Shown here: positions 1 to 64,000 of the stretch, piece after piece
Position numbering within the stretch: the first letter of the stretch is position 1
Layout of the letters: each line of letters starts with the position of its first letter
From: a bacterium
GTDB taxonomy: Bacteria; Myxococcota_A; Bradymonadia; UBA7976; UBA1532
Reading direction: 5' to 3'
Assembly (NCBI GenBank): GCA_030426085.1
Contig: JAUHYW010000053.1
Span: forward strand, 1 to 64,000
Length of the DNA stretch: 64,000 nt
Position numbers and translations under genes: made by a program
Notes under the pieces: generated by a model
Database searches by the model: none
The model's input: the letters and a program-made list of their open reading frames with translations, nothing else
What the model was told of the DNA's origin: nothing

Positions 1-200
1 CCCATCCCCACCATCACACCCATACCCACCCCCACCAAAGCCCACGAGGCCGGCCCCGGGGGATGCCGGGCGACAGTCGGCGCAGCCGATGAGCCCGGGA
101 CCCCCCGGGACCGCCGGCCGGCCACCACACCACCCATCCCCGCCATCACACCCATACCCACCCCCACCAAAGCCTACGAGGCCGGCCCCGGGGCATGCCG
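1..200. repeat. Imperfect direct repeat, 68 bp, period 132 bp
   Basis: Bases 1-68 recur at 133-200 with three substitutions (unit positions 10, 43 and 62). The unit starts with a C-rich CCCATCCCC stretch and ends in GGCCGGCCCCGGGG. The first copy begins at the window edge, so the array may extend to the left. The unit length and 132-bp period are not that of a CRISPR. No gene product is recognisable in any frame. It lies downstream of the rpsB-tsf-pyrH-frr operon and could mark its end. Confidence 0.85.
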
Positions 201-375
201 ACCCCTCCGAAGGCCCTGGCAGATGTCGTCGAGAGTGTCTGCTGTCGTGGGTATCCTCCACCTGCCGAGGCTGCACGCTGCCGGAGCGCCGGGTGGCGCG
301 CGGGACGGTGTCAGCGGCGAGGGGAGCAGGGGCCGGCGGCGCCGGCGGGGGCGGGGATGGGGGGCGCGGAGGTCG
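201..375. other. Non-coding stretch downstream of frr
   Basis: Together with the repeat to its left this gives 375 bases without a supportable gene. In many bacteria uppS follows frr, but no undecaprenyl-synthase-like frame is present on the minus strand here. I see GC-rich short palindromes but no hairpin with a T tract, so I do not call a terminator. Confidence 0.5.
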
Positions 376-933
376 TCAGACCTCCATCAGCTCCTTGTTC
401 TTCTTCTCGATGATCGAGTCGATCCGCGCGATGGCCGCGTCGGTCATGTCCTGGACCTTCTTCTTGCCCCGGTGGAGCTGGTCCTCGGTGATCTCCTTGT
501 CGCTCTCGAGCTGGTCGAGCATCGAGTTGGCGTCCCGCCGGGCGTTGCGGACCGAGATCTTGGCGTTCTCCCCGTGGTCGCCGACCTTCTTGGTCTTCTC
601 CTTGCGCCGCTCCTCGGTCAGCGCAGGGATGTCGATGCGGATGAGCGTGCCGTCGTTGTTGGGGTTGAACCCCAGGTTGGCCGTCTGGATGGCCCGCTCG
701 ATCTCCTTGAGCATGCCCTTCTCCCACGGCTTGATCGTGATCTGCCGGGCGTCGGGCGTTTGCAGGTTGGCCACCTGGTTGAGCGGCGTCGGTTGCCCGT
801 AATAGGTCACCTTCACCGAGTCGAGCACGTTGATGTTGGCCCGCCCGGTGCTGACCCGGGCCAGCTCGCGCTTGAGCGCCTTGTAGGCGTTCTCGAAGTT
901 GTCGTTCAGCTCGCTGTAGATCTCGTCTTCCAT
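376..933 (-). CDS. frr: Ribosome recycling factor
   Basis: Releases the 70S ribosome from mRNA after termination, together with EF-G, in the cytoplasm. The product is 185 residues, the usual length for RRF. It starts MEDEIYSELNDNFENAYKAL and carries the family signatures RVSTGRANINVLDSVKVTYYG, TPLNQVANL and the C-terminal RRDANSMLDQLESDKEITED helix. The open frame extends further upstream, but those residues are not RRF-like, and the ATG at 933 opens the conserved N-terminus. It is the last gene of the minus-strand block rpsB-tsf-pyrH-frr, 107 bases after pyrH, in the classic bacterial order. Expression is probably tied to the ribosomal-protein promoter upstream of rpsB. Confidence 0.97.
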   Translation of the reverse strand: MEDEIYSELNDNFENAYKALKRELARVSTGRANINVLDSVKVTYYGQPTPLNQVANLQTPDARQITIKPWEKGMLKEIERAIQTANLGFNPNNDGTLIRIDIPALTEERRKEKTKKVGDHGENAKISVRNARRDANSMLDQLESDKEITEDQLHRGKKKVQDMTDAAIARIDSIIEKKNKELMEV

Positions 934-1040
934 GCTCTGCCTGCCATGGTTTGGGCTGCTGGCGACACTAGCACACCCCCTCCGCGGTTGCGTAGCGTCA
1001 CGATGGTCGGCGGCCGGGCGGTCGCCGGAGACGCCCGGTT

Positions 1041-1754
1041 TCAGCAGATGCGGGTGCCGATGGTCTCGCCCCGGGCGACCCGCACGATGTTGCCCGGCGC
1101 CTTGAGGTCGAAGACGACGATGGGCATGCGGTTCTCGCGGCACAGGCTGATGGCGGTGGCGTCCATCACCCGCAGGTTGCGGGCGAGCACCTCGTCATAG
1201 GTGAGGCGGTCGAACTTCGTCGCGTCGGGGTGGGTGACCGGGTCGGCGTCGTAGATGCCGTCGACCTTGGTCGCCTTGAGCACCGCGTCGGCCCCGATCT
1301 CGATGGCCCGCAGCGCGCCGGCGGTGTCGGTGGTGAAGTAGGGGTTGCCGGTGCCGGCGGCGAAGATCACCACCCGCCCCTTCTCGAGGTGGCGCATCGC
1401 CCGCCGCCGGATGAACGGCTCGGCGACCTTGGGCATCTCGATGCCGCTCATCACCCGGGTGTGCAGCCCCAGCTTCTCGAAGCCGTCCTGAATGGCCAGG
1501 CAGTTGATCGCGGTGGCGAGCATGCCCATGTAGTCGGCGCTGGTGCGGTCCATGCCCCGGGCCGCGCCGGCCACGCCGCGGAAGATGTTGCCCCCGCCGA
1601 CCACGACCGCGAGCTCGACGCCCATGCCGACCACCTCGCGGACCTCGCCGCCGATGCGCTCGACGACGCCGGGTGAGATGCCGTACTCGCCGTCGCCGAT
1701 GAGGGCTTCACCGGAGAGCTTGAGCAGCAGGCGGCGGGGGGTGGGGGCGGACAT
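1041..1754 (-). CDS. pyrH: UMP kinase
   Basis: Phosphorylates UMP to UDP with ATP in pyrimidine nucleotide synthesis. It is a bacterial amino-acid-kinase-fold hexamer, unrelated to eukaryotic UMP/CMP kinase. The 237-residue product has the N-terminal phosphate loop [11 protein letters not shown], the [11 protein letters not shown] loop, the UMP-binding [20 protein letters not shown] segment, [19 protein letters not shown] and [13 protein letters not shown]. The start is the ATG at 1754; the upstream extension in frame is Pro/Arg-rich and not conserved. It sits between tsf and frr, matching the common operon that links translation with nucleotide supply. UMP kinases of this type are usually inhibited by UTP and activated by GTP (family knowledge). 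Confidence 0.97.
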
Positions 1755-1838
1755 GGGACATCTCCTTCGGGCGGGGGGTGTGGGGTGCCGGGCTTCGGAC
1801 CCGAGCACCGAGCCCGAAGGAGCGCGGGGCGGAGCGGC

Positions 1839-2489
1839 TCAGCCGCCCTGGGTGGCGGCGGCGACCTCGGCGGCGAAGTCGGTCTCTTCCTTCTCGATGC
1901 CCTCACCGAGCTCGAACCGCACGAAGCGGCGGACCGAGACCTTCTCCTTGATGTTGGCCGCCGCCTCGATGACGTACTGGCCGACCGACTTGTCCGGGTC
2001 CTTGACGTAGGGCTGGTCGAGCAGGCAGACGCCCTTCTTCCACTTCTTGATCTTGCCGTCGACGATGCGATCGAGGATGTGGGCCGGCTTGCCCTGATCT
2101 TCCATCTGGGCCAGGAAGATCTCCCGCTGCTTGGCGACGACGTCGTCGGCGATCTCCGTGTCGGAGACGTACTGCGGGTTGCTGGCGGCGATGTGCATCG
2201 CGACGTTCTTGACGATCTCGGCGAACTCGTCGCTGCGGCCGACGAAGTCGGTCTCGCAGTTGATCTCGACGAGCACGCCGATGCGGCCGCTGTGGATGTA
2301 GCTGCCCACCGCGCCCTCGGCGGCGACCTTGTGGGCCCGCTTGCCCGCCGAGGCGAGGCTCTTCTTCTGGAGGTACTCGACCGCCGCGTCCATGTCGCCG
2401 TCGGTCTCGGTGAGCGCCTTCTTGCAGTCCATCATGCCGGCGCCGGTCTTCTGACGCAGCGCCTTGACGAGCTTCGCAGAGATCGCCAT
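1839..2489 (-). CDS. tsf: Translation elongation factor Ts
   Basis: Guanine-nucleotide exchange factor that regenerates EF-Tu-GTP. The 216-residue product begins with the UBA-like N-terminal domain, including LRQKTGAGMMDCKKALTE, and carries the core signature VEINCETDFVGRSDEF followed by VAMHIAASNPQYV. The C-terminal part FVRFELGEGIEKEETDFA is also typical. It belongs to the compact class of EF-Ts found in many bacteria, shorter than the E. coli protein (about 283 residues). It lies 52 bases downstream of rpsB and 84 bases upstream of pyrH in the same orientation, so it is almost certainly co-transcribed. Confidence 0.97.
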   Translation of the reverse strand: MAISAKLVKALRQKTGAGMMDCKKALTETDGDMDAAVEYLQKKSLASAGKRAHKVAAEGAVGSYIHSGRIGVLVEINCETDFVGRSDEFAEIVKNVAMHIAASNPQYVSDTEIADDVVAKQREIFLAQMEDQGKPAHILDRIVDGKIKKWKKGVCLLDQPYVKDPDKSVGQYVIEAAANIKEKVSVRRFVRFELGEGIEKEETDFAAEVAAATQGG

Positions 2490-2541
2490 GTCGTCTCTCC
2501 GTTTCGGTGTCGGGGTTGAACGGGTGGGGTCGCCGGAGCGC

Positions 2542-3426
2542 CTACTCGCCGGCCTCGGGCGCCTCGTCCTCGTCGGCCTCGGGGGCGTCGGGGCTGGCGC
2601 TGGCCTCGGGGGTCGGCATCTTCATGTCCGGCTGCTTGATCTCGACCGAGGGCTCGCCCTCGCCCTGACCGTACTGGGCGTCGCCGTCGGCGAAGTCCAC
2701 GTCGTGGCCCCCACCGAACTGCTGGTTGTGCGCCCGCTTGCCGGCGATGACCGCGTCGGCGATGCGGCTGGTGAACAGCTCGATCGCCCGGATCGCGTCG
2801 TCGTTGCCCGGGATGGGGTAGTCGATGCGGTCGGGGTCGGTGTTGGTGTCGACGATCGCCACCACCTTGATGCCGAGCTTCTTGGCCTCGGAGACGGCGA
2901 TGTGCTCCTTGATGATGTCGACCACGAAGACGAGCCCCGGCAGGCCATCCATGTTCTTGATGCCGCCGAGGTTGTTCTCGAGCTTCTCCTGCTCCCGGTA
3001 GAGCTTGAGGATCTCCTTCTTGGTGAGCGCGTCGGCGGTGCCGTCGGTGAGGATGCGCTCGATGGTGCGCAGCCGCTCGATGGAGCCCTTGATGGTCCGG
3101 AAGTTGGTCAGGGTGCCGCCCAGCCAGCGGTGGGTGACGTGGAACATGCCGCAGCGCAGGGCGTGGGTCCGCACGACCTCCTGGGCCTGCTTCTTGGTGC
3201 CCACGAACAGGATCGACTCGCCCCGGGCCGACATCGCCTCGACGAAGCGGAACGCGTCGTCGAAGAGGGGCACGGTCTTCTGCAGGTCGAGGATGTGGAT
3301 CCCGTTGCGGGCGCCGTAGATGTAGCGCCGCATCTTGGGGTTCCACCGCGCGGTCTGGTGGCCGAAGTGGACCCCGGCTTCCAGAAGCTCCCGGATGGTG
3401 ACGGCGTGCTCTCGATTCTCGCTCAT
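2542..3426 (-). CDS. rpsB: 30S ribosomal protein S2
   Basis: Small-subunit ribosomal protein needed for binding S1 near the 5' mRNA exit. The N-terminus contains [20 protein letters not shown] followed by [14 protein letters not shown], the S2 signature. Further along are [35 protein letters not shown] and [20 protein letters not shown]. The start ATG at 3426 is chosen over an in-frame GTG 15 bases upstream because a GAGGAA ribosome-binding site lies between them. The product has 294 residues, longer than the usual 230-260, because of an acidic Pro/Glu/Asp/Ala-rich tail over roughly the last 45 residues. It is the first gene of the translation operon. Confidence 0.97.
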
Positions 3427-3541
3427 CGCTGTGTTCCTCACGCGTTGATGCCGCCGCGGCCGTCGCCGTCGGACCGCCCACCCCGCTCATTCGGGGCACG
3501 CCGGCGGTCGACTCGGGCCGCGTGTGTGATTTCGGTGGCGC

Positions 3542-3570
3542 TCTCTACCAGGATCGCCGGGCGGCGGCAA
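3542..3570 (-). promoter_or_regulatory. Candidate promoter of the rpsB operon
   Basis: Read on the minus strand there is TTGCCG (3565-3570), a 17-base spacer, then TAGAGA (3542-3547) preceded by TGG, an extended -10 form. The transcript would start near 3535 and leave a leader of about 110 bases before rpsB. The rest of 3427-3731, a 305-base divergent gap, holds only this and the promoter for the gene at 3732. Confidence 0.5.
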
Positions 3571-3658
3571 GCAATACCCCGCCGTTGGGGCCACTTCGTC
3601 GGGCGACGTCACCGTTCGGGCCCGGCCGGCGTACCGCGCATCGGGCGGTCGGCAGCGA

Positions 3659-3687
3659 TTGACGGCCCCCCGCCCCGTCAGTAATGT
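3659..3687 (+). promoter_or_regulatory. Candidate sigma-70 promoter of glutamate-cysteine ligase
   Basis: TTGACG (3659-3664), exactly 17 bases, then TAATGT (3682-3687). Transcription would begin near 3694, about 38 bases before the chosen ATG at 3732. This argues against the in-frame ATG at 3684, which lies inside the -10 box. Confidence 0.65.
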
Positions 3688-3731
3688 GCGCCCGCCCGAC
3701 CCCCGGGCCGCCGCCGAGGAGCCCGAGACCG

Positions 3732-5063
3732 ATGAGTTCACTGCTCGCCGACGACGCCACCCCGCTCACCGACCCGGCCCAGGCCGTGGCTCACATGGCC
3801 TCCGGCGGCAAGCCGCGCGCGCGGTGGGTCATCGGCACCGAGCACGAGAAGATCGGCTGGTGGCCCGACCGGGGCCGGCACCCCGACTGGTCCGACCCCC
3901 GGGGCATCCGGGCGCTGCTCGAGGCCCTGGCGGCCGACGGCGGCTGGCAGGCGACCCGGGAGGGCGACGACATCATCGCCCTCGCCCGCGACCGGGCCAC
4001 GATCACCCTCGAGCCGGGGGGGCAGCTCGAGCTGAGCGGCGCCCCCCTGCCCCGGCTGGCCGACACCGCCGCCGAGCTCGACGCCCACCTGGCCGAGATC
4101 GAGCGGTTCAGCGCTCCGCTGGGCATCACCTGGAGCGGCCTCGGCCTGGCCCCGACGGTGGGCCCCGACGCCATGCCCCGCATGCCCAAGGCCCGCTACG
4201 GCATCATGCGGCGCTACCTGCCCACCAAGGGCGCGCTGGCGTCGCGCATGATGCACCAGACGTGCACCGTGCAGGCCAACTACGACTTCGCCGACGAGGC
4301 CGACGCCTTCCGCAAGCTGCGGCTGTCGCTCTACGTGCAGCCGTTCGTGATGGCCGCCTGGGCCAACAGCCCGGTGGTCGAGGGGCGGCCGGTGGTCGAG
4401 CGCACGTTCCGGGGCCGCATCTGGGAGGCCACCGACGACGATCGCTACCGCTATCCGGCGCGGTTCCTCGAGCCCGACTGCGGCTTCGCCGACTACGTCG
4501 AGTGGGCCTGGGGCGTGCCGATGTTCTTCATCCGCCGCGAGGGGCGGGCGGTGGACTGCGCCGGGCTGCGCTTCCGGGACTTCGTCGCCGACGGCTTCGA
4601 GGGCCACCGGGCCAACCTGGGCGACTTCATCCTGCACCTGTCGACGCTCTTCCCCGACGCCCGGCTCAAGACCCACCTCGAGGTGCGGGGGGCCGACATG
4701 GGCGACCGGGCCCACGTCCTGGCGCTGCCGGCCTTGCACGCGGGGCTGCTGTACGACGCGGCGGCCCTCGACGCCGGGCTGAAGCTGTTCGAGGGGGTCG
4801 ACCACGCCGCGCTGATGGCCTGCCGCCGGGCGGTGCCCGTCGCCGGGCTGGCCGCCGAGCTGGCCGGGCGGCCGCTGCGGGCCTGGGGCGCGCAGATCGT
4901 GGAGCTGGCCCGGGGCGGGCTGTCGCGCTGGGAGCCGGAGGCGGTCCCGCTGCTGGCTCCGATCGCGGCCGACGTGGAGGCCGGCACCTGCCCCGCCGAC
5001 CGGGTGCGGGCGATCTTCACCGGGGACGTCTCGGCGCTGCTGGCCGCCACCCGGATCTGCTGA
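3732..5063 (+). CDS. gshA: Glutamate-cysteine ligase, plant/proteobacterial GCS2 type
   Basis: Catalyses the ATP-dependent joining of glutamate and cysteine, the first step of glutathione synthesis, in the cytoplasm. The 443-residue product has the family signature TLEPGGQLELSGAPLP near residues 94-109, an ATP-grasp-like start GTEHEKIGWW, and PKARYGIMRRYLPTKG, MMHQTCTVQANYDF and THLEVRGADMGD, all typical of the plant and alphaproteobacterial class, not E. coli GshA. The start at 3732 follows a GAGGAG site and lies downstream of the TTGACG/TAATGT promoter. No gshB is visible in the window, so the second step must be encoded elsewhere or this organism makes gamma-glutamylcysteine. Its last 47 bases overlap the convergent kinase gene. 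Confidence 0.9.
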   Translation: MSSLLADDATPLTDPAQAVAHMASGGKPRARWVIGTEHEKIGWWPDRGRHPDWSDPRGIRALLEALAADGGWQATREGDDIIALARDRATITLEPGGQLELSGAPLPRLADTAAELDAHLAEIERFSAPLGITWSGLGLAPTVGPDAMPRMPKARYGIMRRYLPTKGALASRMMHQTCTVQANYDFADEADAFRKLRLSLYVQPFVMAAWANSPVVEGRPVVERTFRGRIWEATDDDRYRYPARFLEPDCGFADYVEWAWGVPMFFIRREGRAVDCAGLRFRDFVADGFEGHRANLGDFILHLSTLFPDARLKTHLEVRGADMGDRAHVLALPALHAGLLYDAAALDAGLKLFEGVDHAALMACRRAVPVAGLAAELAGRPLRAWGAQIVELARGGLSRWEPEAVPLLAPIAADVEAGTCPADRVRAIFTGDVSALLAATRIC

Positions 5064-6675
5064 GCGCGGGCCCCGGGTCGGGCTCGGCCGGGGCGTCGAG
5101 CAGCTCCACCCGCGGCGGGGCGGGGGCGTCGAGTAGCTCCACCGCGGGCCGGGCGGGCGACGGGCCCGGCTCGATCGAGGTCACCCGGGCGGACGGGAAC
5201 GGCGGCGGCTCCGGCGGCGGCGGCGCGCGGCGCGTCGCGGTCGGCGCTGCGCGCGGGGCAGGCGCCGCCGGGGGCGGGGTCGACGCCGGGCTCACGCTCG
5301 ACGGCGACCGCCGGGCGCGCGGCCGCTGCGACCGCTGCCGATCACCGTGGGCGCTCGTCGAGCTGCCGGTGCCGATGGCGCTGCGCCGGGGCGCCGCCGG
5401 ACCCGGCGGGTCGCTCACCCCCGACTCGGGCACCCCGCCCGCCGGCGCCGGGGCTCCACCGAAGCCGACGACCGGCCCGGCCGACGGCGCGCTCGGCGAC
5501 GGCCTCGGGCGCTCCGCGACGCTGAGGCGCGTCGGCTCCAGCGGGGTCACCGTCACCGTCGGCGCGGGGGCCCACAGGGCGATCGCCGCCGCCGCGCCCA
5601 GGCCCGCCGCCGCCAGCGCCCCGACCCAGGAGGTCCACCGTCGATGCGATCGAGGCTGGGGCGTCGGCCGGGCCCCGGCCTCGGCCCGGGCGGCGGCCAG
5701 CGCGTCCCGCATCGCCCGGGCGCTGGGGTGGCGCTGCTCGGGGGCCTTGGCCAGCGCCCGGTGCACCGCCTCTGCGATCAGCGGGTGCACGTCGGGCCGC
5801 GCCGCCCTCAGCGGCGGGGGCGCGGTGCGCAGGTGGTGGTAGAGCACCCGGGCCATGTCGCCGACGAACGGCGCCCGCCCGGCGAGGGCCCGGTACAGGA
5901 CCACCCCGAGGGCGTACAGGTCGGCCCGGCCGTCGACCGGGCGGCGGTCGATCTGCTCCGGGGCCATGTAGCGCGGGGTGCCGCAGATGCGGCGCACGGC
6001 GGTGATGTCGCCGTCGATCCGGGCGGCCAGCGCGCCGTCGGTCGCCTCGGCGTCGCCTTCGAAGAAGCGGGCGATGCCGAAGTCGAGCACCTTCACCCGG
6101 GGCGGCGCGTCGTCGTCCTGGCGCACGAGGAAGAGGTTGCCCGGCTTGAGGTCGCGGTGCACGACCCGCCGCCGGTGGGCGAAGCTCAGCGCGGCGAGCG
6201 TCTGGTCGGCCACCCGCAGCGCCTCCTCGGCGCTCAGCGGGCCCCGCCGCAAGCGGTGGGACAGCTCCTCGCCCTCGAGCAGCTCCATCACCATGTACAG
6301 CTCGCCGGCCGCCGTGCGCCCCGAGTCGTGCACCGTCACGATGTGGGGGTGGTTCAGGTTCGAGGCGATGCGGGCCCCGCGCTCGAAGCGGGCCGCGGCC
6401 TCGGCCCGGGTCGGGGGCAGCAGCTTGATCGCCACGTCGCGCCGGGTCGACGCCTGCCGGGCCCGCCAGACGGCGCCGCCCATGCCGCCGACCCCCAGCA
6501 GGTCGACGAGGATGTAGCGCCCGGCGATCGCCCGCCCGCGCAGGTCGGGGAGCACGGGCGCCCCGTCCCGGGGGCAGCGGGTGACGGGCTCGGCGCCCCG
6601 GTGGCGGCAGCGGGGGCAGATCCAGGGGCGCGCGGCGGGGGTGGCATCGGACGGCGGGTGACGGGTGGCTGTCAT
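5017..6675 (-). CDS. Membrane-anchored Ser/Thr protein kinase with Pro-rich tail
   Basis: A Hanks-type kinase, 552 residues. A short Cys-rich start (C20, C23, C34) resembles a zinc ribbon. The kinase domain spans about 52-335: glycine loop LLGVGGMGGAVW, ATP-binding lysine K84, catalytic HRDLKPGN (173-180), DFG at 198-200 and GTPRYMAPEQ. One membrane segment (about 348-368) divides this cytoplasmic part from an external tail of about 180 Pro/Ala/Ser-rich residues. The tail carries two copies of an 11-residue unit containing VELLDAPA, encoded by a 33-base direct repeat at 5093-5143. A GGAG site precedes the ATG. The 3' end overlaps the convergent ligase gene by 47 bases. Substrate and signal are unknown; kinases of this layout are abundant in myxobacteria. 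Confidence 0.9.
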   Translation of the reverse strand: MTATRHPPSDATPAARPWICPRCRHRGAEPVTRCPRDGAPVLPDLRGRAIAGRYILVDLLGVGGMGGAVWRARQASTRRDVAIKLLPPTRAEAAARFERGARIASNLNHPHIVTVHDSGRTAAGELYMVMELLEGEELSHRLRRGPLSAEEALRVADQTLAALSFAHRRRVVHRDLKPGNLFLVRQDDDAPPRVKVLDFGIARFFEGDAEATDGALAARIDGDITAVRRICGTPRYMAPEQIDRRPVDGRADLYALGVVLYRALAGRAPFVGDMARVLYHHLRTAPPPLRAARPDVHPLIAEAVHRALAKAPEQRHPSARAMRDALAAARAEAGARPTPQPRSHRRWTSWVGALAAAGLGAAAAIALWAPAPTVTVTPLEPTRLSVAERPRPSPSAPSAGPVVGFGGAPAPAGGVPESGVSDPPGPAAPRRSAIGTGSSTSAHGDRQRSQRPRARRSPSSVSPASTPPPAAPAPRAAPTATRRAPPPPEPPPFPSARVTSIEPGPSPARPAVELLDAPAPPRVELLDAPAEPDPGPALSRSGWRPAAPRRPR

Positions 6676-6720
6676 GGGTGGCTCCGGGCGGGTCGGATGT
6701 CACCCCGACGGTATCACCCT

Positions 6721-6749
6721 CGGCCCCCCGGTGAACCCCGCGGGGGCCG
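6721..6749 (-). terminator. Candidate hairpin between the two kinase genes
   Basis: Perfect 8-base inverted repeat CGGCCCCC (6721-6728) and GGGGGCCG (6742-6749) with a 13-base loop. It lies 62 bases past the stop of the upstream kinase on the minus strand. There is no T tract, so it may be a weak terminator or a leader hairpin of the following kinase. Confidence 0.4.
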
Positions 6750-6810
6750 GATGACATGCCGTTGAAATGTGATAGGGCCGTGTAATACGAAGCCATCGGC
6801 GACCGATGGC

Positions 6811-8421
6811 TCAACCGTCCAGGTAGTGATCCCGCCCCTGGCCGCCCTCGCGGTAGCCCCGGGCCTCGGTGCGTTGGTCGGTCCGGCCCCGGTTGCGCTG
6901 CCGCTGCCGGCGCAGCAGCCCCTTGGCCTCGAGCTTCTTGCGGTGCTTGCCGAGCTGGTCGGCCACCTCGTGGGGCAGCGCGTCGAGGTTCTGCTCGAAC
7001 TGCTCGAAGATCGTGCTCGCCAGATCGCGCCCCAGCGTGGCCAGGGTGCCCGGCGCCCGCTGCCCGAGCAGGCGGGCCTTCTCGTGGGCGAACTCGTCCT
7101 CGGTCAGCGCGCCCTCCTCGACGAGCTGGTGCAGCGCCCTGATCTGCTCGGCGACGCCCAGCGTATCGCCCCGGCTCATCTCGGCCAGGGCCGGGTTGTA
7201 CTTCTCGTCGAACTGCTGCTGGCTCATCTTGAGCATGCGGATGCCCTGCACGATCGAGATGAGCGAGGGCAGGGTGAAGAAGGTGATCCAGCCGAGGATG
7301 AAGTAGAGGAAGCCCAGCTTCCACTTGCCGAGGTACCACTGGTGGGCCCCGATGGCCCCGCCCACGAACGCCAGCACGGTGGCCAGCGTCTTGTCCCGGG
7401 CCCCCATCTTGCGCCGCAGCTCGTCGGTGACCACCACCGGCCGCCGGGGCTGGCCGGCCTCGCTGCGGGGCACGGGCAGCGACTTCGACAGCTCCACCGC
7501 CCGCCGGGCCGCCGCGGACGGGTCGGGCGCGCGGCCGACCGGGGCCTCGGCCTCCCCGGCCCGGATGCGGGCGATCTCGGCCCGGACCCGCTTCGCCGAG
7601 GCGGGCCGCATCTCGGGGCTGGCCGACAGCAGCCGCTCGACGAGCGCCCGGGTGGCCGGCGAGGCGTGCACCGCCTTCTGCCAGTCGAGCTGGTGGTCGA
7701 CGCCGACCAGATCGATGAGCGCCCGCCGCGACAGCAGCTCGACCGCCATCGCGCCCACCGCGTACAGGTCGCTGCGGGGGGTCGCCTCGCCCCGGAACTG
7801 CTCGGGCGCCATGTAGCCGTAGGTGCCGGCCACGGTGCTGCCGCCGATGCCCGGATCCTGGACCAGATCGCGCACCGCGCCGAAGTCGATGAGCGTCAGC
7901 CGGCCGTCCGCCGCCCGGCGGATGAGGTTCTTGGGCTTGAGGTCGCGGTGGATGACCGGGGGCGCGAGCCCGTGCAGGTACTCGAGCACCGCGCAGATCT
8001 CGTCGAGGATCCCGAGCACCTCGTCCTCGGTGTAGCGCCGGCCGGCCATCTCTTCGGCCAGGGTCGGCCCGTCGACGAAGTCCTGCACCAGATAGAACGC
8101 CCGGTGCTTGCCCTGCCCGGCGGTGAAGTGGGCCCGGCAGGCGGGGATGCGGTCGTGGCGCAGCTCGCCGAGCACCCGCGCCTCGCGCTCGATGCGGCGG
8201 ACCTGATCCCGGGGGGTGGTCGGCCGCAGGGGCATCTCCTTGATCGCGACCGTCTCGCCCGAGACCTCGTCCTGCGCCCGGTAGGTGGTGCCGACCGCGC
8301 CGTGCCCCACGATGCGGGCGAGGGCGTAGCGCCCCTCGAGCCGGGGGTCTTCGCCGCAGGCCGCGCAGCGGTGGGCCTGGGGCGCGCTGGCGCCGCAGGC
8401 GGCGCAGATGACGTCGCTCAA
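6811..8421 (-). CDS. Ser/Thr protein kinase with TM2 and SHOCT domains
   Basis: A 536-residue protein. An N-terminal zinc ribbon (C6, C9, C19, C22) precedes the kinase domain (about 30-290) with IVGHGAVGTTYRA, lysine K61, HRDLKPKN (158-165) and DFG (179-181). After a linker comes a TM2 domain (about 345-398; GGAIGAHQWYLGKWKLG and a second membrane segment), then a SHOCT-like module HQLVEEGALTEDEFAHEKA (about 431-449). TM2 and SHOCT modules are known as membrane and oligomerisation parts (family knowledge). The start is a TTG at 8421 behind a strong AGGAGGAG site; frames further upstream would run into the divergent VWA gene's region. No external sensor domain is visible, so any signal is probably sensed at the membrane or in the cytoplasm. 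Confidence 0.9.
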   Translation of the reverse strand: MSDVICAACGASAPQAHRCAACGEDPRLEGRYALARIVGHGAVGTTYRAQDEVSGETVAIKEMPLRPTTPRDQVRRIEREARVLGELRHDRIPACRAHFTAGQGKHRAFYLVQDFVDGPTLAEEMAGRRYTEDEVLGILDEICAVLEYLHGLAPPVIHRDLKPKNLIRRAADGRLTLIDFGAVRDLVQDPGIGGSTVAGTYGYMAPEQFRGEATPRSDLYAVGAMAVELLSRRALIDLVGVDHQLDWQKAVHASPATRALVERLLSASPEMRPASAKRVRAEIARIRAGEAEAPVGRAPDPSAAARRAVELSKSLPVPRSEAGQPRRPVVVTDELRRKMGARDKTLATVLAFVGGAIGAHQWYLGKWKLGFLYFILGWITFFTLPSLISIVQGIRMLKMSQQQFDEKYNPALAEMSRGDTLGVAEQIRALHQLVEEGALTEDEFAHEKARLLGQRAPGTLATLGRDLASTIFEQFEQNLDALPHEVADQLGKHRKKLEAKGLLRRQRQRNRGRTDQRTEARGYREGGQGRDHYLDG

Positions 8422-8548
8422 CGCTCCTCCTCGTCGCTCCGCTCGTGAGGGGTCGACGCCGGGCAGCATATCAGGGTTGCCGCGCGAGGCCATCGACCGC
8501 GCCGGTGGGCGCTGGCGTTCGGCGGGGCGGGCTGACAGAATCCGCCGG

Positions 8549-9739
8549 ATGCAGCCCCCCGACCGCACGCCCGACCCGCCGCCCGCCGACGACCGCCGCG
8601 TCGAGCAGGCCATCCGCTGGCGGCTGATCCTGGGTCAGCACGCCGACGAGAACCTGGGCTTCGAGCGGCTGCGGGGGCGGGGGTCGGCGGCGCTGGATGG
8701 CATCCTGGGCGACGCCGAGCGGCTGGAGACGCCGCTGTCGTACATCTACGACCGGGAGCACACCGAGCGCAGCCACCGGCAGGCGGGCGCGGGGCAGGGC
8801 GGGGGGCTGTCGGTGCCGATGTGGCTCTCGCGGGTGCGCGACCTCTTCCCCCGGGAGGCGGCGCAGATCATGGAGCGCGACGCGCTGACCCGCTATGGGC
8901 TGCACGAGCTGGTGACCGACGCCGAGGTGCTGCGCCGGGCCGAGCCGAGCGACGATCTGCTGCGGGCCATCCTGCAGTTCAAGCACCTGATGAAGGGGCC
9001 GGTGCTCGAGGCGGCCCGCGAGCTCGTCGCCGAGGTGGTCGCCCGCATCGCCGGGCGGCTGGAGACCGAGTGCCGGCCGGCGCTCTACGGCCCGATGGCC
9101 CCCCGGCGTCGCTCGCCGGTGAAGAGCTTCAAGAACACCGACTGGACCCGCACCATCCGGCGCAACCTCAAGCACTACGACACCGAGCGGCGGCGGCTGG
9201 TGGCGGAGCGCATTCACTTCAAGCACCGCGGGCGGCGGCGCAGCCCGTGGCACATCGTCGTCGCGGTGGACCAGTCGGGGTCGATGACCGACAGCTTGAT
9301 CCACGCCGCGGTGATGGCGGCCATCTTCACCCGGCTGCCGGCGGTCGAGGTGACGCTGGTGCTGTGGGATCACCGGCTGGTCGACGTGAGCCATCAGGCG
9401 CACGATCCCATCGATGTGCTGATGGGGTGCCAGCTCGGCGGCGGCACCCGCCTGCTGCCCGCGATGCGATACTGCGCCGATCGCATCACCGACCCCCGGC
9501 GCACGCTGTTCGTCCTGATCAGCGACTGGTTCGTGTGGGGCGACCGCGAGGCGTGCCTGACCCTGGCCGAAGAGATCGCCGAGTCGGGGGTGCACGCCAT
9601 CGGCCTGTCGGCGCTGGACACCGACTGCCGCCCGGTGTGCGACGAGCGCTTCGCCCGGGCGCTGGCCGGCGGCGGCTGGACCGTCGCCGCGATGACCCCC
9701 CGGATGCTGGCCGAGCACGTCGGCGGGCTGCTGGCGTGA
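8549..9739 (+). CDS. YehP-like von Willebrand factor A domain protein
   Basis: A 396-residue cytoplasmic protein that aligns along its length with my recollection of E. coli YehP: an N-terminal RWRLILGQHADENL, a LFPREAAQIMERDALTRYG segment, LLRAILQFKHLM, then a VWA domain from about residue 230. The metal-ion-dependent adhesion site is present: D241, S243, S245 in VDQSGSMTDS, a threonine in QLGGGT and an aspartate in VLISDWFV. Such VWA proteins usually work with a MoxR-type AAA+ ATPase and often a SWIM zinc-finger protein, but neither is found here. It is followed by two coupled genes of unknown function, so it may belong to a variant VWA system. The start could also be a few codons away; no clear ribosome-binding site decides it. 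Confidence 0.85.
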   Translation: MQPPDRTPDPPPADDRRVEQAIRWRLILGQHADENLGFERLRGRGSAALDGILGDAERLETPLSYIYDREHTERSHRQAGAGQGGGLSVPMWLSRVRDLFPREAAQIMERDALTRYGLHELVTDAEVLRRAEPSDDLLRAILQFKHLMKGPVLEAARELVAEVVARIAGRLETECRPALYGPMAPRRRSPVKSFKNTDWTRTIRRNLKHYDTERRRLVAERIHFKHRGRRRSPWHIVVAVDQSGSMTDSLIHAAVMAAIFTRLPAVEVTLVLWDHRLVDVSHQAHDPIDVLMGCQLGGGTRLLPAMRYCADRITDPRRTLFVLISDWFVWGDREACLTLAEEIAESGVHAIGLSALDTDCRPVCDERFARALAGGGWTVAAMTPRMLAEHVGGLLA

Positions 9740-9746
9740 GCCCCCG

Positions 9747-10910
9747 ATGAGCCGGCTGCCGCACGACCTGGACGGGCTGCCCAAGCGCACCGTCGACGCC
9801 CTGGGACGCATGGCGGATGCCTTCGATGCCATCGACGACTGGCTGCATCGCATGGGGTTGCAGGGGCTGCAACGCACCAGCCGGGCCAGCGTCGACGCGC
9901 TCGGCGCGCTGGCGCAGACGGCCCACAACGCGGGGCTGGTGAGCATCGAGCGGGAGTTGAACCGGCTGGGCACGCTGGTCGAGCGGGCGCTGAATCGGGA
10001 CCCGCTGTTCGAGATGCAGGCGTGGCAGGCGACGGTCAACCGCATCTGGCTGGTCAATCGGCGGGCGCGCGCGCGGTTCGAGGCGGGTGAGCTGCCGGAT
10101 GACATGCGCGATCTCATCGGCGTCGCCCGGCGCAGCTACGCGCCGGCGGACGGGCCGCTGGATCTGCAAGCGCTGGGGGCCGACGGCTGGGTGAGCGACA
10201 CCGGCTTCGTCGGGGTGACGGTGCATTACATGGCAGCCGATGGCATCCGGTACGAGGCGGTGTCCGCCCGGCCGACGATGCACTTCGGGGCCGATCCGGT
10301 GCGGCTGCTGCGCTGGCCGGCCCACGACGCGCTCGAGCAGACGCTGGGCGAGCTGAGCCACGGCGCGTGGCGCTTCGAGGGGGCCCGGGTCTCGGCTGAT
10401 CGGCGGCTGTCGATCCACAAGGCGCTGACGGTGCACGCCGCGCCCTATGTCGGCGGCCGGGCCTACGACGGCCTGCGGGCGGCGGATTGGCGGGCGGCGC
10501 TGGATCGCCTGCGGGACGCGGCGCCGGTGGGCGATCGGGGCGCGGCGTGGGTCTACGTCGAGCCGGCTTCGGTGGGGCCGGTCGAGACCGATCACACCCG
10601 GGGTCGGGCTCGGGCGGTGGCCGTCGACGGGGTCGGGGCCCGCCTCTTCGTCGAGGTCGCCCTGCGCCGGGAGAGCAACTTGCTGATCGACAACCTGGAG
10701 CGGATGTACGGGCCCCACGCAGGCGATACGGGGGCCGCGCCCCCCTGCGACGGGCTGTTCGGGCGGCTCGATCTGGCCGAGGACGGGCTGCGGCTGGCGC
10801 CGATCACCGGGGTCTGGGCCCGGCCGCTGAAGCTGGCCCGCCGCCGCCGGCCGGCGCATCACACCGTGCACTTGTCGCTGGAGTCGCTGGAGGGCGCCCG
10901 CCGTGCCTGA
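9747..10910 (+). CDS. Unknown protein linked to the VWA gene
   Basis: A 387-residue soluble protein that I do not recognise. The first part (about 1-130) is helical and rich in Ala, Leu and Arg, with a tract around LQGLQRTSRASVDALGALAQ. The second part looks beta-rich, with short hydrophobic strands (GFVGVTVHYMAADG, AWVYVEPASVGPV, ARLFVEVALRRESN). There is no signal peptide or membrane segment. It starts 7 bases after the VWA stop and its 3' end overlaps the next gene by 8 bases, so the three genes are very likely one translationally coupled operon. A role as a partner of the VWA protein is inferred from position only. Confidence 0.75.
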   Translation: MSRLPHDLDGLPKRTVDALGRMADAFDAIDDWLHRMGLQGLQRTSRASVDALGALAQTAHNAGLVSIERELNRLGTLVERALNRDPLFEMQAWQATVNRIWLVNRRARARFEAGELPDDMRDLIGVARRSYAPADGPLDLQALGADGWVSDTGFVGVTVHYMAADGIRYEAVSARPTMHFGADPVRLLRWPAHDALEQTLGELSHGAWRFEGARVSADRRLSIHKALTVHAAPYVGGRAYDGLRAADWRAALDRLRDAAPVGDRGAAWVYVEPASVGPVETDHTRGRARAVAVDGVGARLFVEVALRRESNLLIDNLERMYGPHAGDTGAAPPCDGLFGRLDLAEDGLRLAPITGVWARPLKLARRRRPAHHTVHLSLESLEGARRA

Positions 10911-12873
10911 TCCGCGACCGGAGCTCCCGGACGTGCCCGAGGTCTCGGCCGAGGCCATCCGGGCGGCGCACGGGGCGCCCGACGCGCATGATCTGGCCGA
11001 TCTCGCCGAGCCGGGGGACGCGCTGGGGCGCTTCGCCGACAGGCTGGGCGAGCTGCTGGGTCAGATCGCGGTGATGGGGCTGGCCCACCCCGACCCCGAT
11101 CTGGCGCCGGCGGCGGTGGAGCTGATCGAGCCGGCGTCGGCGCTGGGGCTGGGGGCCGCCGCCGAGGGGCTGGCCGAGCTGGCCCGGGCCCTGGGCGCCA
11201 TCCGGGCCGCCGCGCCGCCGGGGCGCTCGGCGCCGGCCGCGCTGACCCGGGCCGCGTGGGACGCGACGCAGCGGCTGGTGGCGTGGCGCCGGCTGTTCCG
11301 GCGGGCGCTGGCGCTCCAGCGGGTCGAGGGGCTGCTCGCCCGGGACGCCCTGATCGCCCGCGGCGCGCGCCCTCCGCCGCCGCGGCCGGCGACCGCCTCG
11401 GCCCGGATCCGGCCGGTGGGGCTGGCGTTGCGCGATGACCGGCTGACGCTGCTGGGGATCGACGTCGACCGCGGGGGGCCGGCGCAGATCCGCGACCGCC
11501 TGAGCGATCACGACCCCGATGATCCGCTGGGCGGGGCGGTGATCAGCCGGCTCTTCCAGGCCCGGATCTCGCTGCGGGCGGTGCTCGACGGGGTGATCGT
11601 CTTCGAGGATCACCCCGCGCGGCGGGCGCGGGGCGGGCCGCTGTTCGAGCCGGATTTCCGGGCCCGGCCCCGCCTGCTGGGCGCCGCCGGGCCGCTGAGC
11701 GTGATGCCCGATCCGGTGGCCGATCCGGCGGCCCTGGAGCGGCTGCGGCGGCCGGTCCGGGCGGATGTGCGCGTCGAGCGGGGGCTGGACGCGCCGACGC
11801 TGTGGCTGGGCGACGGCGAGGTCGAGGTCGAGGTCGAGCGTACCCCGATCTTCGAGTTGAACCTGATCAAGCGGCTCATCGAGGCCTCCGGGGCGCCGCT
11901 GGCGCTGATCCTGGGCCCGGCGCCGGGCGCGCCGCGGGTGCTCTCGGCGCTGGACGCGGGCCGCCGGCTGTACGTGAGCCACGACCCGCGGGTCTTCACG
12001 GTGCCCCCGGCGGCGCTGTATCACCGGCTGGGCGCGGCGGCGGATCGTATGGGTCGGCCGATCGCGGCCCGCTTCGTGCGCACGGTGGCCGGGCTGTTCG
12101 GCGGGGCCGACGACCGGGCGCTGGGCGCGCTGGCCGAGCAGTGGCGGGGGCCGGCGCCGGGCATCGGCCGGCTGTATCGGGGTGTGCTGGCCGGGCGGCT
12201 GCTGTCGATCGTGGGTGATCCGGCCCGGGACGCGGCGGTCGAGGCGGCGGTGGACGACGCGCTGCTGGTCGGGGCGCTGCCGGCGGGGCAGGTCCGGCCG
12301 GCGGCGCTGACGGCGCTGGTGGGCGAGCCGACGGCGGGCCGGCTGCCGGGGCGGGCGGTGTTTCGGGCGCTGTGGCTGCTCTTCACCGGTGATCCGGGCG
12401 GGGTGCGGGCCCGGCGGGGCGCGCTGTTGACGCTGTTCGCCGCCCGCTACGCCGAGATGTCGGGCGCGCCCGAGCCGCACGACGTCGCCGCCCGGGCGCT
12501 GCTGCTCGCCGAGCTGAGCCGGGAGGCGGCCGAGGGCGACGCCGACGCGGGGCTGGAGCCGCTGTCGCCGGAGGAGGTCCTGGCCCCGGCGCGCGAGTAT
12601 CTCGAGGCCCACCTGGCCGGCCTGCGCCCGGCGCCGGGGCGTCCGGCGGGGCCGCTGCCCGACTTCGACGGCCTGTGGGCGCTGGCCGAGGCCCACCGGC
12701 TGCTGCACCCCGACGCCGAGCCCCGGGGACTGCCGGCGCTGGGGCTGCATCGGCCGACGCTGGCGGCGGCGGCGGCGGGCGCGCTGCTCGATCTGGATCG
12801 CCGCCCGCTGCGGGCGGCCGATGGGTTGCTGTGCGCGGCGGCGGCGGGTCTCGAGGGGTGGTTGATCGGGTGA
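10903..12873 (+). CDS. Unknown large Ala/Leu-rich protein, third gene of the VWA operon
   Basis: A 656-residue protein starting at a GTG that overlaps the previous stop by 8 bases. Composition is dominated by Ala, Leu, Arg, Gly and Pro; most of the length is predicted helical. A beta-rich segment lies near residues 165-330 (LALRDDRLTLLGIDVDRGGP, VEVEVERTPIFELNLIKRLI). No Walker motif, zinc-finger cysteines or signal peptide is visible. The composition fits the GC-rich genome and third-position GC is high on the plus strand, supporting it as real although the opposite strand also holds a long open frame. Function is not assigned; the close coupling suggests it acts with the YehP-like protein. 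Confidence 0.7.
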   Translation: MPDPRPELPDVPEVSAEAIRAAHGAPDAHDLADLAEPGDALGRFADRLGELLGQIAVMGLAHPDPDLAPAAVELIEPASALGLGAAAEGLAELARALGAIRAAAPPGRSAPAALTRAAWDATQRLVAWRRLFRRALALQRVEGLLARDALIARGARPPPPRPATASARIRPVGLALRDDRLTLLGIDVDRGGPAQIRDRLSDHDPDDPLGGAVISRLFQARISLRAVLDGVIVFEDHPARRARGGPLFEPDFRARPRLLGAAGPLSVMPDPVADPAALERLRRPVRADVRVERGLDAPTLWLGDGEVEVEVERTPIFELNLIKRLIEASGAPLALILGPAPGAPRVLSALDAGRRLYVSHDPRVFTVPPAALYHRLGAAADRMGRPIAARFVRTVAGLFGGADDRALGALAEQWRGPAPGIGRLYRGVLAGRLLSIVGDPARDAAVEAAVDDALLVGALPAGQVRPAALTALVGEPTAGRLPGRAVFRALWLLFTGDPGGVRARRGALLTLFAARYAEMSGAPEPHDVAARALLLAELSREAAEGDADAGLEPLSPEEVLAPAREYLEAHLAGLRPAPGRPAGPLPDFDGLWALAEAHRLLHPDAEPRGLPALGLHRPTLAAAAAGALLDLDRRPLRAADGLLCAAAAGLEGWLIG

Positions 12874-12928
12874 TCGAGGGGCCGCCGGCCGGACATCCTC
12901 CGGTCGGGCGGCCACGAGGAGCGACGAG

Positions 12929-13654
12929 ATGAGGCGGATGATCGGCGCGGCGCTCGCGCTGCTGGTGCTCGGCTGCGATGACGGCGGCGCGCTCGACGGG
13001 GACGCGGCGGTCGAGCCCGACCGGGGCGCGGACGGCGCGCTCGACGAAGACGGCGGGCCCGACGCGGCCTCGGATCGAGGCCCCGACGCGGCCGACGGGG
13101 TGGAGGACGCCGGCGGGGACGCGGGGCCCGCGCCGGATATGGCGCCCGCGGTCGACAGGGGGCCCCCGCCCATCGACGGGCGGGCGGCGTTCGTGCAGCA
13201 GTGCTCGTCGTGCCACGGGCTGGACGGCGGGGGCACGTTCAACGGCCCCGATGTGCGCAACCCCGTCGATCGGGGCTACATGACCTACGTCGTGCGCACC
13301 GGCCGCCGGGAGATCGAGGCGTTCGTGGGCGAGATGCCGCCCTACTCCGAGCGGGCGATCGATCAGCCGACCCTCGAGGCGATGTGGGACTGGCTGGCCG
13401 AGGCGGCGAAGCCGGCGACCGGGGAGGGGCTCTTCCTGCGGTTCTGCGCCAACTGTCACGACCCCGACGGCTCCGGGGGGCGGGCCGGGCACCGGGTGAC
13501 CGGGGTGCCGGCGGGCGAGGTCGTCGCGATCGTGCGCCTGGGGCATGGCGGTGACGATTACGGCGCGGCCCGGTCGTTCATGCCGGCCTACGACACCGAG
13601 CTGCTGACCGCCGCCGAGCTGGATCTGATCATCGCCCACCTCGGCGGCCGCTGA
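12929..13654 (+). CDS. Dihaem cytochrome c lipoprotein
   Basis: A 241-residue exported electron carrier. A signal peptide ends in the lipobox LVLGC (Cys16), then comes a flexible Asp/Gly/Ala/Pro-rich linker of about 65 residues. Two haem-binding motifs follow, CSSCH (92-96) and CANCH (173-177), each in a small class-I-type cytochrome c domain; candidate Met ligands are in EMPPYS and SFMPAYD. The Asp-rich linker is typical of secreted lipoproteins in Myxococcota-like genomes. It is 55 bases after the VWA operon in the same direction, but the function is different and a promoter may lie in the gap. A hairpin follows at 13677-13700. It may serve a respiratory chain; the partner is unknown. Confidence 0.9.
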   Translation: MRRMIGAALALLVLGCDDGGALDGDAAVEPDRGADGALDEDGGPDAASDRGPDAADGVEDAGGDAGPAPDMAPAVDRGPPPIDGRAAFVQQCSSCHGLDGGGTFNGPDVRNPVDRGYMTYVVRTGRREIEAFVGEMPPYSERAIDQPTLEAMWDWLAEAAKPATGEGLFLRFCANCHDPDGSGGRAGHRVTGVPAGEVVAIVRLGHGGDDYGAARSFMPAYDTELLTAAELDLIIAHLGGR

Positions 13655-13676
13655 GCCACGCCGGGCGGCCCCGGCC

Positions 13677-13700
13677 GGGGGCCCTCCGCGGCGGGCCCCC
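13677..13700 (+). terminator. Candidate terminator after the cytochrome lipoprotein
   Basis: Perfect 8-base inverted repeat GGGGGCCC (13677-13684) and GGGCCCCC (13693-13700) with an 8-base loop. It starts 23 bases past the stop and ends just before a promoter, which is where a terminator would be expected. No T tract follows. Confidence 0.5.
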
Positions 13701-13704
13701 GAGC

Positions 13705-13733
13705 TTGACCGCCCCCAGGGCCGGTGTTAGCGT
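13705..13733 (+). promoter_or_regulatory. Candidate promoter for the HEAT-repeat lipoprotein
   Basis: TTGACC (13705-13710), a 17-base spacer, then TAGCGT (13728-13733) preceded by TGT, an extended -10. Transcription would begin near 13740, about 40 bases before the GTG start at 13783. Confidence 0.6.
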
Positions 13734-13782
13734 CCACCGGCTGCAAATCGGCGCTTTTTCGAGGATTTTCGAGGAGTTCAGC

Positions 13783-15078
13783 GTGAAGCGCACCCTGCCC
13801 CGGCTGCTGCCGCTGCTGCTCGCCCTGAGCGGCGGCCCGATGGCCGGCTGCGCGGTGGACGGCGACGACCTCGCCGCCTGGGAGCACGTCGCCGAGGGCG
13901 AGGGGCGGCTGGCGGCCTACCTCGCCGATCCGGCCCGCCCGGTCGAGCTGCGGGCCCGGGCGCTGGCGGTGCTGCTCAAGATGCGGGCCATCGATCACAT
14001 CATGGGCGTGCTCAAGGTCGCCTCGCCCGAGCAGCGGGCGGTGCTGCTCAAGATGTACGCCACCGCCATCGTGACCATCCTCACCAAGATGCACACCCAG
14101 GACGAGAAAGAGGCCGCGGCGACGCTGGGCTACGACGTCCTGGAGCACGTCGACGAGCTGAAGGGCGGCACCGACGGCACCGGCGAGGCCCGCGATCGGC
14201 TGCTGGTCGATACGCTGGTCGACTGGTGCCTCGGCGAGATGCTCAAGCCGGGGGGCGAGCGGGCCCGCCCGGGGCGCAAGCTGGAGGACATCCTGCTCGC
14301 GGCGCTGGCGGTGCGGCCCGAGGTCGCCGGGCCCCGCATCGCCGATCGCATGCGGGCGGCGGGCGACGCCGCTGAGCTGCTGGCGGTCAACGTGCTGCTG
14401 GCGAAGGTCGAGGATCCCGCGATCCGGGCCAGCCAGGCGCAGCACCTGCTCGACTTCGCCCGCCGGGTGTATCCGGCGGTGCCGCCGGACGTGGCCCGGG
14501 CGATGATCGCCAACCGCAACGAGACGGTGCTGCGGTTCCTGCTCGACGCGGCCCGCGACCCGCGGGTGCCGCCGGAGACCCGCCGCGTCGGGCTCGTCGA
14601 GGCGGCGGCGCAGCTCAAGGGCGAGGCGCTGGGCGGTCTGATGCTGGTCCTGGCGGCCGACGACCCGCAGCACAGCAACATCATGCGGGTGAACGCGCTC
14701 GATCTGGCGTGGGATCACGGCGGCGTCGAGCGGCTGGCCGACGCGCTGCGAGCGCTGCCTCCGAGCGGCACCTGGTGGCCGGACGGGGTGCAGTTCCGGG
14801 TCTTCGTCGACGGCTTCTGCGACACCAGGCTGGCCCCGGCGAAGGACGCCGCCCGGCCGGTGCTCGAGCGGCTGGTGGACGACCCCAACTGGGTCACCCG
14901 GACCTACGCCATGCGCTGCGTCGAGCGGCTGTACCCCGACGCGGCCGCCGAGATGCTCGCGCCGCTCCTGGAGGACGAGACGCCGCTGCCGGGGTGGAGC
15001 GCGGAGGGCGAGGCGACGCTGGGGTCGCACGCCGCGGCGGTGATCGAGGCCGCCGAGGCCCGCGCCGAGGGGCGGTGA
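13783..15078 (+). CDS. HEAT-repeat lipoprotein
   Basis: A 431-residue exported protein. The GTG start at 13783 is preceded by a GAGGAG site and opens a signal peptide VKRTLPRLLPLLLALSG that ends in the lipobox MAGC. The mature part is a chain of about 30-40-residue helical pairs with Ala/Leu/Asp spacing (DPARPVELRARALAVLLKM, LLDAARDPRVPPETRRVGLV, DDPNWVTRTYAMRCVERLYP), which is the HEAT/Armadillo pattern used as protein scaffolds. No catalytic motif is visible. It is followed 35 bases later by a second HEAT protein and then faced by a third, so this cluster probably builds one envelope assembly (inference). Confidence 0.85.
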   Translation: MKRTLPRLLPLLLALSGGPMAGCAVDGDDLAAWEHVAEGEGRLAAYLADPARPVELRARALAVLLKMRAIDHIMGVLKVASPEQRAVLLKMYATAIVTILTKMHTQDEKEAAATLGYDVLEHVDELKGGTDGTGEARDRLLVDTLVDWCLGEMLKPGGERARPGRKLEDILLAALAVRPEVAGPRIADRMRAAGDAAELLAVNVLLAKVEDPAIRASQAQHLLDFARRVYPAVPPDVARAMIANRNETVLRFLLDAARDPRVPPETRRVGLVEAAAQLKGEALGGLMLVLAADDPQHSNIMRVNALDLAWDHGGVERLADALRALPPSGTWWPDGVQFRVFVDGFCDTRLAPAKDAARPVLERLVDDPNWVTRTYAMRCVERLYPDAAAEMLAPLLEDETPLPGWSAEGEATLGSHAAAVIEAAEARAEGR

Positions 15079-15112
15079 GCGGCCGACGCCGGGCCGGACG
15101 GAGCGGCTGAGC

Positions 15113-16882
15113 TTGGAGTTCGTCGGCCTGCTGCTCGGCGCCCTGCTGGCGCTGCTGGTCCTGCTCACCCTGTCCCGGGGCAACCCCCGGCGCGCCGCCC
15201 GGGAGCCGATCGGCGACCCCCCCGATCTGCGCCGGGTCACCCGGCTGTGCCGCCACCTCAGCGGCGATCCCATCCGCGATCGACCGCTGCTCAACCGCAT
15301 CCTGGCGCTGGGTCCCGACGTCGTGCCGACCCTCATCGGCGAGCTGACCGAGTGCCACCGCCACCCCGACCAGCGCAGCCCGTCCCGCGCGGCCCGGCTC
15401 GAGGAGGTCGTCGCCGACTTCGGGCTGGCGGCGGTGCCGGCGGTGACCGACGCTCTGGCCCGCCTGCACCCGACCGCGCCGCTGGTGCCGGGGCTGGTGC
15501 GCATCCTGCGCCGGCTGCGGGGGCCCGGCACCCGGGCGGTGATCGATCGCGCGGTGCGGGTGCCCGATCTGGCGCCGTTCCTGCCCCGCTTCCGCTTCGA
15601 CGCGCCGGGGCACGACCCCGTCGGGGCCCTGGTGGCCGCGCTGCGGGGGGCCGACGCCGAGCACCGCCCGCTGGCCCTGGAGCTGTGCGCCGGGCTGCTG
15701 TCGCCGGCGGCGATCGAGTCGCTGTGGGCCACCTGGGGCGCCGAGGGTCGGACCGATCTGCTGCGCTGGCTGGCCGACTGGCTGCCCATCGCCGAGCGGG
15801 CGGGGCTGGCCGAGCGAGGGCTGCGCGACCGCGACCCCCAGGTGCGGGTGGCTGCCGCCCGGTTGGGCACGATCCTGCCGTCGTCGGTGGGCATCGCCGC
15901 GTTGACGACGGCGGTCGAGGACGACGACCCCGGGGTGCGGGCCGCGGTGTGCCGGGCCATCGCCGCCCGGCGGGCTTCGACCCGGGCCCTGCTCGACGAG
16001 CGGCTGCGGGACGCCGACCCCCGGGTGGCTCTCGAGGCGCTGCTCGGCCGGCTGCGTGACCCCGAGCGGCCGCCGCCCGATCTGCCCGGCCCCATCGGTC
16101 TGCTGCTCGACGACGAGCGCCCGGTGGACGCCGCGCTGGCCGGCCTGGAGGATCCCGATCCGGCGCTGCGCCGGGCGGCGGCCCACCTGCTCGGGCGGCA
16201 CCACGCCGACCCCCGGGCCCGGGAGCGCCTGATCCGGTTGGCCGACGCGCCCGACCCCCGCGATCGGGCGACGGCGGTGCTGGTCCTCGCCCGGGCGGGG
16301 GACGCGGTGGCCGGTGATCTGGTGGTCCGGGTGGCCCGGGCGGGGGCGATGGCCGACGCGCCCGACCTGCTCGACGTGCAGGAGGCCGCTCAGCGGGTGG
16401 GGCCTCCGGTCGCCGCGCCGCTCGCCCGGCGGCTGCGCTCGCGCACGGCGGGGCGGGTGGACGCGACGCTGGCCGTGCTGCGGGCGGTGCCCTACGCCGG
16501 GGCGGTGCCCCCGCTGCTGCGCGGGGTGGAGGACGCCCGCAGCGGCGCGCTCGAAGGGCGGCTGGCGGCGACGCTGCACGTCGGCGGGGCCGAGGTCCGG
16601 GCGGGGGTGGGGCAGGCCCTGCGCCAGCCGACCCGGGGGCTGCTCGCGCCGGCCCTGCGCTTCCTGGCGGCCTACGGCGAGCCGGCCGATCTGCCGCTGC
16701 TCGTCGAGCTCTTCGACCGCCACCCGCCGCTGCGAGGGGTGCTGCTCAACTTGATCGAGGGGCAGGGCGCGGCGGCGGTCGAGCCGCTGCGGGCCCGGAT
16801 CGACGCCGGGGGCGAGGACGCGGTGGTCGAGAGCCTCGAGCAGCGGCTCGCGATGCTGGAGGCGGTCTACGAGGACGGGTGA
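15113..16882 (+). CDS. Membrane-anchored HEAT-repeat protein
   Basis: A 589-residue protein starting at a TTG after a GGAG site. One N-terminal membrane segment (FVGLLLGALLALLVLLTLS, about residues 3-21) acts as an uncleaved anchor. The rest is a long series of HEAT-like helical repeats; the clearest units contain LRDRDPQVRVAAARLG, VEDDDPGVRAAVCRAIAARR and LEDPDPALRRAAAHLLGRHH. The total repeat number is probably above ten. No enzyme motif is present. It is 35 bases after the HEAT lipoprotein and is likely in the same operon. It converges with a third HEAT gene on the other strand, 24 bases away. Confidence 0.85.
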   Translation: MEFVGLLLGALLALLVLLTLSRGNPRRAAREPIGDPPDLRRVTRLCRHLSGDPIRDRPLLNRILALGPDVVPTLIGELTECHRHPDQRSPSRAARLEEVVADFGLAAVPAVTDALARLHPTAPLVPGLVRILRRLRGPGTRAVIDRAVRVPDLAPFLPRFRFDAPGHDPVGALVAALRGADAEHRPLALELCAGLLSPAAIESLWATWGAEGRTDLLRWLADWLPIAERAGLAERGLRDRDPQVRVAAARLGTILPSSVGIAALTTAVEDDDPGVRAAVCRAIAARRASTRALLDERLRDADPRVALEALLGRLRDPERPPPDLPGPIGLLLDDERPVDAALAGLEDPDPALRRAAAHLLGRHHADPRARERLIRLADAPDPRDRATAVLVLARAGDAVAGDLVVRVARAGAMADAPDLLDVQEAAQRVGPPVAAPLARRLRSRTAGRVDATLAVLRAVPYAGAVPPLLRGVEDARSGALEGRLAATLHVGGAEVRAGVGQALRQPTRGLLAPALRFLAAYGEPADLPLLVELFDRHPPLRGVLLNLIEGQGAAAVEPLRARIDAGGEDAVVESLEQRLAMLEAVYEDG

Positions 16883-16906
16883 GCGCGGCGGGGTGGCCTG
16901 TCCGGG

Positions 16907-18028
16907 TCATGGGCGCCGGGCGGCGAGCAGCGCGGCGCGGGCCCGCTCCCGGACGCGGGGCTGGCCGGCGCCGTCGGCCAGGGCGGCGAGCAGCGGAGCG
17001 GCGGTCGGCGCGCGCAGGGCGGCCGAGAGCAGGGCGCCCTCGGCAGCGCCGCCGAGCGCGCCGCCCCGGGCGAGGTCGGCGAGGCGGGTGTCGGTCGGAT
17101 CGATGCGCTCGGCGAGGGCCTCCACGGCCCGGTTGCGCACCGCCGGCTCGGGGTCTGCGGCCAGGCGATGCAGCGCGTCGCGGGCCTGGGGGGTGTCCAG
17201 GTGGCGCAGCGCGCGGGCGGCGGCCCGGCGCACGGCGGGGTCGTCGGATTCGGTGTAGGGCAGCGCGTCGACCGCGCCGGGCAGGCCGCTGTTGCCCAGC
17301 CCGAGCAGGTGGGCCCGCTGATCGTGGGCGTCGTCGGCCGCCGCCAACCCCTGCCGCAGCCGGCGCATCGCGGCCTCGGCCTCGGCGGGGTGGGTCTCGG
17401 CGAGGCGGCCGGCGACGGCGCCCAGGGCGTTGGCCGCGGCGGGGCCGGCGACCGGGTCGTCGAGGTGCCGGGCGAGCCAGTCGGCGGCCTCGGGGGCCGG
17501 CTCGGGCAGGCGCAGGTGGCTCTGCAAGAGGCGGTGGCGCACGGCGGGACCCAGCGCGCTGCGGTCGATCAGATCGCGCAGGGCGCCCCGGGCCGCCGGG
17601 TGGCCGACCCCGGCCAGCACGTCGGCGGCGAGCGCCTGCATGTGGGGGGTCGCGTCGGGGCCCAGCGCGGCGGCGGCGAAGGCGGCGCAGTGGGCGGGGT
17701 GGCGGTGCAGGAAGCCGGAGACCCGGTACAGCCAGCGGTTGTGATCCGGGTGGCGGCCGGCGGCGTGGCGGGCGATGCCGGCCAGCGCGTCGGCCAGGGT
17801 CAGCCCGTCGATGCGCAGGTCGAGGCTGCGGCGCGCGGTGTCGGCGGCCGGCGCGGGGGCCCGGGGGGTGTACTCGACCGGGGCCGCGGCCGTGGCCGGG
17901 GGGGTCGGCGCGCGGGGCGCGGGGGTGGCGGCCGTCGGCGTGGGCTCGGTGGGGGCCAGCGCCTGCACCACGACGACGGCGGTGGCCAGCAGCAGGGCGG
18001 TGAGGGCGAGGGCGGCGGCGCGCTTCAT
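16907..18028 (-). CDS. Exported HEAT-repeat protein
   Basis: A 373-residue protein with an N-terminal signal or anchor (RAAALALTALLLATAVVVVQ), a Pro/Thr/Ala-rich linker (about 25-65), then HEAT-like repeats to the end (about 90-370), e.g. TESDDPAVRRAAARALRHLD and AADPEPAVRNRAVEALAERI. No lipobox cysteine is seen, so it is either secreted or tethered by its first helix. It faces the two plus-strand HEAT genes, and its downstream end is 24 bases from theirs. The following gene on the same strand is 37 bases upstream, so it may be co-transcribed with the unknown secreted protein at 18066-20285. Confidence 0.85.
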   Translation of the reverse strand: MKRAAALALTALLLATAVVVVQALAPTEPTPTAATPAPRAPTPPATAAAPVEYTPRAPAPAADTARRSLDLRIDGLTLADALAGIARHAAGRHPDHNRWLYRVSGFLHRHPAHCAAFAAAALGPDATPHMQALAADVLAGVGHPAARGALRDLIDRSALGPAVRHRLLQSHLRLPEPAPEAADWLARHLDDPVAGPAAANALGAVAGRLAETHPAEAEAAMRRLRQGLAAADDAHDQRAHLLGLGNSGLPGAVDALPYTESDDPAVRRAAARALRHLDTPQARDALHRLAADPEPAVRNRAVEALAERIDPTDTRLADLARGGALGGAAEGALLSAALRAPTAAPLLAALADGAGQPRVRERARAALLAARRP

Positions 18029-18065
18029 GGCAGATCTCCGGCGGCGAGGGTGGACGGGCGGGGGC

Positions 18066-20285
18066 TCAGCGGTCGCAGTGCACGTCGGGGTCGGCGCAGA
18101 TCGCGATCCAGGTGGGCACGTCGGCGACCCAGCTCTGGGCGAACAGGGGGAAGGTCTCGTCGATGGCCGCCGGCCAGTCGAAGAACGAAGTGCTGTAGCG
18201 CCCGCCGACGCAGCGGTCGGTGAAGGGTACGCAGATCCGGGGGAACTCGACGTAGCCCCCGATCTCGCCGGCCAGCGAGCGCAGCACGAGGTCGCCCTGC
18301 ACGTCGATCCCGATCTCGGCGCCGGCCACGTCGTCGGCGGTGGTCTCGACCCGGGTGGGCAGGCCGGCGTCGAGCAGGTTCACCTCGATGTAGGCCCCGC
18401 CGCCGACCCCGGCCACCGAGGGCCCGGCGTGGCCCATCGCGTCGACCCGGGCGTAGGGCCGGACCTCGAAGGTGGTGGTGTCGCCGACGCTGCCCCCGTC
18501 GACCTCGACCCCGATGCGCCCGACGATGCCGGCGCACAGCCGGAAGGGCACCCCGGCCGGGTCGAGGCTGGTGCACACCTCGCCGCCCGCGCTGGCCTCG
18601 GTGGGCTCGCCGACCCGGGGCACGACGTCGAAGTGGGCCAGCTCGCGCCGCGCGCCGCCTTCGTCCTCCCAGGGCAGCTCCAGGTAGTCGGTGCCCCGGA
18701 TGCTCAGGTCGAGCACCCGCCGGTCGCGGCGCAGGTCGAAGCCGGCCTCGGCCCGGAAGATCGAGCGGCGGCTGCCGAAGAGCCAGGCGTCGGCCCACAG
18801 GCTGCCCCCGGCGTGGGGGTTGAGGTCCTCGAGCCCGCGCACCGCCCGGTCGGCCAGGCCCCAGCTCAGGCTGTGGCCCAGCTCGGCCTTGGCCCAGCGG
18901 GCCGATCCCCAGCTCTGGCGGTCGCCGTAGGTCTTCTGGAAGTGCGGGATCAGGGGCTCGCCGCCGCCGCTGCCGGCGAGGTCGAACTGCGAGACGTAGT
19001 ACCGGGTCGTGGTGGCCCGCCGGCGCAGGTACAGCTCGAGCTGGTACTCGTCGCGGTAGGGGTCGCTGGCGCTGTGCCGGGCGAGGCCGTACGCGGTGCG
19101 GTAGTCGTAGCCGTCGGCCACCGCCGCCGGGTCGGGCGCGTCGGCCTCGCAGCGGCCGCGGTACCAGTCGACGTGGGGCTGCATCTGGCGGGTCAGCGCC
19201 GGCAGGAAGTCGTCGGGCGCCCAGTCGCAGCGGGTCGGGTAGTACAGCCCCCGCTCGGGGTCGTGGCGGCGGATGTCCTGGTCGAGGCAGCCCAGGTCGT
19301 CGGCCTCGGCCAGCGCGTCGAGGATCGCGTCGTCCGCCGCGCGCACCGCGGCGTCGTCCACCGCCCGGCCCTCCCGCCGCAGCGCCCGGCGGCTGTCGAG
19401 CAGCGCCCGGAAGTCGGCCCGCCGGCGGGCGATGACCCGCAGCTCGGCGTCGGGCACGTCGGCCAGCCGGTCGCTCATCTCGGCGTGCCACTGCCACGGG
19501 GTGGGGTAGGTGTCGGCGAGGTGGGCCGACCCGGGGCCGCCCAGCCGCACGCCCCAGTAGTACCGCCCCAGCTCGAGCCGGAAGTGCAGCCACGGGTCGC
19601 GGGCCTGCACCATGCGCAGCTCGTCGTCGGAGAGCGCGAAGAAGTCGTTCTTGGGCAGCAGGGTCAGGTCGTCGGTGTTGTCGGGCACCTGGGGCACCGC
19701 GGGCAGCGGATCCCACAGGGCCATCGCCGAGCTGCCCCGTCGCCGGCGCATGGGCGACGAGCCGAAGATGGAGCGGTCGACGTGCAGCGTGCCCAGCGCG
19801 ACGTCGGCGTCGCCGTAGGCCAGATCGAAGACCGCCCGGGCGTCGTCGCCGGCGGCGCGGGCCAGGTGCTCGAAGCGGCTCCAGGTGTGGAACGTCTGGT
19901 AGACGTACTCGTCGCAGCTCTCGACCCGGTCGCCGCTGCGCTCGTACCAGAAGTGGGCCCAGTTGATGGCGATCGAGGTCGGCGGCGGCGCGATGCGCAG
20001 GCTGTCGATGCTCTCGGCCTCGAGGCGGTCGGCGCCGAGGCGGGCGACGGGCACCGCGAGCAGCCGGCCGTCGGCGTCGGCGGCGTCGACGTCCTCGGCG
20101 AGCGACTCGCCGAGGAGCTGCACGCAGCGGTCGTGCTGCCCGGCCGAGGCCCGGCGCAGGAAGTCCGGGTCGCGGCAGTCTTCGACGGTGATCAGCTCCG
20201 GGGGATTGAAGGTCGGGGGGACGTAGGCGCTCGCTTCGGCGGCGAGCAGGGTGCCCAGCAGGGCGGCGGCGGCGCGGGTCTTCAT
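18066..20285 (-). CDS. Large secreted protein of unknown function
   Basis: A 739-residue product whose start ATG at 20285 follows a GGAGGAAG site and opens a signal peptide (MKTRAAAALLGTLLAAEASA) with a clear AxA-type cleavage site. I do not recognise the family. The mature protein has aromatic-rich segments (INWAHFWYERSGDRVESC, LHFRLELGRYYWGVRLGG, THVDWYRGRCEAD-like), at least ten scattered cysteines likely forming disulfides, and a beta-rich C-terminal half with regularly alternating hydrophobic residues (TTTFEVRPYARVDAMGHAGP, GIDVQGDLVLRSLAGEIGGY). The middle (about 270-400) is helical and Arg/Asp-rich. A periplasmic or extracellular structural or binding role is possible, but nothing in the sequence fixes one. 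Confidence 0.8.
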   Translation of the reverse strand: MKTRAAAALLGTLLAAEASAYVPPTFNPPELITVEDCRDPDFLRRASAGQHDRCVQLLGESLAEDVDAADADGRLLAVPVARLGADRLEAESIDSLRIAPPPTSIAINWAHFWYERSGDRVESCDEYVYQTFHTWSRFEHLARAAGDDARAVFDLAYGDADVALGTLHVDRSIFGSSPMRRRRGSSAMALWDPLPAVPQVPDNTDDLTLLPKNDFFALSDDELRMVQARDPWLHFRLELGRYYWGVRLGGPGSAHLADTYPTPWQWHAEMSDRLADVPDAELRVIARRRADFRALLDSRRALRREGRAVDDAAVRAADDAILDALAEADDLGCLDQDIRRHDPERGLYYPTRCDWAPDDFLPALTRQMQPHVDWYRGRCEADAPDPAAVADGYDYRTAYGLARHSASDPYRDEYQLELYLRRRATTTRYYVSQFDLAGSGGGEPLIPHFQKTYGDRQSWGSARWAKAELGHSLSWGLADRAVRGLEDLNPHAGGSLWADAWLFGSRRSIFRAEAGFDLRRDRRVLDLSIRGTDYLELPWEDEGGARRELAHFDVVPRVGEPTEASAGGEVCTSLDPAGVPFRLCAGIVGRIGVEVDGGSVGDTTTFEVRPYARVDAMGHAGPSVAGVGGGAYIEVNLLDAGLPTRVETTADDVAGAEIGIDVQGDLVLRSLAGEIGGYVEFPRICVPFTDRCVGGRYSTSFFDWPAAIDETFPLFAQSWVADVPTWIAICADPDVHCDR

Positions 20286-20374
20286 CGGCTTCCTCCGATC
20301 GGGTTCGATCGGGAGTAGCCGGTGGAGGTCGGGGCTCTTTTTTCGGGCGGGTGTTTTTTTCTCGGGGGCCCCGC

Positions 20375-22096
20375 TCAGCGCATCGGGCGGAAGGCGCCCC
20401 GGCTGCGATCGAGGCACATCCCGAGCTCGCGCGCCTCGGGGCGGAAGCCGCAGCGGCCCTCGACGCAGCCGCACGCGCCCAGGCCGACGAAGCAGCGGGT
20501 GGCGGGGCCGATCATCGGCTGGCCCTCGACCGGCTCGGCGGCGCAGACGACCCCCCCGCCGGTGAGCTCGCAGTCGGCGTCCTCCCGGCACTCGAACGAC
20601 GGCGCCTCGCGGAAGCAGGCCTCGACCGGGCCGATCTCCCGCGCCGGCCGGTCGCCGCACTCGGCGTCGCACAGGGTCGCCCGGATCACCCCGTCGGCGC
20701 AGACCGGCTCCCACTGCATCGGGCAGCGCTGGCAGTCGATCTCGGCCGGCGCGTCCTCGCAAGCCCCCGGAGTCAGCCGCGCCTCGTCGACCCCCGCGCA
20801 GCGGGCTGCGCAGCGCGACGGGTACTCGACCCGGCCGTCGGCGCACACCGGCGCCTCGCCCTCGGGGCAGTCGCAGGGCATGCACAGCCGGGCGCCGCGC
20901 CGGTCGGGCAGGCAGGCCGACGCCTCCTGGCAGCGATCGTCCGCGCGGCAGGGCGGCAGGCAGACGCCCCGGCCGTCGCTCTGCTGCGTGCACACCGCCC
21001 GATCGCCGCAGCTCCGTGGGTCGCCGGGGCGGCAGGGCAGCGTGCACAGCCCCGGCCCGTCGAGGCCTCGGGCGCAGATCTGGCCCCGGCTGCAGGCGGT
21101 GTCGTCCTCGCAGGCGGTCGTCAGCGGCGGGCCGTTGCACGGGCCCTCGTAGGCCAGCGCCTCGCCGGCGCACTCCAGGTTGCAACGGTTGGAGAACGTG
21201 CGCCCGCTCTCGGCGCACACCGGCTCGAGCGCGTCGGGGCAGTCGCAGACGCAGGCCCCGGACGCGCAGCGCTGGCCGTCGGGGCAGGGGTCGTCGGGCC
21301 CGCAGCCGGCGGCCGCGCAGCGACCGGGCAGCAGCTCGCCGGCCGCCTCGCACTCCGCGATACACCGGTTGGGCCAGGTCCGGCCGGCCGGATCACACAC
21401 CGGCTCGAGCGGCGCCCCGCCGCAGCGCTCCTGGCAGCTCGGCGCCGGGCGGCAGACCCCGTCGCGGCACACCTCGTTGGCCAGACACTCGTCGTCGCCG
21501 GCGCAGGGGTTCTCCTGGCACCCGCAGGCCCGGCAGGCCGCGTCGTCGATCGCGTAGCCCTGCTCGCAGTACAGGTCGCAGGGCTCGACGTCGGCGCAGA
21601 CCGCCGCGTCGCAGTCGGGGCAGTCGAGCTGGAGGGCGAAGCGGGCCGGGGGCCCGGCGAGGACCCGCACCAGGATGAAGTAGTGCCCGTCGGCGGGCAG
21701 GGGCATGTCCGACAGCCGCAGGACGTCGAGCCCGCTGACGTGGCCCAGCGGGCGACCCCACAGGCCCTCGTCGTCCCGGGGGCCGTAGAGTGCCAGCGAG
21801 ATCCGGGTCTGGCCCAGGATGTCGACGATGAGGGCCGGCGCGTCGCCTGCGCTGCCGGCGAACTCGTAGCCCACCAGCGCGCCCGGCGGGGGCAGCTCGT
21901 CCTCGACCCGGTCGCCGTAGGCCAGGGTGCCGATCGGCGTCAGCAGCGTGCGGGCGACGCCGTCCCCGTCGACGTAGTGGGCGCTGCCGTCGGGCGGGGT
22001 GTCGTCGACCTCGGGGGGCGCGGGCGGCGGGCGGCCACATCCGAGCGCCCAGAGCAGGGCGCCGGCCAGCGCGAGCAGTCGGGGGGCGGATCGCAT
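20375..22096 (-). CDS. Lipoprotein with a PPC-like domain and four Kazal-like domains
   Basis: A 573-residue lipoprotein. The ATG at 22096 is preferred to a GTG 12 bases upstream because a GGAG site lies between them; the signal peptide ends at LWALGC (Cys20). Residues about 40-155 look like a beta-sandwich of the bacterial pre-peptidase C-terminal kind (HYFILVRVLAGPPARFALQL). The rest is Cys-rich, with four segments having the Kazal pattern PVCxxxGxxxxxxCxxxC at about 221-260, 286-320, 408-446 and 455-495, mixed with CxxDxxC-type repeats. Kazal domains are known serine-protease inhibitors, so it may protect the cell from its own or foreign proteases (inference). It could also be a purely structural disulfide protein. 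Confidence 0.85.
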   Translation of the reverse strand: MRSAPRLLALAGALLWALGCGRPPPAPPEVDDTPPDGSAHYVDGDGVARTLLTPIGTLAYGDRVEDELPPPGALVGYEFAGSAGDAPALIVDILGQTRISLALYGPRDDEGLWGRPLGHVSGLDVLRLSDMPLPADGHYFILVRVLAGPPARFALQLDCPDCDAAVCADVEPCDLYCEQGYAIDDAACRACGCQENPCAGDDECLANEVCRDGVCRPAPSCQERCGGAPLEPVCDPAGRTWPNRCIAECEAAGELLPGRCAAAGCGPDDPCPDGQRCASGACVCDCPDALEPVCAESGRTFSNRCNLECAGEALAYEGPCNGPPLTTACEDDTACSRGQICARGLDGPGLCTLPCRPGDPRSCGDRAVCTQQSDGRGVCLPPCRADDRCQEASACLPDRRGARLCMPCDCPEGEAPVCADGRVEYPSRCAARCAGVDEARLTPGACEDAPAEIDCQRCPMQWEPVCADGVIRATLCDAECGDRPAREIGPVEACFREAPSFECREDADCELTGGGVVCAAEPVEGQPMIGPATRCFVGLGACGCVEGRCGFRPEARELGMCLDRSRGAFRPMR

Positions 22097-22201
22097 GGGC
22101 GTCTCCACGGTCGAGGGCCGATGGCGGGGGGGGACACGACACAGACAGCAAGATGCGGGCCGCTCTCGCTCGGCGGATCCGGCCGGGCAGCGACGTCATA
22201 C

Positions 22202-22219
22202 TGTCAACGTGGCTTGACA
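22202..22219. promoter_or_regulatory. Hyphenated palindrome TGTCAA-N6-TTGACA, possible operator
   Basis: Perfect 6-base arms TGTCAA (22202-22207) and TTGACA (22214-22219) separated by 6 bases. It lies about 105 bases upstream of the Kazal lipoprotein on the minus strand, and 41 bases past the stop of the TPR protein gene. Each arm also reads as a -35 box in opposite directions; no convincing -10 box follows at the right distance, so an operator is at least as likely. Confidence 0.4.
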
Positions 22220-22260
22220 CCCGTCGCGTCGGCTTGTCGATCGGAGGGCGCGGCGCGCGG

Positions 22261-23193
22261 TCAGAAGCGCCCGACGAGGCCCAGCCCCGACGGCCCGACC
22301 CAGGGGGTCAGCGCCACGGCGTCATCGTCGTCGTCGGCCAGCCAGGCCCAGGTGGCGCCCGCCGCGAGCAGGCCGCCGACCGCGAAGAGGGCGTAGCTCG
22401 CCGCCCCGTAGGTCCGGGCCCGGTCGTCGGCCTCGTCGCGCTCGACGATCAGCGCCTGCTTCTCCGGCCCGGCCGCCTCGTCGATCTGCGCCGTCAGCGC
22501 GTCGGCCTCCTTCAGCGCGTCGAAGCCGGCCAGGTTCAGCGCGAGCCCGCCCCCGAGGACCAGCACCGCGCCCCCGGTCAGGCTCCAGGCGAGCACGTCG
22601 ACCCCGCCGTCCGCCTCGGGCCCGCGCACCGTCACCTCGGACGTCGCCCCGGCCACCACCTCGGCCGGCAGCCGCTGCTCGCGGCCGTCGGGGGTGCGGG
22701 CCAGCACGACGTGCGGCCCGGGGGCCAGCCCGGCGAACATGTGCCCGCACGCCTCGCGCGCGCCCTGGCCGACGATCTCGACGGTGGTGCCCTCGCCGGG
22801 TGCCGCGCAGCGCACCACGATGCGCCCCAGCGCCTCGCTCTCCAGCGCCCGCACCCGCTCGCGGATGGGATCGGCGAGCTGGGCGTCGAGCGGCCCTTCG
22901 AGGCTGCGGCGATAGGCTTCGAGCGCCTGGACCGACTGCCCCAGCTCGTCGTAGCACCGGCCGAGGTTGAACCGCACGATGGCCAGCTCTTTGTCCCGGC
23001 CCTCGACCGTCTGCAGCAGCCCCTCGACCGACTCGTAGAGCCGGGCGGCGTTCTGGTAGTCCCCGGCCGAGAAGGCCGCGTTGGCCGCCGCGCCCTGGTC
23101 GCGGATCACCGTGTAGACCTCGTCGGAGGCCGAGGCGGTCATCGGTGGGGTGCAGAGGGCGGCGATCAGCGCGAGGGACGCGGTCCGGCTCAT
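22261..23193 (-). CDS. TPR and PEGA-like membrane protein coupled to a kinase
   Basis: A 310-residue exported protein. A signal peptide (about 1-22, ending ASA) leads into two or three TPR-like helical pairs (about 30-105, e.g. AAFSAGDYQNAARLYESVEG and FNLGRCYDELGQSVQALEAY). A PEGA-like beta domain follows (about 123-195, GRIVVRCAAPGEGTTVEIVG, ARTPDGREQRLPAEVV). Two membrane segments lie near 204-222 and 265-285, on both sides of an acidic helical stretch. It overlaps the stop of the Ser/Thr kinase upstream by four bases (ATGA), so the two are made together. TPR-PEGA proteins next to kinases are common in Myxococcota; a partner or target role is inferred. Confidence 0.85.
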   Translation of the reverse strand: MSRTASLALIAALCTPPMTASASDEVYTVIRDQGAAANAAFSAGDYQNAARLYESVEGLLQTVEGRDKELAIVRFNLGRCYDELGQSVQALEAYRRSLEGPLDAQLADPIRERVRALESEALGRIVVRCAAPGEGTTVEIVGQGAREACGHMFAGLAPGPHVVLARTPDGREQRLPAEVVAGATSEVTVRGPEADGGVDVLAWSLTGGAVLVLGGGLALNLAGFDALKEADALTAQIDEAAGPEKQALIVERDEADDRARTYGAASYALFAVGGLLAAGATWAWLADDDDDAVALTPWVGPSGLGLVGRF

Positions 23194-24740
23194 TGATCCT
23201 TCGGCTTCAGCGGGATCGGCAGTGCTTCGATTAGCACGTCCGACGGCTGCGCGTCAGGTTTCTTGGGCCGCTTTCGGACCGGCGGACGGCGCGGCGACGT
23301 GCGCCGGGTGCGGGCCCGGCGGGTGCCGCCCCGGCGGGGGGTCGCCCGCCGAGCGCGACCAGCGGGTCCGGCTCGTCGGGCGGCGTCGACCGCGGCGTCG
23401 ACCGCCGGCCCGCCGTCGGGCGCGCCGGCCCCCGCGTCGTCGGGTCGGATGTCGGGCACGACCGGCGGCGGCGGATCGGGCGGGCCGCCGCCGACCGAGA
23501 TCCGGACCGGCTCTTCGTTGCCCGCGTCGGCCTCGGCGTCCGCGCCCCGATCGGCGGTGATCAACAGCGCCGCGCCGATGACCCCGATGACCGCGGCCAG
23601 GGCCACCAGCGAGGCCACCAGCGGCCACCGGCGGCGGGTGGGGTGGTCGAACGGGTTGGTCGCCGGCGCCTCGAACGGGGTCAGGGTGCCGCTCGGATCG
23701 ACCGCCGGGGGCCCGGCGGACGGGTCGCCCCCGGTCAGCGGCACCCGGGCCTCGTCGGGGAAGGCGGCCACCGCCGCGGCGATCTCTTCGGCGAACGCGC
23801 TCACCGACGGCTGGCGGTCGTCGACGTCCTTCGCCATCGCGGTGTGGATCGCCCCCTCGATGCGCTTGCGCAGCTTGTTGCGCGACGGCCCGGGCAGCGA
23901 CGGGGGCGCGTCATTGACCTGCTTGAAGAGGATGTGCATCGGCTCTTTGCCGTCGAACGGCGGCGCGCCGGCGAGCATCTCGAAGAGCACCACCCCCAGG
24001 GCGTAGAGGTCGGTGCGGTGGTCGACCCGGCTGCGGCCGTTGCCCCCGGCGCACTGCTCGGGCGCCATGTAGTGGGGGGTGCCCATCATCACCCCGGTGC
24101 GGGTCCGCCGGCCGTCCTCCATGCGGGCGACGCCGAAGTCGATGACCTTGGCGATGTTGCGCCCGTCGGGGGTCGTCGTCAGCAGCACGTTCGACGGCTT
24201 GATGTCGCGGTGCACGATGCCGATGCGGTGGGCCTCGTCGAGCGAGCGGGCCACGTCGGCGACGATCGAGGACGCCACGGCCGGGGCCAGCGGCCCGTCC
24301 TGGATGCGGGAGAACAGGTCGGGCCCCCGCACCAGCTCGAGCACGATGTAGGCGGTGCCCGCCAGGGCCGGCTGGGTGGCGACCCCGTAATCGTAGACCG
24401 TGACGGTGTGCTCGCTGTGCAGCCGGCTGAGCGCCTGCGCCTCGCGCTCGAAGCGGGCCCGATCGTCCTCGCCGAGCATCGCCATCGCGCCGAGCACCTT
24501 GACCGCGATCGGCCGGTCGAGCCGGCGGTCGATGCCCCGATAGACCGTGCCCATGCCCCCGTCGCCGAGCAGGTCGATGAGCACGTAGCGGTCGGCGAAG
24601 ACGTGGCCCAGCAGCGGCGCCCGATCGCGGCGGGCGGCGGCCGCCGGCTCGACGGCGTGGAGTTGATGCTCGGGGCAGACCTCGGCCCCGCCGGGCGGCG
24701 GCCGGCCGCACGCCGGGCAGACCGTCGGGATGCCGGTCAC
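23190..24740 (-). CDS. Membrane-anchored Ser/Thr protein kinase
   Basis: A 516-residue Hanks-type kinase. A three-cysteine zinc-ribbon-like start (C8, C11, C22) precedes the catalytic domain (about 52-330): LLGDGGMGTVYRG, lysine K81, HRDIKPSN (177-184), DFG (201-203), GTPHYMAPEQ. A membrane segment near 373-396 is followed by an outer tail that is Asp/Pro-rich, then very Arg-rich (many RR and TRR pairs) to the C-terminus. The start is a GTG with GGAG 10-13 bases upstream. It is translationally coupled to the TPR/PEGA protein downstream. A TAGACT hexamer at 24837-24842 on the minus strand could be a -10 box, but I see no -35. Confidence 0.9.
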   Translation of the reverse strand: MTGIPTVCPACGRPPPGGAEVCPEHQLHAVEPAAAARRDRAPLLGHVFADRYVLIDLLGDGGMGTVYRGIDRRLDRPIAVKVLGAMAMLGEDDRARFEREAQALSRLHSEHTVTVYDYGVATQPALAGTAYIVLELVRGPDLFSRIQDGPLAPAVASSIVADVARSLDEAHRIGIVHRDIKPSNVLLTTTPDGRNIAKVIDFGVARMEDGRRTRTGVMMGTPHYMAPEQCAGGNGRSRVDHRTDLYALGVVLFEMLAGAPPFDGKEPMHILFKQVNDAPPSLPGPSRNKLRKRIEGAIHTAMAKDVDDRQPSVSAFAEEIAAAVAAFPDEARVPLTGGDPSAGPPAVDPSGTLTPFEAPATNPFDHPTRRRWPLVASLVALAAVIGVIGAALLITADRGADAEADAGNEEPVRISVGGGPPDPPPPVVPDIRPDDAGAGAPDGGPAVDAAVDAARRAGPAGRARRATPRRGGTRRARTRRTSPRRPPVRKRPKKPDAQPSDVLIEALPIPLKPKDQ

Positions 24741-24887
24741 GTCGGCGCTCCGCGGGTCGGGGGGGCCGGGGCGATGCGGTGGGGGCTCATGCGGGCTACG
24801 ACTCGCGGATCGATCGGCGCGGAGATCTCTGCCGGCAGTCTACCCCGGCTCGCACGACGGCTCCACCATCGTCGCGATCGGCCCCCA

Positions 24888-25733
24888 CTACCGGGAGAAG
24901 AGCAGGTCCTGATTGTCCACGATCCAGTCACAGTCGCGCTCGGCGTCCAGCCGGGTCGAGCGGAAGACGCTGGCCTCGGGGTCGCCGTCGGGCTCGAACG
25001 GGGCCCCGTCCTCGAGCAGCGGATCATCGGCCCCGACCACCGACTCCTCGGCGGTCCACTCGAGGCGCCCGTCGAGGGTGCCGAAGCCGTCGTGGCGCCC
25101 GCTCAACCGGGTGATCGAGCGCTGCACGAGGTACACCTCACCGTCGAGCAGCCCCGACACCCGGGCCGTCAGCCCGGGGTGCCCGTCCCCGTCGAGGTCG
25201 ATCACCCGGGGGTCGTCGCCGTCGGTGGGCAGCGGATCGGTCGCCGGCGCGTCGAGGTCCACCGCCCGCAGCTCGACGAAGGTCGGCGCCTCGAAGCGGT
25301 CGCCGTCGAACGTCGCCGGGCGCACGACCGGCTCGAGGGCGGCGACGAACGACGGCGGGATCTCGGTGACCACCACGTCCCGCTCCCGCTCGATGCGCAC
25401 CTCGCAGATGCGCAGCGTCAGCGACAGCTCGCCGTCGGCCGCCCCCCGCTCGACCCGCATGCGCATCACGCCGTAGGTCGTCGTCGGCTCGGCGCCCAGC
25501 ACCGGCAGCGTCGCCAGCCCCCGCTGGACCTGTATATGGGCCCACAGCCCGACGTAGCTCTCGGCCGACAGCATGCGCGGCCCGGCGTCCGGCTCGGGGC
25601 CCGCGTCCGGCATGCCCCCGTCGGCCACCCCCGGCGCCGACGGCTCGACCGCCACGAAGTCCCCGCCCCGGCCGTCCGCCAGCTCGGCCCCGCACCCGGC
25701 CAGCGCCAGCGCCGCAGCGAACAGCGCCCTCAC
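24888..25733 (-). CDS. Lipoprotein of unknown function
   Basis: A 281-residue lipoprotein starting at a GTG that overlaps the stop of the upstream barrel gene (GTGA). The signal peptide VRALFAAALALAGC gives a short lipobox, then a Pro/Asp/Gly linker leads into a beta-rich domain of about 220 residues. There are recognisable phrases such as VIDLDGDGHPGLTARVSGLL, which resembles a calcium-binding DxDxDGxxD loop, and repeated acidic turns (EWTAEESVVGADDPLLED). I do not know the family. The coupling to a FadL-like porin suggests a surface or outer-membrane assembly, possibly a partner lipoprotein of the barrel (inference). Confidence 0.8.
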   Translation of the reverse strand: MRALFAAALALAGCGAELADGRGGDFVAVEPSAPGVADGGMPDAGPEPDAGPRMLSAESYVGLWAHIQVQRGLATLPVLGAEPTTTYGVMRMRVERGAADGELSLTLRICEVRIERERDVVVTEIPPSFVAALEPVVRPATFDGDRFEAPTFVELRAVDLDAPATDPLPTDGDDPRVIDLDGDGHPGLTARVSGLLDGEVYLVQRSITRLSGRHDGFGTLDGRLEWTAEESVVGADDPLLEDGAPFEPDGDPEASVFRSTRLDAERDCDWIVDNQDLLFSR

Positions 25734-27175
25734 AGCCCGACCCCGACGCTGAGCATCGCGGTCCACAGCCAGCCTCCGTGGGAGAAGCCGGGGAACCCGG
25801 GGTTGTTGGTCTGGAGGCCCGCCGAGCCGACCAGCGGCGCGCCCGTGCTCACCTCGATCGCGTCGGGCAGCTCGTCGACCACCGGATCGGGCGCGTCGCT
25901 GCGCTTCTGATGCGACCGGGCCAGCAGCCGCTGCCCGGCGAGCGCCAGCCCCGCCGAGAGCCGCCGCCCCTCGACCGTCCACCGGTGGCGCCAGCCCAGA
26001 CCCAGCCCCAGGCGGCTGTTGTCCACGTAGTTCGTCCGCCCGCTCTGCTCGGGCACCGGGCTCGGGGCGTACCACAGGCCCAGCGACAGCGCGTCGGCCT
26101 CGGCCTCGGCCCGCACCCCGCCCCGCACGTCCACGGTGTCGGACCAGTCGGTCGGCGTCGCCCCCTGCCGATCGCGGTAGGCCGACCACCGGCTCCAGGT
26201 GCCATCGAGCCAGCCGTCCAGCCGCCAGCCGCCCAGCGCCACCTCGCCGGCCACCCCCGCCCCGACCCGCAGCGGCTCGTGGGCATAGACGTAGGTGAAC
26301 CGCTGGAACAGCGCGTCCTGACCCTCGGGGTACTCATAGTCGAAGAACTGGAGCTCGGCCGACCCCTCCACCCGCGACTCCGAGGGCAGATGCACAGTGG
26401 CCCCCAGCGTCAGCCCGTCCAGCGGCCGCACCGCCAGCCCGACGTGGGGCGCGAAGACCGCCGCCACGTCCACCGCCGTCGCCGTCGTCGCCCGCTCCGG
26501 ATCGCCCGCGTCGGGCACGTACACCGACGCCGTCGTGCGGGCGTCGTTGAGCAGCGTCACCCCCGCCCCCACCGAGACCGCGTCGACGATCCGCAGCGCC
26601 AGCGCGGTGGTGAAGGTCGTCAGCCGCAGCCGGTCGCCGTGGCGCTCGACGTGCAGGCTGTTGTCGAAGTACTGCGCCCGCTCGTCGACGTAGTGCGGGT
26701 TCTGAGACTGGAACGCCGACAGCGGCAGCACCGCGGTGAAGCCCAGGCTCAGCCGGTCGGGCCACAGCGGCAGCGCGCCGCCCAGCGAGACGAACAGATC
26801 GGTGCCCGCCGGATCGGCCCCGCCCCGCTCGGCCCGCAGCTCGGCGGTCGGCAGCGGCCGCCGCTCCAGCCGGGCGCTGCCCTCGGGCGTGATCCGCCGG
26901 GCGTCGCGCACCGCCCCCGGCACGTCGTAGCCCGCCGGGCGGGCGTCCAGGTCGAGGTCCACCGCCCGCCCCAGCGCGGCGAGCCCCAGCTCGAACACCA
27001 GGGCGTCGGTCGCCAGCAGCGCCGGGTTGAAGTAGGCCGTCGCCCCCCCGCTCGCCGCCGCCCGGGACGCGAACGGCCGGTCGCCGCCGAAGCCCCCGGT
27101 CAGCTCGAGCGCGGGCACGGCGCCGGCGGGGCCCGCGGCCAGCAGCGTGATCAGGGCGATGGGGACGGCGCGCAC
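25730..27175 (-). CDS. FadL/OMPP1-like outer membrane beta-barrel
   Basis: A 481-residue outer-membrane protein starting at a GTG after a GGAGG site. A signal peptide (about 1-20, ending AGA) is followed by the typical FadL-family early pattern GGATAYFNPALLA (SAxAxFxNPA-like). The body has alternating hydrophobic strands throughout (RLTTFTTALALRIVDAVSVG, LTLGATVHLPSESRVEGSAE), and the C-terminus ends in a barrel-type strand LWTAMLSVGVGL. The family moves hydrophobic molecules such as long-chain fatty acids across the outer membrane; which substrate applies here cannot be told. It is the first gene of a pair with a lipoprotein, coupled by a 4-base overlap. Confidence 0.8.
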   Translation of the reverse strand: MRAVPIALITLLAAGPAGAVPALELTGGFGGDRPFASRAAASGGATAYFNPALLATDALVFELGLAALGRAVDLDLDARPAGYDVPGAVRDARRITPEGSARLERRPLPTAELRAERGGADPAGTDLFVSLGGALPLWPDRLSLGFTAVLPLSAFQSQNPHYVDERAQYFDNSLHVERHGDRLRLTTFTTALALRIVDAVSVGAGVTLLNDARTTASVYVPDAGDPERATTATAVDVAAVFAPHVGLAVRPLDGLTLGATVHLPSESRVEGSAELQFFDYEYPEGQDALFQRFTYVYAHEPLRVGAGVAGEVALGGWRLDGWLDGTWSRWSAYRDRQGATPTDWSDTVDVRGGVRAEAEADALSLGLWYAPSPVPEQSGRTNYVDNSRLGLGLGWRHRWTVEGRRLSAGLALAGQRLLARSHQKRSDAPDPVVDELPDAIEVSTGAPLVGSAGLQTNNPGFPGFSHGGWLWTAMLSVGVGL

Positions 27176-27242
27176 GCGACCTCCGGGGTTGAGTCGACCG
27201 GATGCAGCGACGCGCCCCGGGGTCGCGCGCCCGGGCGCGGTA

Positions 27243-27270
27243 GGCCCCCGCGGCCCGCCTCAGCGGGGCC
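27243..27270 (-). terminator. Imperfect GC hairpin at the end of the FRG gene
   Basis: GGCCCCCGC (27243-27251) pairs with GCGGGGCC (27263-27270) with one bulged C and an 11-base loop. It overlaps the stop codon of the FRG-domain gene at 27260. No T tract is seen; it separates the defence-type genes from the envelope genes to the left. Confidence 0.3.
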
Positions 27271-28237
27271 TTCGGAAGCGATGCTCCATGACCGAGCGCG
27301 CGGCGCCGGCGAACCCGGCGTAGACCGTCGTCGCCTGGATGAACTCGTCCCGCAGGAGCGTCAGCAGACGGCCGGCCTCGCTCGACTTCAGGGTCAGCCG
27401 CACCAGCACCGGCTCCGGGCCGAGCGCCGTCGCCTTGGCACAATGCTTCTGCAGATCGAAGAGGTCCGGGTCCACCGCATCCTCGGGGCTCACCTCGGGG
27501 CGGATCAGCGTGAACAGCCCGCTCTGGAGGTGCAGGTTGGGGTTGCCCGCCCGAGGGGCGAAGACCAGCTCGGCGCCCGTGGTCCGGGGGTCGTTCACGA
27601 AGCCTCGATCGAGAGCCCAGACCGCCAGCGCCTCCGGGGCGCCCGGGCCGCTCTTCGCGACACAACCCGAGGCGGCGAAGTAGGCCGCGACCAGCGGCTT
27701 GCGGGACCAGTCCAAGAGCCGGGTCGGCACCGCGTAGTGTTGAGCCAGCGCAACCAGCGGCAAGAGAGGTTGTGGCGCCCAGTCGGCGAGCTTCTTTGCT
27801 GCCGAGCGCCCGTCGAACGGCGAGAGGCACGCGGCCAGCTGCTCCATGAGGCCCGGCAGCCTCAACCCCTGGGTATCGGTCATCCGGAAGAAGCGCCAGG
27901 CCAGCGCGTGCTCGGCCCGGATCTGATGAGCGTGAGTCCAGTTCGCCGGGTCGATCACGGCCGCGTGCGGATCATCCTTCGCCGATGTGGCATCCGCCGC
28001 GATCCGGACCCAGCGATCGATCCGACGGCCGTCGGGGGAGTCGGGGCGCCAGGTGCTCGGCCTCGACCCGGAGGGCACGAGCGCATAGCGCGCGTCGGAC
28101 AGGCCCCGAAAGGCCCACCGCCGAGCGTCGCCGTTGCGCTGCCACGGCTGACCGCCCGGGACCTGCCCGAAGCGCAGCGCGGAGACGAACGCCGCCGCGT
28201 CGTCGAACTGTCTCGTATCGTCGTCGACCCGGGCCAT
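27260..28237 (-). CDS. FRG-domain protein
   Basis: A 325-residue cytoplasmic protein. The FRG domain is recognisable by RWAFRGLSDARYALVPS (about 37-53) and the core QHYAVPTRLLDWSRKPLVAA (about 185-204), followed by AYFAA. The first Phe-Arg-Gly gives the family its name. The biochemical role of FRG domains is unsettled; they occur in prophages, defence islands and toxin-like proteins (family knowledge). The start ATG at 28237 has an AGG site 6 bases upstream. It diverges from the HDOD gene, sharing a 129-base gap, and forms the left edge of the island. It is not clear whether it works with the RADAR-like operon or is a separate module. Confidence 0.85.
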   Translation of the reverse strand: MARVDDDTRQFDDAAAFVSALRFGQVPGGQPWQRNGDARRWAFRGLSDARYALVPSGSRPSTWRPDSPDGRRIDRWVRIAADATSAKDDPHAAVIDPANWTHAHQIRAEHALAWRFFRMTDTQGLRLPGLMEQLAACLSPFDGRSAAKKLADWAPQPLLPLVALAQHYAVPTRLLDWSRKPLVAAYFAASGCVAKSGPGAPEALAVWALDRGFVNDPRTTGAELVFAPRAGNPNLHLQSGLFTLIRPEVSPEDAVDPDLFDLQKHCAKATALGPEPVLVRLTLKSSEAGRLLTLLRDEFIQATTVYAGFAGAARSVMEHRFRRPR

Positions 28238-28366
28238 GAGACCTCGCCTGCCATTGTGTGAGCCACTGTGGCAGGCCTGGGGCCACGGGACAAGGCCGGC
28301 CGGACTTCGACGACGCAAATCCCGCGCAGCCTTGATACACTGCGACCTCTTGTGGAGATCCGCCCC

Positions 28367-29566
28367 GTGCGCAGACTCACCGCCCTCGTCATCGCCGGCC
28401 CGTCATCCGACATCGATCGGCTCATGGCCTCGATCGGGCGCTTCGGCATCCGCCCGTCCCGAACGCCGCAGTTGGATGTCGCGCGAGCCATCGAGGCGCA
28501 TTGCATCTTCGTCGACCGCGCGATGCTACCCGACGCCGAGTGGCCGACCGACGACCCGCGCCTCGACGCGGTGCCGCTGATCGACATCACGGCCGACGGC
28601 TCACCGCCCCCTGCGCGGTGCCTCATGCAGGTCACGCCTCCGTTCGAGCGATCGGCCGTACGCGAGGCGCTGCGCCGCGTGGAGCGCGCCGATCGCACGC
28701 CCCGCCGCAGCGCGCGGCCGACCGACGCCGACCCGATCGACGCGACCATCGCGCGCATCCAGCGAGGCGAGCTGGAGCTGCCCGAGATGCCGGATGTGGT
28801 CTTGAGGCTGCGGGAGGAGTTGGGGCGTCTCGAGGGGCCGAGGCGCCAGAAAGTCATAGAGTTCCTCGAATCAGACGAAGCGTTGGTGACTCGAGTGATC
28901 AAAGCCGCCAACCTGGTCGGCGCGGGCATCACTCGGGTCACCACACTGCCCGGGGCCGTCGGACGTCTGGGAAACGCCACCGTGTATCGGCTCGTCTTCA
29001 CCATCGAGATGCGGAAGCTCTTCTGGCTCCACGACCCGGTGCTGGATCGCATCTTCCGCAACCGGTGGGCGAGCCACCTCGCGAGCGGCCACCGCTGCCG
29101 GGCCGTGGCCCGTGCCTTGGGGTCACCGCATCAGCCCGAGCACGCCTTCCTCCTGGGGCTGATGCACCGGATCGGCGAGTCGTTCCTGCTGCGCGCCTTC
29201 GACGCCTACGTCCAGTCGAACTCATCAACGCCGCCAGAGCCCGATACGATCGAAGAGATCCTCTCCCGGTGGCAGCCCCACGTGGGCGCGGCGCTCGCTC
29301 GCCAGTGGTCTCTGGGGCCGGCTTTCGTCGCGGTGGCTCGCTATTCATCCACGGCCGACGGGGGCGAGAGCGAAGGGCTCCCTCCGGATGTGCTTCGGTG
29401 CGTTCGGCTGGTGCGATTGTCCGAGAGCATCGGCGATGCGCTGGATGACGCTGAGACTGATCGCATCGCATGCCACCCGGAGGTCGAACGGAACTTCGAA
29501 CTGCTCGGCTGTCCGCCAGCACAGCGAGCGGTCGTCCTGAGGGGCGCTCTCGACTCGGCCCGATGA
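28367..29566 (+). CDS. HDOD-domain signalling protein
   Basis: A 399-residue cytoplasmic protein. The first 120 residues (TALVIAGPSSDIDRLMASIG and on) look like a degenerate receiver-type fold without a clear phospho-acceptor. From about residue 128 there is an HDOD domain (LPEMPDVVLRLREELG, VIEFLESDEALVTRVIKAAN, GITRVTTLPGAVGRLG, HAFLLGLMHRIGESFLL), the HD-related regulatory fold that generally lacks the full metal site. HDOD proteins are known in stress, motility and second-messenger signalling. The GTG start at 28367 follows GGAG at 28353-28356; earlier in-frame starts have no site. It precedes the giant NTPase gene by 108 bases, in which a promoter is seen, so it may be a separate transcript or feed into the operon. 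Confidence 0.8.
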   Translation: MRRLTALVIAGPSSDIDRLMASIGRFGIRPSRTPQLDVARAIEAHCIFVDRAMLPDAEWPTDDPRLDAVPLIDITADGSPPPARCLMQVTPPFERSAVREALRRVERADRTPRRSARPTDADPIDATIARIQRGELELPEMPDVVLRLREELGRLEGPRRQKVIEFLESDEALVTRVIKAANLVGAGITRVTTLPGAVGRLGNATVYRLVFTIEMRKLFWLHDPVLDRIFRNRWASHLASGHRCRAVARALGSPHQPEHAFLLGLMHRIGESFLLRAFDAYVQSNSSTPPEPDTIEEILSRWQPHVGAALARQWSLGPAFVAVARYSSTADGGESEGLPPDVLRCVRLVRLSESIGDALDDAETDRIACHPEVERNFELLGCPPAQRAVVLRGALDSAR

Positions 29567-29610
29567 TGGCATACACGCTCGCCCGAGCGTCCCATGTGCT
29601 GGATTTGTTC

Positions 29611-29639
29611 TTGGCCGGGCTCTCGACGCGCTGTACGGT
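29611..29639 (+). promoter_or_regulatory. Candidate promoter of the RADAR-like operon
   Basis: TTGGCC (29611-29616), 17 bases, then TACGGT (29634-29639), with CTG directly before it. Transcription would start near 29646, 29 bases before the chosen ATG at 29675. If real, it gives the four-gene operon its own transcript and excludes an in-frame ATG at 29594 as the start. Confidence 0.45.
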
Positions 29640-29674
29640 CTGGTGTCCGTCGAGTTGGCCTCAGGAAGTCGTTG

Positions 29675-32600
29675 ATGTACCGGCCACACCGCTTGCTGCA
29701 CCACGAGGCGCTGGCCTGTTGTCGGCGGGTGGCCGAATCCCAATCTCCAGCCATGGACAGCGTCATCGAGGCGTTGGGGATACTCGTCGATCATCGCCAT
29801 CGCCTCCGCGCGTCGGCCGATTCGGGGCCTGGGGCGGAGAGAGTGGTCTTCGACGATCTGATCCGGGTCGGCGGGTTCAAGATCCCCGATACGCTACCGG
29901 TCCGGCTGTGCAGCTTCCGGGCGCGGGATCCAGAGCGGACGCCGCTGTTCGTCGTCGCGACCGATCAGGGTGAGCTCCTCCTGGGCCGGATCGACGAGTT
30001 CCCCGAGGCCGAGGTGCGCGCGGGGGAAGGCATACCCGTTGGGTGGCAGCGGCGCCGGCTCGATGACTTCGACCCCCGACAAGACCAGATCGTCAGCATG
30101 GTGGTCAGCCGCTGGATGCGGCCGCTCGGCCGGCGGCTCGACCTGTGGGTGGTGGTCGGTCGGGGGCGGGGTGCCGAGAAGCCCGATACGCGCTGCTATC
30201 ACGGGCTGGTCGGGCTCGAGAGCGGCTCGCTACTGCTGCGGCCGGCCCTCGACGACAGCCCGGGCAGCGTCATCGCCAGCCGCATCCGCGCGGAGCCGAT
30301 GAGCCGGGACTTCTCCGGCTGGCTGAAGGAAGACCACTTCGTCCCCGCGCTGGGGCAGGATCCGTTCGCCGCAGGCGAGAGCGTGCACTTCGACGAGAGC
30401 GACGCGCCCGACGCCGACGGAGACGGGCTCGACACCACCGAGCGCCGGGCGGCCGGGGCAGTCCGGCGTGCGATCTTCGATCTGGCGGGGCACGACAGCG
30501 GCCAGTCGATCGAGATGGACCGCTGGGATCCCGGATCGACTGAGTCGCCGGCCGACGGCTCGGTGAACACGCCCCGCGTACGCATCACGACCACCGCCTG
30601 GAGCCAGCGGCGGGTAGCCCGGGGCGACGCCGTCGGGCAGCTGGAGATCATCGACGCCCGGACGGGTGACGGCCGGCTCCCGGCCCGGGTCTTCGACCTC
30701 GGCGCGCCGATCCGGGGGCTGGCCCTGGCCGAACGCGCCGACCGGGCCGAGCTGGCCGCCGGCACGATCGACTGCGCGGTGATGGGCTACACCTGTGTGG
30801 ACGGGCTCTGGGAGCCGACCTGGACCCAGCCCGTGCTCGACCAGCCGATGGCGCTGGCCTGGGCCCCGGGTGACGGCGAAAACGGCCTCCCCGGCGAGCT
30901 GCTTCTCGCGTTTCGAAACGGCCTGATCGAGCGGGCAGCCCGGGTCGACGATCAGCCGCTGTCCACGACCTGGCATCAACTGGTCGGGCACGTCGTCGGT
31001 CAACGGGGTCCGATGAGGCTGCTCGACCTTGTGGAGGCTTGGTTCGGGCCGGCCGAAGACCCGGGCGCCGCGCGCGACCAGGAGGCGCCGCGCCGGGCGC
31101 TGCTCCTGGCCTTCATCGAGCGGGTCTGCCTCGAGCCCGAGCCCTACCTGACCGACGCCGCCACCCGAAAGCGGATCGTCGGGTTGTTTCGCGCCGTTCC
31201 GACCATCAAGGTCCCATTGACGGCGACGCGGCACCTGCTGGACGCGGTGTCCCACCCCGGCGCAGAGCCGGACATGGTCGCGCTCCTGGCGACCATCTAC
31301 GACGCCTCACCGGCCGCGGTCCGCGAGGAGCTGGACGTCGACCTGCGGGCGCTGCGCGATCGGCAGCAGGGGCCGACGCACCTTGAGCAGTGGCGCCAGC
31401 TCCTGAAGCGGTGCGCTCGCTCACGGCAGGATCTGCTGCGTAGGGAGGATATCCCGCCCGAGCTGGAGGCGGCGCTGGCCATCGAGGCGTGGGCCAACCC
31501 CTACGTCCTGGTCGAGACGGTGCGGATCTCGGGCTATGGCGAGCCCTCCGGCCATCACGATCGGGTGCCGCCCACCGCGCTGGTCGCTGTGTCACCCCCC
31601 CCGTCGTCGAGCGACAAGACGCCGGGGGCCGACGCCCCACACTGGGTGGCCGTGGGCCGCCGCACGCAGGTCGGGGTGCACCGCTTTCATCTGGGTGACG
31701 GCCAGGACACAGCGGCGCACATGCAGTCGACGCCGGCGTGGCGCTGGCCGACCGACGGTCCCCGCGAGCAGGACATCCTGATCGACATGAGGTCCGCGGC
31801 GGTCTTCGGCGGCCGTCGATGCCTCGTCCTGGCGTGGCGCTCGGGCTGGATCGAGATCCTCGAGCCGGGCGGGGTCGGCGACGGGGCCGGCTGGGTCGAG
31901 CTCGCCAGGTGGCATGTGGGCGGGCGACCGGTGATGCTGGATGTGCTCGACGGGCACCTCTTCGTCGCGCAGCGAGACCGGCGCCGGACCGTGGTCGTCA
32001 CGCGCCGGCTGACGCGGGGGGCCAAGCCGCGCTCCTTCGAACTGGACCTGCCCCGGATCGCGGTGCTGCGCGTCGCCCGCCGCCATATCGGTGAGCGTCA
32101 CGCCGGCTTCTGGCTGTTCGCTTCGTCGACCGCCGGGCACCCCCCGCAGCTCGTGGCGCTGGATCGCGAGGCGTGCCCCGAGCCGCCGCCGAGCGATGAC
32201 CCGGTCCGGGGGCGAAGCCTGCGCCGGCTGCGCAGCCCGGTCATCACCGCCGCCTTCGACGACCCCCGAGCGCCCACGGTCCTGGCGCTGAGCACTCGGG
32301 ATGGCATGCTCTACGGGGAAGACATCGCGGCGTTCGGCCGTGAAGGAACTCTGCCGCCCGCGCCCCGCTGGATGTATCGCACGATCGGCACGCCCCAGTC
32401 ACTGGCCGGCGTAAGGAGGCCGGGCGAGGCGTCGGCCTTCCTCCTGGGCACCAACTATGGCCGCATGACCCTACTGGCGGCGGGCGATGGCCGCCGCCGA
32501 TGGGGCCGCCGCCTCTCGGCCGGCTTGCATCACCTAGCGGTCGACCCCAGCGCCCCGGGGGTGCGATTCGCGTTGCTCGCCATGGACGACGGCACGGTGA

Positions 32601-35600
32601 CGAGCCTCGAGAGCGGGCGCCCGTTCACACTGGACGCGCTGTGGGCGCGGATCGAGCATGCCGATACGACGTCGCTGACCCACCAGTTGCTGGACGACGC
32701 CGATCGCGAGAGCGTGCGCCTCTTGAAGCGTATCTTCATCGATGGCTCGGGGCAGCCATCGGCGGTCGTGGACGGCTTCGCGGCGGCCCGGCACCGGGAG
32801 ACCCGCGCCCGGATCATCCGCTGGCTCGTCGAGAGCGACCCCAGCGGGACGCACTCGCGAACCCGCCAGCGCCTGATCAGCAAGATGAACCATCGGGAGC
32901 TTCAACTCCTGCGGATGATGCTGCCCCCCGATGAGCATGGATGGGACGAGCTCGTGCGGCTCCGGCTGCTCGGCGACTACTCGAAGGTGCCCTCGGGCGA
33001 TGACGGCGTCGACGCCCAGATGGCGGCCATGGCCACGCTGATGGCCCACGGCGCGTCGCCGGAGAGCGCGGCGCAGCGACGGACGTGGAGGGAGCGCTTC
33101 TTCGAGGCGCTCCCTCCACCCGAGTATTGCGCCAACCGCTGGGTCGCCCAGGAGATTGCCCGTCGCATCCTGGACGCCGCGTTTCGGGCGACGCCCGATC
33201 CCAAGGGGCGGATCGCCCTGATCCTCGACGCTTTGATGAGGGTCCCGCTGCGGGTGCTCACCGACCTGCTCGCCCTCTTGCCGGCCGACAGCGACGTCCA
33301 CCGGCTGCTCACCCGCGTCGAGGCGATCTTCACCAGCATGCGCGGTGCGCCCAGCCGCCGGGGTCTGGAGGCGATCCACGCCCTCGCCGAGGACCTGGCG
33401 CCGCTACGCGCACGCGAGGGCGGCGAGGTGGCTCGGCTGGTGGGGTGGCTCGCCGAGTTCCACAGCCGGCTGAGCCGAGCCGGCCTGACCGATTGGGAGG
33501 AGGAGCGGACGCCCATCATCGACGCGCTACGGGTGATCGGCCAGGAAGCGCGGGCGACCGCCGAGCGCCCCGAGCCGCTGCACAAGCTGGTGCTGGGCCT
33601 GGATCAGATGCTCCCGGGGCAGCCCCCTCCGCCGGGCGACGCGCGGCTCGCCGAGCGGCGCCGGTGGCTCGACACGCTGCGGCGCTCACTGCCGACCCTC
33701 ACGGTCGTGCGCCCGGTCAGCGAGGCGACCGACTGGAGCGTCTTTACCGCCGGGCTGCTGCGCTGGACCCGGGCCCGGATCGGGCGGCTGGCCGACTGTG
33801 AAGAGCGGGCGCTCCGCGATCTGGTCCGGCCCCACCTCACACTGCGCCGGGGGGTGGTCAACCGGCTGGGCCGGGCCGAGCTGGAGATCGCGGTCGAGGG
33901 CGAGGGCAACCAGCAGCTCATCCACGCCGAGCTGACGATCGCCGCGGATGGCGCGGGCGGGCTGTCCGGCCGGGCCGAGGCGCTGCGGATCACCGAGACC
34001 TACGCGGCGTACCCCGCCCCGCGGAAGCGCTCGACCCATCGCTTCTCCGCCACCCTCCCGCTCGAGCGCCGCGAGGTGTCCATCATGACCACCCTGACCG
34101 GCAAGCTGAAGGACGCCCCGGAGCGAAGCTACACCCATCACCAGACTTGGCGCTTCGAGTTGAGTGATGACCGCGCCCGTATCGAGTCGGTGTCGCTGCC
34201 GCGTCACCTGCCGCGGACGTTCGCCGACCTCGTCGGACGCCTCACCGCGCCGGGCGCGCCAGCGGTCCAGCTGCTGGTGACCGATCCCGCCGTGTCGGGC
34301 CCCGGCGAGCGCGCGGGACGGGCAGCGTCGGACGATGCGGAGCAGAGCGCGCCCCGGGATGCGTTCGCCCGGGCGCTGGTGCGGGAGCACGACGCGTTCT
34401 GGCTCGACCTCGACCACCCGGAGGCGAAGGGCGGAGAGCGGCGAGACCGGTTCGATGTCCTCACCCTTACCCGGCCTGGTCGACTCAATGTCATCGAAGG
34501 TCATCGCTGGTTGACCCACCTGCTGGCCGCCGAGCGGCTGGATGTGGTCCGCGAATGGTTCGACGCGCTGGCTGGTGTCAGCCAGTCACTCGACGAGACC
34601 CGGCGGGTGGTCTGGATCGTCGCCGACGCCCACCTCCGCGAGCTGGCCGTCCTCGGCCTGCGACCCCCGCCCGGCCTCGCGGTGATCGAAGCCCATCGGC
34701 TCGACCCCCGATCGGCCCACGCCTCCGCTCTCAGCGCGCTCGCCCGCTCGGAGCAGACGCTCTGGCGGTCGAAGATCATCGAGGGGCGCCCGCAACCCTT
34801 GGACGCGCTCGGCTCCGATCTGCGGTTCTTCCTCGACTGGCGGCGCTGGGCCGAAGCCGGTGATGGGACGGATCGCTCCGAGCCGTCCCACGACTTCGAG
34901 CCGATACGGCGGCGGGCCATCGCCGACCTGGGGAGTCTGCCTCCCCTGGCCCGGCTGGTGGTCCAGGCGCTGGCTCAGAGCCGGCTCACCATCGAGCCGC
35001 CCTACAAGGGGTTGGAGCCTGCTCAACGGCTGGCGGGGTCCATCGAATGGATCCCCCAACGGGGTGCGTTCGAGCGTCGTGAACGGGAGCAGACCCTGAG
35101 CAAGGCCGACATCGCGCACTTCAAGCGGGCCAAGACCCGATCACCCGTGCGGATCTATGGCTTCGGCTCGGTTGGCACATTGGACGGCACGCTCTCCCGC
35201 CTGCCGGCACTGCTGGAGCGATGGCGCGTCGACACACCCTCCGAACTCGACTCGGCGATCCAGATCCTGATCGGTGGGGGGTTCGCCGATCGGGCCGGCG
35301 AGGTCACCCGGATGCGCAGCCCCTACCTCGAGATCATCCGCGACCTCTACCGGGCGCACCCCGACCTCCCGGCCGACGTCCATGATCAGCGGGTCTACAG
35401 CGCGCTGCACGGACCCGAGAGCAGCCTGCTCGAGTGCCTGCCCCTCAACTGGATCCGGCCTCTGCCGACCGAACTGCAAGTGGCCTTGATGCCCAACCTG
35501 TCCGATCCCCATCGGCAGGCGGTCCTCGATCTGGCGGGCGTCGCCCAATCCGCGGTCGTCTCGCCCACCCGGCTGGCCGCGATCTTCACGTCGATCTTCG

Positions 35601-37291
35601 ACCTCCCGGCCCGGCCGCTGGACCCCCCACCCGACGCACCCGACGCGCCCCTGCGGCGGCTGCACGACCTGCATGTCTTCGGACTCGATCAGGCCCAGCC
35701 CGATGGCGCCCACCGATTCTATGTCGGCTGGCTGATGGCGGGGTCGATCCTGACCGCCGGCTCGATCGGCCGCGCGGTCGAGCGCGTCGCCGGCCGCATT
35801 GGCCGGCGCAGCGGCCAGCGCCGGCACCCGCTGCTGATGATCCTCGGCCCGGGCGCCGAAGGCATGACCGACGACGGCGAGCGGCGCTTCGGCGTGCTGC
35901 GCCTCGCCGACCTCCGCCGGGCCTGCCTGCAAGGCGACCTGGGGCGCTCGCTGATGCGCCGGGCGCGGGCCCGGATGCGCCACACCTTCTTCTCGCCCTT
36001 CAAGGTAGCGGGGGCGCTCCCGCCCGGCTCGCCGCTCTTCGTCGGCCGCCGAGCCGAGTTCGAATTCATCCGGCGGACGCTGCACCAGCAGAGCAGCTTG
36101 ATCATCGGCAGCCGGCGCATCGGCAAGACGACGCTGCTCAACCGGGTGCGCCACTGGCTGGAGACCGAGGCGCCGGTGCGCGAGGGCCGCCGGCTGGTGC
36201 CGATCGCGATCGACTGCGCCGTCCTGGGCTCGGGCGCCGCGTTCGCCCAGTTCCTCGACTTCGAGACCCGCGAGCAGCCGGGACAGGTCACCTACGACGC
36301 CCAGGATCCCAAGGCGACCGTCCTGAGCCTGCTGGCCTACCACCGGGCGCGGGACGAGCTGCCGGTCCTCCTGCTCAACGAGGTCGACCGCCTGTACCAG
36401 GGCGACACCGACTTCATCCGCTTTCTGCGGGGCCTCGACGCCTCGGGGCGGGCCCGCTTCGTCCTGGTGGCCTACGCCAGCGCGCTCGACCTGCGCCGCG
36501 TCAAGGAGCCCCTGTTCAACATGACGGCCGGGCTGCACTACAACGGGCGGGCCACCTGCCTGACCGCCCTCTCCGAAGAGGCGGCCCGGGATCTGCTCGC
36601 GCTGCTCGAGGCCGAGCCGCTCAGCCTCGAGTGGCGCACGCCGGCCGAGAAGCGGCATGGCATCCAGCGGCTGCTCAACCGCAGCTATCGCGTGCCCTGG
36701 GCGCTCCAGATCCTGGCCGAGCGCCTCGTGCGGCGGCTCGAAGCCCAGGGCCGGGACGTGCTCACCGAGGATGACGTCGAGCACGTGCTCGACGGCGCCG
36801 GCCCTCTGGTCTGGAACGAGCTCCAGCAGATCGACTACAAGCACCTCGGGTTCCCCCAGGCCACCGACGCCCACGGCCCGGGCATGAAGCTGGTGCTGTA
36901 CGCGCTGGCCCGCGAGCGCTACTTCCTGGGCGAGGCGCCGGTCCGCCGGCGCAACCTCGACGGCGTCGAGCCGCTGAGCCTCGGATTCACCGTAGGCGAG
37001 GCTCGCACCATCGTGACCCGGGTCATCGACAAGGTGCTGACCAAGGAGGAGCGGATCCGGGTCAGGCGCTGGTTCGAGAGGCTCGATCTGGACGAGGCTT
37101 TGCGCTTGCTCACTTTGACCCTGGCGCTCGAGCCGGATCCCAACCAGGGCGATCGCTATGCCTTTCTGCTGCATGCCCTGCCGATCGAGCTGGAGCGCCA
37201 GTTCGGGCAGGAGGATCCGCTGCTCGACAGCCTGCTGATCGACACCGCGCTGGCGTTCCTCGAAAACCTCTCGGAGGATGTGAATGACTGA
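29675..37291 (+). CDS. Giant propeller-NTPase protein (2,538 aa), first gene of the RADAR-like operon
   Basis: An exceptionally large soluble protein. Residues about 75-440 and 635-980 contain runs of short beta strands with propeller-blade character (PLFVVATDQGELLLGRIDEF, CLVLAWRSGWIEILEPG, FALLAMDDGTVTSLESG). A mostly helical region (about 980-1385) and a beta-rich domain (about 1385-1510) follow. The C-terminal part is an ORC/STAND-like P-loop NTPase: FVGRRAEFEFIRRTL near 2123, Walker A GSRRIGKTT (G2145, K2151, T2152), Walker B VLLLNEVD (2231-2238), then a helical tail. The ATG at 29675 has AGGAAG six bases upstream. The next gene starts 8 bases before its stop. Propeller plus NTPase suggests a sensor or scaffold that activates the downstream RdrA/RdrB-like pair (inference). 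Similar propeller giants occur in MoxR-VWA ternary conflict systems. Confidence 0.8.
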   Translation: MYRPHRLLHHEALACCRRVAESQSPAMDSVIEALGILVDHRHRLRASADSGPGAERVVFDDLIRVGGFKIPDTLPVRLCSFRARDPERTPLFVVATDQGELLLGRIDEFPEAEVRAGEGIPVGWQRRRLDDFDPRQDQIVSMVVSRWMRPLGRRLDLWVVVGRGRGAEKPDTRCYHGLVGLESGSLLLRPALDDSPGSVIASRIRAEPMSRDFSGWLKEDHFVPALGQDPFAAGESVHFDESDAPDADGDGLDTTERRAAGAVRRAIFDLAGHDSGQSIEMDRWDPGSTESPADGSVNTPRVRITTTAWSQRRVARGDAVGQLEIIDARTGDGRLPARVFDLGAPIRGLALAERADRAELAAGTIDCAVMGYTCVDGLWEPTWTQPVLDQPMALAWAPGDGENGLPGELLLAFRNGLIERAARVDDQPLSTTWHQLVGHVVGQRGPMRLLDLVEAWFGPAEDPGAARDQEAPRRALLLAFIERVCLEPEPYLTDAATRKRIVGLFRAVPTIKVPLTATRHLLDAVSHPGAEPDMVALLATIYDASPAAVREELDVDLRALRDRQQGPTHLEQWRQLLKRCARSRQDLLRREDIPPELEAALAIEAWANPYVLVETVRISGYGEPSGHHDRVPPTALVAVSPPPSSSDKTPGADAPHWVAVGRRTQVGVHRFHLGDGQDTAAHMQSTPAWRWPTDGPREQDILIDMRSAAVFGGRRCLVLAWRSGWIEILEPGGVGDGAGWVELARWHVGGRPVMLDVLDGHLFVAQRDRRRTVVVTRRLTRGAKPRSFELDLPRIAVLRVARRHIGERHAGFWLFASSTAGHPPQLVALDREACPEPPPSDDPVRGRSLRRLRSPVITAAFDDPRAPTVLALSTRDGMLYGEDIAAFGREGTLPPAPRWMYRTIGTPQSLAGVRRPGEASAFLLGTNYGRMTLLAAGDGRRRWGRRLSAGLHHLAVDPSAPGVRFALLAMDDGTVTSLESGRPFTLDALWARIEHADTTSLTHQLLDDADRESVRLLKRIFIDGSGQPSAVVDGFAAARHRETRARIIRWLVESDPSGTHSRTRQRLISKMNHRELQLLRMMLPPDEHGWDELVRLRLLGDYSKVPSGDDGVDAQMAAMATLMAHGASPESAAQRRTWRERFFEALPPPEYCANRWVAQEIARRILDAAFRATPDPKGRIALILDALMRVPLRVLTDLLALLPADSDVHRLLTRVEAIFTSMRGAPSRRGLEAIHALAEDLAPLRAREGGEVARLVGWLAEFHSRLSRAGLTDWEEERTPIIDALRVIGQEARATAERPEPLHKLVLGLDQMLPGQPPPPGDARLAERRRWLDTLRRSLPTLTVVRPVSEATDWSVFTAGLLRWTRARIGRLADCEERALRDLVRPHLTLRRGVVNRLGRAELEIAVEGEGNQQLIHAELTIAADGAGGLSGRAEALRITETYAAYPAPRKRSTHRFSATLPLERREVSIMTTLTGKLKDAPERSYTHHQTWRFELSDDRARIESVSLPRHLPRTFADLVGRLTAPGAPAVQLLVTDPAVSGPGERAGRAASDDAEQSAPRDAFARALVREHDAFWLDLDHPEAKGGERRDRFDVLTLTRPGRLNVIEGHRWLTHLLAAERLDVVREWFDALAGVSQSLDETRRVVWIVADAHLRELAVLGLRPPPGLAVIEAHRLDPRSAHASALSALARSEQTLWRSKIIEGRPQPLDALGSDLRFFLDWRRWAEAGDGTDRSEPSHDFEPIRRRAIADLGSLPPLARLVVQALAQSRLTIEPPYKGLEPAQRLAGSIEWIPQRGAFERREREQTLSKADIAHFKRAKTRSPVRIYGFGSVGTLDGTLSRLPALLERWRVDTPSELDSAIQILIGGGFADRAGEVTRMRSPYLEIIRDLYRAHPDLPADVHDQRVYSALHGPESSLLECLPLNWIRPLPTELQVALMPNLSDPHRQAVLDLAGVAQSAVVSPTRLAAIFTSIFDLPARPLDPPPDAPDAPLRRLHDLHVFGLDQAQPDGAHRFYVGWLMAGSILTAGSIGRAVERVAGRIGRRSGQRRHPLLMILGPGAEGMTDDGERRFGVLRLADLRRACLQGDLGRSLMRRARARMRHTFFSPFKVAGALPPGSPLFVGRRAEFEFIRRTLHQQSSLIIGSRRIGKTTLLNRVRHWLETEAPVREGRRLVPIAIDCAVLGSGAAFAQFLDFETREQPGQVTYDAQDPKATVLSLLAYHRARDELPVLLLNEVDRLYQGDTDFIRFLRGLDASGRARFVLVAYASALDLRRVKEPLFNMTAGLHYNGRATCLTALSEEAARDLLALLEAEPLSLEWRTPAEKRHGIQRLLNRSYRVPWALQILAERLVRRLEAQGRDVLTEDDVEHVLDGAGPLVWNELQQIDYKHLGFPQATDAHGPGMKLVLYALARERYFLGEAPVRRRNLDGVEPLSLGFTVGEARTIVTRVIDKVLTKEERIRVRRWFERLDLDEALRLLTLTLALEPDPNQGDRYAFLLHALPIELERQFGQEDPLLDSLLIDTALAFLENLSEDVND

Positions 37292-38690
37292 TCGCGAGCC
37301 ACAGGCCACACACCGACTCTTCGGGAGCAAGCCACCGTTCATGGTGCGCCGGGTGACGAGTGACGAGAGCGCAGTCGGAGAGCACGGCTTCACGAAACGC
37401 TACCCGCTGGTCTACCTGGGTGGCAAGGGGCTGGCCGAGATCGATATGCCCGGCGAGTTCCGCACCATCGACACCGATCATGTCACCAGCCGGGACAACC
37501 TGTTGGTCCTCGGCGAGCGCGGCAGTGGCTTCTCCGATCTGCTGGCATGGTGGCGGTACTGGGCAGAAAAGCACGGGCAGCCGCTGCTCGAGGTGGATCT
37601 GGCGATGCCTCTCCCGCGGTGGTCTGTGGATTTCGACGCCGAGAGCCCGAAAGAGAAAGCCACGAAAGAGGCTGCGGCCGAACTGGGCTCGGCTCTGCGA
37701 CACCTCATCGTCACTCTCCGCAGCGAAGACGAGGCCGAGTTGAACCGGAGACTCTTCGAGTTCATCGAGGCTGCCGAGGAACTGGAAACCGACCGCCTGA
37801 CCCTCCTGTTCAATCATGTCGGCGCGCTCGGCCGCGCGCGCACCGAGCGCTTCGGCGACATGGTGGGCCTGCTCGAAGAGCGTGGCATCGGCATTCGCTT
37901 CGTCTTCTTCAGCCAGGCCGACGGCCCACTCAACAATCACCTGCTCGCGTCGGGGATGAGGCGGATCTGCAGCGTCTGGCGCATGGCTTCCATGCAGGCG
38001 GGGGAGATCATCCGGCTGGCTCGGGGTCGACCGCGCTACCCGGGCCCCGCCTGGCCCGGTGAGCGGGTGCAGAGCTGGATCGAGGAAAACTCACTCCCAC
38101 CGCCTCCTGAGGACGCTCAATGGCAAGACGGCGGGCAGTGGGACGGTTGGAAGGACGGCAGCCTCGCCCGGCTCGAGGCGGAGGTGCTGGACGTCTCCTT
38201 CGATCAGGAACGGCCGGACGCGACGAAGGCCGACTCTGATGCGGATCACGTACGGGACCGGGCCTTCGCCGAGGCCGTGAGAGCTTACACCGGCGGTCAG
38301 CCACTGCTCGTGCAAGCCTTGTTGGTCCATCTGAGACGTAGGCTGAAGCCGACGCCTGGGAGTTCGATGCCGGCGGCGAGTCGGATCCACGATGTGGCGC
38401 AGTTGCTCTATGCCTCGCCGCCACCGATCCACGTGCACTGGCAAAGGGAGCTGACTCACATCCTCGAGGAAGACAGCGGACTCCTGACCACTCTGCGGGG
38501 GTACTGCGCCGGTCAACGGCGCGACCGGCGGCCGTTCCCCTCCATCGAGCGGCCCCTGTATGTCGCCGGCTGGCTGGACACCGACGCGAAGGGGACCTGG
38601 GGCTTCCGATCCTTGTTTCACCGCGAGTTCGCCCGGCGGACCATCGCGCAGTACGATGAGGCGCCTATGGAGGGCCGAACCGATGACTGA
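37284..38690 (+). CDS. NTPase-like protein with a degenerate P-loop
   Basis: A 468-residue protein overlapping the giant gene by 8 bases and rdrA by 8 bases. Its start resembles an ATPase: LLVLGERGSGFSDLLAWW is placed like Walker A (G77, G80, G82) but position 83, where lysine is needed, is Phe. A strand RLTLLFNHVGALG at the Walker B place has no acidic pair. Near 335-346, TGGQPLLVQALL matches the TGGxPxLLQ motif common after the ATPase core of STAND/ORC-type proteins. So the fold is probably an inactive NTPase that keeps only its structural role, for example as a partner of the giant NTPase. I know of no described RADAR accessory gene like it. The function is otherwise unknown. Confidence 0.75.
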   Translation: MTDREPQATHRLFGSKPPFMVRRVTSDESAVGEHGFTKRYPLVYLGGKGLAEIDMPGEFRTIDTDHVTSRDNLLVLGERGSGFSDLLAWWRYWAEKHGQPLLEVDLAMPLPRWSVDFDAESPKEKATKEAAAELGSALRHLIVTLRSEDEAELNRRLFEFIEAAEELETDRLTLLFNHVGALGRARTERFGDMVGLLEERGIGIRFVFFSQADGPLNNHLLASGMRRICSVWRMASMQAGEIIRLARGRPRYPGPAWPGERVQSWIEENSLPPPPEDAQWQDGGQWDGWKDGSLARLEAEVLDVSFDQERPDATKADSDADHVRDRAFAEAVRAYTGGQPLLVQALLVHLRRRLKPTPGSSMPAASRIHDVAQLLYASPPPIHVHWQRELTHILEEDSGLLTTLRGYCAGQRRDRRPFPSIERPLYVAGWLDTDAKGTWGFRSLFHREFARRTIAQYDEAPMEGRTDD

Positions 38691-41283
38691 CGGGACCCTG
38701 GAGGACGCCTTTCGTCAGTGGTGCGAGGCTCAGGAGGTGCCCGAGTTCGCCCGGGGGATCGCTGGCGTGGCCCGGCAGTTGTCCACGCACGATGAGGCCC
38801 GCCGGAAGAGAACTCGGCGGCGCTCGAACAAGGTGGGGGCCCGCCGGGAGCCGCTGTGGCGTTCGAACTGCCACAGTGGCGGCGAGCAGCGGCTCGCCGG
38901 CGGAGACGATGACGACGAGCTGGTCCCGTTCGGCATGTCGAATGTCTTCGGCATCACCGGCCCCCGCGGCTCGGGCAAGTCGACGGTTGCCAGCCGGCTC
39001 TCGCGGTTTCTCGGAGACGCCGGCTTCGCGCTGTGCGGGCCCGATGACTGGCCACAGGCCGAATACGATGGCAGTTGGAATCGGCTGTATGTCGTGCGCA
39101 ACCCGCTCGACTGCACCGTGCCGCCCGAGGGGCTCGCCGAGCCCGGCGCGGCGGTGCTCGTGCACTTGTGTCGATCCCTCGTGCGGGATGGCTTGCTGGA
39201 GGAGGGCGATCTGGAGTCGTTTCGGCGGCTCATCGGTCGCTACAGTCAGGTGGATCAGGCCTACCGCGAGCTGAGCGCCGATCTGTCGGCGACACCGGAT
39301 GACTTCGGACGCTACGTGGCCGAAGGCATCGAGAGCCGGTTGGGCCTCGCGGATGATATCTACGAGGCGCTGCACGGCGTGGTGAGCCGCCTCGGCTGTG
39401 ATGCCATCCTCATCAAGCTGGACGACTTCGATCTGGTCTCGGGGGCTGATCTGCGGCGGTGGTATCGCTCCCTGCTCGACGAGCTGCGCCAGCCGCGGCT
39501 GCTCTTCGTGCTCACCGCCGACTACAACCGCCTGGAATATCTGGGCACTGATCAGTCCCGGCAAATCGATGACCAGACCGGCCGTCACTTGATCGGCAAA
39601 CTGCTGCCCGCGCGCAATCGACTGAGCTTGCGGGAGTTGGAGCACGCCGAGCGGCGCGCCTTCCGACCGCTGCCCTCGATCACTCCACCTGACGGGTCAC
39701 ACCTCGGTGCGATGGTCGAGGGGAGACTGGCGGGGCAGCCGCCGTATCGGACCGAACTCGCTCTGCTTCTACTGCCCAAGCGCCCGCGGGGCGCGGTTGA
39801 TCTGTATCTCAAGCTGGAGCCCTTGACGCGGCTGAAGTCGACGACAAAGCAAGGAACAGAGGACGATTCGCCCGGGGCTCCAAGCGATGATGCGCTCGCC
39901 CAGTTGATGGTGGACTTCGCCAATTGTCGCAACGAGAGCCTGCTCGCCCGGGCACTCCATGATCGGGAGCCGCACAGTTGGCTGACCGATCTGGATCCGC
40001 TCGTCGACAGTCCATCAGTCGAGATGTGGACCAGCTCGGTCGTTGCCGCCCGACAGCGGGTCAATCAACCACCACCCGCTGGCGAAGAGAGCCCTGCCCG
40101 ATTCTGGGAGCCGATCGAGCTGTTGAGGCCGCGGGCCCAGCCCCGAGAAGACGCCGGTCAGACGCTGTTCAAGGTGCGCTGGCTCGACGACCTCGCCCGG
40201 CCGCCCGACTGGCAGAACCCGCTGCGCCACGACGAGCAATACCGGGCGGCCCTGCGGGACGCCGCCAAAGACGATCAAGCCCGCTGGAGCGAGCTGCTGA
40301 TCGATCGGCTCGTGGCCGACGAGCCGATCCAGCGCACCCGCTTCCTCGAGCGCTGGCGCCCGCTCCGGCGGTGTCACGCCCGGGCCGGGTTCCGGGTCTC
40401 GCTCAGCCGCTCCGATCTGGCCGCCCTGCTCACGACGCCGCCCTACGCCCCCGTCGTCGACGACAAACCATCGACCCGGGTCAAGGTCGAGTCGCTTCTG
40501 CCCTGGATGCGGCTGGCGCCCGAGCCGACGACTGCGCAGGGTGCCGGCGAAGATCGCGCCCGCACGTCCGCCGAGGCCCGCGCCCGAAGGCGTCGACGCC
40601 TCGGGGGGCCCGATCGGGTCGAGGTCGACATCGGCTGGCCGTCGCTTTTCGGCGCGCTGCGCGGGGCGGCGCCGCCCATCCCGTACGACCTGCTCACCCG
40701 GGTCGGCACGTCCACCGATCGCCTCTTCGACGGCTCCGAGCAGCGACTGTCCGGGCGGCCCGACCCGTACGCGGCCGGCCGCCTCCTGCCGGGGGCGGTG
40801 TGGGCCATGGTGCTGCTCGCCGACGCCCTGCGCCGGGCGCCGTGGGCCGCCTTGTCGGCGGGCTGGCGGCTGTGGGGCCCGCTCACCTACGTCGGCCTGG
40901 CGGCGGCCTATATCCGCACGGCGCATGTCTTCGTGCTGAAACAGTGCGGGGTGACCGTGCGCTGGCAGAGGGACGGGGCGTCGAATGGCCCCAAGCCGCT
41001 CCGGCGGGTGCTGCTCGAGCAGCTCGAGCACAGCTCGGCCGAGCCGCTGACAGTGTGGTCCCGCAGTCGGCTGCACGAGGGGTTGGCGGGCTTCTTCGAC
41101 GGCGACGATGCCTCGAAGCGGGAGTGGACGCCGGCCAGCGGCGGGGACGCATCGCAGGACGCTGATCGGGAGCCTGTGTCGAAGGACGGCGATCTGAAGC
41201 CGGTGTACGAGGCGCTCGCAACTTTCGAGGCCCTGCCCGCCTGGAAGGAGCTCGGGCGGGTGCCCTGGACCGACCTCCTATGA
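38683..41283 (+). CDS. rdrA: RdrA-like P-loop ATPase of a RADAR defence system
   Basis: An 866-residue ATPase. The ATG at 38683 follows GGAGGG and sits inside the stop of the previous gene (ATGACTGA). A near-N-terminal Walker A GPRGSGKST (93-101) is followed by a Walker B-type LIKLDDFDLV (about 241-250, acidic pair D247-D248). The rest, about 600 residues, is mostly helical and of no clear family; length, one N-terminal P-loop and position directly before the deaminase gene fit RdrA (about 900 residues). RdrA forms a ring that binds the RdrB deaminase cage and is needed for phage protection (literature). The assignment to RdrA rests mainly on the partner and size, so it is less certain than RdrB. 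Confidence 0.75.
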   Translation: MTDGTLEDAFRQWCEAQEVPEFARGIAGVARQLSTHDEARRKRTRRRSNKVGARREPLWRSNCHSGGEQRLAGGDDDDELVPFGMSNVFGITGPRGSGKSTVASRLSRFLGDAGFALCGPDDWPQAEYDGSWNRLYVVRNPLDCTVPPEGLAEPGAAVLVHLCRSLVRDGLLEEGDLESFRRLIGRYSQVDQAYRELSADLSATPDDFGRYVAEGIESRLGLADDIYEALHGVVSRLGCDAILIKLDDFDLVSGADLRRWYRSLLDELRQPRLLFVLTADYNRLEYLGTDQSRQIDDQTGRHLIGKLLPARNRLSLRELEHAERRAFRPLPSITPPDGSHLGAMVEGRLAGQPPYRTELALLLLPKRPRGAVDLYLKLEPLTRLKSTTKQGTEDDSPGAPSDDALAQLMVDFANCRNESLLARALHDREPHSWLTDLDPLVDSPSVEMWTSSVVAARQRVNQPPPAGEESPARFWEPIELLRPRAQPREDAGQTLFKVRWLDDLARPPDWQNPLRHDEQYRAALRDAAKDDQARWSELLIDRLVADEPIQRTRFLERWRPLRRCHARAGFRVSLSRSDLAALLTTPPYAPVVDDKPSTRVKVESLLPWMRLAPEPTTAQGAGEDRARTSAEARARRRRRLGGPDRVEVDIGWPSLFGALRGAAPPIPYDLLTRVGTSTDRLFDGSEQRLSGRPDPYAAGRLLPGAVWAMVLLADALRRAPWAALSAGWRLWGPLTYVGLAAAYIRTAHVFVLKQCGVTVRWQRDGASNGPKPLRRVLLEQLEHSSAEPLTVWSRSRLHEGLAGFFDGDDASKREWTPASGGDASQDADREPVSKDGDLKPVYEALATFEALPAWKELGRVPWTDLL

Positions 41284-43697
41284 CCCCGGAGCGCTACAGC
41301 CGGCCGCTGCGCCTGGCGCTCGACTGGGTCGCCGTGGAGCTGCTCGACCCCCGCTGCGACGGCTCCGCGGCTGCGGCCGGGCTGGCCGATCTGCTCGTGC
41401 GGCACGGGGTGGCCGACCGGCGCCTCGCCGAGCGGGCGGTGGCAGGCCACGCCGCCCGCGAGGGGCGGGGCGAGGGACCGAGCGGGCTGGACGGGCTGGA
41501 GCACCTCGCCCGGGCGGTCTTCACCCTCGCCGACGGCCTGCCGGCTTTATTGCCGGGGCGGCTGGGTCGGGGGCTGATCCGGGCGATCGATCCCGACGGG
41601 CTGGCCTGTATGCACCCCGGGCTGCGGCTGCCGGCCGACGAGCCCTATGACTGGTCGACGGTGCCGCCCATCGCCGGGGTCGATCCGCTGCGCCAGATCT
41701 CGGGAGGCACGGTCGACACCCACGTGCACCTGGGCGGGATCCTGCCGCCGAGCTACTTCTGGATCGCGTTCTGCGGCGGGCAGTTGCCGTTGACCGCACT
41801 CGATGGGATCCAGAGCGTGAGGGCCCGCTACGCCGACCGCCGGGCGTGGATCGCGGCGGTCGGGGGCGCCGCCGCCGACCGGCTGGCGCTGGCGGGCGCG
41901 CTGCAAGAGCGGGGGCGGGTGTTCCGGGCGGCGCCGCCGGGCGACGACCCCCGGTGGGACGCCTTCCTCGCCCGGCTGGAGACGACCGCCGGCCCGACGC
42001 CCAGCCGGCGGCGGGTCCTGGAGCTGTCGTGGGAGCTGCGCCGGGGGCAGCGCCTGGAGCACGCGTTCGTCGATCCGCTGCGCGGCTGGCGCGAGGCCCA
42101 CTTCGCGGCCGGCGAGCGGCGGCTGCTCGTGGGCATCGCCCGCCACCTGCGCCGGGCGGTGTCCGATCGGCGCAGGTCGCGGGCCGAGCGGGCCCGGGTC
42201 GAGGGCGTGGCGGCGACCCTGCGCCGCTATCTGCGGGTGCGCAACGCCTTCCATCAGGTGCTGGTGCAGCTCCGGGGCGCGGGGGGGCTGGCCGAGTTCT
42301 TCGACTTCTTCCGGCGGCGGCGGGCGCTGACGCCGACCCCGCGCCAGAAGCGGCGTCGGCGGCGGCTGGTGGCGCGCTTCCAGCGCTCGCGTATGGCCGC
42401 GGCGGTGTCGTCCCAGCTCGTCGGGGCCTTCCCCGGCGACGCCGCGGGCGGGCCGACCCGCGACCTGGAGATCCGGACCCACCCCCCGACGGGGCGGCAC
42501 GCGCTGCGGGTCATGCGGGCCTGGATGCTGGGCATCGGGGACGCGGCTCGCGGTGATCCAGGCGCCGCGGCCGAGCGGCAGCGGGTCGGGCTCATCATGC
42601 ATGTGGGCCGCTCGGCGCGGGCCGATCTGGCCGTGAGCCGGGCCCGCCTCGGCCTGCGCTCGATGAAGGCGCTGCTCGCCGCGCACCCGGGCCTGCGGCG
42701 GGTGGTCGTGGGGGTCGATGTCACCGGGGACGAGCGCAACCAGCCGCCGCGGACCCTGGCGCCGGTCCTGGGGCTGGCCCGGGACAAGGTGCGGGCTCAC
42801 CGGGCCCGGTCGGGTCGACCGCGGCTGCGCATGGGCTGGACCTACCACGTGGGCGAAGACGCCTGGGATCTGCTCTCGGGCCTGCGCCATGTCGACGAGG
42901 TCGCCAGCCACGTGCTGCCCGCGGCCGGGGGGCGCCTGGGTCACGGTCTGGCGCTGTGTGATCCGCCGCGGCGGTTCTATGGCGCCCGGGACGGCTTCAC
43001 CGAGCCGACCCTCGGCGCCCACCTGCTGGATCTGGTGTGGGCCTGGGGGCGGCTGCGAGCGGCGCCCCACCCGGCGCACGGCGCGCTGGTCCGCTTCGTC
43101 GAGGAGCGGCTCGCCGGGCTGCTCGGTGGGCTCGATGGCGATCGGCTGACCGCATGCTGGCAGGCGATGGCTTTCGGGCGACGAGGCGATGAGCCAGACC
43201 GGAAGCTCGCATCCGAGGCCGAGCTGCTCGGCGCGCTGGCCGAGGACCCAGGTCTCGGCGAAGGGGTCGTGGTCGAGGGCCTGGCGCCCGAGTGGCTGCG
43301 CCTGATCGAGCGCTTGCAGGCGGTCTCGCGGGCCCGGCTGAGCCGGCGGCCGATCACCGTCGAGATCAACCCCACCTCGAACGTGATCATCGGGGCGTTC
43401 GGTGACTACCGCCACCTGCCCTACGACGCCCTGGTGGACGCCGAGCTGCCGGTCTCGATCAACACCGACGACCCGGGGCTCTTCCTCACCAACCTGAGCC
43501 ACGAGTACCTGCACCTGTACACGGCGCGCATGCTGGATCCGGACATGACCCACGATCGGGCGATGGCCTGGCTGAGGGCCCGGCTGCGGGACGGCCTGGA
43601 GAGCCGGTTCATCCGCCCCGATACGCCGACCCGGCGCGCGCTGATGGCCGACATGGCCCGGACGACGCCGCAGGTGCTGCTCTACGACCCGCCGTAG
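41280..43697 (+). CDS. rdrB: RdrB-like adenosine deaminase of a RADAR defence system
   Basis: An 805-residue protein with an adenosine-deaminase barrel. The zinc and catalytic residues are all present in order: HxH in VDTHVHLGG (H148, H150), HVGED (H523, E526), RLGHGLAL (H555), VEINPTSN, and SINTDDPG (D730, D731). About 370 residues separate HxH from the next His, far more than the roughly 200 in ordinary deaminases; this large insertion and total length match RdrB. RADAR RdrB deaminates adenosine in RNA and/or ATP to inosine forms during infection (literature). The start overlaps the rdrA stop by four bases (ATGA). It is the last gene of the operon. A housekeeping deaminase is unlikely because of size and context. 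Confidence 0.85.
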   Translation: MTPERYSRPLRLALDWVAVELLDPRCDGSAAAAGLADLLVRHGVADRRLAERAVAGHAAREGRGEGPSGLDGLEHLARAVFTLADGLPALLPGRLGRGLIRAIDPDGLACMHPGLRLPADEPYDWSTVPPIAGVDPLRQISGGTVDTHVHLGGILPPSYFWIAFCGGQLPLTALDGIQSVRARYADRRAWIAAVGGAAADRLALAGALQERGRVFRAAPPGDDPRWDAFLARLETTAGPTPSRRRVLELSWELRRGQRLEHAFVDPLRGWREAHFAAGERRLLVGIARHLRRAVSDRRRSRAERARVEGVAATLRRYLRVRNAFHQVLVQLRGAGGLAEFFDFFRRRRALTPTPRQKRRRRRLVARFQRSRMAAAVSSQLVGAFPGDAAGGPTRDLEIRTHPPTGRHALRVMRAWMLGIGDAARGDPGAAAERQRVGLIMHVGRSARADLAVSRARLGLRSMKALLAAHPGLRRVVVGVDVTGDERNQPPRTLAPVLGLARDKVRAHRARSGRPRLRMGWTYHVGEDAWDLLSGLRHVDEVASHVLPAAGGRLGHGLALCDPPRRFYGARDGFTEPTLGAHLLDLVWAWGRLRAAPHPAHGALVRFVEERLAGLLGGLDGDRLTACWQAMAFGRRGDEPDRKLASEAELLGALAEDPGLGEGVVVEGLAPEWLRLIERLQAVSRARLSRRPITVEINPTSNVIIGAFGDYRHLPYDALVDAELPVSINTDDPGLFLTNLSHEYLHLYTARMLDPDMTHDRAMAWLRARLRDGLESRFIRPDTPTRRALMADMARTTPQVLLYDPP

Positions 43698-43757
43698 AGC
43701 GCCGAGCCACGCACGCCGGCCCTCCGCGCCGCTTCTCATCGACCGGACGATTTGCTG

Positions 43758-43763
43758 TATGAT
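43758..43763 (+). promoter_or_regulatory. Candidate -10 box TATGAT
   Basis: TATGAT (43758-43763), directly preceded by CTG, 26 bases before the ATG at 43789. TTCTCA at 43733-43738 is a possible -35 at 19 bases, not strong. It marks the point where the defence operon ends and a new transcript begins. Confidence 0.4.
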
Positions 43764-43788
43764 GCGCGCCGACCGGGAGGTGACGGTG

Positions 43789-45048
43789 ATGAACCGACTG
43801 ATGGCGGTCGTCGCGCTGGGGGCGCTGTGGCCCGCCGCGGCGATCGGACAGACGTGCGGGCCGACCCAGCAGACGATCGGGTGGTCCCAGCCGAACAAGG
43901 TGCCCATCAGCGACGACAACGCCGTGCGCTGGCCCACCGACGGGTCTTTCCGGGTGGCGTACAGCGGCCCGTGGTGCCCCGACGACAGCCAGATCGAGCT
44001 GGTGAAGATCGCCGAGGACGGCAGCAACGGCGAGGTCATCCCGTCCCAGGTCCGCATCTACACCCCCTTCACCCTGGTCACCAACGCCCCCGAGGCTCTG
44101 ACGCTGCTCGAGATCGACCCCGAGCCCGAGCTGGAGGCGCGGGCCGACTACCGCATCCTGGTGCGGCCCCCCGACCCGGCGCTGGTCGCCAACGAGGAGT
44201 TCGTCATCGAGCTGCGCACCCAGGGCGGGCCGGCGGGCGCATTCCCCGACTTCGAGGGCGTCCGCAACGTCGAGCTCGACGGGCCGGTGTGCGGTGAGAC
44301 CGGCTCGCTGCAGCGGGCCGACAACAACAACCCCGCCTGCCCGGTGCCCAACCTGCTGCGGCTGCTGGTGTCGTTCCAGCCCATCGACCGGGCCGACGTG
44401 GCCTACATCATCTACCGGGTCAGCTCGACGCCGCTCGACGACGCCGGCGCGCCGATCGAGGACATGGCCGACAGCACGCCCATCCCGCTCGAGTTCCAGA
44501 ACGGCGCCCGCGACCTCTTCGGCACCGGCGTGCCGCTGCGTCAGGTGCGGGTCCCGGTGCCCTACCACCCGCTGCCCCGCGTCGACTGCTTCAGCGTGCG
44601 CGCGCTCGACGAGTACGGCCGCGAGCGGCGGGGGTCCGACGCCGAGGCGTGCATCACCCTGAACCGCATCCACGGCGAGGACTGCCCGCTGGACCAGTGC
44701 ACCGAGATGCAGTGCATGGGCATCCCCGAGCCCAACCCGTTCGAGGCCGGGGCGCCGGTGCCGGGGCAGATGTGCGACAACATCGGGCTCGGCGGGGGCG
44801 ACCCCGACCGGCCCATCCCCCCGGTGGGCGAGGAGCCCGACGCCATGGTGCCCGACGCCGGCCTGCCCGACGGCGGGCCCGACGGCGACGGCGGGGTCGG
44901 CGCCGAAGAGGGCGGCAGCGGCGGCGGCGGTGGCGGCGCGGGCCCCCTCGGCTGCCGGGTCGACCTCGGCCTCGGCGGCTCGGCCCCCTGGCCGCTCCTG
45001 CTCCTGCTCCTGCCCGCCCTGCGCCGCCGGCGCCATCCCGAGGGCTGA
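43789..45048 (+). CDS. Secreted protein with a MYXO-CTERM-like sorting tail
   Basis: A 419-residue exported protein. The ATG at 43789 is preceded by GGGAGGTGA and opens a signal peptide (MNRLMAVVALGALWPAAAIG). The mature part is beta-rich with Fn3-like spacing and paired cysteines, e.g. VAYIIYRVSSTPLDD and PRVDCFSVRALDEYGRE. After a Gly/Asp/Pro linker, the last 30 residues read as a sorting tag: a GC pair, a hydrophobic stretch (WPLLLLLLPAL) and a terminal RRRR cluster. This is the layout of MYXO-CTERM-type signals, which mark surface-anchored proteins in Myxococcota. I do not know the function. It lies 91 bases after rdrB and is probably not part of that operon. Confidence 0.8.
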   Translation: MNRLMAVVALGALWPAAAIGQTCGPTQQTIGWSQPNKVPISDDNAVRWPTDGSFRVAYSGPWCPDDSQIELVKIAEDGSNGEVIPSQVRIYTPFTLVTNAPEALTLLEIDPEPELEARADYRILVRPPDPALVANEEFVIELRTQGGPAGAFPDFEGVRNVELDGPVCGETGSLQRADNNNPACPVPNLLRLLVSFQPIDRADVAYIIYRVSSTPLDDAGAPIEDMADSTPIPLEFQNGARDLFGTGVPLRQVRVPVPYHPLPRVDCFSVRALDEYGRERRGSDAEACITLNRIHGEDCPLDQCTEMQCMGIPEPNPFEAGAPVPGQMCDNIGLGGGDPDRPIPPVGEEPDAMVPDAGLPDGGPDGDGGVGAEEGGSGGGGGGAGPLGCRVDLGLGGSAPWPLLLLLLPALRRRRHPEG

Positions 45049-45137
45049 CGGCCCGCCATCCCCCGGCGCCCGTCGGCCCGCCCCCGCCCGAATCCACCCG
45101 CATCCACCGAATCACCGACCGCCATCGGAGCGCATCG

Positions 45138-46490
45138 ATGAGCATCAAGCCCCGCATCCTCAAGGGCTTCAACGACTATCTGCCCGACGTCATGCTGCCC
45201 AAGCAGCGCATGCTCGACACCGTCGCCCGCACCTTCGAGCAGTTCGGCTTCGCGCCCTTGCAGACCCCGGCCCTGGAGTACGCCGACGTCCTGCTCGGCA
45301 AGTACGGCGACGAGGGCGACAAGCTGCTGTACCGCTTCAGGGACAACGGCGACCGGGACGTGGCCCTGCGCTACGACCTGACCGTGCCCCTCGCCCGGGT
45401 GGTGGCGATGAACCGGCACCTCGGGGCGCCGTTCAAGCGGTACCAGATCGCGCCGGTCTGGCGGGCCGAGAAGCCGGGCCCCGGGCGCTACCGCGAGTTC
45501 TTGCAGTGCGACGTCGACATCGTCGGGGTGGCCGATCTGATGGCCGACGCCGAGTGCATGGCGGTGGGCGCGGCGGTGCTCGACGCGCTGGAGGTGGGCC
45601 CGTACGTCCTGCGGGTCAACAACCGCAAGCTGCTGACCGGGCTCCTGCTGCGCCTGGGCATCGACGAGGGCGAGCCGGCCCTGGCCGTGCTGCGCACCGT
45701 CGACAAGCTGCCCAAGATCGGAGAGGACGCGGTCCGCGAGGCGCTGAGAGAGCAGAACGGCCTCGATCCGGCGGCCGTCGACGGCATCTTCGAGTTCCTG
45801 GCGCTCGACCCGGCCGATCTGGGCGCGTGGTTCGAGGAGGGATCGCCCGGCCGGGTGGGCGCCGACGAGCTGAGCACCCTGCTGCGGCTGGCCGACGAGC
45901 TGGGCATCGCCGACCGGGTCGAGGTCGACCTCTCCATCGCCCGGGGCCTGGACTACTACACCGGCACCATCTACGAGACCTTCGTGCGCGAGCGGGAGTG
46001 GATGGGATCGGTGATGTCGGGCGGGCGCTACGACACGCTGCTGTCGATGTTCGGCGGCCAGCCGGTGCCCGCGGTGGGCATCAGCCTGGGGGTCGACCGC
46101 CTGTTCTCGGTGCTGCTCGGTCAGGGGCAGGTCCAGCCGGCGGCGAGCCCGGCCGAGGTGCTGGTGACGGTGTTCTCCGAGGAGACCCGTGCGGCGAGCT
46201 ACCAGGCGGCGGCGGCGTTCCGGGCGGCGGGCATCCCCACCGAGGTCTACCCCGGCGCGGCCCGCATGAAGAAGCAGTTCAAGCACGCCGACCGCCAGCG
46301 CATCCCGTTCGTGGTGGTCATCGGCCCCGACGAGGCGGCGGCGGGCGCGGTCAAGCTCAAGGACATGCACACCGGCCGGGAGTGGGTGGTGCCGCTCGAC
46401 AAGGCGATGGAGAAGCGCAACCGGGTCGCCGGGGCCCGCAGCCGCCGGGGGCGCAACAGCCGCGGACCGTCGCCCGACAACCGTAGCTGA
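45138..46490 (+). CDS. hisS: Histidyl-tRNA synthetase
   Basis: Charges tRNA-His with histidine in the cytoplasm. The 450-residue product has the class II pattern: motif 1 region near KGFNDYLPD, motif 2 in APVWRAEKPGPGRYREFLQC, the histidine-specific ARGLDYYTGTIYE and motif 3 with GGRYDTL and GISLGVDRL. The C-terminal anticodon-binding domain (about 325-415) is complete, which separates it from the HisZ paralogue. A short Arg/Ser-rich tail ends the protein. The ATG at 45138 follows GGAG. It starts 89 bases after the sorting-tail gene; no separate promoter is obvious. Confidence 0.96.
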   Translation: MSIKPRILKGFNDYLPDVMLPKQRMLDTVARTFEQFGFAPLQTPALEYADVLLGKYGDEGDKLLYRFRDNGDRDVALRYDLTVPLARVVAMNRHLGAPFKRYQIAPVWRAEKPGPGRYREFLQCDVDIVGVADLMADAECMAVGAAVLDALEVGPYVLRVNNRKLLTGLLLRLGIDEGEPALAVLRTVDKLPKIGEDAVREALREQNGLDPAAVDGIFEFLALDPADLGAWFEEGSPGRVGADELSTLLRLADELGIADRVEVDLSIARGLDYYTGTIYETFVREREWMGSVMSGGRYDTLLSMFGGQPVPAVGISLGVDRLFSVLLGQGQVQPAASPAEVLVTVFSEETRAASYQAAAAFRAAGIPTEVYPGAARMKKQFKHADRQRIPFVVVIGPDEAAAGAVKLKDMHTGREWVVPLDKAMEKRNRVAGARSRRGRNSRGPSPDNRS

Positions 46491-46515
46491 CGGGCGGCCG
46501 GGGATGGGTTAGGCT
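46487..46515 (+). promoter_or_regulatory. Candidate promoter for the lipoprotein at 46547
   Basis: CTGACG (46487-46492, overlapping the hisS stop), 17 bases, then TAGGCT (46510-46515). The transcript would begin near 46522, 25 bases before the ATG. The spacing is right; the -35 differs from TTGACA in two of six positions. Confidence 0.45.
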
Positions 46516-46546
46516 CCCCGCGCACCCCGACCCCGGAGCCCCGACG

Positions 46547-47191
46547 ATGCGCACACCGACCCTCGCCATCCTGTGTCTGTTGCTCGGCGGCCTGTGGGCC
46601 TGCCAGTCCAAGAGCGGCGCCGACAAGCGCAACGAGATCCTGGCCACGCCGGCGCCCTGCGAGACCGACAAGGAGTGCGCCGACGGCTTCATCTGTCAGG
46701 AGAAGACGTGCCAGAAGGGCGAGCGCTCGGCCAAGGAGCTGGCCGCCCGCCGGGCCGCCGAGGCGAAGAAGAAGGCCGACGAAGAGGCGAAGAAGCGGGC
46801 GGTCAAGCCCGGCGAAGGGCGCCTCACGGTCCGCATCTGCCCCGGCTTCAAGAACACCCCCGAGGCCATCGGCACCCTCATCGCCACCCACCAGGAGACC
46901 AAGAAGCGCAAGGTCCTGCACATGGCGATGGAGGCCCCCGAGCTGGGCTGGCAGATGGAGTTCACCTACCCCTCGCTGCCGCTGGGGGTCTACGACGTCA
47001 CCGCCGACTACGGCATCCAGAAGGGCGGCGTGCCCGACGTGGTGCGGCTCAAGTGCGACCCCAAAGCCAAGCCGTGCCGGGACGAGACCATCCGCGAGAT
47101 CACGGTGGTGCTGCCCGAGAATGAGCCGCCCCGCGAGCGCAACGAGAAGGGCGAGCCCAAGCTCAAGGCGTGTGACTTCATCGCCGAGTAG
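46547..47191 (+). CDS. Lipoprotein with a Cys-pair motif and charged linker
   Basis: A 214-residue lipoprotein. The signal peptide ends in LWAC (Cys19). A short disulfide-type motif follows (CETDKECADGFICQEKTCQK, about 38-57), a shorter cousin of the Cys-rich repeats in the larger lipoproteins here. Then a Lys/Ala/Glu helix of about 25 residues (AARRAAEAKKKADEEAKKRA) leads to a beta-rich C-terminal domain of about 120 residues (RLTVRICPGFKN, MEFTYPSLPLGVYDVTADYG). No known enzyme motif is seen. It lies between hisS and the amidohydrolase pair, 28 bases before the latter. Confidence 0.8.
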   Translation: MRTPTLAILCLLLGGLWACQSKSGADKRNEILATPAPCETDKECADGFICQEKTCQKGERSAKELAARRAAEAKKKADEEAKKRAVKPGEGRLTVRICPGFKNTPEAIGTLIATHQETKKRKVLHMAMEAPELGWQMEFTYPSLPLGVYDVTADYGIQKGGVPDVVRLKCDPKAKPCRDETIREITVVLPENEPPRERNEKGEPKLKACDFIAE

Positions 47192-47219
47192 CCGCCCGCA
47201 TCCCCCGCCCGGAGACCGC

Positions 47220-48788
47220 ATGCGCCGTCGATCCCCCCGCCCCGGGTCCTTCGCCCCGCTCGCCGCGCTGTGCCTGGCGCTCGCGGCCTGCGGCGGCGGC
47301 CCGCAGAAGACCCCCGACAAGCCGGAGCCGGTGCCGCTCGACCCCCCGGTCGCCGAGGCCCCGCCGGCCCTGACCGGCCTGCGCGACGCCGCCCCGGCGA
47401 TCCTGATCCGGGGCGTGACCCTGCTGACCGCCGACCCCGAGGCGCCGCGCATCGAGCGGGGCTGGATCCGGGTGAAGGACGGGCTCATCGCCGGGATGGG
47501 CGAGGGCGACGGCCCGGCGCCGGCCGACGGCGAGCGGCTCATCGAGGGCCGGCGCCGGGTCGTGACCCCGGGGCTCATCGACACCCACAGCCACCTCGGG
47601 GTCTACGCCGCGCCGCACACCTGGGCCCACGCCGACGGCAACGAGATGACCGGCCCCATCACCGCCGGGGTCCGGGCCGAGGACGCCTTCTGGCCCCAGG
47701 ATCCGGGCATCCAGCGGGCGGTCGCCGGCGGGGTGACGACGATCATGGCCCTGCCCGGGTCGGGCAACCTGATGGGCGGCCGGGGGGTGGTGCTCAAGCT
47801 GCACCCGGCGCGCGAGGCGCGGGCGATGCGGTTCCCCGGGGCCCAGGACGGCCTGAAGATGGCCTGCGGGGAGAACCCCAAGCGGGTCTACGGGCAGAAG
47901 GGCGCCATGCCGATGAGCCGCATGGGCAGCGCCTACCTGATGCGGGACAAGTTCATGGCCGCCCGCCGCTACCAGCGGGACTGGGCCGAGTGGCGGGCCA
48001 GCCCCGAGGAGAGCGACGGCGGCGAGAAGACCCCCAAGGTGCCGCCCAAGCGCGATCTGGTGCTCGAGACGCTGGCCGCGGTGCTCGACGGCGACATCCG
48101 GGTGCACATCCACTGCTATCGGGCCGATGAGATGCTGCTGCAGCTCGGGCTGGCCGAGGAGTTCGGCTACCCGGTCGCCTCGTTCCACCACGCCACCGAG
48201 GCGTACAAGATCCGGGACGTGCTCGCCGCCCGGGGGGTCGGGGTGAGCACCTGGGCCGACTGGTGGGGCTTCAAGGTCGAGGCGTGGGACGCCATCGAGC
48301 AGAACCTCGCCCTGACCCATATGGCGGGGGGGCTGGCCATCGTGCACTCCGACAGCGCCCGGGGCATCCAGCGGCTGAATCAAGAGGCGGCCAAGGGCCT
48401 CGCCGCCGGGCTGCACGCCGGGCTGAAGCCCGACCCCGGCGCGCCCGAGGGCATCACGCTCGACGCCGACGCCGCCCTGCGCTGGATCACGATCAACCCC
48501 GCCCGGGCGCTGGGCATCGACGACCGCACCGGCAGCCTCGCGCCGGGCAAGATGGCCGACCTCGTGCTGTGGGACCGGGACCCGCTGAGCGTCTACGCCC
48601 GGGCCGAGCTGGTGCTGATCGACGGCCACGTCCGGCACGACGCGGCGCAGCCCCAGCCGCCGTGGAGCGACTTCGAGGTCGGCCTCGACGCCGGCCTGCC
48701 GCCGGTGGATCCGAAGCCGGGCCCGCCCTACAGCGGCCCGCGGGGCAGCCGGGGCAGCCGGTCGACGCCCCAGGGAGGTGAGCGATGA
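47220..48788 (+). CDS. Amidohydrolase-family lipoprotein
   Basis: A 522-residue exported metal-dependent hydrolase. The signal peptide ends at LALAAC. After a Pro-rich linker there is the start strand ILIRGVTLLTADPEAPRI, the metal site GLIDTHSHLGVY (HxH), DIRVHIHCYRADEM, YPVASFHHATEAY and an aspartate in AIVHSDSARG. The end, RALGIDDRTGSLAPGKMADL, is the usual composite beta-domain closing segment. These are imidazolonepropionase-like amidohydrolases of unknown substrate. The ATG at 47220 has GGAG just upstream. Its stop overlaps the next gene's start by four bases. That next gene is a relative with a damaged metal site, so the two may form a heteromer (inference). Confidence 0.88.
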   Translation: MRRRSPRPGSFAPLAALCLALAACGGGPQKTPDKPEPVPLDPPVAEAPPALTGLRDAAPAILIRGVTLLTADPEAPRIERGWIRVKDGLIAGMGEGDGPAPADGERLIEGRRRVVTPGLIDTHSHLGVYAAPHTWAHADGNEMTGPITAGVRAEDAFWPQDPGIQRAVAGGVTTIMALPGSGNLMGGRGVVLKLHPAREARAMRFPGAQDGLKMACGENPKRVYGQKGAMPMSRMGSAYLMRDKFMAARRYQRDWAEWRASPEESDGGEKTPKVPPKRDLVLETLAAVLDGDIRVHIHCYRADEMLLQLGLAEEFGYPVASFHHATEAYKIRDVLAARGVGVSTWADWWGFKVEAWDAIEQNLALTHMAGGLAIVHSDSARGIQRLNQEAAKGLAAGLHAGLKPDPGAPEGITLDADAALRWITINPARALGIDDRTGSLAPGKMADLVLWDRDPLSVYARAELVLIDGHVRHDAAQPQPPWSDFEVGLDAGLPPVDPKPGPPYSGPRGSRGSRSTPQGGER

Positions 48789-50002
48789 ACGGCGCGCTCC
48801 TGGCGATCATCGCCATCGTCGGCGGCACGGTGCACCCGGTGGACGGCGACCCGATATCGAACGGCACGGTGCTCATCGAAGACGGGCGCATCACCGCGAT
48901 CACCGCCAACCTGACAGCCCCGCCCGGGGCCCGGGTGATCGACGCCACCGGCAAGGTGGTCACCCCGGGCCTGATCGACGCCGAGACCGGGCTCGGGCTG
49001 ACCGAGATCTGGGGCGCCGAAGAGACGGTCGACAACAGCGGCGAGGGCGACCCCGTCCGGGCCGCCTACCGCGCGCTGGACGCCTTCAACCCCGACAGCC
49101 TCGTCATCCCGGTGCAGCGGGCCCACGGCATCACCACCGCGATCAGCGCCCCCGGCGGGGGCCTCATCTCGGGGCAGGCGGCGGCGGTGCCCCTGTGGGG
49201 CGGCCCGCCGATCGACGGGGTGGCGATGTTCGCCAACCTCGGCCGGCGGTCGAAGGGCAGCCGGGGGGTGGCCATCGCCGACCTGCGGGAGGTGCTCGAC
49301 GACGCCCGCAGCTACCAGAAGAACACCCGGGCCTTCGAGCGCAACGCCTACCGCCGGCTGGCGGCGGGGCGGCTCGACCTCGAGGCCCTGATCCCGGTGC
49401 TGCGGGGCGAGGTGCCGCTGACCGTGCGGGCGAACCGGCGCAGCGACATCGCCGCCGCGCTGGGCATCGCCGAGGCGTTCGGGCTGCGGCTGATCGTCAG
49501 CGGGGGGGCCGAGGCGTGGATGCTGGCCGACGCGCTCGCCGCGGCCCGGGTGCCGGTGATCGTCGACCCGATGCTCAACGCGCCGGAGCACTTCGACGCG
49601 CTGCACGCCCGGGCCGACGCGCCCCGGGTGCTGGTCGAGGCGGGGGTCGAGGTCGCCTTGTCGACCTTCTCGGTGCACGGGGTGCGCACGCTGCGGCAGG
49701 CGGCGGGCAACGCGGTGCGCGAGGGCCTCGATCGGGCGGCCGCGCTGCGGGCGGTGACCCGGGCCCCGGCGCAGATCTACGGCCTCGGCGACCGGGGCCG
49801 GCTGCGGCCGGGCGCGGTGGCCGATGTCGTGGTGTGGAGCGGCGACCCGTTCGAACTGTCGACCCGCGCCGAGCGGGTGATCATCGGCGGTCGGGAGGCC
49901 CCGCGAGACCACCGGCAGTCGGCCCTGCTCGAGCGCTACCGGACCCTGCCCGACCGGATCCGGCCTCCGGGCGACGACGCGGCGCGTCGAACCGCGCCCT
50001 GA
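48785..50002 (+). CDS. Amidohydrolase homologue with a degenerate metal site
   Basis: A 405-residue relative of the preceding enzyme, starting at an ATG after GGGAGGTG within the previous stop. It keeps the entry strands (IVGGTVHPVDGDPISNGTVL, VVTPGLIDAETGLGLTE) and the closing segment (RGRLRPGAVADVVVWSGDPF), but the HxH of the metal site is replaced: LIDAETG, without either histidine. Later His and Asp ligands are also not evident. It has a hydrophobic start but no clear cleaved signal. Inactive homologues next to an active amidohydrolase are known from periplasmic enzyme pairs. It might bind, not cleave, the same ligand, or stabilise the partner; both are inferences. Confidence 0.85.
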   Translation: MNGALLAIIAIVGGTVHPVDGDPISNGTVLIEDGRITAITANLTAPPGARVIDATGKVVTPGLIDAETGLGLTEIWGAEETVDNSGEGDPVRAAYRALDAFNPDSLVIPVQRAHGITTAISAPGGGLISGQAAAVPLWGGPPIDGVAMFANLGRRSKGSRGVAIADLREVLDDARSYQKNTRAFERNAYRRLAAGRLDLEALIPVLRGEVPLTVRANRRSDIAAALGIAEAFGLRLIVSGGAEAWMLADALAAARVPVIVDPMLNAPEHFDALHARADAPRVLVEAGVEVALSTFSVHGVRTLRQAAGNAVREGLDRAAALRAVTRAPAQIYGLGDRGRLRPGAVADVVVWSGDPFELSTRAERVIIGGREAPRDHRQSALLERYRTLPDRIRPPGDDAARRTAP

Positions 50003-50016
50003 TCGTCATTCCGATC

Positions 50017-50045
50017 TTCGACGGCGGCTTCGGATCTGGTATAAG
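50017..50045 (+). promoter_or_regulatory. Candidate promoter of citrate synthase
   Basis: TTCGAC (50017-50022), 17 bases, TATAAG (50040-50045). The transcript would begin near 50052 and leave a leader of about 79 bases to the ATG at 50131. Confidence 0.6.
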
Positions 50046-50130
50046 GCCCCGTCGAATCAGGGTCCCGCCCGGCGTCGACGCGCCACGAGCGCCGGACCCT
50101 CCAATCGAGCCATCCAAGGAGGCGGGACGC

Positions 50131-51270
50131 ATGGGTGACGTCAATTTCGTGCCGGGTCTGGCCGGGGTCGTCGCGGCGAAGTCGGCCATCGGCTTCATCA
50201 ACGGGCAGGAGGGCATCCTCCGCTACCGGGGCATCCGCATCGAGGCCCTGGCCGAGAAGAGCACCTTCGAAGAGACCGTCTACCTGCTGCTGTTCGGCGC
50301 GCTGCCCACCGCCGCCGAGCTGAAGGCCTTCGACGCCGAGCTGCGGGCCGTGCGGGCCGTGCCCGACGGCATCATCGACATCCTGCGCAGCCTGCCCGAC
50401 GGCGGCCACCCGATGGTGGCGCTGCAAGCGGCGGTGGCGGCCCTGGGCACCTTCTACCCCCAGATGGACGTCACCGACCGCGACGGCAACCGGGCGGCGG
50501 CCCTGCGGCTCATCGCCTCGATGCCCACGATCGTCGCCGCGTTCGACCGGGTCCGCAAGGGGGAGGACGTCATCGCCCCCGACGACGATCTGAGCCACGC
50601 GGCCAACTTCGTCTACATGCTGACCGGCGAGCGCCCCGACGACCAGGTCTCGCGGCTGGTGGACGTCTGCCTCGTGCTGCACGCCGAGCACGGCTTCAAC
50701 GCCAGCACCTTCACCGGGCGGGTCGTCGGCTCGACCCTGGCCAACCCCTACTCGGCCATCGCCGGCGCGGTCGGCTCGCTGTCGGGCCCGCTGCACGGCG
50801 GAGCCAACGAGCGGGTGCTGCACATGCTGCGGGCCCACTTCACCGACATCGAGAAGGTCGGCGAGGTGCTGGGGGGCATGATCGACCGCAAGGAGAAGAT
50901 CATGGGCCTGGGTCACCGGGTCTACAAGGTCAAGGACCCCCGGGCGACCATCCTCCAGAAGATGGCGGCCGACCTGTTCGAGAGCCACGGCTCGACCCCG
51001 CTGTACGACATCGCGCGCACCCTCGAAGAAGAGGCCGCCAAGCGGCTGGGGGCCAAGGGCATCTACCCCAACGTCGACTTCTACAGCGGCCTCGTCTACG
51101 AGAAGCTGGGCATCGAGGTCGACCTGTTCACCCCGCTGTTCGCCATCTCCCGCGTCGCCGGGTGGAGCGCGCACTGGCTCGAGCAGCTCGAGGACAACCG
51201 CATCTACCGCCCGACCCAGATGTACACCGGCGAGACCGACGCCGAGTATGTGGACATCGCCGACCGTTGA
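50131..51270 (+). CDS. gltA: Citrate synthase (short type I)
   Basis: Condenses acetyl-CoA and oxaloacetate to citrate. The 379-residue product has the three catalytic residues in their contexts: GPLHGGANERVL (H222), GLGHRVYK (H262) and NVDFYSG (D316). It lacks the N-terminal beta domain and zinc site of the E. coli NADH-regulated hexamer, so it belongs to the shorter dimeric class also found in Gram-positives and archaea. 2-Methylcitrate synthase (PrpC) is a close relative and cannot be excluded by sequence; no prpB or prpD lies nearby, which favours the citrate role. A strong AAGGAGG site precedes the ATG at 50131. The methyltransferase gene follows 15 bases later. Confidence 0.92.
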   Translation: MGDVNFVPGLAGVVAAKSAIGFINGQEGILRYRGIRIEALAEKSTFEETVYLLLFGALPTAAELKAFDAELRAVRAVPDGIIDILRSLPDGGHPMVALQAAVAALGTFYPQMDVTDRDGNRAAALRLIASMPTIVAAFDRVRKGEDVIAPDDDLSHAANFVYMLTGERPDDQVSRLVDVCLVLHAEHGFNASTFTGRVVGSTLANPYSAIAGAVGSLSGPLHGGANERVLHMLRAHFTDIEKVGEVLGGMIDRKEKIMGLGHRVYKVKDPRATILQKMAADLFESHGSTPLYDIARTLEEEAAKRLGAKGIYPNVDFYSGLVYEKLGIEVDLFTPLFAISRVAGWSAHWLEQLEDNRIYRPTQMYTGETDAEYVDIADR

Positions 51271-51285
51271 TGTAGGCTGGGTGGC

Positions 51286-52020
51286 GTGGACCGCTTCACC
51301 TTCTTCTCACCGCTCCCCCGGAGCGAGCCCGGCGGCTCGACCTTCACGTCGGCGTACCTGACGCAGGTCCAGATCAAAGCCGATCACCGGGTGCTCGACC
51401 TCGCCTGCGCCTCGGGCGACCGGGCGACGTGGATCGCCCGCTCCCGCGGGTGCCGCATCGTGGCGGTCGACACCGAGCCCCGCTACCTGCCCGTCTTGCA
51501 GGGCCGCACCAGCGATGGCGGCGCGGGGCACCTCGTGCAGCCGGTGGCCGCGACCTACGACGCCCTGCCCTTCGCCGACGAGAGCTTCCGGCTGGTGATG
51601 GCCGAGGGCGCCGCGCTGGGCATGGGCCTGCAATCGGCCCTGACGAGCTGGCGCCGGCTGGTGCCCAAGAACGGCCACGTCGCGGTGACCTACCCCGGGG
51701 TGGTCAACAAGGACGCCCCGCCCGAGGTGCGCGAGCCGCTCGAGCGGCGCATGGTCGAGCCCCTGCGCCCCCTGGCCGACTACCACACCATCGTGCGCAA
51801 CGCGGGCTACGAGCTGGTGCATCAGGTGCCCTTGCAGCCCGAGCTGTGGGACGCCTTCTACGCCGACGCCATGCGCCGGGCCTGGGCTCTGGTCGCCGCC
51901 GAGGCGGTGCCCGAAGACGACCCCATCGTGCGCGAGGTGATCGCCGAGGCCCACTGGTACCGCCGCATCGGCCGGGGCCGGGTCTTCTTGCAGGCGCTCG
52001 TGCTGCGCCGCATGCGCTGA
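51286..52020 (+). CDS. Class I SAM-dependent methyltransferase
   Basis: A 244-residue cytoplasmic enzyme. Motif I is clear (RVLDLACASGDRATWIARSR, about 35-54), followed by an acidic residue in IVAVDTEPRYL, and a motif IV-like LPFADESFRLVMAEG. The fold is the ubiE-like methyltransferase type, with KNGHVAVTYPG as the fifth strand. The C-terminal 80 residues are helical and likely form the substrate lid. The substrate is unknown. It starts at a GTG 15 bases after citrate synthase with no clear ribosome-binding site, so it may be translated by coupling. An ordinary small-molecule methyltransferase is the best description. Confidence 0.85.
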   Translation: MDRFTFFSPLPRSEPGGSTFTSAYLTQVQIKADHRVLDLACASGDRATWIARSRGCRIVAVDTEPRYLPVLQGRTSDGGAGHLVQPVAATYDALPFADESFRLVMAEGAALGMGLQSALTSWRRLVPKNGHVAVTYPGVVNKDAPPEVREPLERRMVEPLRPLADYHTIVRNAGYELVHQVPLQPELWDAFYADAMRRAWALVAAEAVPEDDPIVREVIAEAHWYRRIGRGRVFLQALVLRRMR

Positions 52021-52166
52021 GCGCGCCTCCTCCTGACACCCGCCCCGATCCCCGACCCTCCGAAGACCGCGCGCAGCCCTTGTTTCGGCCGCACCCCTTG
52101 ACGTAGAAGTCCACGGCCGACGGCTCCGGCGGCGAGCCGGGGCGCAATCCGATCAGGGGAGTGATC

Positions 52167-54800
52167 ATGCAGCGGTGTTCGAGGCTGGGGACCTATCTGC
52201 TCATCGTGAGCGCGGCGTGGCTGGCGGCCTGCGACGACGAGCCCGGCGACGAGGCGACCCAGCCCGACGCCCTGGTGCGGGTGGTCGACGCCGAGACCGA
52301 CGGCGACCCGATCGACAGCGCGCCCGACCCCGAACCGGAGGCCGACGCCGCGCCCGACCCCGAGCCCGACATGGGCAGGCTGGTGCGCGATCTGGAGACC
52401 TGCGACGACATCTGCGGGGTCTACGCAGACTGCGACCGGCTCGACCTGTGGGCCGGCACGGTCGAGGAGTGCCTGCGGGGCTGCGCCGACGCCGAGCTGT
52501 CGGACCGCTTCCAGGGCTACCGCTCGTGCATGCAGATCACCGCCTGCGACGCGCTCGACGAGTGCGTCGTGCCGGCCCGCCCCCGCCCCGAGTGCCCCGA
52601 CGTCTGCGAGGCGCTCGACGACTGCGGGGCCACCGCCCGGGTGCCCGGCGGGCTGCCCGACGTCGCCAACTGCGCCGCCGCCTGCAACGACCGCACGCTG
52701 GCCCAGTCGATCATCAACTGCGGCGAAGCGATCGTGTACGAGCCGGAGCTGTGCGACGAGCCCACCTTCGCCGCCTGCGTGCTCGGCGAGCGCCAGGCGG
52801 CGTGCATGAACCTGTGCGCCGCCCGGGCCGACTGCGAAGAGGGCCTCGACCCCATCGACTGCGCGCTCGACTGCGCCCAGCCGCCCGAGAGCGACGACCC
52901 CGTCGCCCGCCGCCGCCAGACCATCGCCCGCACCTGCGCCGCCGAGGCCGCCGACTGCGACGAGCTGGCCGCCTGCGGGCAGCAGGTCTCGCGGGACATC
53001 GTCGGCGAGGCCACCGTCGAGGAGCTGTGCGCCGCCGATGGCGAGCAGTGCGGGTTCTTCGCCGGCGACACCTGCCCCGCGGTGGCCGAGCCGGCCCTGC
53101 GCGAGCTGGCCGACGGCGCCATCGACTGCCTCGTCGGTGGCCTCGAGGCGTGCGACGGCGGCCTGCTGCGCTGCTTCGAGCCGGCCACTCTGCCCCCCGA
53201 GGCCTGCGACGAGCACTGCGCGGTGTCGTTCCTCTGCGGCACCCTGCCCGACGGCCAGATCGAGTTCGAATGCGTGCAGCAGTGCCGGGCCGCGCTCGCC
53301 AGCGGGGACGAGGCGCTCATCTCGCCCCTGCGACCGGGGCTGACCTGCGCCTACGACGACTCCTGCGCCGACATCGCCGCCTGCATCGAGGCCTCGGGCG
53401 CCGCCGACGCCTGCCCCGCCTTCTGCGCCCGGCTCGGCGAGCTGGGCCAGGACGTGCCCGAGGGCTGCGAGGCCGACTGCCTCGCCCGCAGCAACACCGC
53501 CCGCGGCTTCGCCCAGCGGGCGTGCGGGCTGGCGGTGGCCGACGGCGAGGGCTACCAGGCCATCTGCACCCCGCCGCCGCCGCCCCGGTGCGACGTGCTC
53601 TGCGCGCGGCTCGACGCCTGCGAGCTGGGCGGGGCCGACTGCGTCGCGAGCTGTGACGACGCCGACTTCGCCGACCCCGACCTCTTCCTGCCCCGGCTGG
53701 CCTGCGTGGCCTCCACCGCCCGCTGCGACGAGCGGCTGATCTGCGAGGGCGGCGACCTCTCGGGCGGCGACGCCTGCATGGCGTGGTGCACGCGCTCCAT
53801 CGAGTGCGGCGGGGCCGAGGTCGACCCGGTCGACTGCCTCGTCGAGTGCGGCGAGGGCCTGCCCGCCGCCGAGGGGCTGCTGTTCGACGGCGCCCGGGCA
53901 TGCCTCGAAGCGGCCGGCCCCGACGCCGAGTGCGAGGCGCTCGACGCCTGCGTCGACGCGGTGCCGCCCGACGCCTACTGCGAGACCTTCTGCGCGGCGA
54001 CCGTCGGCTGCCGGCTCGTCGAGGGCAACGAGGCGTGCATCGCCGCCTGCCGGGCCACCGCCGAAGACCCCGAGCAGATCGAGCAGGCGGCCTGCGCCAT
54101 CGGCGCGCTGAACGCCGGGGCCGGCTGCGCCGTGATCGCCGAGTGCGTCGGGGCCGAGGTCGAGCCGGCCAGCCCCGCCTGCCAGTCGCTGTGCGCCGCG
54201 CAGAACGTCTGCGACGAGGACGCCGACGCCTTCCTCTGCGAGCGGGACTGCATCCCCGAGCCCGAGGGCACCCCCCTGCGGGCCGCCTGCGCCGAGCGGG
54301 CCACCTGCGCCGAGCTTCAGATGTGCATCGACGCGCCCGCCGCGGGCCCGATGGCCTGCGGCGACATCTGCGCCACCCTGGGCATGTGCCCCGACCTGAT
54401 CGGAGAGGCCGACGGCGCCCTGTACCCCGACGCCGACGCCTGCCTCGCCGACTGCGGCGGCCTCGAAGCCCTGCGGGGCGAGGGCACCGCCCAGGCCATC
54501 GCGGTCTGCGTGGACGCCGCGATGTGCGACGGCCCGACCGCCGCCGCCTGCTTCGACATCGGCCCGGCCTACACCTGCCAGGACGCCTGGGACGGGTTCG
54601 TGTCGTGCAGCAACGAGGCCCTGCTCGAAGGCTTCGGCGTCGTCGACGAGGCCTCGTACCTCGCGTTCTGCGGAGATCTGCTGGCGATGGATCCGGCCAC
54701 CACCCAGGGCCAGATCGACTGCGTGGTCGAGACCGCCCAGCAGGCGATGGGCGACCCGATCGTATGCGGGGGGCAGTTCTTCTGCTTCCTCGGCATCTGA
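52167..54800 (+). CDS. Large Cys-rich repeat lipoprotein
   Basis: An 877-residue lipoprotein. AGGGGA lies six bases before the ATG at 52167; the signal ends at LAAC. An acidic Asp/Pro/Glu linker is followed by at least eight repeats of about 70-110 residues. Each starts with CxxxCxxxxxC (CDDICGVYADC, CPDVCEALDDC, CMNLCAARADC, CDVLCARLDAC, CETFCAATVGC) and ends with a CxxxC pair (CVASC, CLVEC, CIAAC, CERDC). Cysteines are even in spacing, so disulfides are expected. Acidic residues dominate and there are few Lys. No catalytic motif is visible. I do not know this repeat family; related but shorter ones occur in Myxococcota-like lipoproteins. It may be a surface spacer or binding array. Confidence 0.85.
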   Translation: MQRCSRLGTYLLIVSAAWLAACDDEPGDEATQPDALVRVVDAETDGDPIDSAPDPEPEADAAPDPEPDMGRLVRDLETCDDICGVYADCDRLDLWAGTVEECLRGCADAELSDRFQGYRSCMQITACDALDECVVPARPRPECPDVCEALDDCGATARVPGGLPDVANCAAACNDRTLAQSIINCGEAIVYEPELCDEPTFAACVLGERQAACMNLCAARADCEEGLDPIDCALDCAQPPESDDPVARRRQTIARTCAAEAADCDELAACGQQVSRDIVGEATVEELCAADGEQCGFFAGDTCPAVAEPALRELADGAIDCLVGGLEACDGGLLRCFEPATLPPEACDEHCAVSFLCGTLPDGQIEFECVQQCRAALASGDEALISPLRPGLTCAYDDSCADIAACIEASGAADACPAFCARLGELGQDVPEGCEADCLARSNTARGFAQRACGLAVADGEGYQAICTPPPPPRCDVLCARLDACELGGADCVASCDDADFADPDLFLPRLACVASTARCDERLICEGGDLSGGDACMAWCTRSIECGGAEVDPVDCLVECGEGLPAAEGLLFDGARACLEAAGPDAECEALDACVDAVPPDAYCETFCAATVGCRLVEGNEACIAACRATAEDPEQIEQAACAIGALNAGAGCAVIAECVGAEVEPASPACQSLCAAQNVCDEDADAFLCERDCIPEPEGTPLRAACAERATCAELQMCIDAPAAGPMACGDICATLGMCPDLIGEADGALYPDADACLADCGGLEALRGEGTAQAIAVCVDAAMCDGPTAAACFDIGPAYTCQDAWDGFVSCSNEALLEGFGVVDEASYLAFCGDLLAMDPATTQGQIDCVVETAQQAMGDPIVCGGQFFCFLGI

Positions 54801-54811
54801 TCCGCGGGCGC

Positions 54812-54859
54812 GGCTCGCCGGCCGGCATCGGCCCCGGTGCATCGACCCGCCGGCGAGCC
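54812..54859. terminator. Candidate bidirectional terminator
   Basis: Perfect 11-base inverted repeat GGCTCGCCGGC (54812-54822) and GCCGGCGAGCC (54849-54859), loop 26 bases. It lies between two convergent genes, 12 bases after the Cys-rich lipoprotein stop and 83 bases from the end of the outer-membrane protein gene. No T tracts, but the position suits termination from both sides. Confidence 0.6.
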
Positions 54860-54941
54860 CTCTCCTGCCGATCCGGGACACCCGACCTGGATCGGTGACG
54901 CTCATCGGAGCAGGGGAGCGGGGCCCTCAGAGCCGGGCGGC

Positions 54942-56330
54942 TCAGAACAGGAAGTTGTACCGCGCCATGCCCGTGTGGATGAACAGGCTGCCCTCGTTGC
55001 GGGCGTCCTGCAGCTCGGTCTCGTAGATGCCGTCGTACATCACATCCACCTGATGCTGCCGGTTGATGCGCCACGCGGCGCTGAGCCCCATCAGCAGCAC
55101 CCGCTGCTTCTCGTCGAACTGACGCGCCCGCGCGTCATCGATGGACTGCCCGTCGTACCAGGTGAAGCGGCCGTCGAGGGTGACGCTCGAGCCGAGATCG
55201 TGCTGGGCGTTGAGGGCGATGAGCACCGAATCGGAGACGAAGTTGTCCCGGAGTTGGGCTTGCAGGTCGACCCGGGTGCCGAGACCGAAGAGGTCGTCGT
55301 CGCGGATGCCGATGGTGTAGTGCCACGCGTCGAGGCCGTCGAGGCTGCGCTGCTTGTACTCGATCGACTGGTAGTGATAGCGCGGCCCGAAGCGCAGCCC
55401 CACCGAGAACCGGGCCCGGTCGTAGCTCAGGGCGAGCACCTCGTCGCCCAGGATGAGGGCCTGATTGGGCTCGATCACGTTCTGGTAGATGACCTCGTCC
55501 CAATAGCGGGCCAGTGAGTAGCGGCTGACGTTGAGGCCCAGCTCGACGGACGGGATGGGCTTGTAGTCCAGGCTGGCGAGCAGGGTCGTCACCTGGGGCT
55601 CGTCGATCAGATCGACGAGGGCGTAGGTGGCGAGGTAGAGGCCATCGGCCAGCTTCAGGTGCACCCGGCCGAAGCCGTATTGCCGGTCGAGCAGGTTCGG
55701 GGCGGGGTAGTCGACCCCGCGCACGGTCTCGGCGTCGCGGGTATTGAACTCGACGTTGTACGCCGCCGAGGCGTCGAGCCAGTCGTTGTGAAAGCCCAGG
55801 TACGCCCCGGTGGCCTGGCGGTCGATGTCGAGGCCGTAGGCGATGGGGTCGGGCGCCAGCCCGCCGTAGGCCCCGAGCACGCCGCCGTCGAAGAGGTGCA
55901 GCCGCAGCTCGAGGCCGTCGACCCAGGCGTTGCCCGCCTCGGCGATGAGGCGCCGGCCGAGGGCGACGTCGAGGCGGTCGCCGAAGAGGCCCGGCTGCTC
56001 GACGTAGGCCTGCCGGATCTGGTCCAGGCTCTCGGTGCGGCCGAAGCGGCGCTCCCGGGTGTCGGTGGCGTCGAGCACGAAGGTGCCGTCGAGCACGAGC
56101 TTCAGGCCGCCGTCGGTGAGGTTCGTCGCCTGGGCGTCGGTCTCGAGGAAGGCGATGAAGACCGACTGCGCCCGCTCGGTGATGCGCAGGCCGTCGTCCG
56201 AGAAGAGCGCCCGCAGCGCGACCCGGCCGTCGACGTCGACCTCTTTGGCCATCGCGTCGGGCGCGAGGGCCGCGAGGGCCGCGAGGGCCGTGGCGCACAG
56301 CGCCGCCGGGATCGGGAGGCGGCGGCGCAT
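54942..56330 (-). CDS. Outer-membrane beta-barrel of the multihaem cytochrome operon
   Basis: A 462-residue outer-membrane protein. Its ATG overlaps the cytochrome stop by one base (TGATG). The signal peptide (about 1-29, MRRRLPIPAALCATALAALA, ending AMA) is followed by strand-rich sequence with alternating hydrophobics throughout (LRALFSDDGLRITERAQSVF, RYHYQSIEYKQRSLDGLDAW, DLQAQLRDNFVSDSVLIALN), ending in a barrel signature MARYNFLF with terminal Phe. It lacks haem motifs. Its place as the last gene of an operon with a 30-haem cytochrome and an inner-membrane Fe-S protein is like the porin-cytochrome conduits (MtrCAB type), in which a barrel holds a multihaem cytochrome in the outer membrane. 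That role is an inference; similarity to MtrB is not shown. Confidence 0.8.
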   Translation of the reverse strand: MRRRLPIPAALCATALAALAALAPDAMAKEVDVDGRVALRALFSDDGLRITERAQSVFIAFLETDAQATNLTDGGLKLVLDGTFVLDATDTRERRFGRTESLDQIRQAYVEQPGLFGDRLDVALGRRLIAEAGNAWVDGLELRLHLFDGGVLGAYGGLAPDPIAYGLDIDRQATGAYLGFHNDWLDASAAYNVEFNTRDAETVRGVDYPAPNLLDRQYGFGRVHLKLADGLYLATYALVDLIDEPQVTTLLASLDYKPIPSVELGLNVSRYSLARYWDEVIYQNVIEPNQALILGDEVLALSYDRARFSVGLRFGPRYHYQSIEYKQRSLDGLDAWHYTIGIRDDDLFGLGTRVDLQAQLRDNFVSDSVLIALNAQHDLGSSVTLDGRFTWYDGQSIDDARARQFDEKQRVLLMGLSAAWRINRQHQVDVMYDGIYETELQDARNEGSLFIHTGMARYNFLF

Positions 56331-58585
56331 CACCGGGCGTCCTCGCACAGCCCGCAGCCGGCCCCCGGGCGGGCCAGATCCCAGCGCACGGTGGTGTGGC
56401 AGTTCTCGCAGTTGTTCCGGCCGCCGGGCACGCACACGGTGTGATCGCAGGTCGGCGAGCCGGCGGTGGCGGCGAAGGTGTCGCTGTGGCAGAAGCTGCA
56501 CTCATTGGGCAGCCCGCCGAAGACCCGCCCCGGGTGGCACTCGCGGCACTCGACGTAGCGGTGGGCCCCCGACAGCCGGAACCCGGTCTCGTAGTGCAGG
56601 AAGCTCGCCGGCAGGAAGTACTCCTGAGTGTGGCACTCGTGGCACTGCGGGCCGAAGCTGCCGAAGTGCACGTCCCGGTGGCAGTTGACGCACTCGGGGC
56701 CGGTGCCGGCGAGCACCCGGTCCCGGTCGGGGCCGTGGCACCGCTCGCACTCGATCAGGTCGTGCACCCCGCCGAGGCGGAAGGCGCCGAAGTCGTGATC
56801 GATGCCGCTGTTGGTGGTCCAGTCGGCGGTGGTGTGGCACCGGGCGCAGTCGGCGCCCTTCTTGCCGATGTGCACGTCGATGTGGCAGCCATCGCAGTCC
56901 TGGGGCAGCCCCTTGTACTGGTTCTGGACGTGGCACTTGGCGCAGTCGAGGTCGCGGTGGCGGCCGTAGAGCTTGTAGGCGGTGCGCCCGTCGTGGTCGA
57001 AGTCGGCCACCGGGGACCAGCCGTCGACCTTGTGGCAGCTGTCGCAGCGATCGGCGAACTGCGGCTCGTGGAAGTTGTAGTGGCAGTTGGCGCAGGCGGT
57101 GTCGATGGGGCGATAGCGCCCGTCGGGGTGGCAGTCGACGCAGGCGACGGTGGTGTGCCGCCCGGCGAGTTGGAACCGGCTGAGCGTGTGATCGAAGAAC
57201 GGGATGTTCCACCGCTCGAAGCCCCGGTGGCAGCGGTCGCACGACGCGCCCTCGAACTGGTCGCGGTGCACGTCGGCGTGGCAGAACGCGCAGTCCTGCA
57301 CGGTGTCGTCTTCGGTCTCGGTGCCGTTGGGGTGGCATCGGAAGCACGGCTGGTCGATGTGGCGACCTTCGAGCGGGAACCCGGTCACCCCGTGGTCGAA
57401 GCGGGTCTTCTTCCAGTCGATGGGCGAGTGGCAGTTGCTGCACGGGCGGTCGCCGAAGGTGTCCCCGTGGGGGTTGTCGTCCTGGTGGCAGCTCTTGCAC
57501 TCGGTCTTCAGCGGCTTGTACTTGCCGCCCGGGTGGCACTTGCCGCAGTCGACCTGACGGTGCTTGCCCCGCAGCGGGAACCGGCTCATCGAGTCGTGGT
57601 TGAACTTGAGGTGGCGCCCCTTCCAGCCGCTCTCCTGGTGGCAGCGGGTGCACGGGGTCTGGCCGAACTGCCCCCGGTGGTCGTCCTCGTGGCAGCCGGT
57701 GCAGTCGGTGTCCCGGGGGGTCCAGCGCTCCCATTTGTGGCACTCGAGGCAGCGGGTGCGCTTGTGCTTGCCCCGCAGCGGCCAGCCGGTGGTGGTGTGC
57801 TCGAAGATCGAGCTCTCCTTCCAGCCGGTGGTGACGTGGCACTCCTCGCAGATGCGGGCCCCGAAGATGCCCGGGGGGTGGGGGTCCTGGTGGCAGGTCA
57901 CGCAGCCGCTGACCTCGATCGGGCCGAACTTGCGCTTGCCGAGGTGGCACTTGTCGCAGGCGACCCGGGCGTGCTTGCCGGTCAACGGGAAGCGGGTCTC
58001 CTTCTGGTGGTCGAACTTCAGCCGGGCGTTGAGCTGCTTCCAGTCGAAGGCGTTGTGGCACTTCTCGCAGTCGGCGAGGTCGGCCCGCTCGGCGTCGCCG
58101 TGGTAGTCGCCGTGGCACGCCCGGCACTCGGTCGAGGCGCCGAGGTAGCTGTCGCGGTTGGTCTTCTTGCGCTTGGCGGTGTGGCACTCGCGGCAGCCGA
58201 CGCCGACGTGCCCCCCGACGAGCCGGTAGCCGGTCAGGTCGTGCTCGAAGTTGCGCTTGTCGAGCGGGTTGGGGTCGTGGTTGCGGCCGAGGTGCTCCCG
58301 GTGGCAGTTGTTGCAGCCGTCGCCCCGCACGACCTTGGCGTGGTAGCCCAGCCGCTTCGACAGCCGGCGGGCGATGCCGGTGTGGCAGTCGAGGCACTTC
58401 TCCTGGGGCACCCCGCCGAACGCGACGTGGCAGCTGTTGCACTCGCTCTTCTTGTCGAGGTGGGCGTGCACCTTCGACAGCGGCCGGGCCGCCTGCGCCG
58501 GCCCGATGGCCAGCGCCGCCAGGATCACGGCGCAGGCCGCGAGGCAGCCCGTCGAGAGACCCCATGCCGCGCGCACGCCAGCCAT
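56330..58585 (-). CDS. 30-haem c-type cytochrome
   Basis: A 751-residue exported cytochrome. The N-terminus has a signal or anchor (about 8-32, ending AQA). I count 30 CxxCH motifs from CNSCH near residue 53 to CENCH near the end, one per 25 residues on average, spaced in pairs as in cytochrome c3/NrfH-like units. Between pairs come recurring histidine contexts such as FDHxxTGFPLxGRH, GKHxxVxCxKCH and DxHxxQF, which suggest bis-His ligation. Such a chain could act as an electron wire. It starts at 58585, beginning two bases after the stop region of the Fe-S gene, so the two are coupled. Other proteins with this many haems serve extracellular electron transfer (family knowledge). Confidence 0.95.
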   Translation of the reverse strand: MAGVRAAWGLSTGCLAACAVILAALAIGPAQAARPLSKVHAHLDKKSECNSCHVAFGGVPQEKCLDCHTGIARRLSKRLGYHAKVVRGDGCNNCHREHLGRNHDPNPLDKRNFEHDLTGYRLVGGHVGVGCRECHTAKRKKTNRDSYLGASTECRACHGDYHGDAERADLADCEKCHNAFDWKQLNARLKFDHQKETRFPLTGKHARVACDKCHLGKRKFGPIEVSGCVTCHQDPHPPGIFGARICEECHVTTGWKESSIFEHTTTGWPLRGKHKRTRCLECHKWERWTPRDTDCTGCHEDDHRGQFGQTPCTRCHQESGWKGRHLKFNHDSMSRFPLRGKHRQVDCGKCHPGGKYKPLKTECKSCHQDDNPHGDTFGDRPCSNCHSPIDWKKTRFDHGVTGFPLEGRHIDQPCFRCHPNGTETEDDTVQDCAFCHADVHRDQFEGASCDRCHRGFERWNIPFFDHTLSRFQLAGRHTTVACVDCHPDGRYRPIDTACANCHYNFHEPQFADRCDSCHKVDGWSPVADFDHDGRTAYKLYGRHRDLDCAKCHVQNQYKGLPQDCDGCHIDVHIGKKGADCARCHTTADWTTNSGIDHDFGAFRLGGVHDLIECERCHGPDRDRVLAGTGPECVNCHRDVHFGSFGPQCHECHTQEYFLPASFLHYETGFRLSGAHRYVECRECHPGRVFGGLPNECSFCHSDTFAATAGSPTCDHTVCVPGGRNNCENCHTTVRWDLARPGAGCGLCEDAR

Positions 58586-58587
58586 CC

Positions 58588-60633
58588 TCAGTTGTTCCCC
58601 ACGTGGAAGATGAGCGAGTGGATGATGTGCACCACCAGCGCCCCGTAGGCGATGTAGCTGGTGGTGACGTGCACCACCCGATAGCGCCGCAGCACCCGGG
58701 TCATGAAGGCGTGGCGCTTCATCGACCGCTCGAGGCGGGCCTTCTCCCGCAGCAGCTCGGCGACCGCCTTGGCCGCGCCGTCGCGCATCGTATCGCCGAG
58801 CCGCGCGGTGAGCGCGTCGATGGTCTCCTCGGCCTTCCGGTTCTCCCGGAACAGCTCGAGCACCCCGGCGAAGAGGCCCCGCTTCTCGCCCTCGTCTTCG
58901 GCCGGGGCCGGGGCGGCGAGCGACTCGAGGGCCGCCTCGACCTCCCGGGCCTTGGACAGCTCCTCGATGCGCACCAGCGCGGTGTAGCCGGCCTTGGCGT
59001 CGGTGAACTGCGCCTCGACCTGCCGGTTGATCTGCTTGATGCGCCCGTCGATGTCTTCGAGCGCGAGCAGCTGCCCCGCCTGGCTGCGCGGGATCTGGAA
59101 GACCATCCACCGGCCGATGCCGCCGGTGACGATCGCCACCGCCATCATGACGAAGGTGGTGATGGCGATGGGCTCGGTGAAGACGAAGGCGGTGTGATAG
59201 AAGCCGTAGACCCCCGCCAGCACCCCGGTCCAGATGTGAAGCTCCATCCACTTCTGGGCGCTGCCGAACCACTTGCGGAATCGATAGAGCTGGGTCGCCA
59301 GCATCATCGAGCCGCCGATGTAGCCCATGCCGTGGCTGAAGAAGTCGCCCGCCTTGAACGGGGCCATCGGGTCGATGTCGTGGGCGGTCAGGCCGAGCGC
59401 GAAGAACAGGTGGCCGAAGGTCAGCCCGGGGAAGTACAGCCGGCCGAAGCACTCCCAGGTCAGCACGAGGGTGTTGATCAGGGTGAAGATCATCCACGCC
59501 AGCCGGTGGCCGTGCGGGGTGCCCTCGGGGCTCTCGACCTCGTCGAAGCCCGGGGTCTCGTGCACCTTGAACTGCTGCCAGTAGTCGAACAGCTCGGCCC
59601 CGTCGACCTGGAACATCGCGCCCACCGGGCAGGCGGTGATGCACGCCTGGTCGGCGTAGCCGGTGCAGTTGTCGCACTTCTGGGCGATCTGCTTGCCCTT
59701 GTGGGCCGGGTCGCGGTCGGGGAAGTACTTCGCCAGATCGAGGGTGTCGACCGGGTGCATGCGGATCGAGCCGAAGCTGCACCCCTTGGAGCACATCGTG
59801 CACCCGGTGCAGTTGTCGGCGATCACGATCTCCCGCGTCTCGGGGTGGCGGGTGATGTGCCCGAACTTGCACTTGTCGATGCACTCGGGGACCACGCAGT
59901 TGTGGCAGTTCTGCGGGATCTCGGTCAGCCCGTACTTGACCTCGCTCGGCCCGAGGCGGTCGGTGCCGTGGCGCGCCTTGCAGGCGTCGTAGCAGCCGTC
60001 GCACTCGATGCAGATGTCCATCCGCTTGAGCTTGACCCGACCGGCGAAGGTCAGCCGCTCGGCGACGAGGAACCGGGCGACGTCCTGCTGGAAGCGGTCG
60101 TCGAAGCGGCTCTTCTGGCGCTGGGTCACCCGGCGGATGACCGCGCTGAAGGCGTCGCGGAACGGGGGGCTCTTCTTGAGCAGGTAGTTGACGTCCCGGT
60201 AGCCGAGCTTGATCGCCTTGACCGGGCACATCGCCGTCAGCCGCACCTTCGCGGTGCGCTCGTCGGCGAAGAGCTTCTGCACGTAGGGGTCGCCGACGGT
60301 GAGGTAGTTGACCGTCTTCTCGTCGCCCTCGATGTCGGTGCGGTGCACCGAGACGTCGCCGAAGGTGATCAGGTAGACCGGGGAGTCGTCGTCGCCGCCG
60401 ACCGGCTTGCCGTCGAAGAGGTGCTCGCCCCGATCGAGCTCGATGTGCTCGCAGCGGGCGGCGAGGCGGGTGCGCAGGGCCACGTCGAGGCGGTCGAAGA
60501 GCGGGATGAGGCCGAGCAGCTCGGCGGTGACCTCGATCGGCTGCTTCTTGCGCTTGCGCCGGCCCTTACGCCCCTTCTTGGGCGCAGCCTTGGTGACCTT
60601 GACCGGCTTGTCGGACGGGGCTGCGACGCTCAC
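58588..60633 (-). CDS. Membrane electron-transfer protein with cNMP-binding, Fe-S and cytochrome-b-like domains
   Basis: A 681-residue fusion. A Lys/Arg-rich start is followed by a cyclic-nucleotide-binding (CAP-ED) fold (about 36-165), then a ferredoxin-like part (about 204-340) with four Cys groups: CIECDGCYDAC, CHNCVVPECIDKC, CTGCTMCSKGC and CDNCTGYADQACITACP, like the DMSO-reductase B-type subunits. Membrane helices lie at about 377-515, with histidines in LHIWTGVLAGVYGFYH, then a coiled coil (about 525-640) and a last helix (652-676) with HVTTSYIAYGALVVHIIHS; these His residues may bind b haems. The GTG start at 60633 has GGAGGAGA 12 bases upstream. It would pass quinol electrons to the 30-haem cytochrome; the cNMP domain may gate this (inference). 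Confidence 0.88.
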   Translation of the reverse strand: MSVAAPSDKPVKVTKAAPKKGRKGRRKRKKQPIEVTAELLGLIPLFDRLDVALRTRLAARCEHIELDRGEHLFDGKPVGGDDDSPVYLITFGDVSVHRTDIEGDEKTVNYLTVGDPYVQKLFADERTAKVRLTAMCPVKAIKLGYRDVNYLLKKSPPFRDAFSAVIRRVTQRQKSRFDDRFQQDVARFLVAERLTFAGRVKLKRMDICIECDGCYDACKARHGTDRLGPSEVKYGLTEIPQNCHNCVVPECIDKCKFGHITRHPETREIVIADNCTGCTMCSKGCSFGSIRMHPVDTLDLAKYFPDRDPAHKGKQIAQKCDNCTGYADQACITACPVGAMFQVDGAELFDYWQQFKVHETPGFDEVESPEGTPHGHRLAWMIFTLINTLVLTWECFGRLYFPGLTFGHLFFALGLTAHDIDPMAPFKAGDFFSHGMGYIGGSMMLATQLYRFRKWFGSAQKWMELHIWTGVLAGVYGFYHTAFVFTEPIAITTFVMMAVAIVTGGIGRWMVFQIPRSQAGQLLALEDIDGRIKQINRQVEAQFTDAKAGYTALVRIEELSKAREVEAALESLAAPAPAEDEGEKRGLFAGVLELFRENRKAEETIDALTARLGDTMRDGAAKAVAELLREKARLERSMKRHAFMTRVLRRYRVVHVTTSYIAYGALVVHIIHSLIFHVGNN

Positions 60634-60687
60634 GACGTTATCGTCTCTCCTCCCGTGGCCGGGGCCCGCGCGACGCCCGGCGTGTGC

Positions 60688-60736
60688 AGCTTACCGCAAC
60701 CGGCGCCCGATCGGAGAGTGCAGATCACCCGATCGG
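60688..60736 (-). promoter_or_regulatory. Candidate promoter and paired operator of the multihaem operon
   Basis: On the minus strand TAAGCT (60688-60693) is a possible -10 box without a good -35. Upstream are two exact copies of CCCGATCGG (60706-60714 and 60728-60736), each holding the palindrome CCGATCGG, with start-to-start spacing of 22 bases, two helical turns. If transcription starts near 60681 they centre at about -29 and -51, suited to a regulator binding as a pair. Confidence 0.45.
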
Positions 60737-60744
60737 GAGACGGG

Positions 60745-60770
60745 GGCGCGCCGATGCCCGGCGGCGCGCC
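60745..60770 (-). terminator. Candidate terminator of the Cys-rich lipoprotein gene
   Basis: GGCGCGCC (60745-60752) and GGCGCGCC (60763-60770) form an 8-base stem with a 10-base loop, since the unit is self-complementary. It starts 8 bases past the stop of the lipoprotein gene at 60778. No T tract. Confidence 0.45.
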
Positions 60771-60777
60771 GCTGCGG

Positions 60778-62427
60778 TCAGAACCCGAAGATGAGGCAGG
60801 CGCCTTCGGGGGCGGCCTCCATGCTGCCGGGGAAGGTCTCGCCGTGGGCGCAGAACCCGCCCGGGTGGCACGGCACGAGGTCGGGGCCGAGCGGCTGGCC
60901 GATGGGGTCGACCTTCTTGCAGGTACAGTAGGTCTGCATCAGGAACGCGTTGAGGGTGCAGTTCGAGCCCGGCGGGCAGACGCCGTCACCGCCGCCGGGA
61001 TCGCAGGTGCCGTCGGAGTAGAAGCACTGCCCGGTCTCCTGATTGCAGTTCATCGAGTCGGGCAGGGCGCAGTCCTGGGGGCCGGCGCAGCCGGGGGCCC
61101 CGGTCATCGCGTTCACGCAGATCCCGCTCTGGGCGTCGCAGCGGGTGCCCCGCTGGCAGGTGACCCCGCTGCACGGCGAGCGCACGCACTGCTGGTTGTC
61201 GGTGCAGGCGAAGCGCGGGGGGCAGTCGGCGTCCTCGAGGCAGGCGACGCAGCGCTGCTGATAGCAGATGGGCAGCCCGAGGCAGTCGCCGCAGTCGACG
61301 TCGCCGGCGCAGGCGCAGCCGGCGCCCTCGTTCTCGCAGGTGTTGGTCGCCGGGTCGCAGACGAGCCCCTCGCCGCAGGGGGTCACCGCGTCGCACTCGA
61401 CGCAGCGGGCCTGATCCTGGAGGCAGACCGGGGTCGGCGGGGCGCACGACCCGCCGCAGGCGTCGCACGCGCCGCCCTCGGGCTGGCACAGCGCGCCGTC
61501 GCAGGCGTAGCCCGCCGGGCACATGCCGCCGTCGCTGCAATCGGCGAGGCACACCGCCTGCCCCCCCGCCTGAGCGCACTCGAGCCCCGGGGCGCAGTCG
61601 GCGCCGGTGCACGGCTCGCAGGCCTGGCGGGGCGGCACGCAGGCGCCGCTGGCCACGTCGCACACCGAGCCCGCCTCGCAAGGGGCGGCGGGGCACTTCT
61701 CGCAGTCGTAGTTGACCGGGATGCACTGGCCCACCGCGTCGAGGCAGGTGAAGCCGTCGGGGCAGTCGCCGGGCCCACCGCAGGCCGAGGTACAGAAGCT
61801 GCCGGTGTTGCCGATCGGGGTGCACTCGGCGCCTTCGCCGAGCGCGGCGCAGTCGCCGTCGCCGGCGCAGCGGGCGCACAGCTCGCCGCCCGTCGGGGGG
61901 GCCATGTCGGGGTCGGGCCCGCCGCCGTCGGCCGGCGGGGGGTCGCCGTCGGTCGCCGGCCCCTGGTCGGCCGCCGGGCCCATGTCTTCGGGGTCGACCG
62001 GCACCGCGTCCTGCTCGGGGCAGTCCGTGCGGCACTCGCCGCCGCAGCAGGCGAAGCCGTCGCCGAAGGACGAGCACTCGCCGTCCGTGGTGCACGCGAG
62101 GTCGCCGGCGATGCAGGTGTTGCGGAACGGCCCGGTGGTGATGCAGCTCTCGCCGGCCTCGCAGGCCGTCGAGGGGGTGTTGCACTCCTGCGGCGAGCAG
62201 GCGCGCAGGTCGGCGAGGCAGGTGCGGCCGCTGCCGGGGCAGGCGCCGATGTTGGCGCACGGCACCTCGGTGCAGCGCTCGTCCTCGCAGATCGTGCCCC
62301 GGGGGCAGTCGGGGTCGCGGTTGCAGCTCGCGCTGCCGCCGTCGCCCTCCTGACAGCCGCCGAGGGCGATCAGGGCGAGCACGGCGAGCCCGCGGAGGGC
62401 GGTCGGGGTGATGATGTGGTGGTTCAA
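60778..62427 (-). CDS. Cys-rich lipoprotein with CxxDxxC-type repeats
   Basis: A 549-residue lipoprotein. I take a TTG at 62427 as start because a GAGGGG site precedes it and it opens a compact signal peptide ending LIALGGC; the frame further upstream has no signal features. The mature part has dozens of cysteines in short units such as CNRDPDCPRGTICEDERC, CTGADCAPGLECAQAGGQAVC and CLEDADCPPRFACTDNQQC, the disulfide repeat widespread in Myxococcota-like exported proteins. An Asp/Pro/Gly hinge lies near 143-178. No enzyme motif is present. A -10/-35 pair and a leader hairpin lie upstream, so it seems to have its own regulated transcript. Confidence 0.85.
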   Translation of the reverse strand: MNHHIITPTALRGLAVLALIALGGCQEGDGGSASCNRDPDCPRGTICEDERCTEVPCANIGACPGSGRTCLADLRACSPQECNTPSTACEAGESCITTGPFRNTCIAGDLACTTDGECSSFGDGFACCGGECRTDCPEQDAVPVDPEDMGPAADQGPATDGDPPPADGGGPDPDMAPPTGGELCARCAGDGDCAALGEGAECTPIGNTGSFCTSACGGPGDCPDGFTCLDAVGQCIPVNYDCEKCPAAPCEAGSVCDVASGACVPPRQACEPCTGADCAPGLECAQAGGQAVCLADCSDGGMCPAGYACDGALCQPEGGACDACGGSCAPPTPVCLQDQARCVECDAVTPCGEGLVCDPATNTCENEGAGCACAGDVDCGDCLGLPICYQQRCVACLEDADCPPRFACTDNQQCVRSPCSGVTCQRGTRCDAQSGICVNAMTGAPGCAGPQDCALPDSMNCNQETGQCFYSDGTCDPGGGDGVCPPGSNCTLNAFLMQTYCTCKKVDPIGQPLGPDLVPCHPGGFCAHGETFPGSMEAAPEGACLIFGF

Positions 62428-62448
62428 GATCCCCTCGGTGCCGGTCTG

Positions 62449-62467
62449 GACTGTCTCCCCGACAGTC
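62449..62467 (-). promoter_or_regulatory. Leader hairpin upstream of the Cys-rich lipoprotein
   Basis: GACTGTC (62449-62455), 5-base loop, GACAGTC (62461-62467), a perfect 7-base inverted repeat between the -10 box and the TTG start. It would be at about +5 to +24 of the transcript, where it could act as an operator or a 5' stem-loop affecting stability. Confidence 0.5.
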
Positions 62468-62478
62468 GATTGGGCGGG

Positions 62479-62508
62479 AGTATAGGGGCTGGGCCGAGAG
62501 CTGGGCAA
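62479..62508 (-). promoter_or_regulatory. Candidate promoter of the Cys-rich lipoprotein
   Basis: On the minus strand TTGCCC (62503-62508), 18 bases, then TATACT (62479-62484), the best -10 box in the window. Transcription would start near 62472, 45 bases before the TTG start at 62427. Confidence 0.6.
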
Positions 62509-62598
62509 CCGGACGCGGGCCACGGGGGGCGGGCGGTCGGCGGCGCCGCGGCGGGCGCGCGGGTGGGGCGTGAATCGGCGGGCTCACCCGACACCCGG

Positions 62599-62629
62599 TT
62601 GACAAGCGTGTCGCTTCGGTCGCTCAATA
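62599..62629 (+). promoter_or_regulatory. Candidate promoter of the HTH-receiver gene
   Basis: A perfect TTGACA (62599-62604) is followed after 19 bases by TCAATA (62624-62629). The sequence CAATACCG recurs at 62625 and 62665. The -10 match is modest. The leader would be about 55 bases. Confidence 0.4.
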
Positions 62630-62690
62630 CCGGACGACGCGACGGCGCCTGATTGCCGCGCGCCCAATACCGACCCGGAATCAGCAAGAC

Positions 62691-63281
62691 ATGGCCAAGA
62701 AACTCCCCGACGTCTTCTCGACCCACTCCGCGGCCAAGTTCTGCCGGGTCACGCCGATGACCATCATCCGGTGGATCGACGAGGGTCGCATCAAGGCCTA
62801 CAAGACGCCCGGCGGTCATCGGCGCATCATGCGCGCCGACCTCGAGGACTTCTGCCGGCGCAACGAGATCCCGATGCAGTGGGAGGATCGGGTCACCACC
62901 GGCAGCCGGCGGGTGCTCATCATCGACGACGACAAGTCGGTGGTGAACGCGATCCTCGACGCGCTGCTCGACGAGGACGAGAACAAGGAGACCGAGGCCA
63001 CCTTCGAGGTCGAGCACACCGACAACCCGTTCGACGGCGGGCGGCTGGTGTCGAGCTTCCGCCCGGACGTGATCTTCCTCGACCTCAACCTGCCCGGGGT
63101 CGACCCCCAGAAGGTGGCCCGCTCGATCCGCCGCGACCCGGCCACCGCCAAGTCGCGGGTGGTGGGCATCGCCTCGGACGGCAGCCACCGCCCGGTCGAG
63201 CTCGACGAGGTGCTCAGCCGGCCCCTCGGCAAGAAGGCCGTGCGCCGGGTGACCGGCCCCCTGCCGAACCTCAAGCGCTGA
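62691..63281 (+). CDS. MerR-like HTH and receiver domain regulator
   Basis: A 196-residue DNA-binding regulator. Residues 9-60 form an excisionase/MerR-type winged helix (STHSAAKFCRVTPMTIIRWI, then EGRIKAYKTPGGHRRI). Residues 73-180 form a response-regulator receiver: RRVLIIDDDKSVV with acidic D79-D81, and the phospho-acceptor aspartate D131 in IFLDLNLPG. The usual order is receiver first and DNA-binding part last; here the HTH is N-terminal, a less common layout. No histidine kinase is adjacent. The ParA gene follows 125 bases later on the same strand. It may link a phospho-signal to transcription, for instance in cell-cycle or polarity control (inference). Confidence 0.88.
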   Translation: MAKKLPDVFSTHSAAKFCRVTPMTIIRWIDEGRIKAYKTPGGHRRIMRADLEDFCRRNEIPMQWEDRVTTGSRRVLIIDDDKSVVNAILDALLDEDENKETEATFEVEHTDNPFDGGRLVSSFRPDVIFLDLNLPGVDPQKVARSIRRDPATAKSRVVGIASDGSHRPVELDEVLSRPLGKKAVRRVTGPLPNLKR

Positions 63282-63335
63282 GCGGCGGCCCCGCGGCGGG
63301 CTGCTGACACGCCACTGAACATCTTTACAGATCGC

Positions 63336-63351
63336 ACCGGCCCCCGCCGGT
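63336..63351 (+). terminator. Small GC hairpin between the regulator and parA
   Basis: ACCGGC (63336-63341) and GCCGGT (63346-63351), 4-base loop, followed by GGTTT. It may be a weak terminator for the regulator gene. The stem is short. Confidence 0.35.
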
Positions 63352-63406
63352 GGTTTAACGTCAGCCCCGACGTCGGCGACTGCGCGTCCGGCGGGGAGGC
63401 ACGGCC

Positions 63407-64000
63407 ATGGCCGCGAAGCGAGGGGTGCGAGGGCTTTTGCGGGGCGGCTTCGGCCGGGCCCGGCCGTCGACGCCGGCCGGCATCCGGGCCACCGGGCGGC
63501 GCACGGCCCGGGTCATCGCGGTCGCCGCCCAGAAGGGCGGCGTGGGCAAGACCACCACCACCGTCAACCTCGCCTGCGCCCTCGCCCGGCCTCCCCACGG
63601 GCTGCGGGTGCTGCTCGTCGACATCGACCCCCAGGGCCACGTCGCCTCGTCGCTGCGGGACTCGATCCACCCGGGGCGGGTCTCGCTGAGCGACATCCTG
63701 CTCGCCGAGCGGCCCCGCGATCTGATGGAGGCGGTGGTCGAGACCGACATCGACGACCTCGCCGCCACCCCGCCCGACAAGCAGCTCAACGACACCGACG
63801 CCCAGCTCTCGAGCCGGGTCGGCCGGGAGTACATCCTGCAATCGGCGATGGTCAACGCCCGGTCGCACTTCGACGTGATCCTGATCGACTGCCCGCCGAA
63901 TCTGGGCAACCTGACGCTCAACGCCCTGGTGTCGGCCGACGAGGTGCTCGTGCCGTGCGACATGAGCATCCTCGCCTTCGAGGGGGTCGCCGATCTGCTG
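63407..64000 (+). CDS. ParA/Soj-type ATPase, cut by the window end
   Basis: The first 198 residues of a chromosome-partition-type ATPase. The ATG at 63407 follows GGGGAGG. After an unusual Arg/Gly-rich extension of about 33 residues comes RVIAVAAQKGGVGKTTTTVN with the deviant Walker A (K43 signature lysine, K48 P-loop lysine), the switch VLLVDIDPQGHVASSL, and the Walker B-like VILIDCPPNLGNLTLNALVS. The ParA family positions chromosomes, plasmids or protein complexes by ATP-dependent DNA binding. The strongly basic N-terminal tail may bind DNA or a partner. No parB or parS is seen before the window ends, so it could be a chromosomal ParA or one for protein positioning. Confidence 0.9.
   Translation, partial: MAAKRGVRGLLRGGFGRARPSTPAGIRATGRRTARVIAVAAQKGGVGKTTTTVNLACALARPPHGLRVLLVDIDPQGHVASSLRDSIHPGRVSLSDILLAERPRDLMEAVVETDIDDLAATPPDKQLNDTDAQLSSRVGREYILQSAMVNARSHFDVILIDCPPNLGNLTLNALVSADEVLVPCDMSILAFEGVADLL

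Follow-up and report, generated by a model that had tools for sequence, protein, structure and literature searches.

The window, the whole 64,000-nucleotide stretch of DNA that was analysed, is part of a 10.1 Mb Myxococcota genome and carries four intact, co-directional open reading frames on the forward strand (Table 1). These specify, in order, a giant NTPase of the sensor type, a protein with a broken P-loop (here termed the pseudo-NTPase), an RdrA-like ATPase and an RdrB-like deaminase, the last two corresponding to the components of RADAR, an anti-phage system that acts by poisoning the ATP pool of the cell. Consecutive genes overlap by 8, 8 and 4 bases, in agreement with the preliminary description, which had reported overlaps of 4 to 8 bases. 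The third-position GC content of the four genes is of the coding type at 0.80-0.93, while most neighbouring genes are higher at about 0.92-0.98. For the giant, an alternative start at 29594 would give a protein of 2,565 aa; matches with relatives begin from 29675, and the latter start is in better accord with them. The RdrA-like gene was listed as an open reading frame of 907 aa from an earlier start within the preceding gene, whereas from 38683 its product is 866 aa.

Table 1. Positions of genes, motifs and related loci (window coordinates unless a locus is named).
Feature	Position	Strand	Remarks
Giant sensor-type NTPase	29675..37291	+	2,538 aa; full-length relatives in G038, G092, L161 and L220
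Propeller-like beta-rich part of giant	29858..32608	+	model residues 62-423 and 709-978, helical stretch between
C-terminal STAND/AAA NTPase domain of giant	35990..36949	+	Pfam AAA_22, E 1.7e-9
Giant Walker A GSRRIGKT	36125-36127 (Lys)	+	intact
Giant Walker B LLLNEVD	36377-36382	+	Asn for Asp, from alignment
Pseudo-NTPase (putative dead STAND-like protein)	37284..38690	+	468 aa
Broken P-loop GERGSGFS of pseudo-NTPase	37512..37535	+	Phe replaces Lys; Walker A Lys missing in 5/5 copies
RdrA-like AAA+ ATPase	38683..41283	+	866 aa
RdrA-like Walker A GPRGSGKS	38959-38982	+	intact
RdrA-like Walker B DD	39421-39426	+	intact
RdrB-like adenosine deaminase	41280..43697	+	805 aa
RdrB metal/catalytic motif HVH	41721-41729	+	conserved
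RdrB metal/catalytic motif HVGED	42846-42860	+	conserved
RdrB metal/catalytic motif TDDPG, DD	43467-43472	+	conserved
Gene junctions (stop/start)	37291/37284; 38690/38683; 41283/41280	+
Right edge of cassette	43698..43754	.	co-linearity with a same-genus genome begins at 43755, directly after rdrB
Nearest non-RADAR giant (G180 locus)	L148:758-11722		2,593 aa; 973-aa partner with dead STAND-like domain, kinase-like region and TM helices
Dead STAND-effector partners beside giants	L149; L202; L155; L156; L152		SIR2; trypsin; PNP; protein kinase; metallophosphoesterase

An HDOD gene lying upstream (28268-29566) was considered as a fifth member of the operon and rejected, as it does not precede the other giants and paralogous genes occur at further sites within the genus. 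Relatives of the giant possess an LxPGMxLAxxV-type stretch 5' of the NTPase (ELRPGMILADDVMT in L148), which is eroded in the window copy at approximately 34980-35060; this stretch is reminiscent of a motif of HD-GYP/HDOD proteins.

The RdrA-like and RdrB-like proteins

The RdrB-like protein was matched by the PADLOC RdrB model (1.4e-18) and by the NCBIfam RdrB model (1.4e-29), the latter at 103 bits and thus far below the curated equivalog cut-off of 800, so that the window RdrB would represent a distant branch as opposed to a curated NCBIfam equivalog. A profile built from four relatives had as its top PDB match the solved RADAR RdrB (8fnw/8fnv, E 3e-31), and the deaminase-site motifs HxH, HxGED, GH and DD proved invariant, the metal-binding HxH, HxGE and DD motifs being those of an RdrB-type adenosine deaminase. 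Directly upstream of rdrB lies an RdrA-type AAA+ ATPase with both Walker motifs intact. The window sequence searched singly against PADLOC RdrA gave no match, whereas the family profile did match: its top PDB chains were those of RADAR RdrA (8fnt/8hr7, E 8e-5), and in dozens of two-gene RADAR loci it also matched the gene immediately 5' of rdrB, with E values as low as 1e-10. The assignment of the last two genes as RdrA-like and RdrB-like in the preliminary description is thereby borne out.

The two proteins nevertheless differ from those of two-gene RADARs. From Walker A to the C-terminus the RdrA proteins of the five four-gene copies, which are all that are known, span 629-774 residues as compared to 763-1050 in 35 two-gene RADARs, with medians of 647 and 883 residues for this C-terminal part (p 2e-4, a value that ignores shared ancestry and includes no kinship correction). 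In the RdrB tree four of the five four-gene copies form one branch apart from the two-gene RADARs, with 100% SH-aLRT when the long-branched orphan L052, together with L046 and L114, is left out; with these three included, the orphan L052 falls beside the window RdrB. L052 (9800-12886) derives from an Acidobacteriota MAG and is an RdrB-like deaminase fused at its C-terminus to a PNP_UDP_1 domain, with no rdrA nearby, and it is possible that it represents a single-protein ATP-destroying effector.

The giant and the pseudo-NTPase

The N-terminal 1,000 residues of the giant, when compared as a family profile, matched the designed propellers Cake8-10 (Cake10, E 2.9e-6) and PQQ/BamB propellers, and relatives of the giant matched PQQ_2. 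An AlphaFold model of this part is all-beta or beta-rich and arranged in two blocks, albeit at low confidence (pLDDT 42), with Foldseek matches mostly to WD40 propellers; for the pseudo-NTPase the AlphaFold model was likewise poor (pLDDT 40), the alignments at hand having 4-5 rows, and the folds of both are uncertain. The N-terminal part of the giant is accordingly described as propeller-like, on the strength of profile comparisons and weak models. The propeller-NTPase of 2,538 aa announced in the preliminary description thus stands as an intact gene with a C-terminal AAA_22 domain, its propeller part resting on these profiles and the low-confidence model. A Pfam scan of the giant returned no match to an nSTAND family at E values up to 1, from a library that possibly holds no nSTAND2 model. 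Among the RADAR-linked giants Walker A is intact in all five and Walker B reads NE in all five, whereas the non-RADAR relative L148 has DE, as has the giant L152. An intact Walker A combined with the exchange of Asp for Asn in Walker B would be consistent with a long-lived ATP-bound state, although the Asn may still allow hydrolysis.

The pseudo-NTPase, reported earlier as a 468-aa protein with a broken P-loop, does indeed have Phe in place of the Walker A Lys; across the five copies this position is occupied by F, L, E, G and L. No family match and no recognisable extra domain was detected with Pfam, and a sequence search of the PDB with its profile yielded nothing significant. Its profile did, however, match the NTPase domain of the neighbouring giant (E 3.2e-4; 198 columns were aligned and the two P-loops coincide), as compared to 0.1 for RdrA, where the P-loop only was aligned, and 0.21 for RdrB. 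Owing to this match, set against the RdrA and RdrB controls, and to the lost Lys, the most suitable reading of the pseudo-NTPase is that of an inactivated homologue of the NTPase domain of the giant, its fold being putative.

Occurrence and boundaries of the four-gene cassette

The preliminary description would have been refuted had no other genome kept the two upstream genes beside rdrA and rdrB; four further genomes do keep them there, and the same order is now seen in five genomes of two phyla, namely three Myxococcota (the window included) and two gammaproteobacteria, which is more than a chance arrangement. Searches of the phylum that began from RdrB and continued from the giant identified it in G038, which belongs to the family of the window (contig L054), and in G092 of another family; a genome scan added a MAG of the Lysobacterales (L053/L161), while a search with the pseudo-NTPase added L220, a Lysobacterales genome that is complete as one 6-Mb contig and in which the giant/pseudo-NTPase and rdrA/rdrB overlaps are 4 bases each. 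In L053/L161 the giant and the pseudo-NTPase seem to be fused, a reading that was rejected, as the joint reading frame crosses a run of 103 N and the two are separate, overlapping genes in L220. Identity to the window proteins is 24-33% in the three other genomes measured, and 24-55% across the four-gene copies. Neither a giant nor a pseudo-NTPase match was obtained in approximately 90 other RADAR loci, several of which are short, and viral contigs and plasmids that were searched yielded no relatives. In the open-access literature, subscription journals such as that of the original RADAR report lying outside the search, no description of a four-gene RADAR was found. Judged by these comparisons of sequence and gene order, the operon is a genuine variant of RADAR in which four genes are conserved together.

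It might be argued that the giant and the dead NTPase constitute a separate two-gene defence system which acts alone and merely adjoins RADAR, in keeping with the clustering of defence genes in islands, with the existence of distant giant relatives in the absence of RADAR, and with the situation in G038, where a two-gene RADAR and the four-gene one lie side by side. We regard this as improbable, as five genomes from two phyla retain both the order and the overlaps and the RdrB proteins fall on one branch. In addition, the loci L038 and L161 form the closest pair for all four proteins (44, 39, 53 and 55% identity), and such a joint rise of identities is expected if all four are inherited or transferred together. 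The pseudo-NTPase, which stands alone, lacks an effector part, and the only full-length giant of the RADAR-linked type found without RADAR is that of L148, which has its own partner. As regards the loci with more than one RADAR, the additional system of G038 (L162:100-6638), situated just upstream of the four-gene operon, comprises an RdrB and a 1,304-aa RdrA-like protein with a weak match, and the genome of the window itself has an ordinary two-gene RADAR elsewhere (L005:11880-17654, contig C54; PADLOC RdrA 7e-24, RdrB 1e-48).

A same-genus genome aligns to the window at 82% identity from 58 bases past the rdrB stop codon onwards, with no match upstream of this point, the four-gene cassette being absent at the corresponding place. 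As the match begins only there, the cassette has a sharp right edge and must be either a recent arrival or variably present; a left edge was not found. A gene beyond the right edge (43759-45048), of which an 80% identical copy is present in the same-genus genome, adjoins hisS and encodes a secreted protein with a C-terminal Cys, a hydrophobic stretch and an Arg run, similar to a MYXO-CTERM sorting signal. Many Myxococcota are social and developmentally complex, and an alternative would be that the operon is not immune in function and instead employs its ATP deaminase as a regulator of nucleotide metabolism or development. This we consider very improbable in view of the absence of the cassette from the matching place in the same-genus genome, its extreme divergence, its nearest solved relatives, which are RADAR proteins, and its sporadic distribution, full-length giants of the RADAR-linked kind being present in just 3 of the 379 sampled Myxococcota genomes, while 2 of 250 genomes of another order, the Lysobacterales, have the pseudo-NTPase.

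Related systems and proposed mode of action

The operon resembles known RADARs in that an RdrA-like AAA+ ATPase adjoins an RdrB-like deaminase, active-site motifs are retained and RADAR proteins are the top PDB matches, while it is set apart by its distinct RdrB branch, its shortened RdrA C-terminal part and its sub-cut-off NCBIfam score. Two RADAR subtypes have accessory genes, rdrABC (Csx27) and rdrABCD (SLATT); in contrast to these small membrane proteins, and as the preliminary description had already contended, the extra proteins of the window comprise 2,538 and 468 aa, and no Csx27-like or SLATT family was matched in either. The same description had also raised the possibility of a hybrid between RADAR and the MoxR-vWA ternary conflict systems, some components of which are propellers and inactive NTPases (Kaur et al. 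2020, PMC7159879) and with which the operon has in common the theme of a propeller, an inactive NTPase and an NTP-dependent switch. This idea fails since the operon has neither a MoxR ATPase nor a vWA protein, the pair by which such systems are defined, and since no MoxR, vWA, VMAP or iSTAND Pfam family was matched in the four window proteins or in the relatives scanned; we give it hardly any credence. A closer precedent, as far as the domains can be compared, would be the two-gene systems in which an active STAND protein is combined with an inactive STAND protein that has eroded NTP-binding motifs and carries GT4 or HEPN effectors (Burroughs and Aravind 2021, PMC8195603). As in these systems (nSTAND2, a family with a conserved arginine finger), the window has adjacent active and dead NTPases with matching domains; unlike them, its inactive partner stands alone, its effector is a separate two-gene RADAR and its active partner is a propeller giant, of 2,270-2,540 aa among the copies.

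Other giants of the Myxococcota, with that of G180/L148 as the nearest, have a C-terminal NTPase of the same family as the RADAR-linked giants, and several of them adjoin a gene that joins a STAND-like domain without P-loop Lys to an enzyme. In contrast to RADAR, the effectors of these loci are SIR2, trypsin, PNP, kinase, phosphoesterase or a TM protein, and are mostly fused to the dead domain (Table 1). The profile of this dead STAND domain matched the NTPase of the giants at 9e-5 and, more weakly, the pseudo-NTPase at 3.6e-4, with controls at 0.2-0.9; the kinship between the pseudo-NTPase and the dead STAND domains of the other systems is weak, at an hhalign probability of 37-39%. No dead-STAND partner was seen for L150, L153, L154 and other giants, and the giants L204 and L208 adjoin HEPN_Swt1-like proteins. 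The giants and their dead STAND-effector neighbours look like a family of sensor/adaptor-effector systems. Extending this to the operon described here, we tentatively propose, at somewhat less than even confidence, that one type of giant STAND sensor together with a dead-STAND adaptor plugs into diverse effectors, the RADAR mega-complex among them, so that an external sensor would switch RADAR and RdrA would have lost its own sensing lobe.

As to the operon itself, it seems fairly probable from the comparisons above that in four-gene RADAR an external sensing module, consisting of a STAND and an inactive STAND protein, replaces or supplements the trigger that RdrA itself provides. RADAR is characterised by an RdrA heptamer that docks on an RdrB dodecamer and by deamination of ATP to ITP upon infection. 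In other RADARs RdrA activates RdrB, which converts ATP and dATP to ITP and dITP, and the C-terminal domain of RdrA has been proposed as the sensor by the authors of the structure, who state the trigger to be unknown (PMC9994260). The shortening of RdrA, the sensor-like nature of the giant and the presence of a dead-NTPase adaptor suggest that sensing has moved from RdrA to the giant. The propeller part of the giant would bind a sign of infection, and this binding would switch its C-terminal STAND-type NTPase, which would hold nucleotide and probably hydrolyse it poorly. The ATP-bound giant would then assemble with the pseudo-NTPase as adaptor, a role in which the dead NTPase of the module relatives is fused to the effector, and the adaptor would engage RdrA, whose C-terminal part is observed to be shortened. 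RdrA would in turn activate RdrB, the resulting conversion of ATP and dATP to ITP and dITP bringing phage growth to a stop; the chemistry of this last step is that of other RADARs (PMC9994260), active-site conservation being the ground on which it is extended to the window operon.

The main rival to such a trigger is a restraining role of the added gene pair, in which the giant and the dead NTPase would keep RdrA and RdrB in an inactive assembly in the manner of an antitoxin or chaperone and release them when the cell is disturbed. Dead NTPases frequently serve as structural subunits, the tight gene overlaps would favour a fixed stoichiometry, and as RADARs of two genes function in the absence of a giant and a dead NTPase, the pair may hold the effector back instead of firing it. 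A guard would also be useful, given the toxicity seen in E. coli when RdrB is overproduced by itself (PMC9994260). Restraint is nonetheless unlikely in our judgement, as the two-gene RADAR in the genome of the window, and those in hundreds of others, need no guard, and as the association of propeller-NTPase giants with many other effectors is better suited to a sensor.

What fires ordinary RADAR is an open question (PMC9994260), and in the four-gene variant the additional pair of proteins probably tells RADAR when to fire. If the sensing step now resides in a protein of its own, one that is large and can be dissected, deletion or swap of that protein would make the trigger of RADAR directly testable. 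Were this reading true, a 10-MDa deaminase machine could slot into a general sensor-adaptor scheme just as simple enzymes do.

Follow-up and report, generated by a model that had tools for sequence, protein, structure and literature searches.

A putative trans-envelope electron conduit with a thirty-haem cytochrome in a Bradymonadia genome

Three adjacent genes in a Bradymonadia genome (assembly GCA_030426085.1) raise the question of whether an inner-membrane redox protein, a multihaem cytochrome and an outer-membrane barrel together form a route for electrons through the cell envelope. They lie within the window, i.e., the stretch of 64,000 nucleotides of contig JAUHYW010000053.1 that was analysed. 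An earlier note had described them as a row in which each gene is coupled to the next, and their coordinates, strand and counts were all confirmed. The features of the locus are as follows.

58588..60633, reverse strand: IM, 681 aa (GTG start at 60633, stop ending at 58588), predicted inner-membrane redox protein with a Crp-like domain, four [4Fe-4S] sites and a transmembrane di-haem cytochrome b (ORF, PDB profile relatives, motif conservation)
60130..60528, reverse strand: IM residues 36-168, Crp/CNB-type domain, pocket Glu not conserved (Pfam, CRP alignment, 13-row alignment)
59599..60021, reverse strand: IM residues 205-345, 16 invariant Cys, predicted four [4Fe-4S] sites
58600..59505, reverse strand: IM residues 377-678, membrane part with H466-X13-H480, T503GxxG507 and H655-X13-H669 (13/13 rows, hydropathy, homology to stand-alone inner-membrane proteins)
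56330..58585, reverse strand: CYT, 751 aa (ATG at 58585, stop ending at 56330), 30-haem c-type cytochrome with a signal-like N-terminus and ten triheme c7-type units
54942..56330, reverse strand: BAR, 462 aa (ATG at 56330, stop ending at 54942), outer-membrane beta-barrel with a signal-like N-terminus and about 22 predicted strands
60778..62523, reverse strand: CRL, Cys-rich putative lipoprotein upstream of IM (tblastn in loci)
62691..63281, forward strand: RR, excisionase/BldC-like HTH plus receiver domain, conserved divergent neighbour

The IM stop and the CYT start are separated by a gap of 2 nt, and the CYT stop TGA shares 1 nt with the BAR ATG (TGATG). A mechanically called ORF of 519 aa (54942-56501) overshoots this BAR start by 57 codons at its 5' end. 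CRL, which is conserved beside IM in tblastn searches of the loci and matched no Pfam or NCBIfam family, is likely an accessory component; RR is possibly a regulator of the locus.

Membrane protein, cytochrome and barrel

By its motifs, the membrane part of IM bears the inner-membrane-protein (IMP) signature published for the porin-cytochrome complexes PCC3 and PCC4, with two HX13H haem-b motifs and [ST]GxxG each present in 13 of 13 aligned rows. Four residues before the first HX13H stands a W in 11 of the 13 rows; the second is preceded by Y in 12 rows and by W in one. Comparison with ferric reductases and NOX likewise finds both HX13H motifs in IM, with a transmembrane numbering that is uncertain by hydropathy and no PF01794 match listed. 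The same part is homologous to stand-alone IMPs of Nitrospinota and Nitrospirota MAGs and of Emticicia, where an Fe-S flavoprotein adjoins the IMP. Further upstream in IM, 16 Cys are invariant across the 13 rows and Pfam detects Fer4_7 (6e-8), and the profile relatives in the PDB are HycB-type ferredoxins and Crp-type domains.

The earlier note had placed a cyclic-nucleotide-binding domain on IM, and as a Crp-type domain this assignment stands by profile: cNMP_binding is sub-threshold in the window's IM (0.0016, 18.8 bits vs a cut-off of 27.5) and was found in 11 of 13 family members at E<=0.1. Binding is another matter. Sensors with a CNB domain have a conserved Glu and Arg in the phosphate-binding cassette. 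In the CRP and 13-row alignments, the IM column corresponding to the CRP Glu is mostly Gln and the Arg is not conserved. The nucleotide pocket thus looks degenerate at the level of its residues, and nucleotide sensing by this clade is doubtful.

Thirty strict CxxCH motifs were counted in the 751 residues of CYT, matching the number first reported and corresponding to 25 aa per haem; by chance, 5,000 composition-preserving shuffles averaged 0.49 and never exceeded 5. While the count is high, as had been remarked, it is no record, with 85 and 86 haem motifs published for single proteins (PMC5566968; PMC12133095). Cytochrome_C7 (PF14522) matched across eight stretches (5e-35), and ten triheme c7-type units could be aligned along the protein. 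In 11 aligned homologues (down to 44% identity), all 30 CxxCH motifs are invariant and the invariant His outside the motifs number exactly 30, from which bis-His ligation is predicted for all haems. Among 20 stretches, the ten copies that are complete each contain 30 motifs, no more and no fewer, and have IM and BAR in the same order. Outside the haem ligands, units 9-10 are the most conserved.

The best solved c7-wire relative of the CYT profile is GSU1996 of Geobacter (PDB 3OV0, E 2.9e-7). MtrA was absent among the listed profile matches, a single-sequence phmmer search of the PDB with CYT gave no match, and the sole NCBIfam match, HmcA, fell far below its cut-off. Structure prediction for CYT was poor (pLDDT 51.7, pTM 0.22), with no haem chain or docking visible, and the model was kept out of fold searches because values this low would make any match meaningless. 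We also considered whether CYT arose by joining a periplasmic cytochrome of 23 haems to an extracellular one of roughly 10. Unit-by-unit scoring recognised unit 1 in all long cytochromes and units 9-10 in single-cytochrome loci with 27-29 haems (L122-L124); the second cytochromes matched mostly units 5, 7 and 8 in no clear register, so a fusion is unsupported.

BAR is matched in Pfam by Porin_4 below threshold only (0.0047). Its model is an empty, plugless barrel of about 22 strands (pLDDT 83.3); an outer-membrane porin gene is likewise part of the PCC3 cluster. Among solved structures the model comes closest to other barrels, 22-strand receptors among them (Z 18.9), and OprD-like porins also occur in the list of matches. 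No PDB sequence relative was found by phmmer and no credible one by the BAR profile; MtrB was not among the listed PDB matches of the model, which neither supports nor denies kinship.

Co-occurrence, spread and known systems

The earlier note had made its reading depend on cytochrome and barrel occurring together elsewhere, and they do, with the barrel modelling as a real large barrel. BAR lies directly downstream in 21 of 22 CYT loci, the remaining locus running off its contig. In a sample of 282 genomes of the phylum, BAR was found in 17, all of which (17/17) also have CYT and 16 of which have an IM match; the exception, genome G250, has CYT-BAR. Three genomes from a sister family (f2) have CRL-IM and CYT-BAR in separate blocks, which suggests that the partnership with IM is not obligatory. 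Beyond the phylum, the system has relatives in MAGs of Nitrospinota and Nitrospirota (one of five genomes of this type gave no IM match) and in the cultured Emticicia oligotrophica, where they are plasmid-borne; MAGs account for all relatives except one. Distances among IM, CYT and BAR correlate at 0.94-0.98, which may merely mirror the species tree.

The proposed likeness to porin-cytochrome systems was upheld for the set as a whole, which is probably of conduit type, with the closest systems being PCC3 and PCC4 rather than the MtrCAB or OmcB conduits first named. PCC3 itself has the status of a putative complex (He et al. 2017, PMC5566968; Gallionellaceae survey PMC10734462), and likeness to it was judged by gene content and motifs. 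As described in these sources, PCC3 combines a porin with a long periplasmic multihaem cytochrome (median 26 aa per haem, 25 in CYT) and an IMP whose HX13H motifs, on two helices, and SGXXG motif have counterparts in IM; as is suggested for the present set, it has been proposed to cross the cell wall from side to side. The described PCC3 differs in its haem number (median 21, 21-27 in Gallionellaceae, vs 30), in an IMP of about 300 aa, which in IM is fused to Crp-like and 4x[4Fe-4S] domains, and in having an extracellular cytochrome gene. The window has no second multihaem ORF beside IM, CYT and BAR, and thus no extracellular multihaem cytochrome of the PCC3 type; between CYT and BAR, no extra multihaem ORF occurs in 21 of 22 loci. 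In its published form, PCC4 (He et al. 2017) shares the IMP signature and the lack of an extracellular cytochrome. The Fe-S partner of its subgroup II has a counterpart in the Fe-S part fused into IM, whereas three periplasmic cytochromes (4, 5 and 10 haems) stand in place of the single CYT.

Other systems share fewer features. GSU1996 has the linear triheme c7 array of CYT with only 12 haems, one of them His-Met ligated in each unit, whereas all candidate distal ligands in CYT are conserved His; GSU2210 of Geobacter carries 27 haems (PMC10138318), and neither has the partners IM and BAR. MtrAB, MtoAB and PioAB also pair a barrel with a periplasmic multihaem cytochrome, described as a ten-haem DmsE-family protein with a 26-strand MtrB (PMC12133095, PMC10734462), compared to 30 haems in CYT. 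On the Emticicia plasmid pEMTOL02 (NC_018749.1 78197-90781), a homologous IMP, a c7-type 23-haem cytochrome and a barrel follow in order, with an extra 40-haem cytochrome and an Fe-S flavoprotein in place of the Crp/Fe-S fusion. Searches for multiheme or porin-cytochrome systems with a cyclic nucleotide-binding domain, in Bradymonadota or Myxococcota, and for PCC3/PCC4 with the phyla showed no published description of such a system among the papers listed, of which the PCC3/PCC4 titles included only PMC5566968 as relevant; this is not proof of absence.

A putative conduit and its alternatives

Judged from sequences and models, IM, CYT and BAR probably form a trans-envelope electron conduit of the general PCC3/PCC4 design that lacks an extracellular cytochrome. 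In favour of this reading, the host genome also has genes for cytochrome c assembly and for COX1. Going by the motifs, electrons from the cytosol would enter (or leave) via the four [4Fe-4S] clusters of IM and be passed across the inner membrane by two b haems; the paired His of the HX13H motifs, on two helices that are probably TM3 and TM5, would bind these haems in the manner of ferric reductases and NOX. The predicted chain of 30 bis-His haems in ten c7-type units, of which sites and candidate ligands are seen, would then span the periplasm, which is about 300 Å wide. Ten-haem MtrA is about 100 Å long (PMC5566968). Scaled from this, a thirty-haem chain might extend for roughly 300 Å. The units at the C-terminus of CYT, which are the most conserved, may dock to or thread the plugless barrel, exposing a haem at the surface that would stand in for PCC3's separate extracellular cytochrome; as the locus encodes no such cytochrome, we infer this terminus.

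The same conduit may run inward, taking electrons from Fe(II), Mn(II) or a partner cell, a direction also proposed for PCC3, PCC4 and Manganitrophaceae PCC_1. This is quite possible, a likelihood that overlaps with that of the conduit itself, and agrees with the published models of the nearest systems, which run inward (PMC9040806 among the sources), and with the relatives in Nitrospinota and Nitrospirota MAGs. However, Fe-S centres on the cytosolic side would presumably need low-potential electrons, and the large subunit of RuBisCO, the one carbon-fixation marker searched, was not found in the host genome. Between the two directions, release of reductant to the outside is slightly preferred to electron uptake.

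A more specific form of the conduit, advanced tentatively and as somewhat unlikely, would be a quinone-independent wire from cytosol to surface: electrons would enter at Fe-S clusters, pass a NOX-like di-haem b gate and continue through a single polypeptide that both crosses the periplasm and threads the barrel. Envelope width would hold the haem number at thirty, as a molecular ruler, and no extracellular cytochrome would be needed.

It is unlikely that CYT is instead a periplasmic electron store charged by IM, as proposed for GSU1996, with the barrel serving something else. Its best solved relative is of this kind, and such proteins are described as likely capacitors (PMC10138318), but the constant BAR gene downstream, here overlapping CYT, and the 17/17 genomes argue against separate roles. 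Quite improbable, too, is a periplasmic reductase in which a soluble substrate enters through the barrel and is reduced by CYT with electrons from IM, nothing reaching the surface. Whereas the weak Porin_4 match and the OprD-like structure matches would fit, the barrel exceeds OprD-type porins in size, and the conserved candidate distal His for all 30 haems would leave no open catalytic site in CYT. That the genes are unlinked neighbours, kept together by chance in one lineage, is barely conceivable and largely refuted already: the two blocks in f2 and tree-like distances would allow it, but the same arrangement is found again at 28-44% identity, as well as in other phyla and on the Emticicia plasmid.

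The putative conduit resembles PCC3, a class proposed only recently, but is set in a new bacterial group and built of different parts. It would widen the spread of such systems to Myxococcota-type MAGs, Nitrospinota, Nitrospirota and Bacteroidota, and the cultured strain E. oligotrophica DSM 17448 offers a place to study the family. In extracellular electron transfer, work on PCC3 has raised the question of whether one cytochrome is able to connect the inner and outer membranes (PMC5566968, PMC10734462). With a fixed set of thirty haems, all predicted to be bis-His ligated, encoded end to end with a candidate inner gate and outer barrel, this question would become testable in one complex.

Genes, redox centres and barrel

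IM, CYT and BAR were confirmed at the positions given in the earlier note, all on the minus strand. As it had proposed, each gene is coupled to the next: only 2 nt separate IM from CYT, and the TGA of CYT overlaps the ATG of BAR.

The gene set and its neighbours in the window
54942-56330 (-): BAR, outer-membrane beta-barrel, 462 aa
56330-58585 (-): CYT, c-type cytochrome, 751 aa
58588-60633 (-): IM, inner-membrane redox protein, 681 aa
52161-54800 (+): Cys-rich secreted-looking protein, 879 aa, downstream of BAR and convergent
60778-62523 (-): Cys-rich putative lipoprotein; its place next to IM is kept even in loci with CYT-BAR elsewhere (L057-L059)
62691-63281 (+): small regulator combining an excisionase/BldC-like HTH with a receiver domain; synteny with the set is conserved

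The lipoprotein, which has no Pfam or NCBIfam family, is possibly a fourth component. For the 879-aa protein, tblastn of related loci gave no match.

Among the three proteins, signal-like hydrophobic N-terminal segments were found in CYT and BAR and not in IM, whose N-terminal soluble part is therefore presumed cytosolic. The IM profile picks up four-cluster ferredoxins of the HycB type as well as Crp-type domains. The cyclic-nucleotide-binding domain proposed earlier thus stands as a Crp-type domain by profile; its pocket Glu (mostly Gln) and Arg, which we take to be the nucleotide-binding residues, are not conserved, so that regulation of IM by cyclic nucleotides is doubtful. Sixteen Cys and the pairs H466-X13-H480 and H655-X13-H669 do not vary across 13 IM homologues; [ST]GxxG occurs in all 13 and W462 in 11. 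According to PMC5566968, the inner-membrane proteins of the putative porin-cytochrome complexes PCC3 and PCC4 (He et al. 2017) share five membrane helices; WX3HX13H lies on the third and fifth and SGXXG on the fourth, a signature compared there with ferric reductase/NOX.

For the thirty haems claimed in the 751 residues of CYT, 30 strict CxxCH motifs were counted; when the CYT residues were shuffled 5,000 times, the count averaged 0.49 and never exceeded 5. Pfam recognised c7/c3-type haem repeats, and the motifs form ten units, in each of which some 67 residues contain three CxxCH and about three more conserved His. When 11 CYT sequences were aligned (the other ten have 44-89% identity to the window's CYT), none of the 30 motifs varied, and exactly 30 of the 34 non-motif His were likewise invariant. 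With as many conserved candidate distal ligands as haems, thirty of each, the chain is likely to be all-bis-His. The CYT profile (19 homologues) matched sixteen-haem cytochromes and the Geobacter wire GSU1996 (3OV0) in the PDB; unlike the chain predicted for CYT, GSU1996 has one His-Met haem per unit, according to PMC10138318. Conservation outside the haem ligands is highest in units 9 and 10 (0.74 and 0.70 vs 0.57-0.67), as would fit units that dock to the barrel.

The AlphaFold2 model of BAR (22 sequences; pLDDT 83.3, pTM 0.76) has 22 strands, counting those of nine residues or more. The matches listed by structure comparison are all outer-membrane barrels, namely OprD-type porins and TonB-dependent receptors (Z ~19, identity 7-13%), which have 18 and 22 strands, respectively. 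As BAR is too small for a plug domain, the modelled lumen should be wide, and CYT may enter it.

Co-occurrence across genomes

The earlier note had made co-occurrence of cytochrome and barrel a check on the conduit, and the two do occur together elsewhere. CYT was complete in 10 of the 20 stretches compared; each complete copy has exactly 30 motifs, is followed directly by BAR and is preceded by IM (~2 kb away in L050, cut by the contig end in L063). Scanning 84,980 species, each represented by one genome, identified 22 CYT loci, many of which share a genome. BAR lies directly downstream in 21; the remaining locus, L089, runs off its contig. A single ORF with exactly 30 motifs was found in 15. 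Others have 15+15 motifs in two frames (L081), 29 (L080), 33 (L082) or 27 in a CYT cut at the contig start (L083); L078, L088 and L089 are fragmentary. The records are labelled as MAGs of Myxococcales/Myxococcota, unplaced bacteria, proteobacteria, Nitrospinota, Nitrospinales and Nitrospirae and, for the L089 fragment, Verrucomicrobia.

Within the phylum sample of 282 genomes, matches were found in 24 for IM (E<=1e-20, weak paralogues included), 61 for CYT (E<=1e-60, other long c7 cytochromes included) and 17 for BAR (E<=1e-15). All 17 BAR genomes carry CYT and 16 have an IM match; none was found in the other, which is 65% complete. Three sister-family genomes have IM and the lipoprotein gene in one block and CYT-BAR in another. 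Of five genomes with Nitrospinota/Nitrospirota-type loci, four match the N-terminal part of IM in one place and its membrane part in another; no IM match was found in the fifth, that of L083. Pairwise distances of IM, CYT and BAR correlate at 0.94-0.98 (10 loci), for which the species tree alone could be enough.

IM paralogues in L064-L067 (open frames of 775-1023 aa) have a canonical-looking cyclic-nucleotide motif, and other multihaem ORFs lie nearby in L065-L067.

Related putative conduits and proposed class

Of 12 further loci in the phylum with long c7 cytochromes, seven (L122, L123, L124, L126, L130, L133, L135) encode a BAR-like ORF next to the cytochrome or not far from it, the L133 match being weak (E 6e-4). 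None was found in L115, L121, L125, L127 and L129, whose cytochromes lie near contig ends. L129, L130, L133 and L135 combine an IMP-like ORF (resembling the PCC inner-membrane proteins), a 20-23-haem cytochrome and a further 10-12-haem cytochrome, a PCC3-like layout.

L133 (C32), 7058-13267: second, PCC3-like cluster of the window's own genome, with IMP-like ORF and weak BAR-like ORF; cytochrome ORFs of 23, 12 and 11 motifs (frames overlap)

Two kinds of conduit thus appear to be encoded in the window's own genome.

Among 72,556 plasmids scanned, a match was found only in pEMTOL02, from the cultured strain Emticicia oligotrophica DSM 17448. Its homologous cluster (L146 475-13059; NC_018749.1) encodes, in this order, CcsA, an IMP-signature protein of 281 aa, a pyridine-nucleotide flavoprotein with 2x[4Fe-4S], two c3/c7-type cytochromes (23 and 40 motifs) and a protein of 538 aa matched by the BAR profile. 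Profile scores were 109 (IM), 434 (CYT) and 81 bits (BAR), with E-values referring to an 11-protein set. The flavoprotein hints that NAD(P)H may be the electron source of the conduit family.

In the window's set, a continuous redox path would run from cytosolic Fe-S clusters through two b haems and thirty c haems to the barrel. Electrons could flow either way; COX1 and cytochrome-assembly genes are present in the window's own genome, where no match to the RuBisCO large subunit was found. The idea itself is not new, since a periplasm-spanning 21-27-haem cytochrome was proposed earlier for PCC3 (PMC10734462). As far as our searches show, the fused Fe-S/Crp-like gate, the predicted all-His ligation, the taxonomic spread and a single 30-haem chain without extracellular partner are new. 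The set differs from PCC3 in lacking an extracellular cytochrome and from PCC4 in lacking three small cytochromes. We therefore file IM-CYT-BAR as a putative sister variant of PCC3/PCC4 that would work like them.
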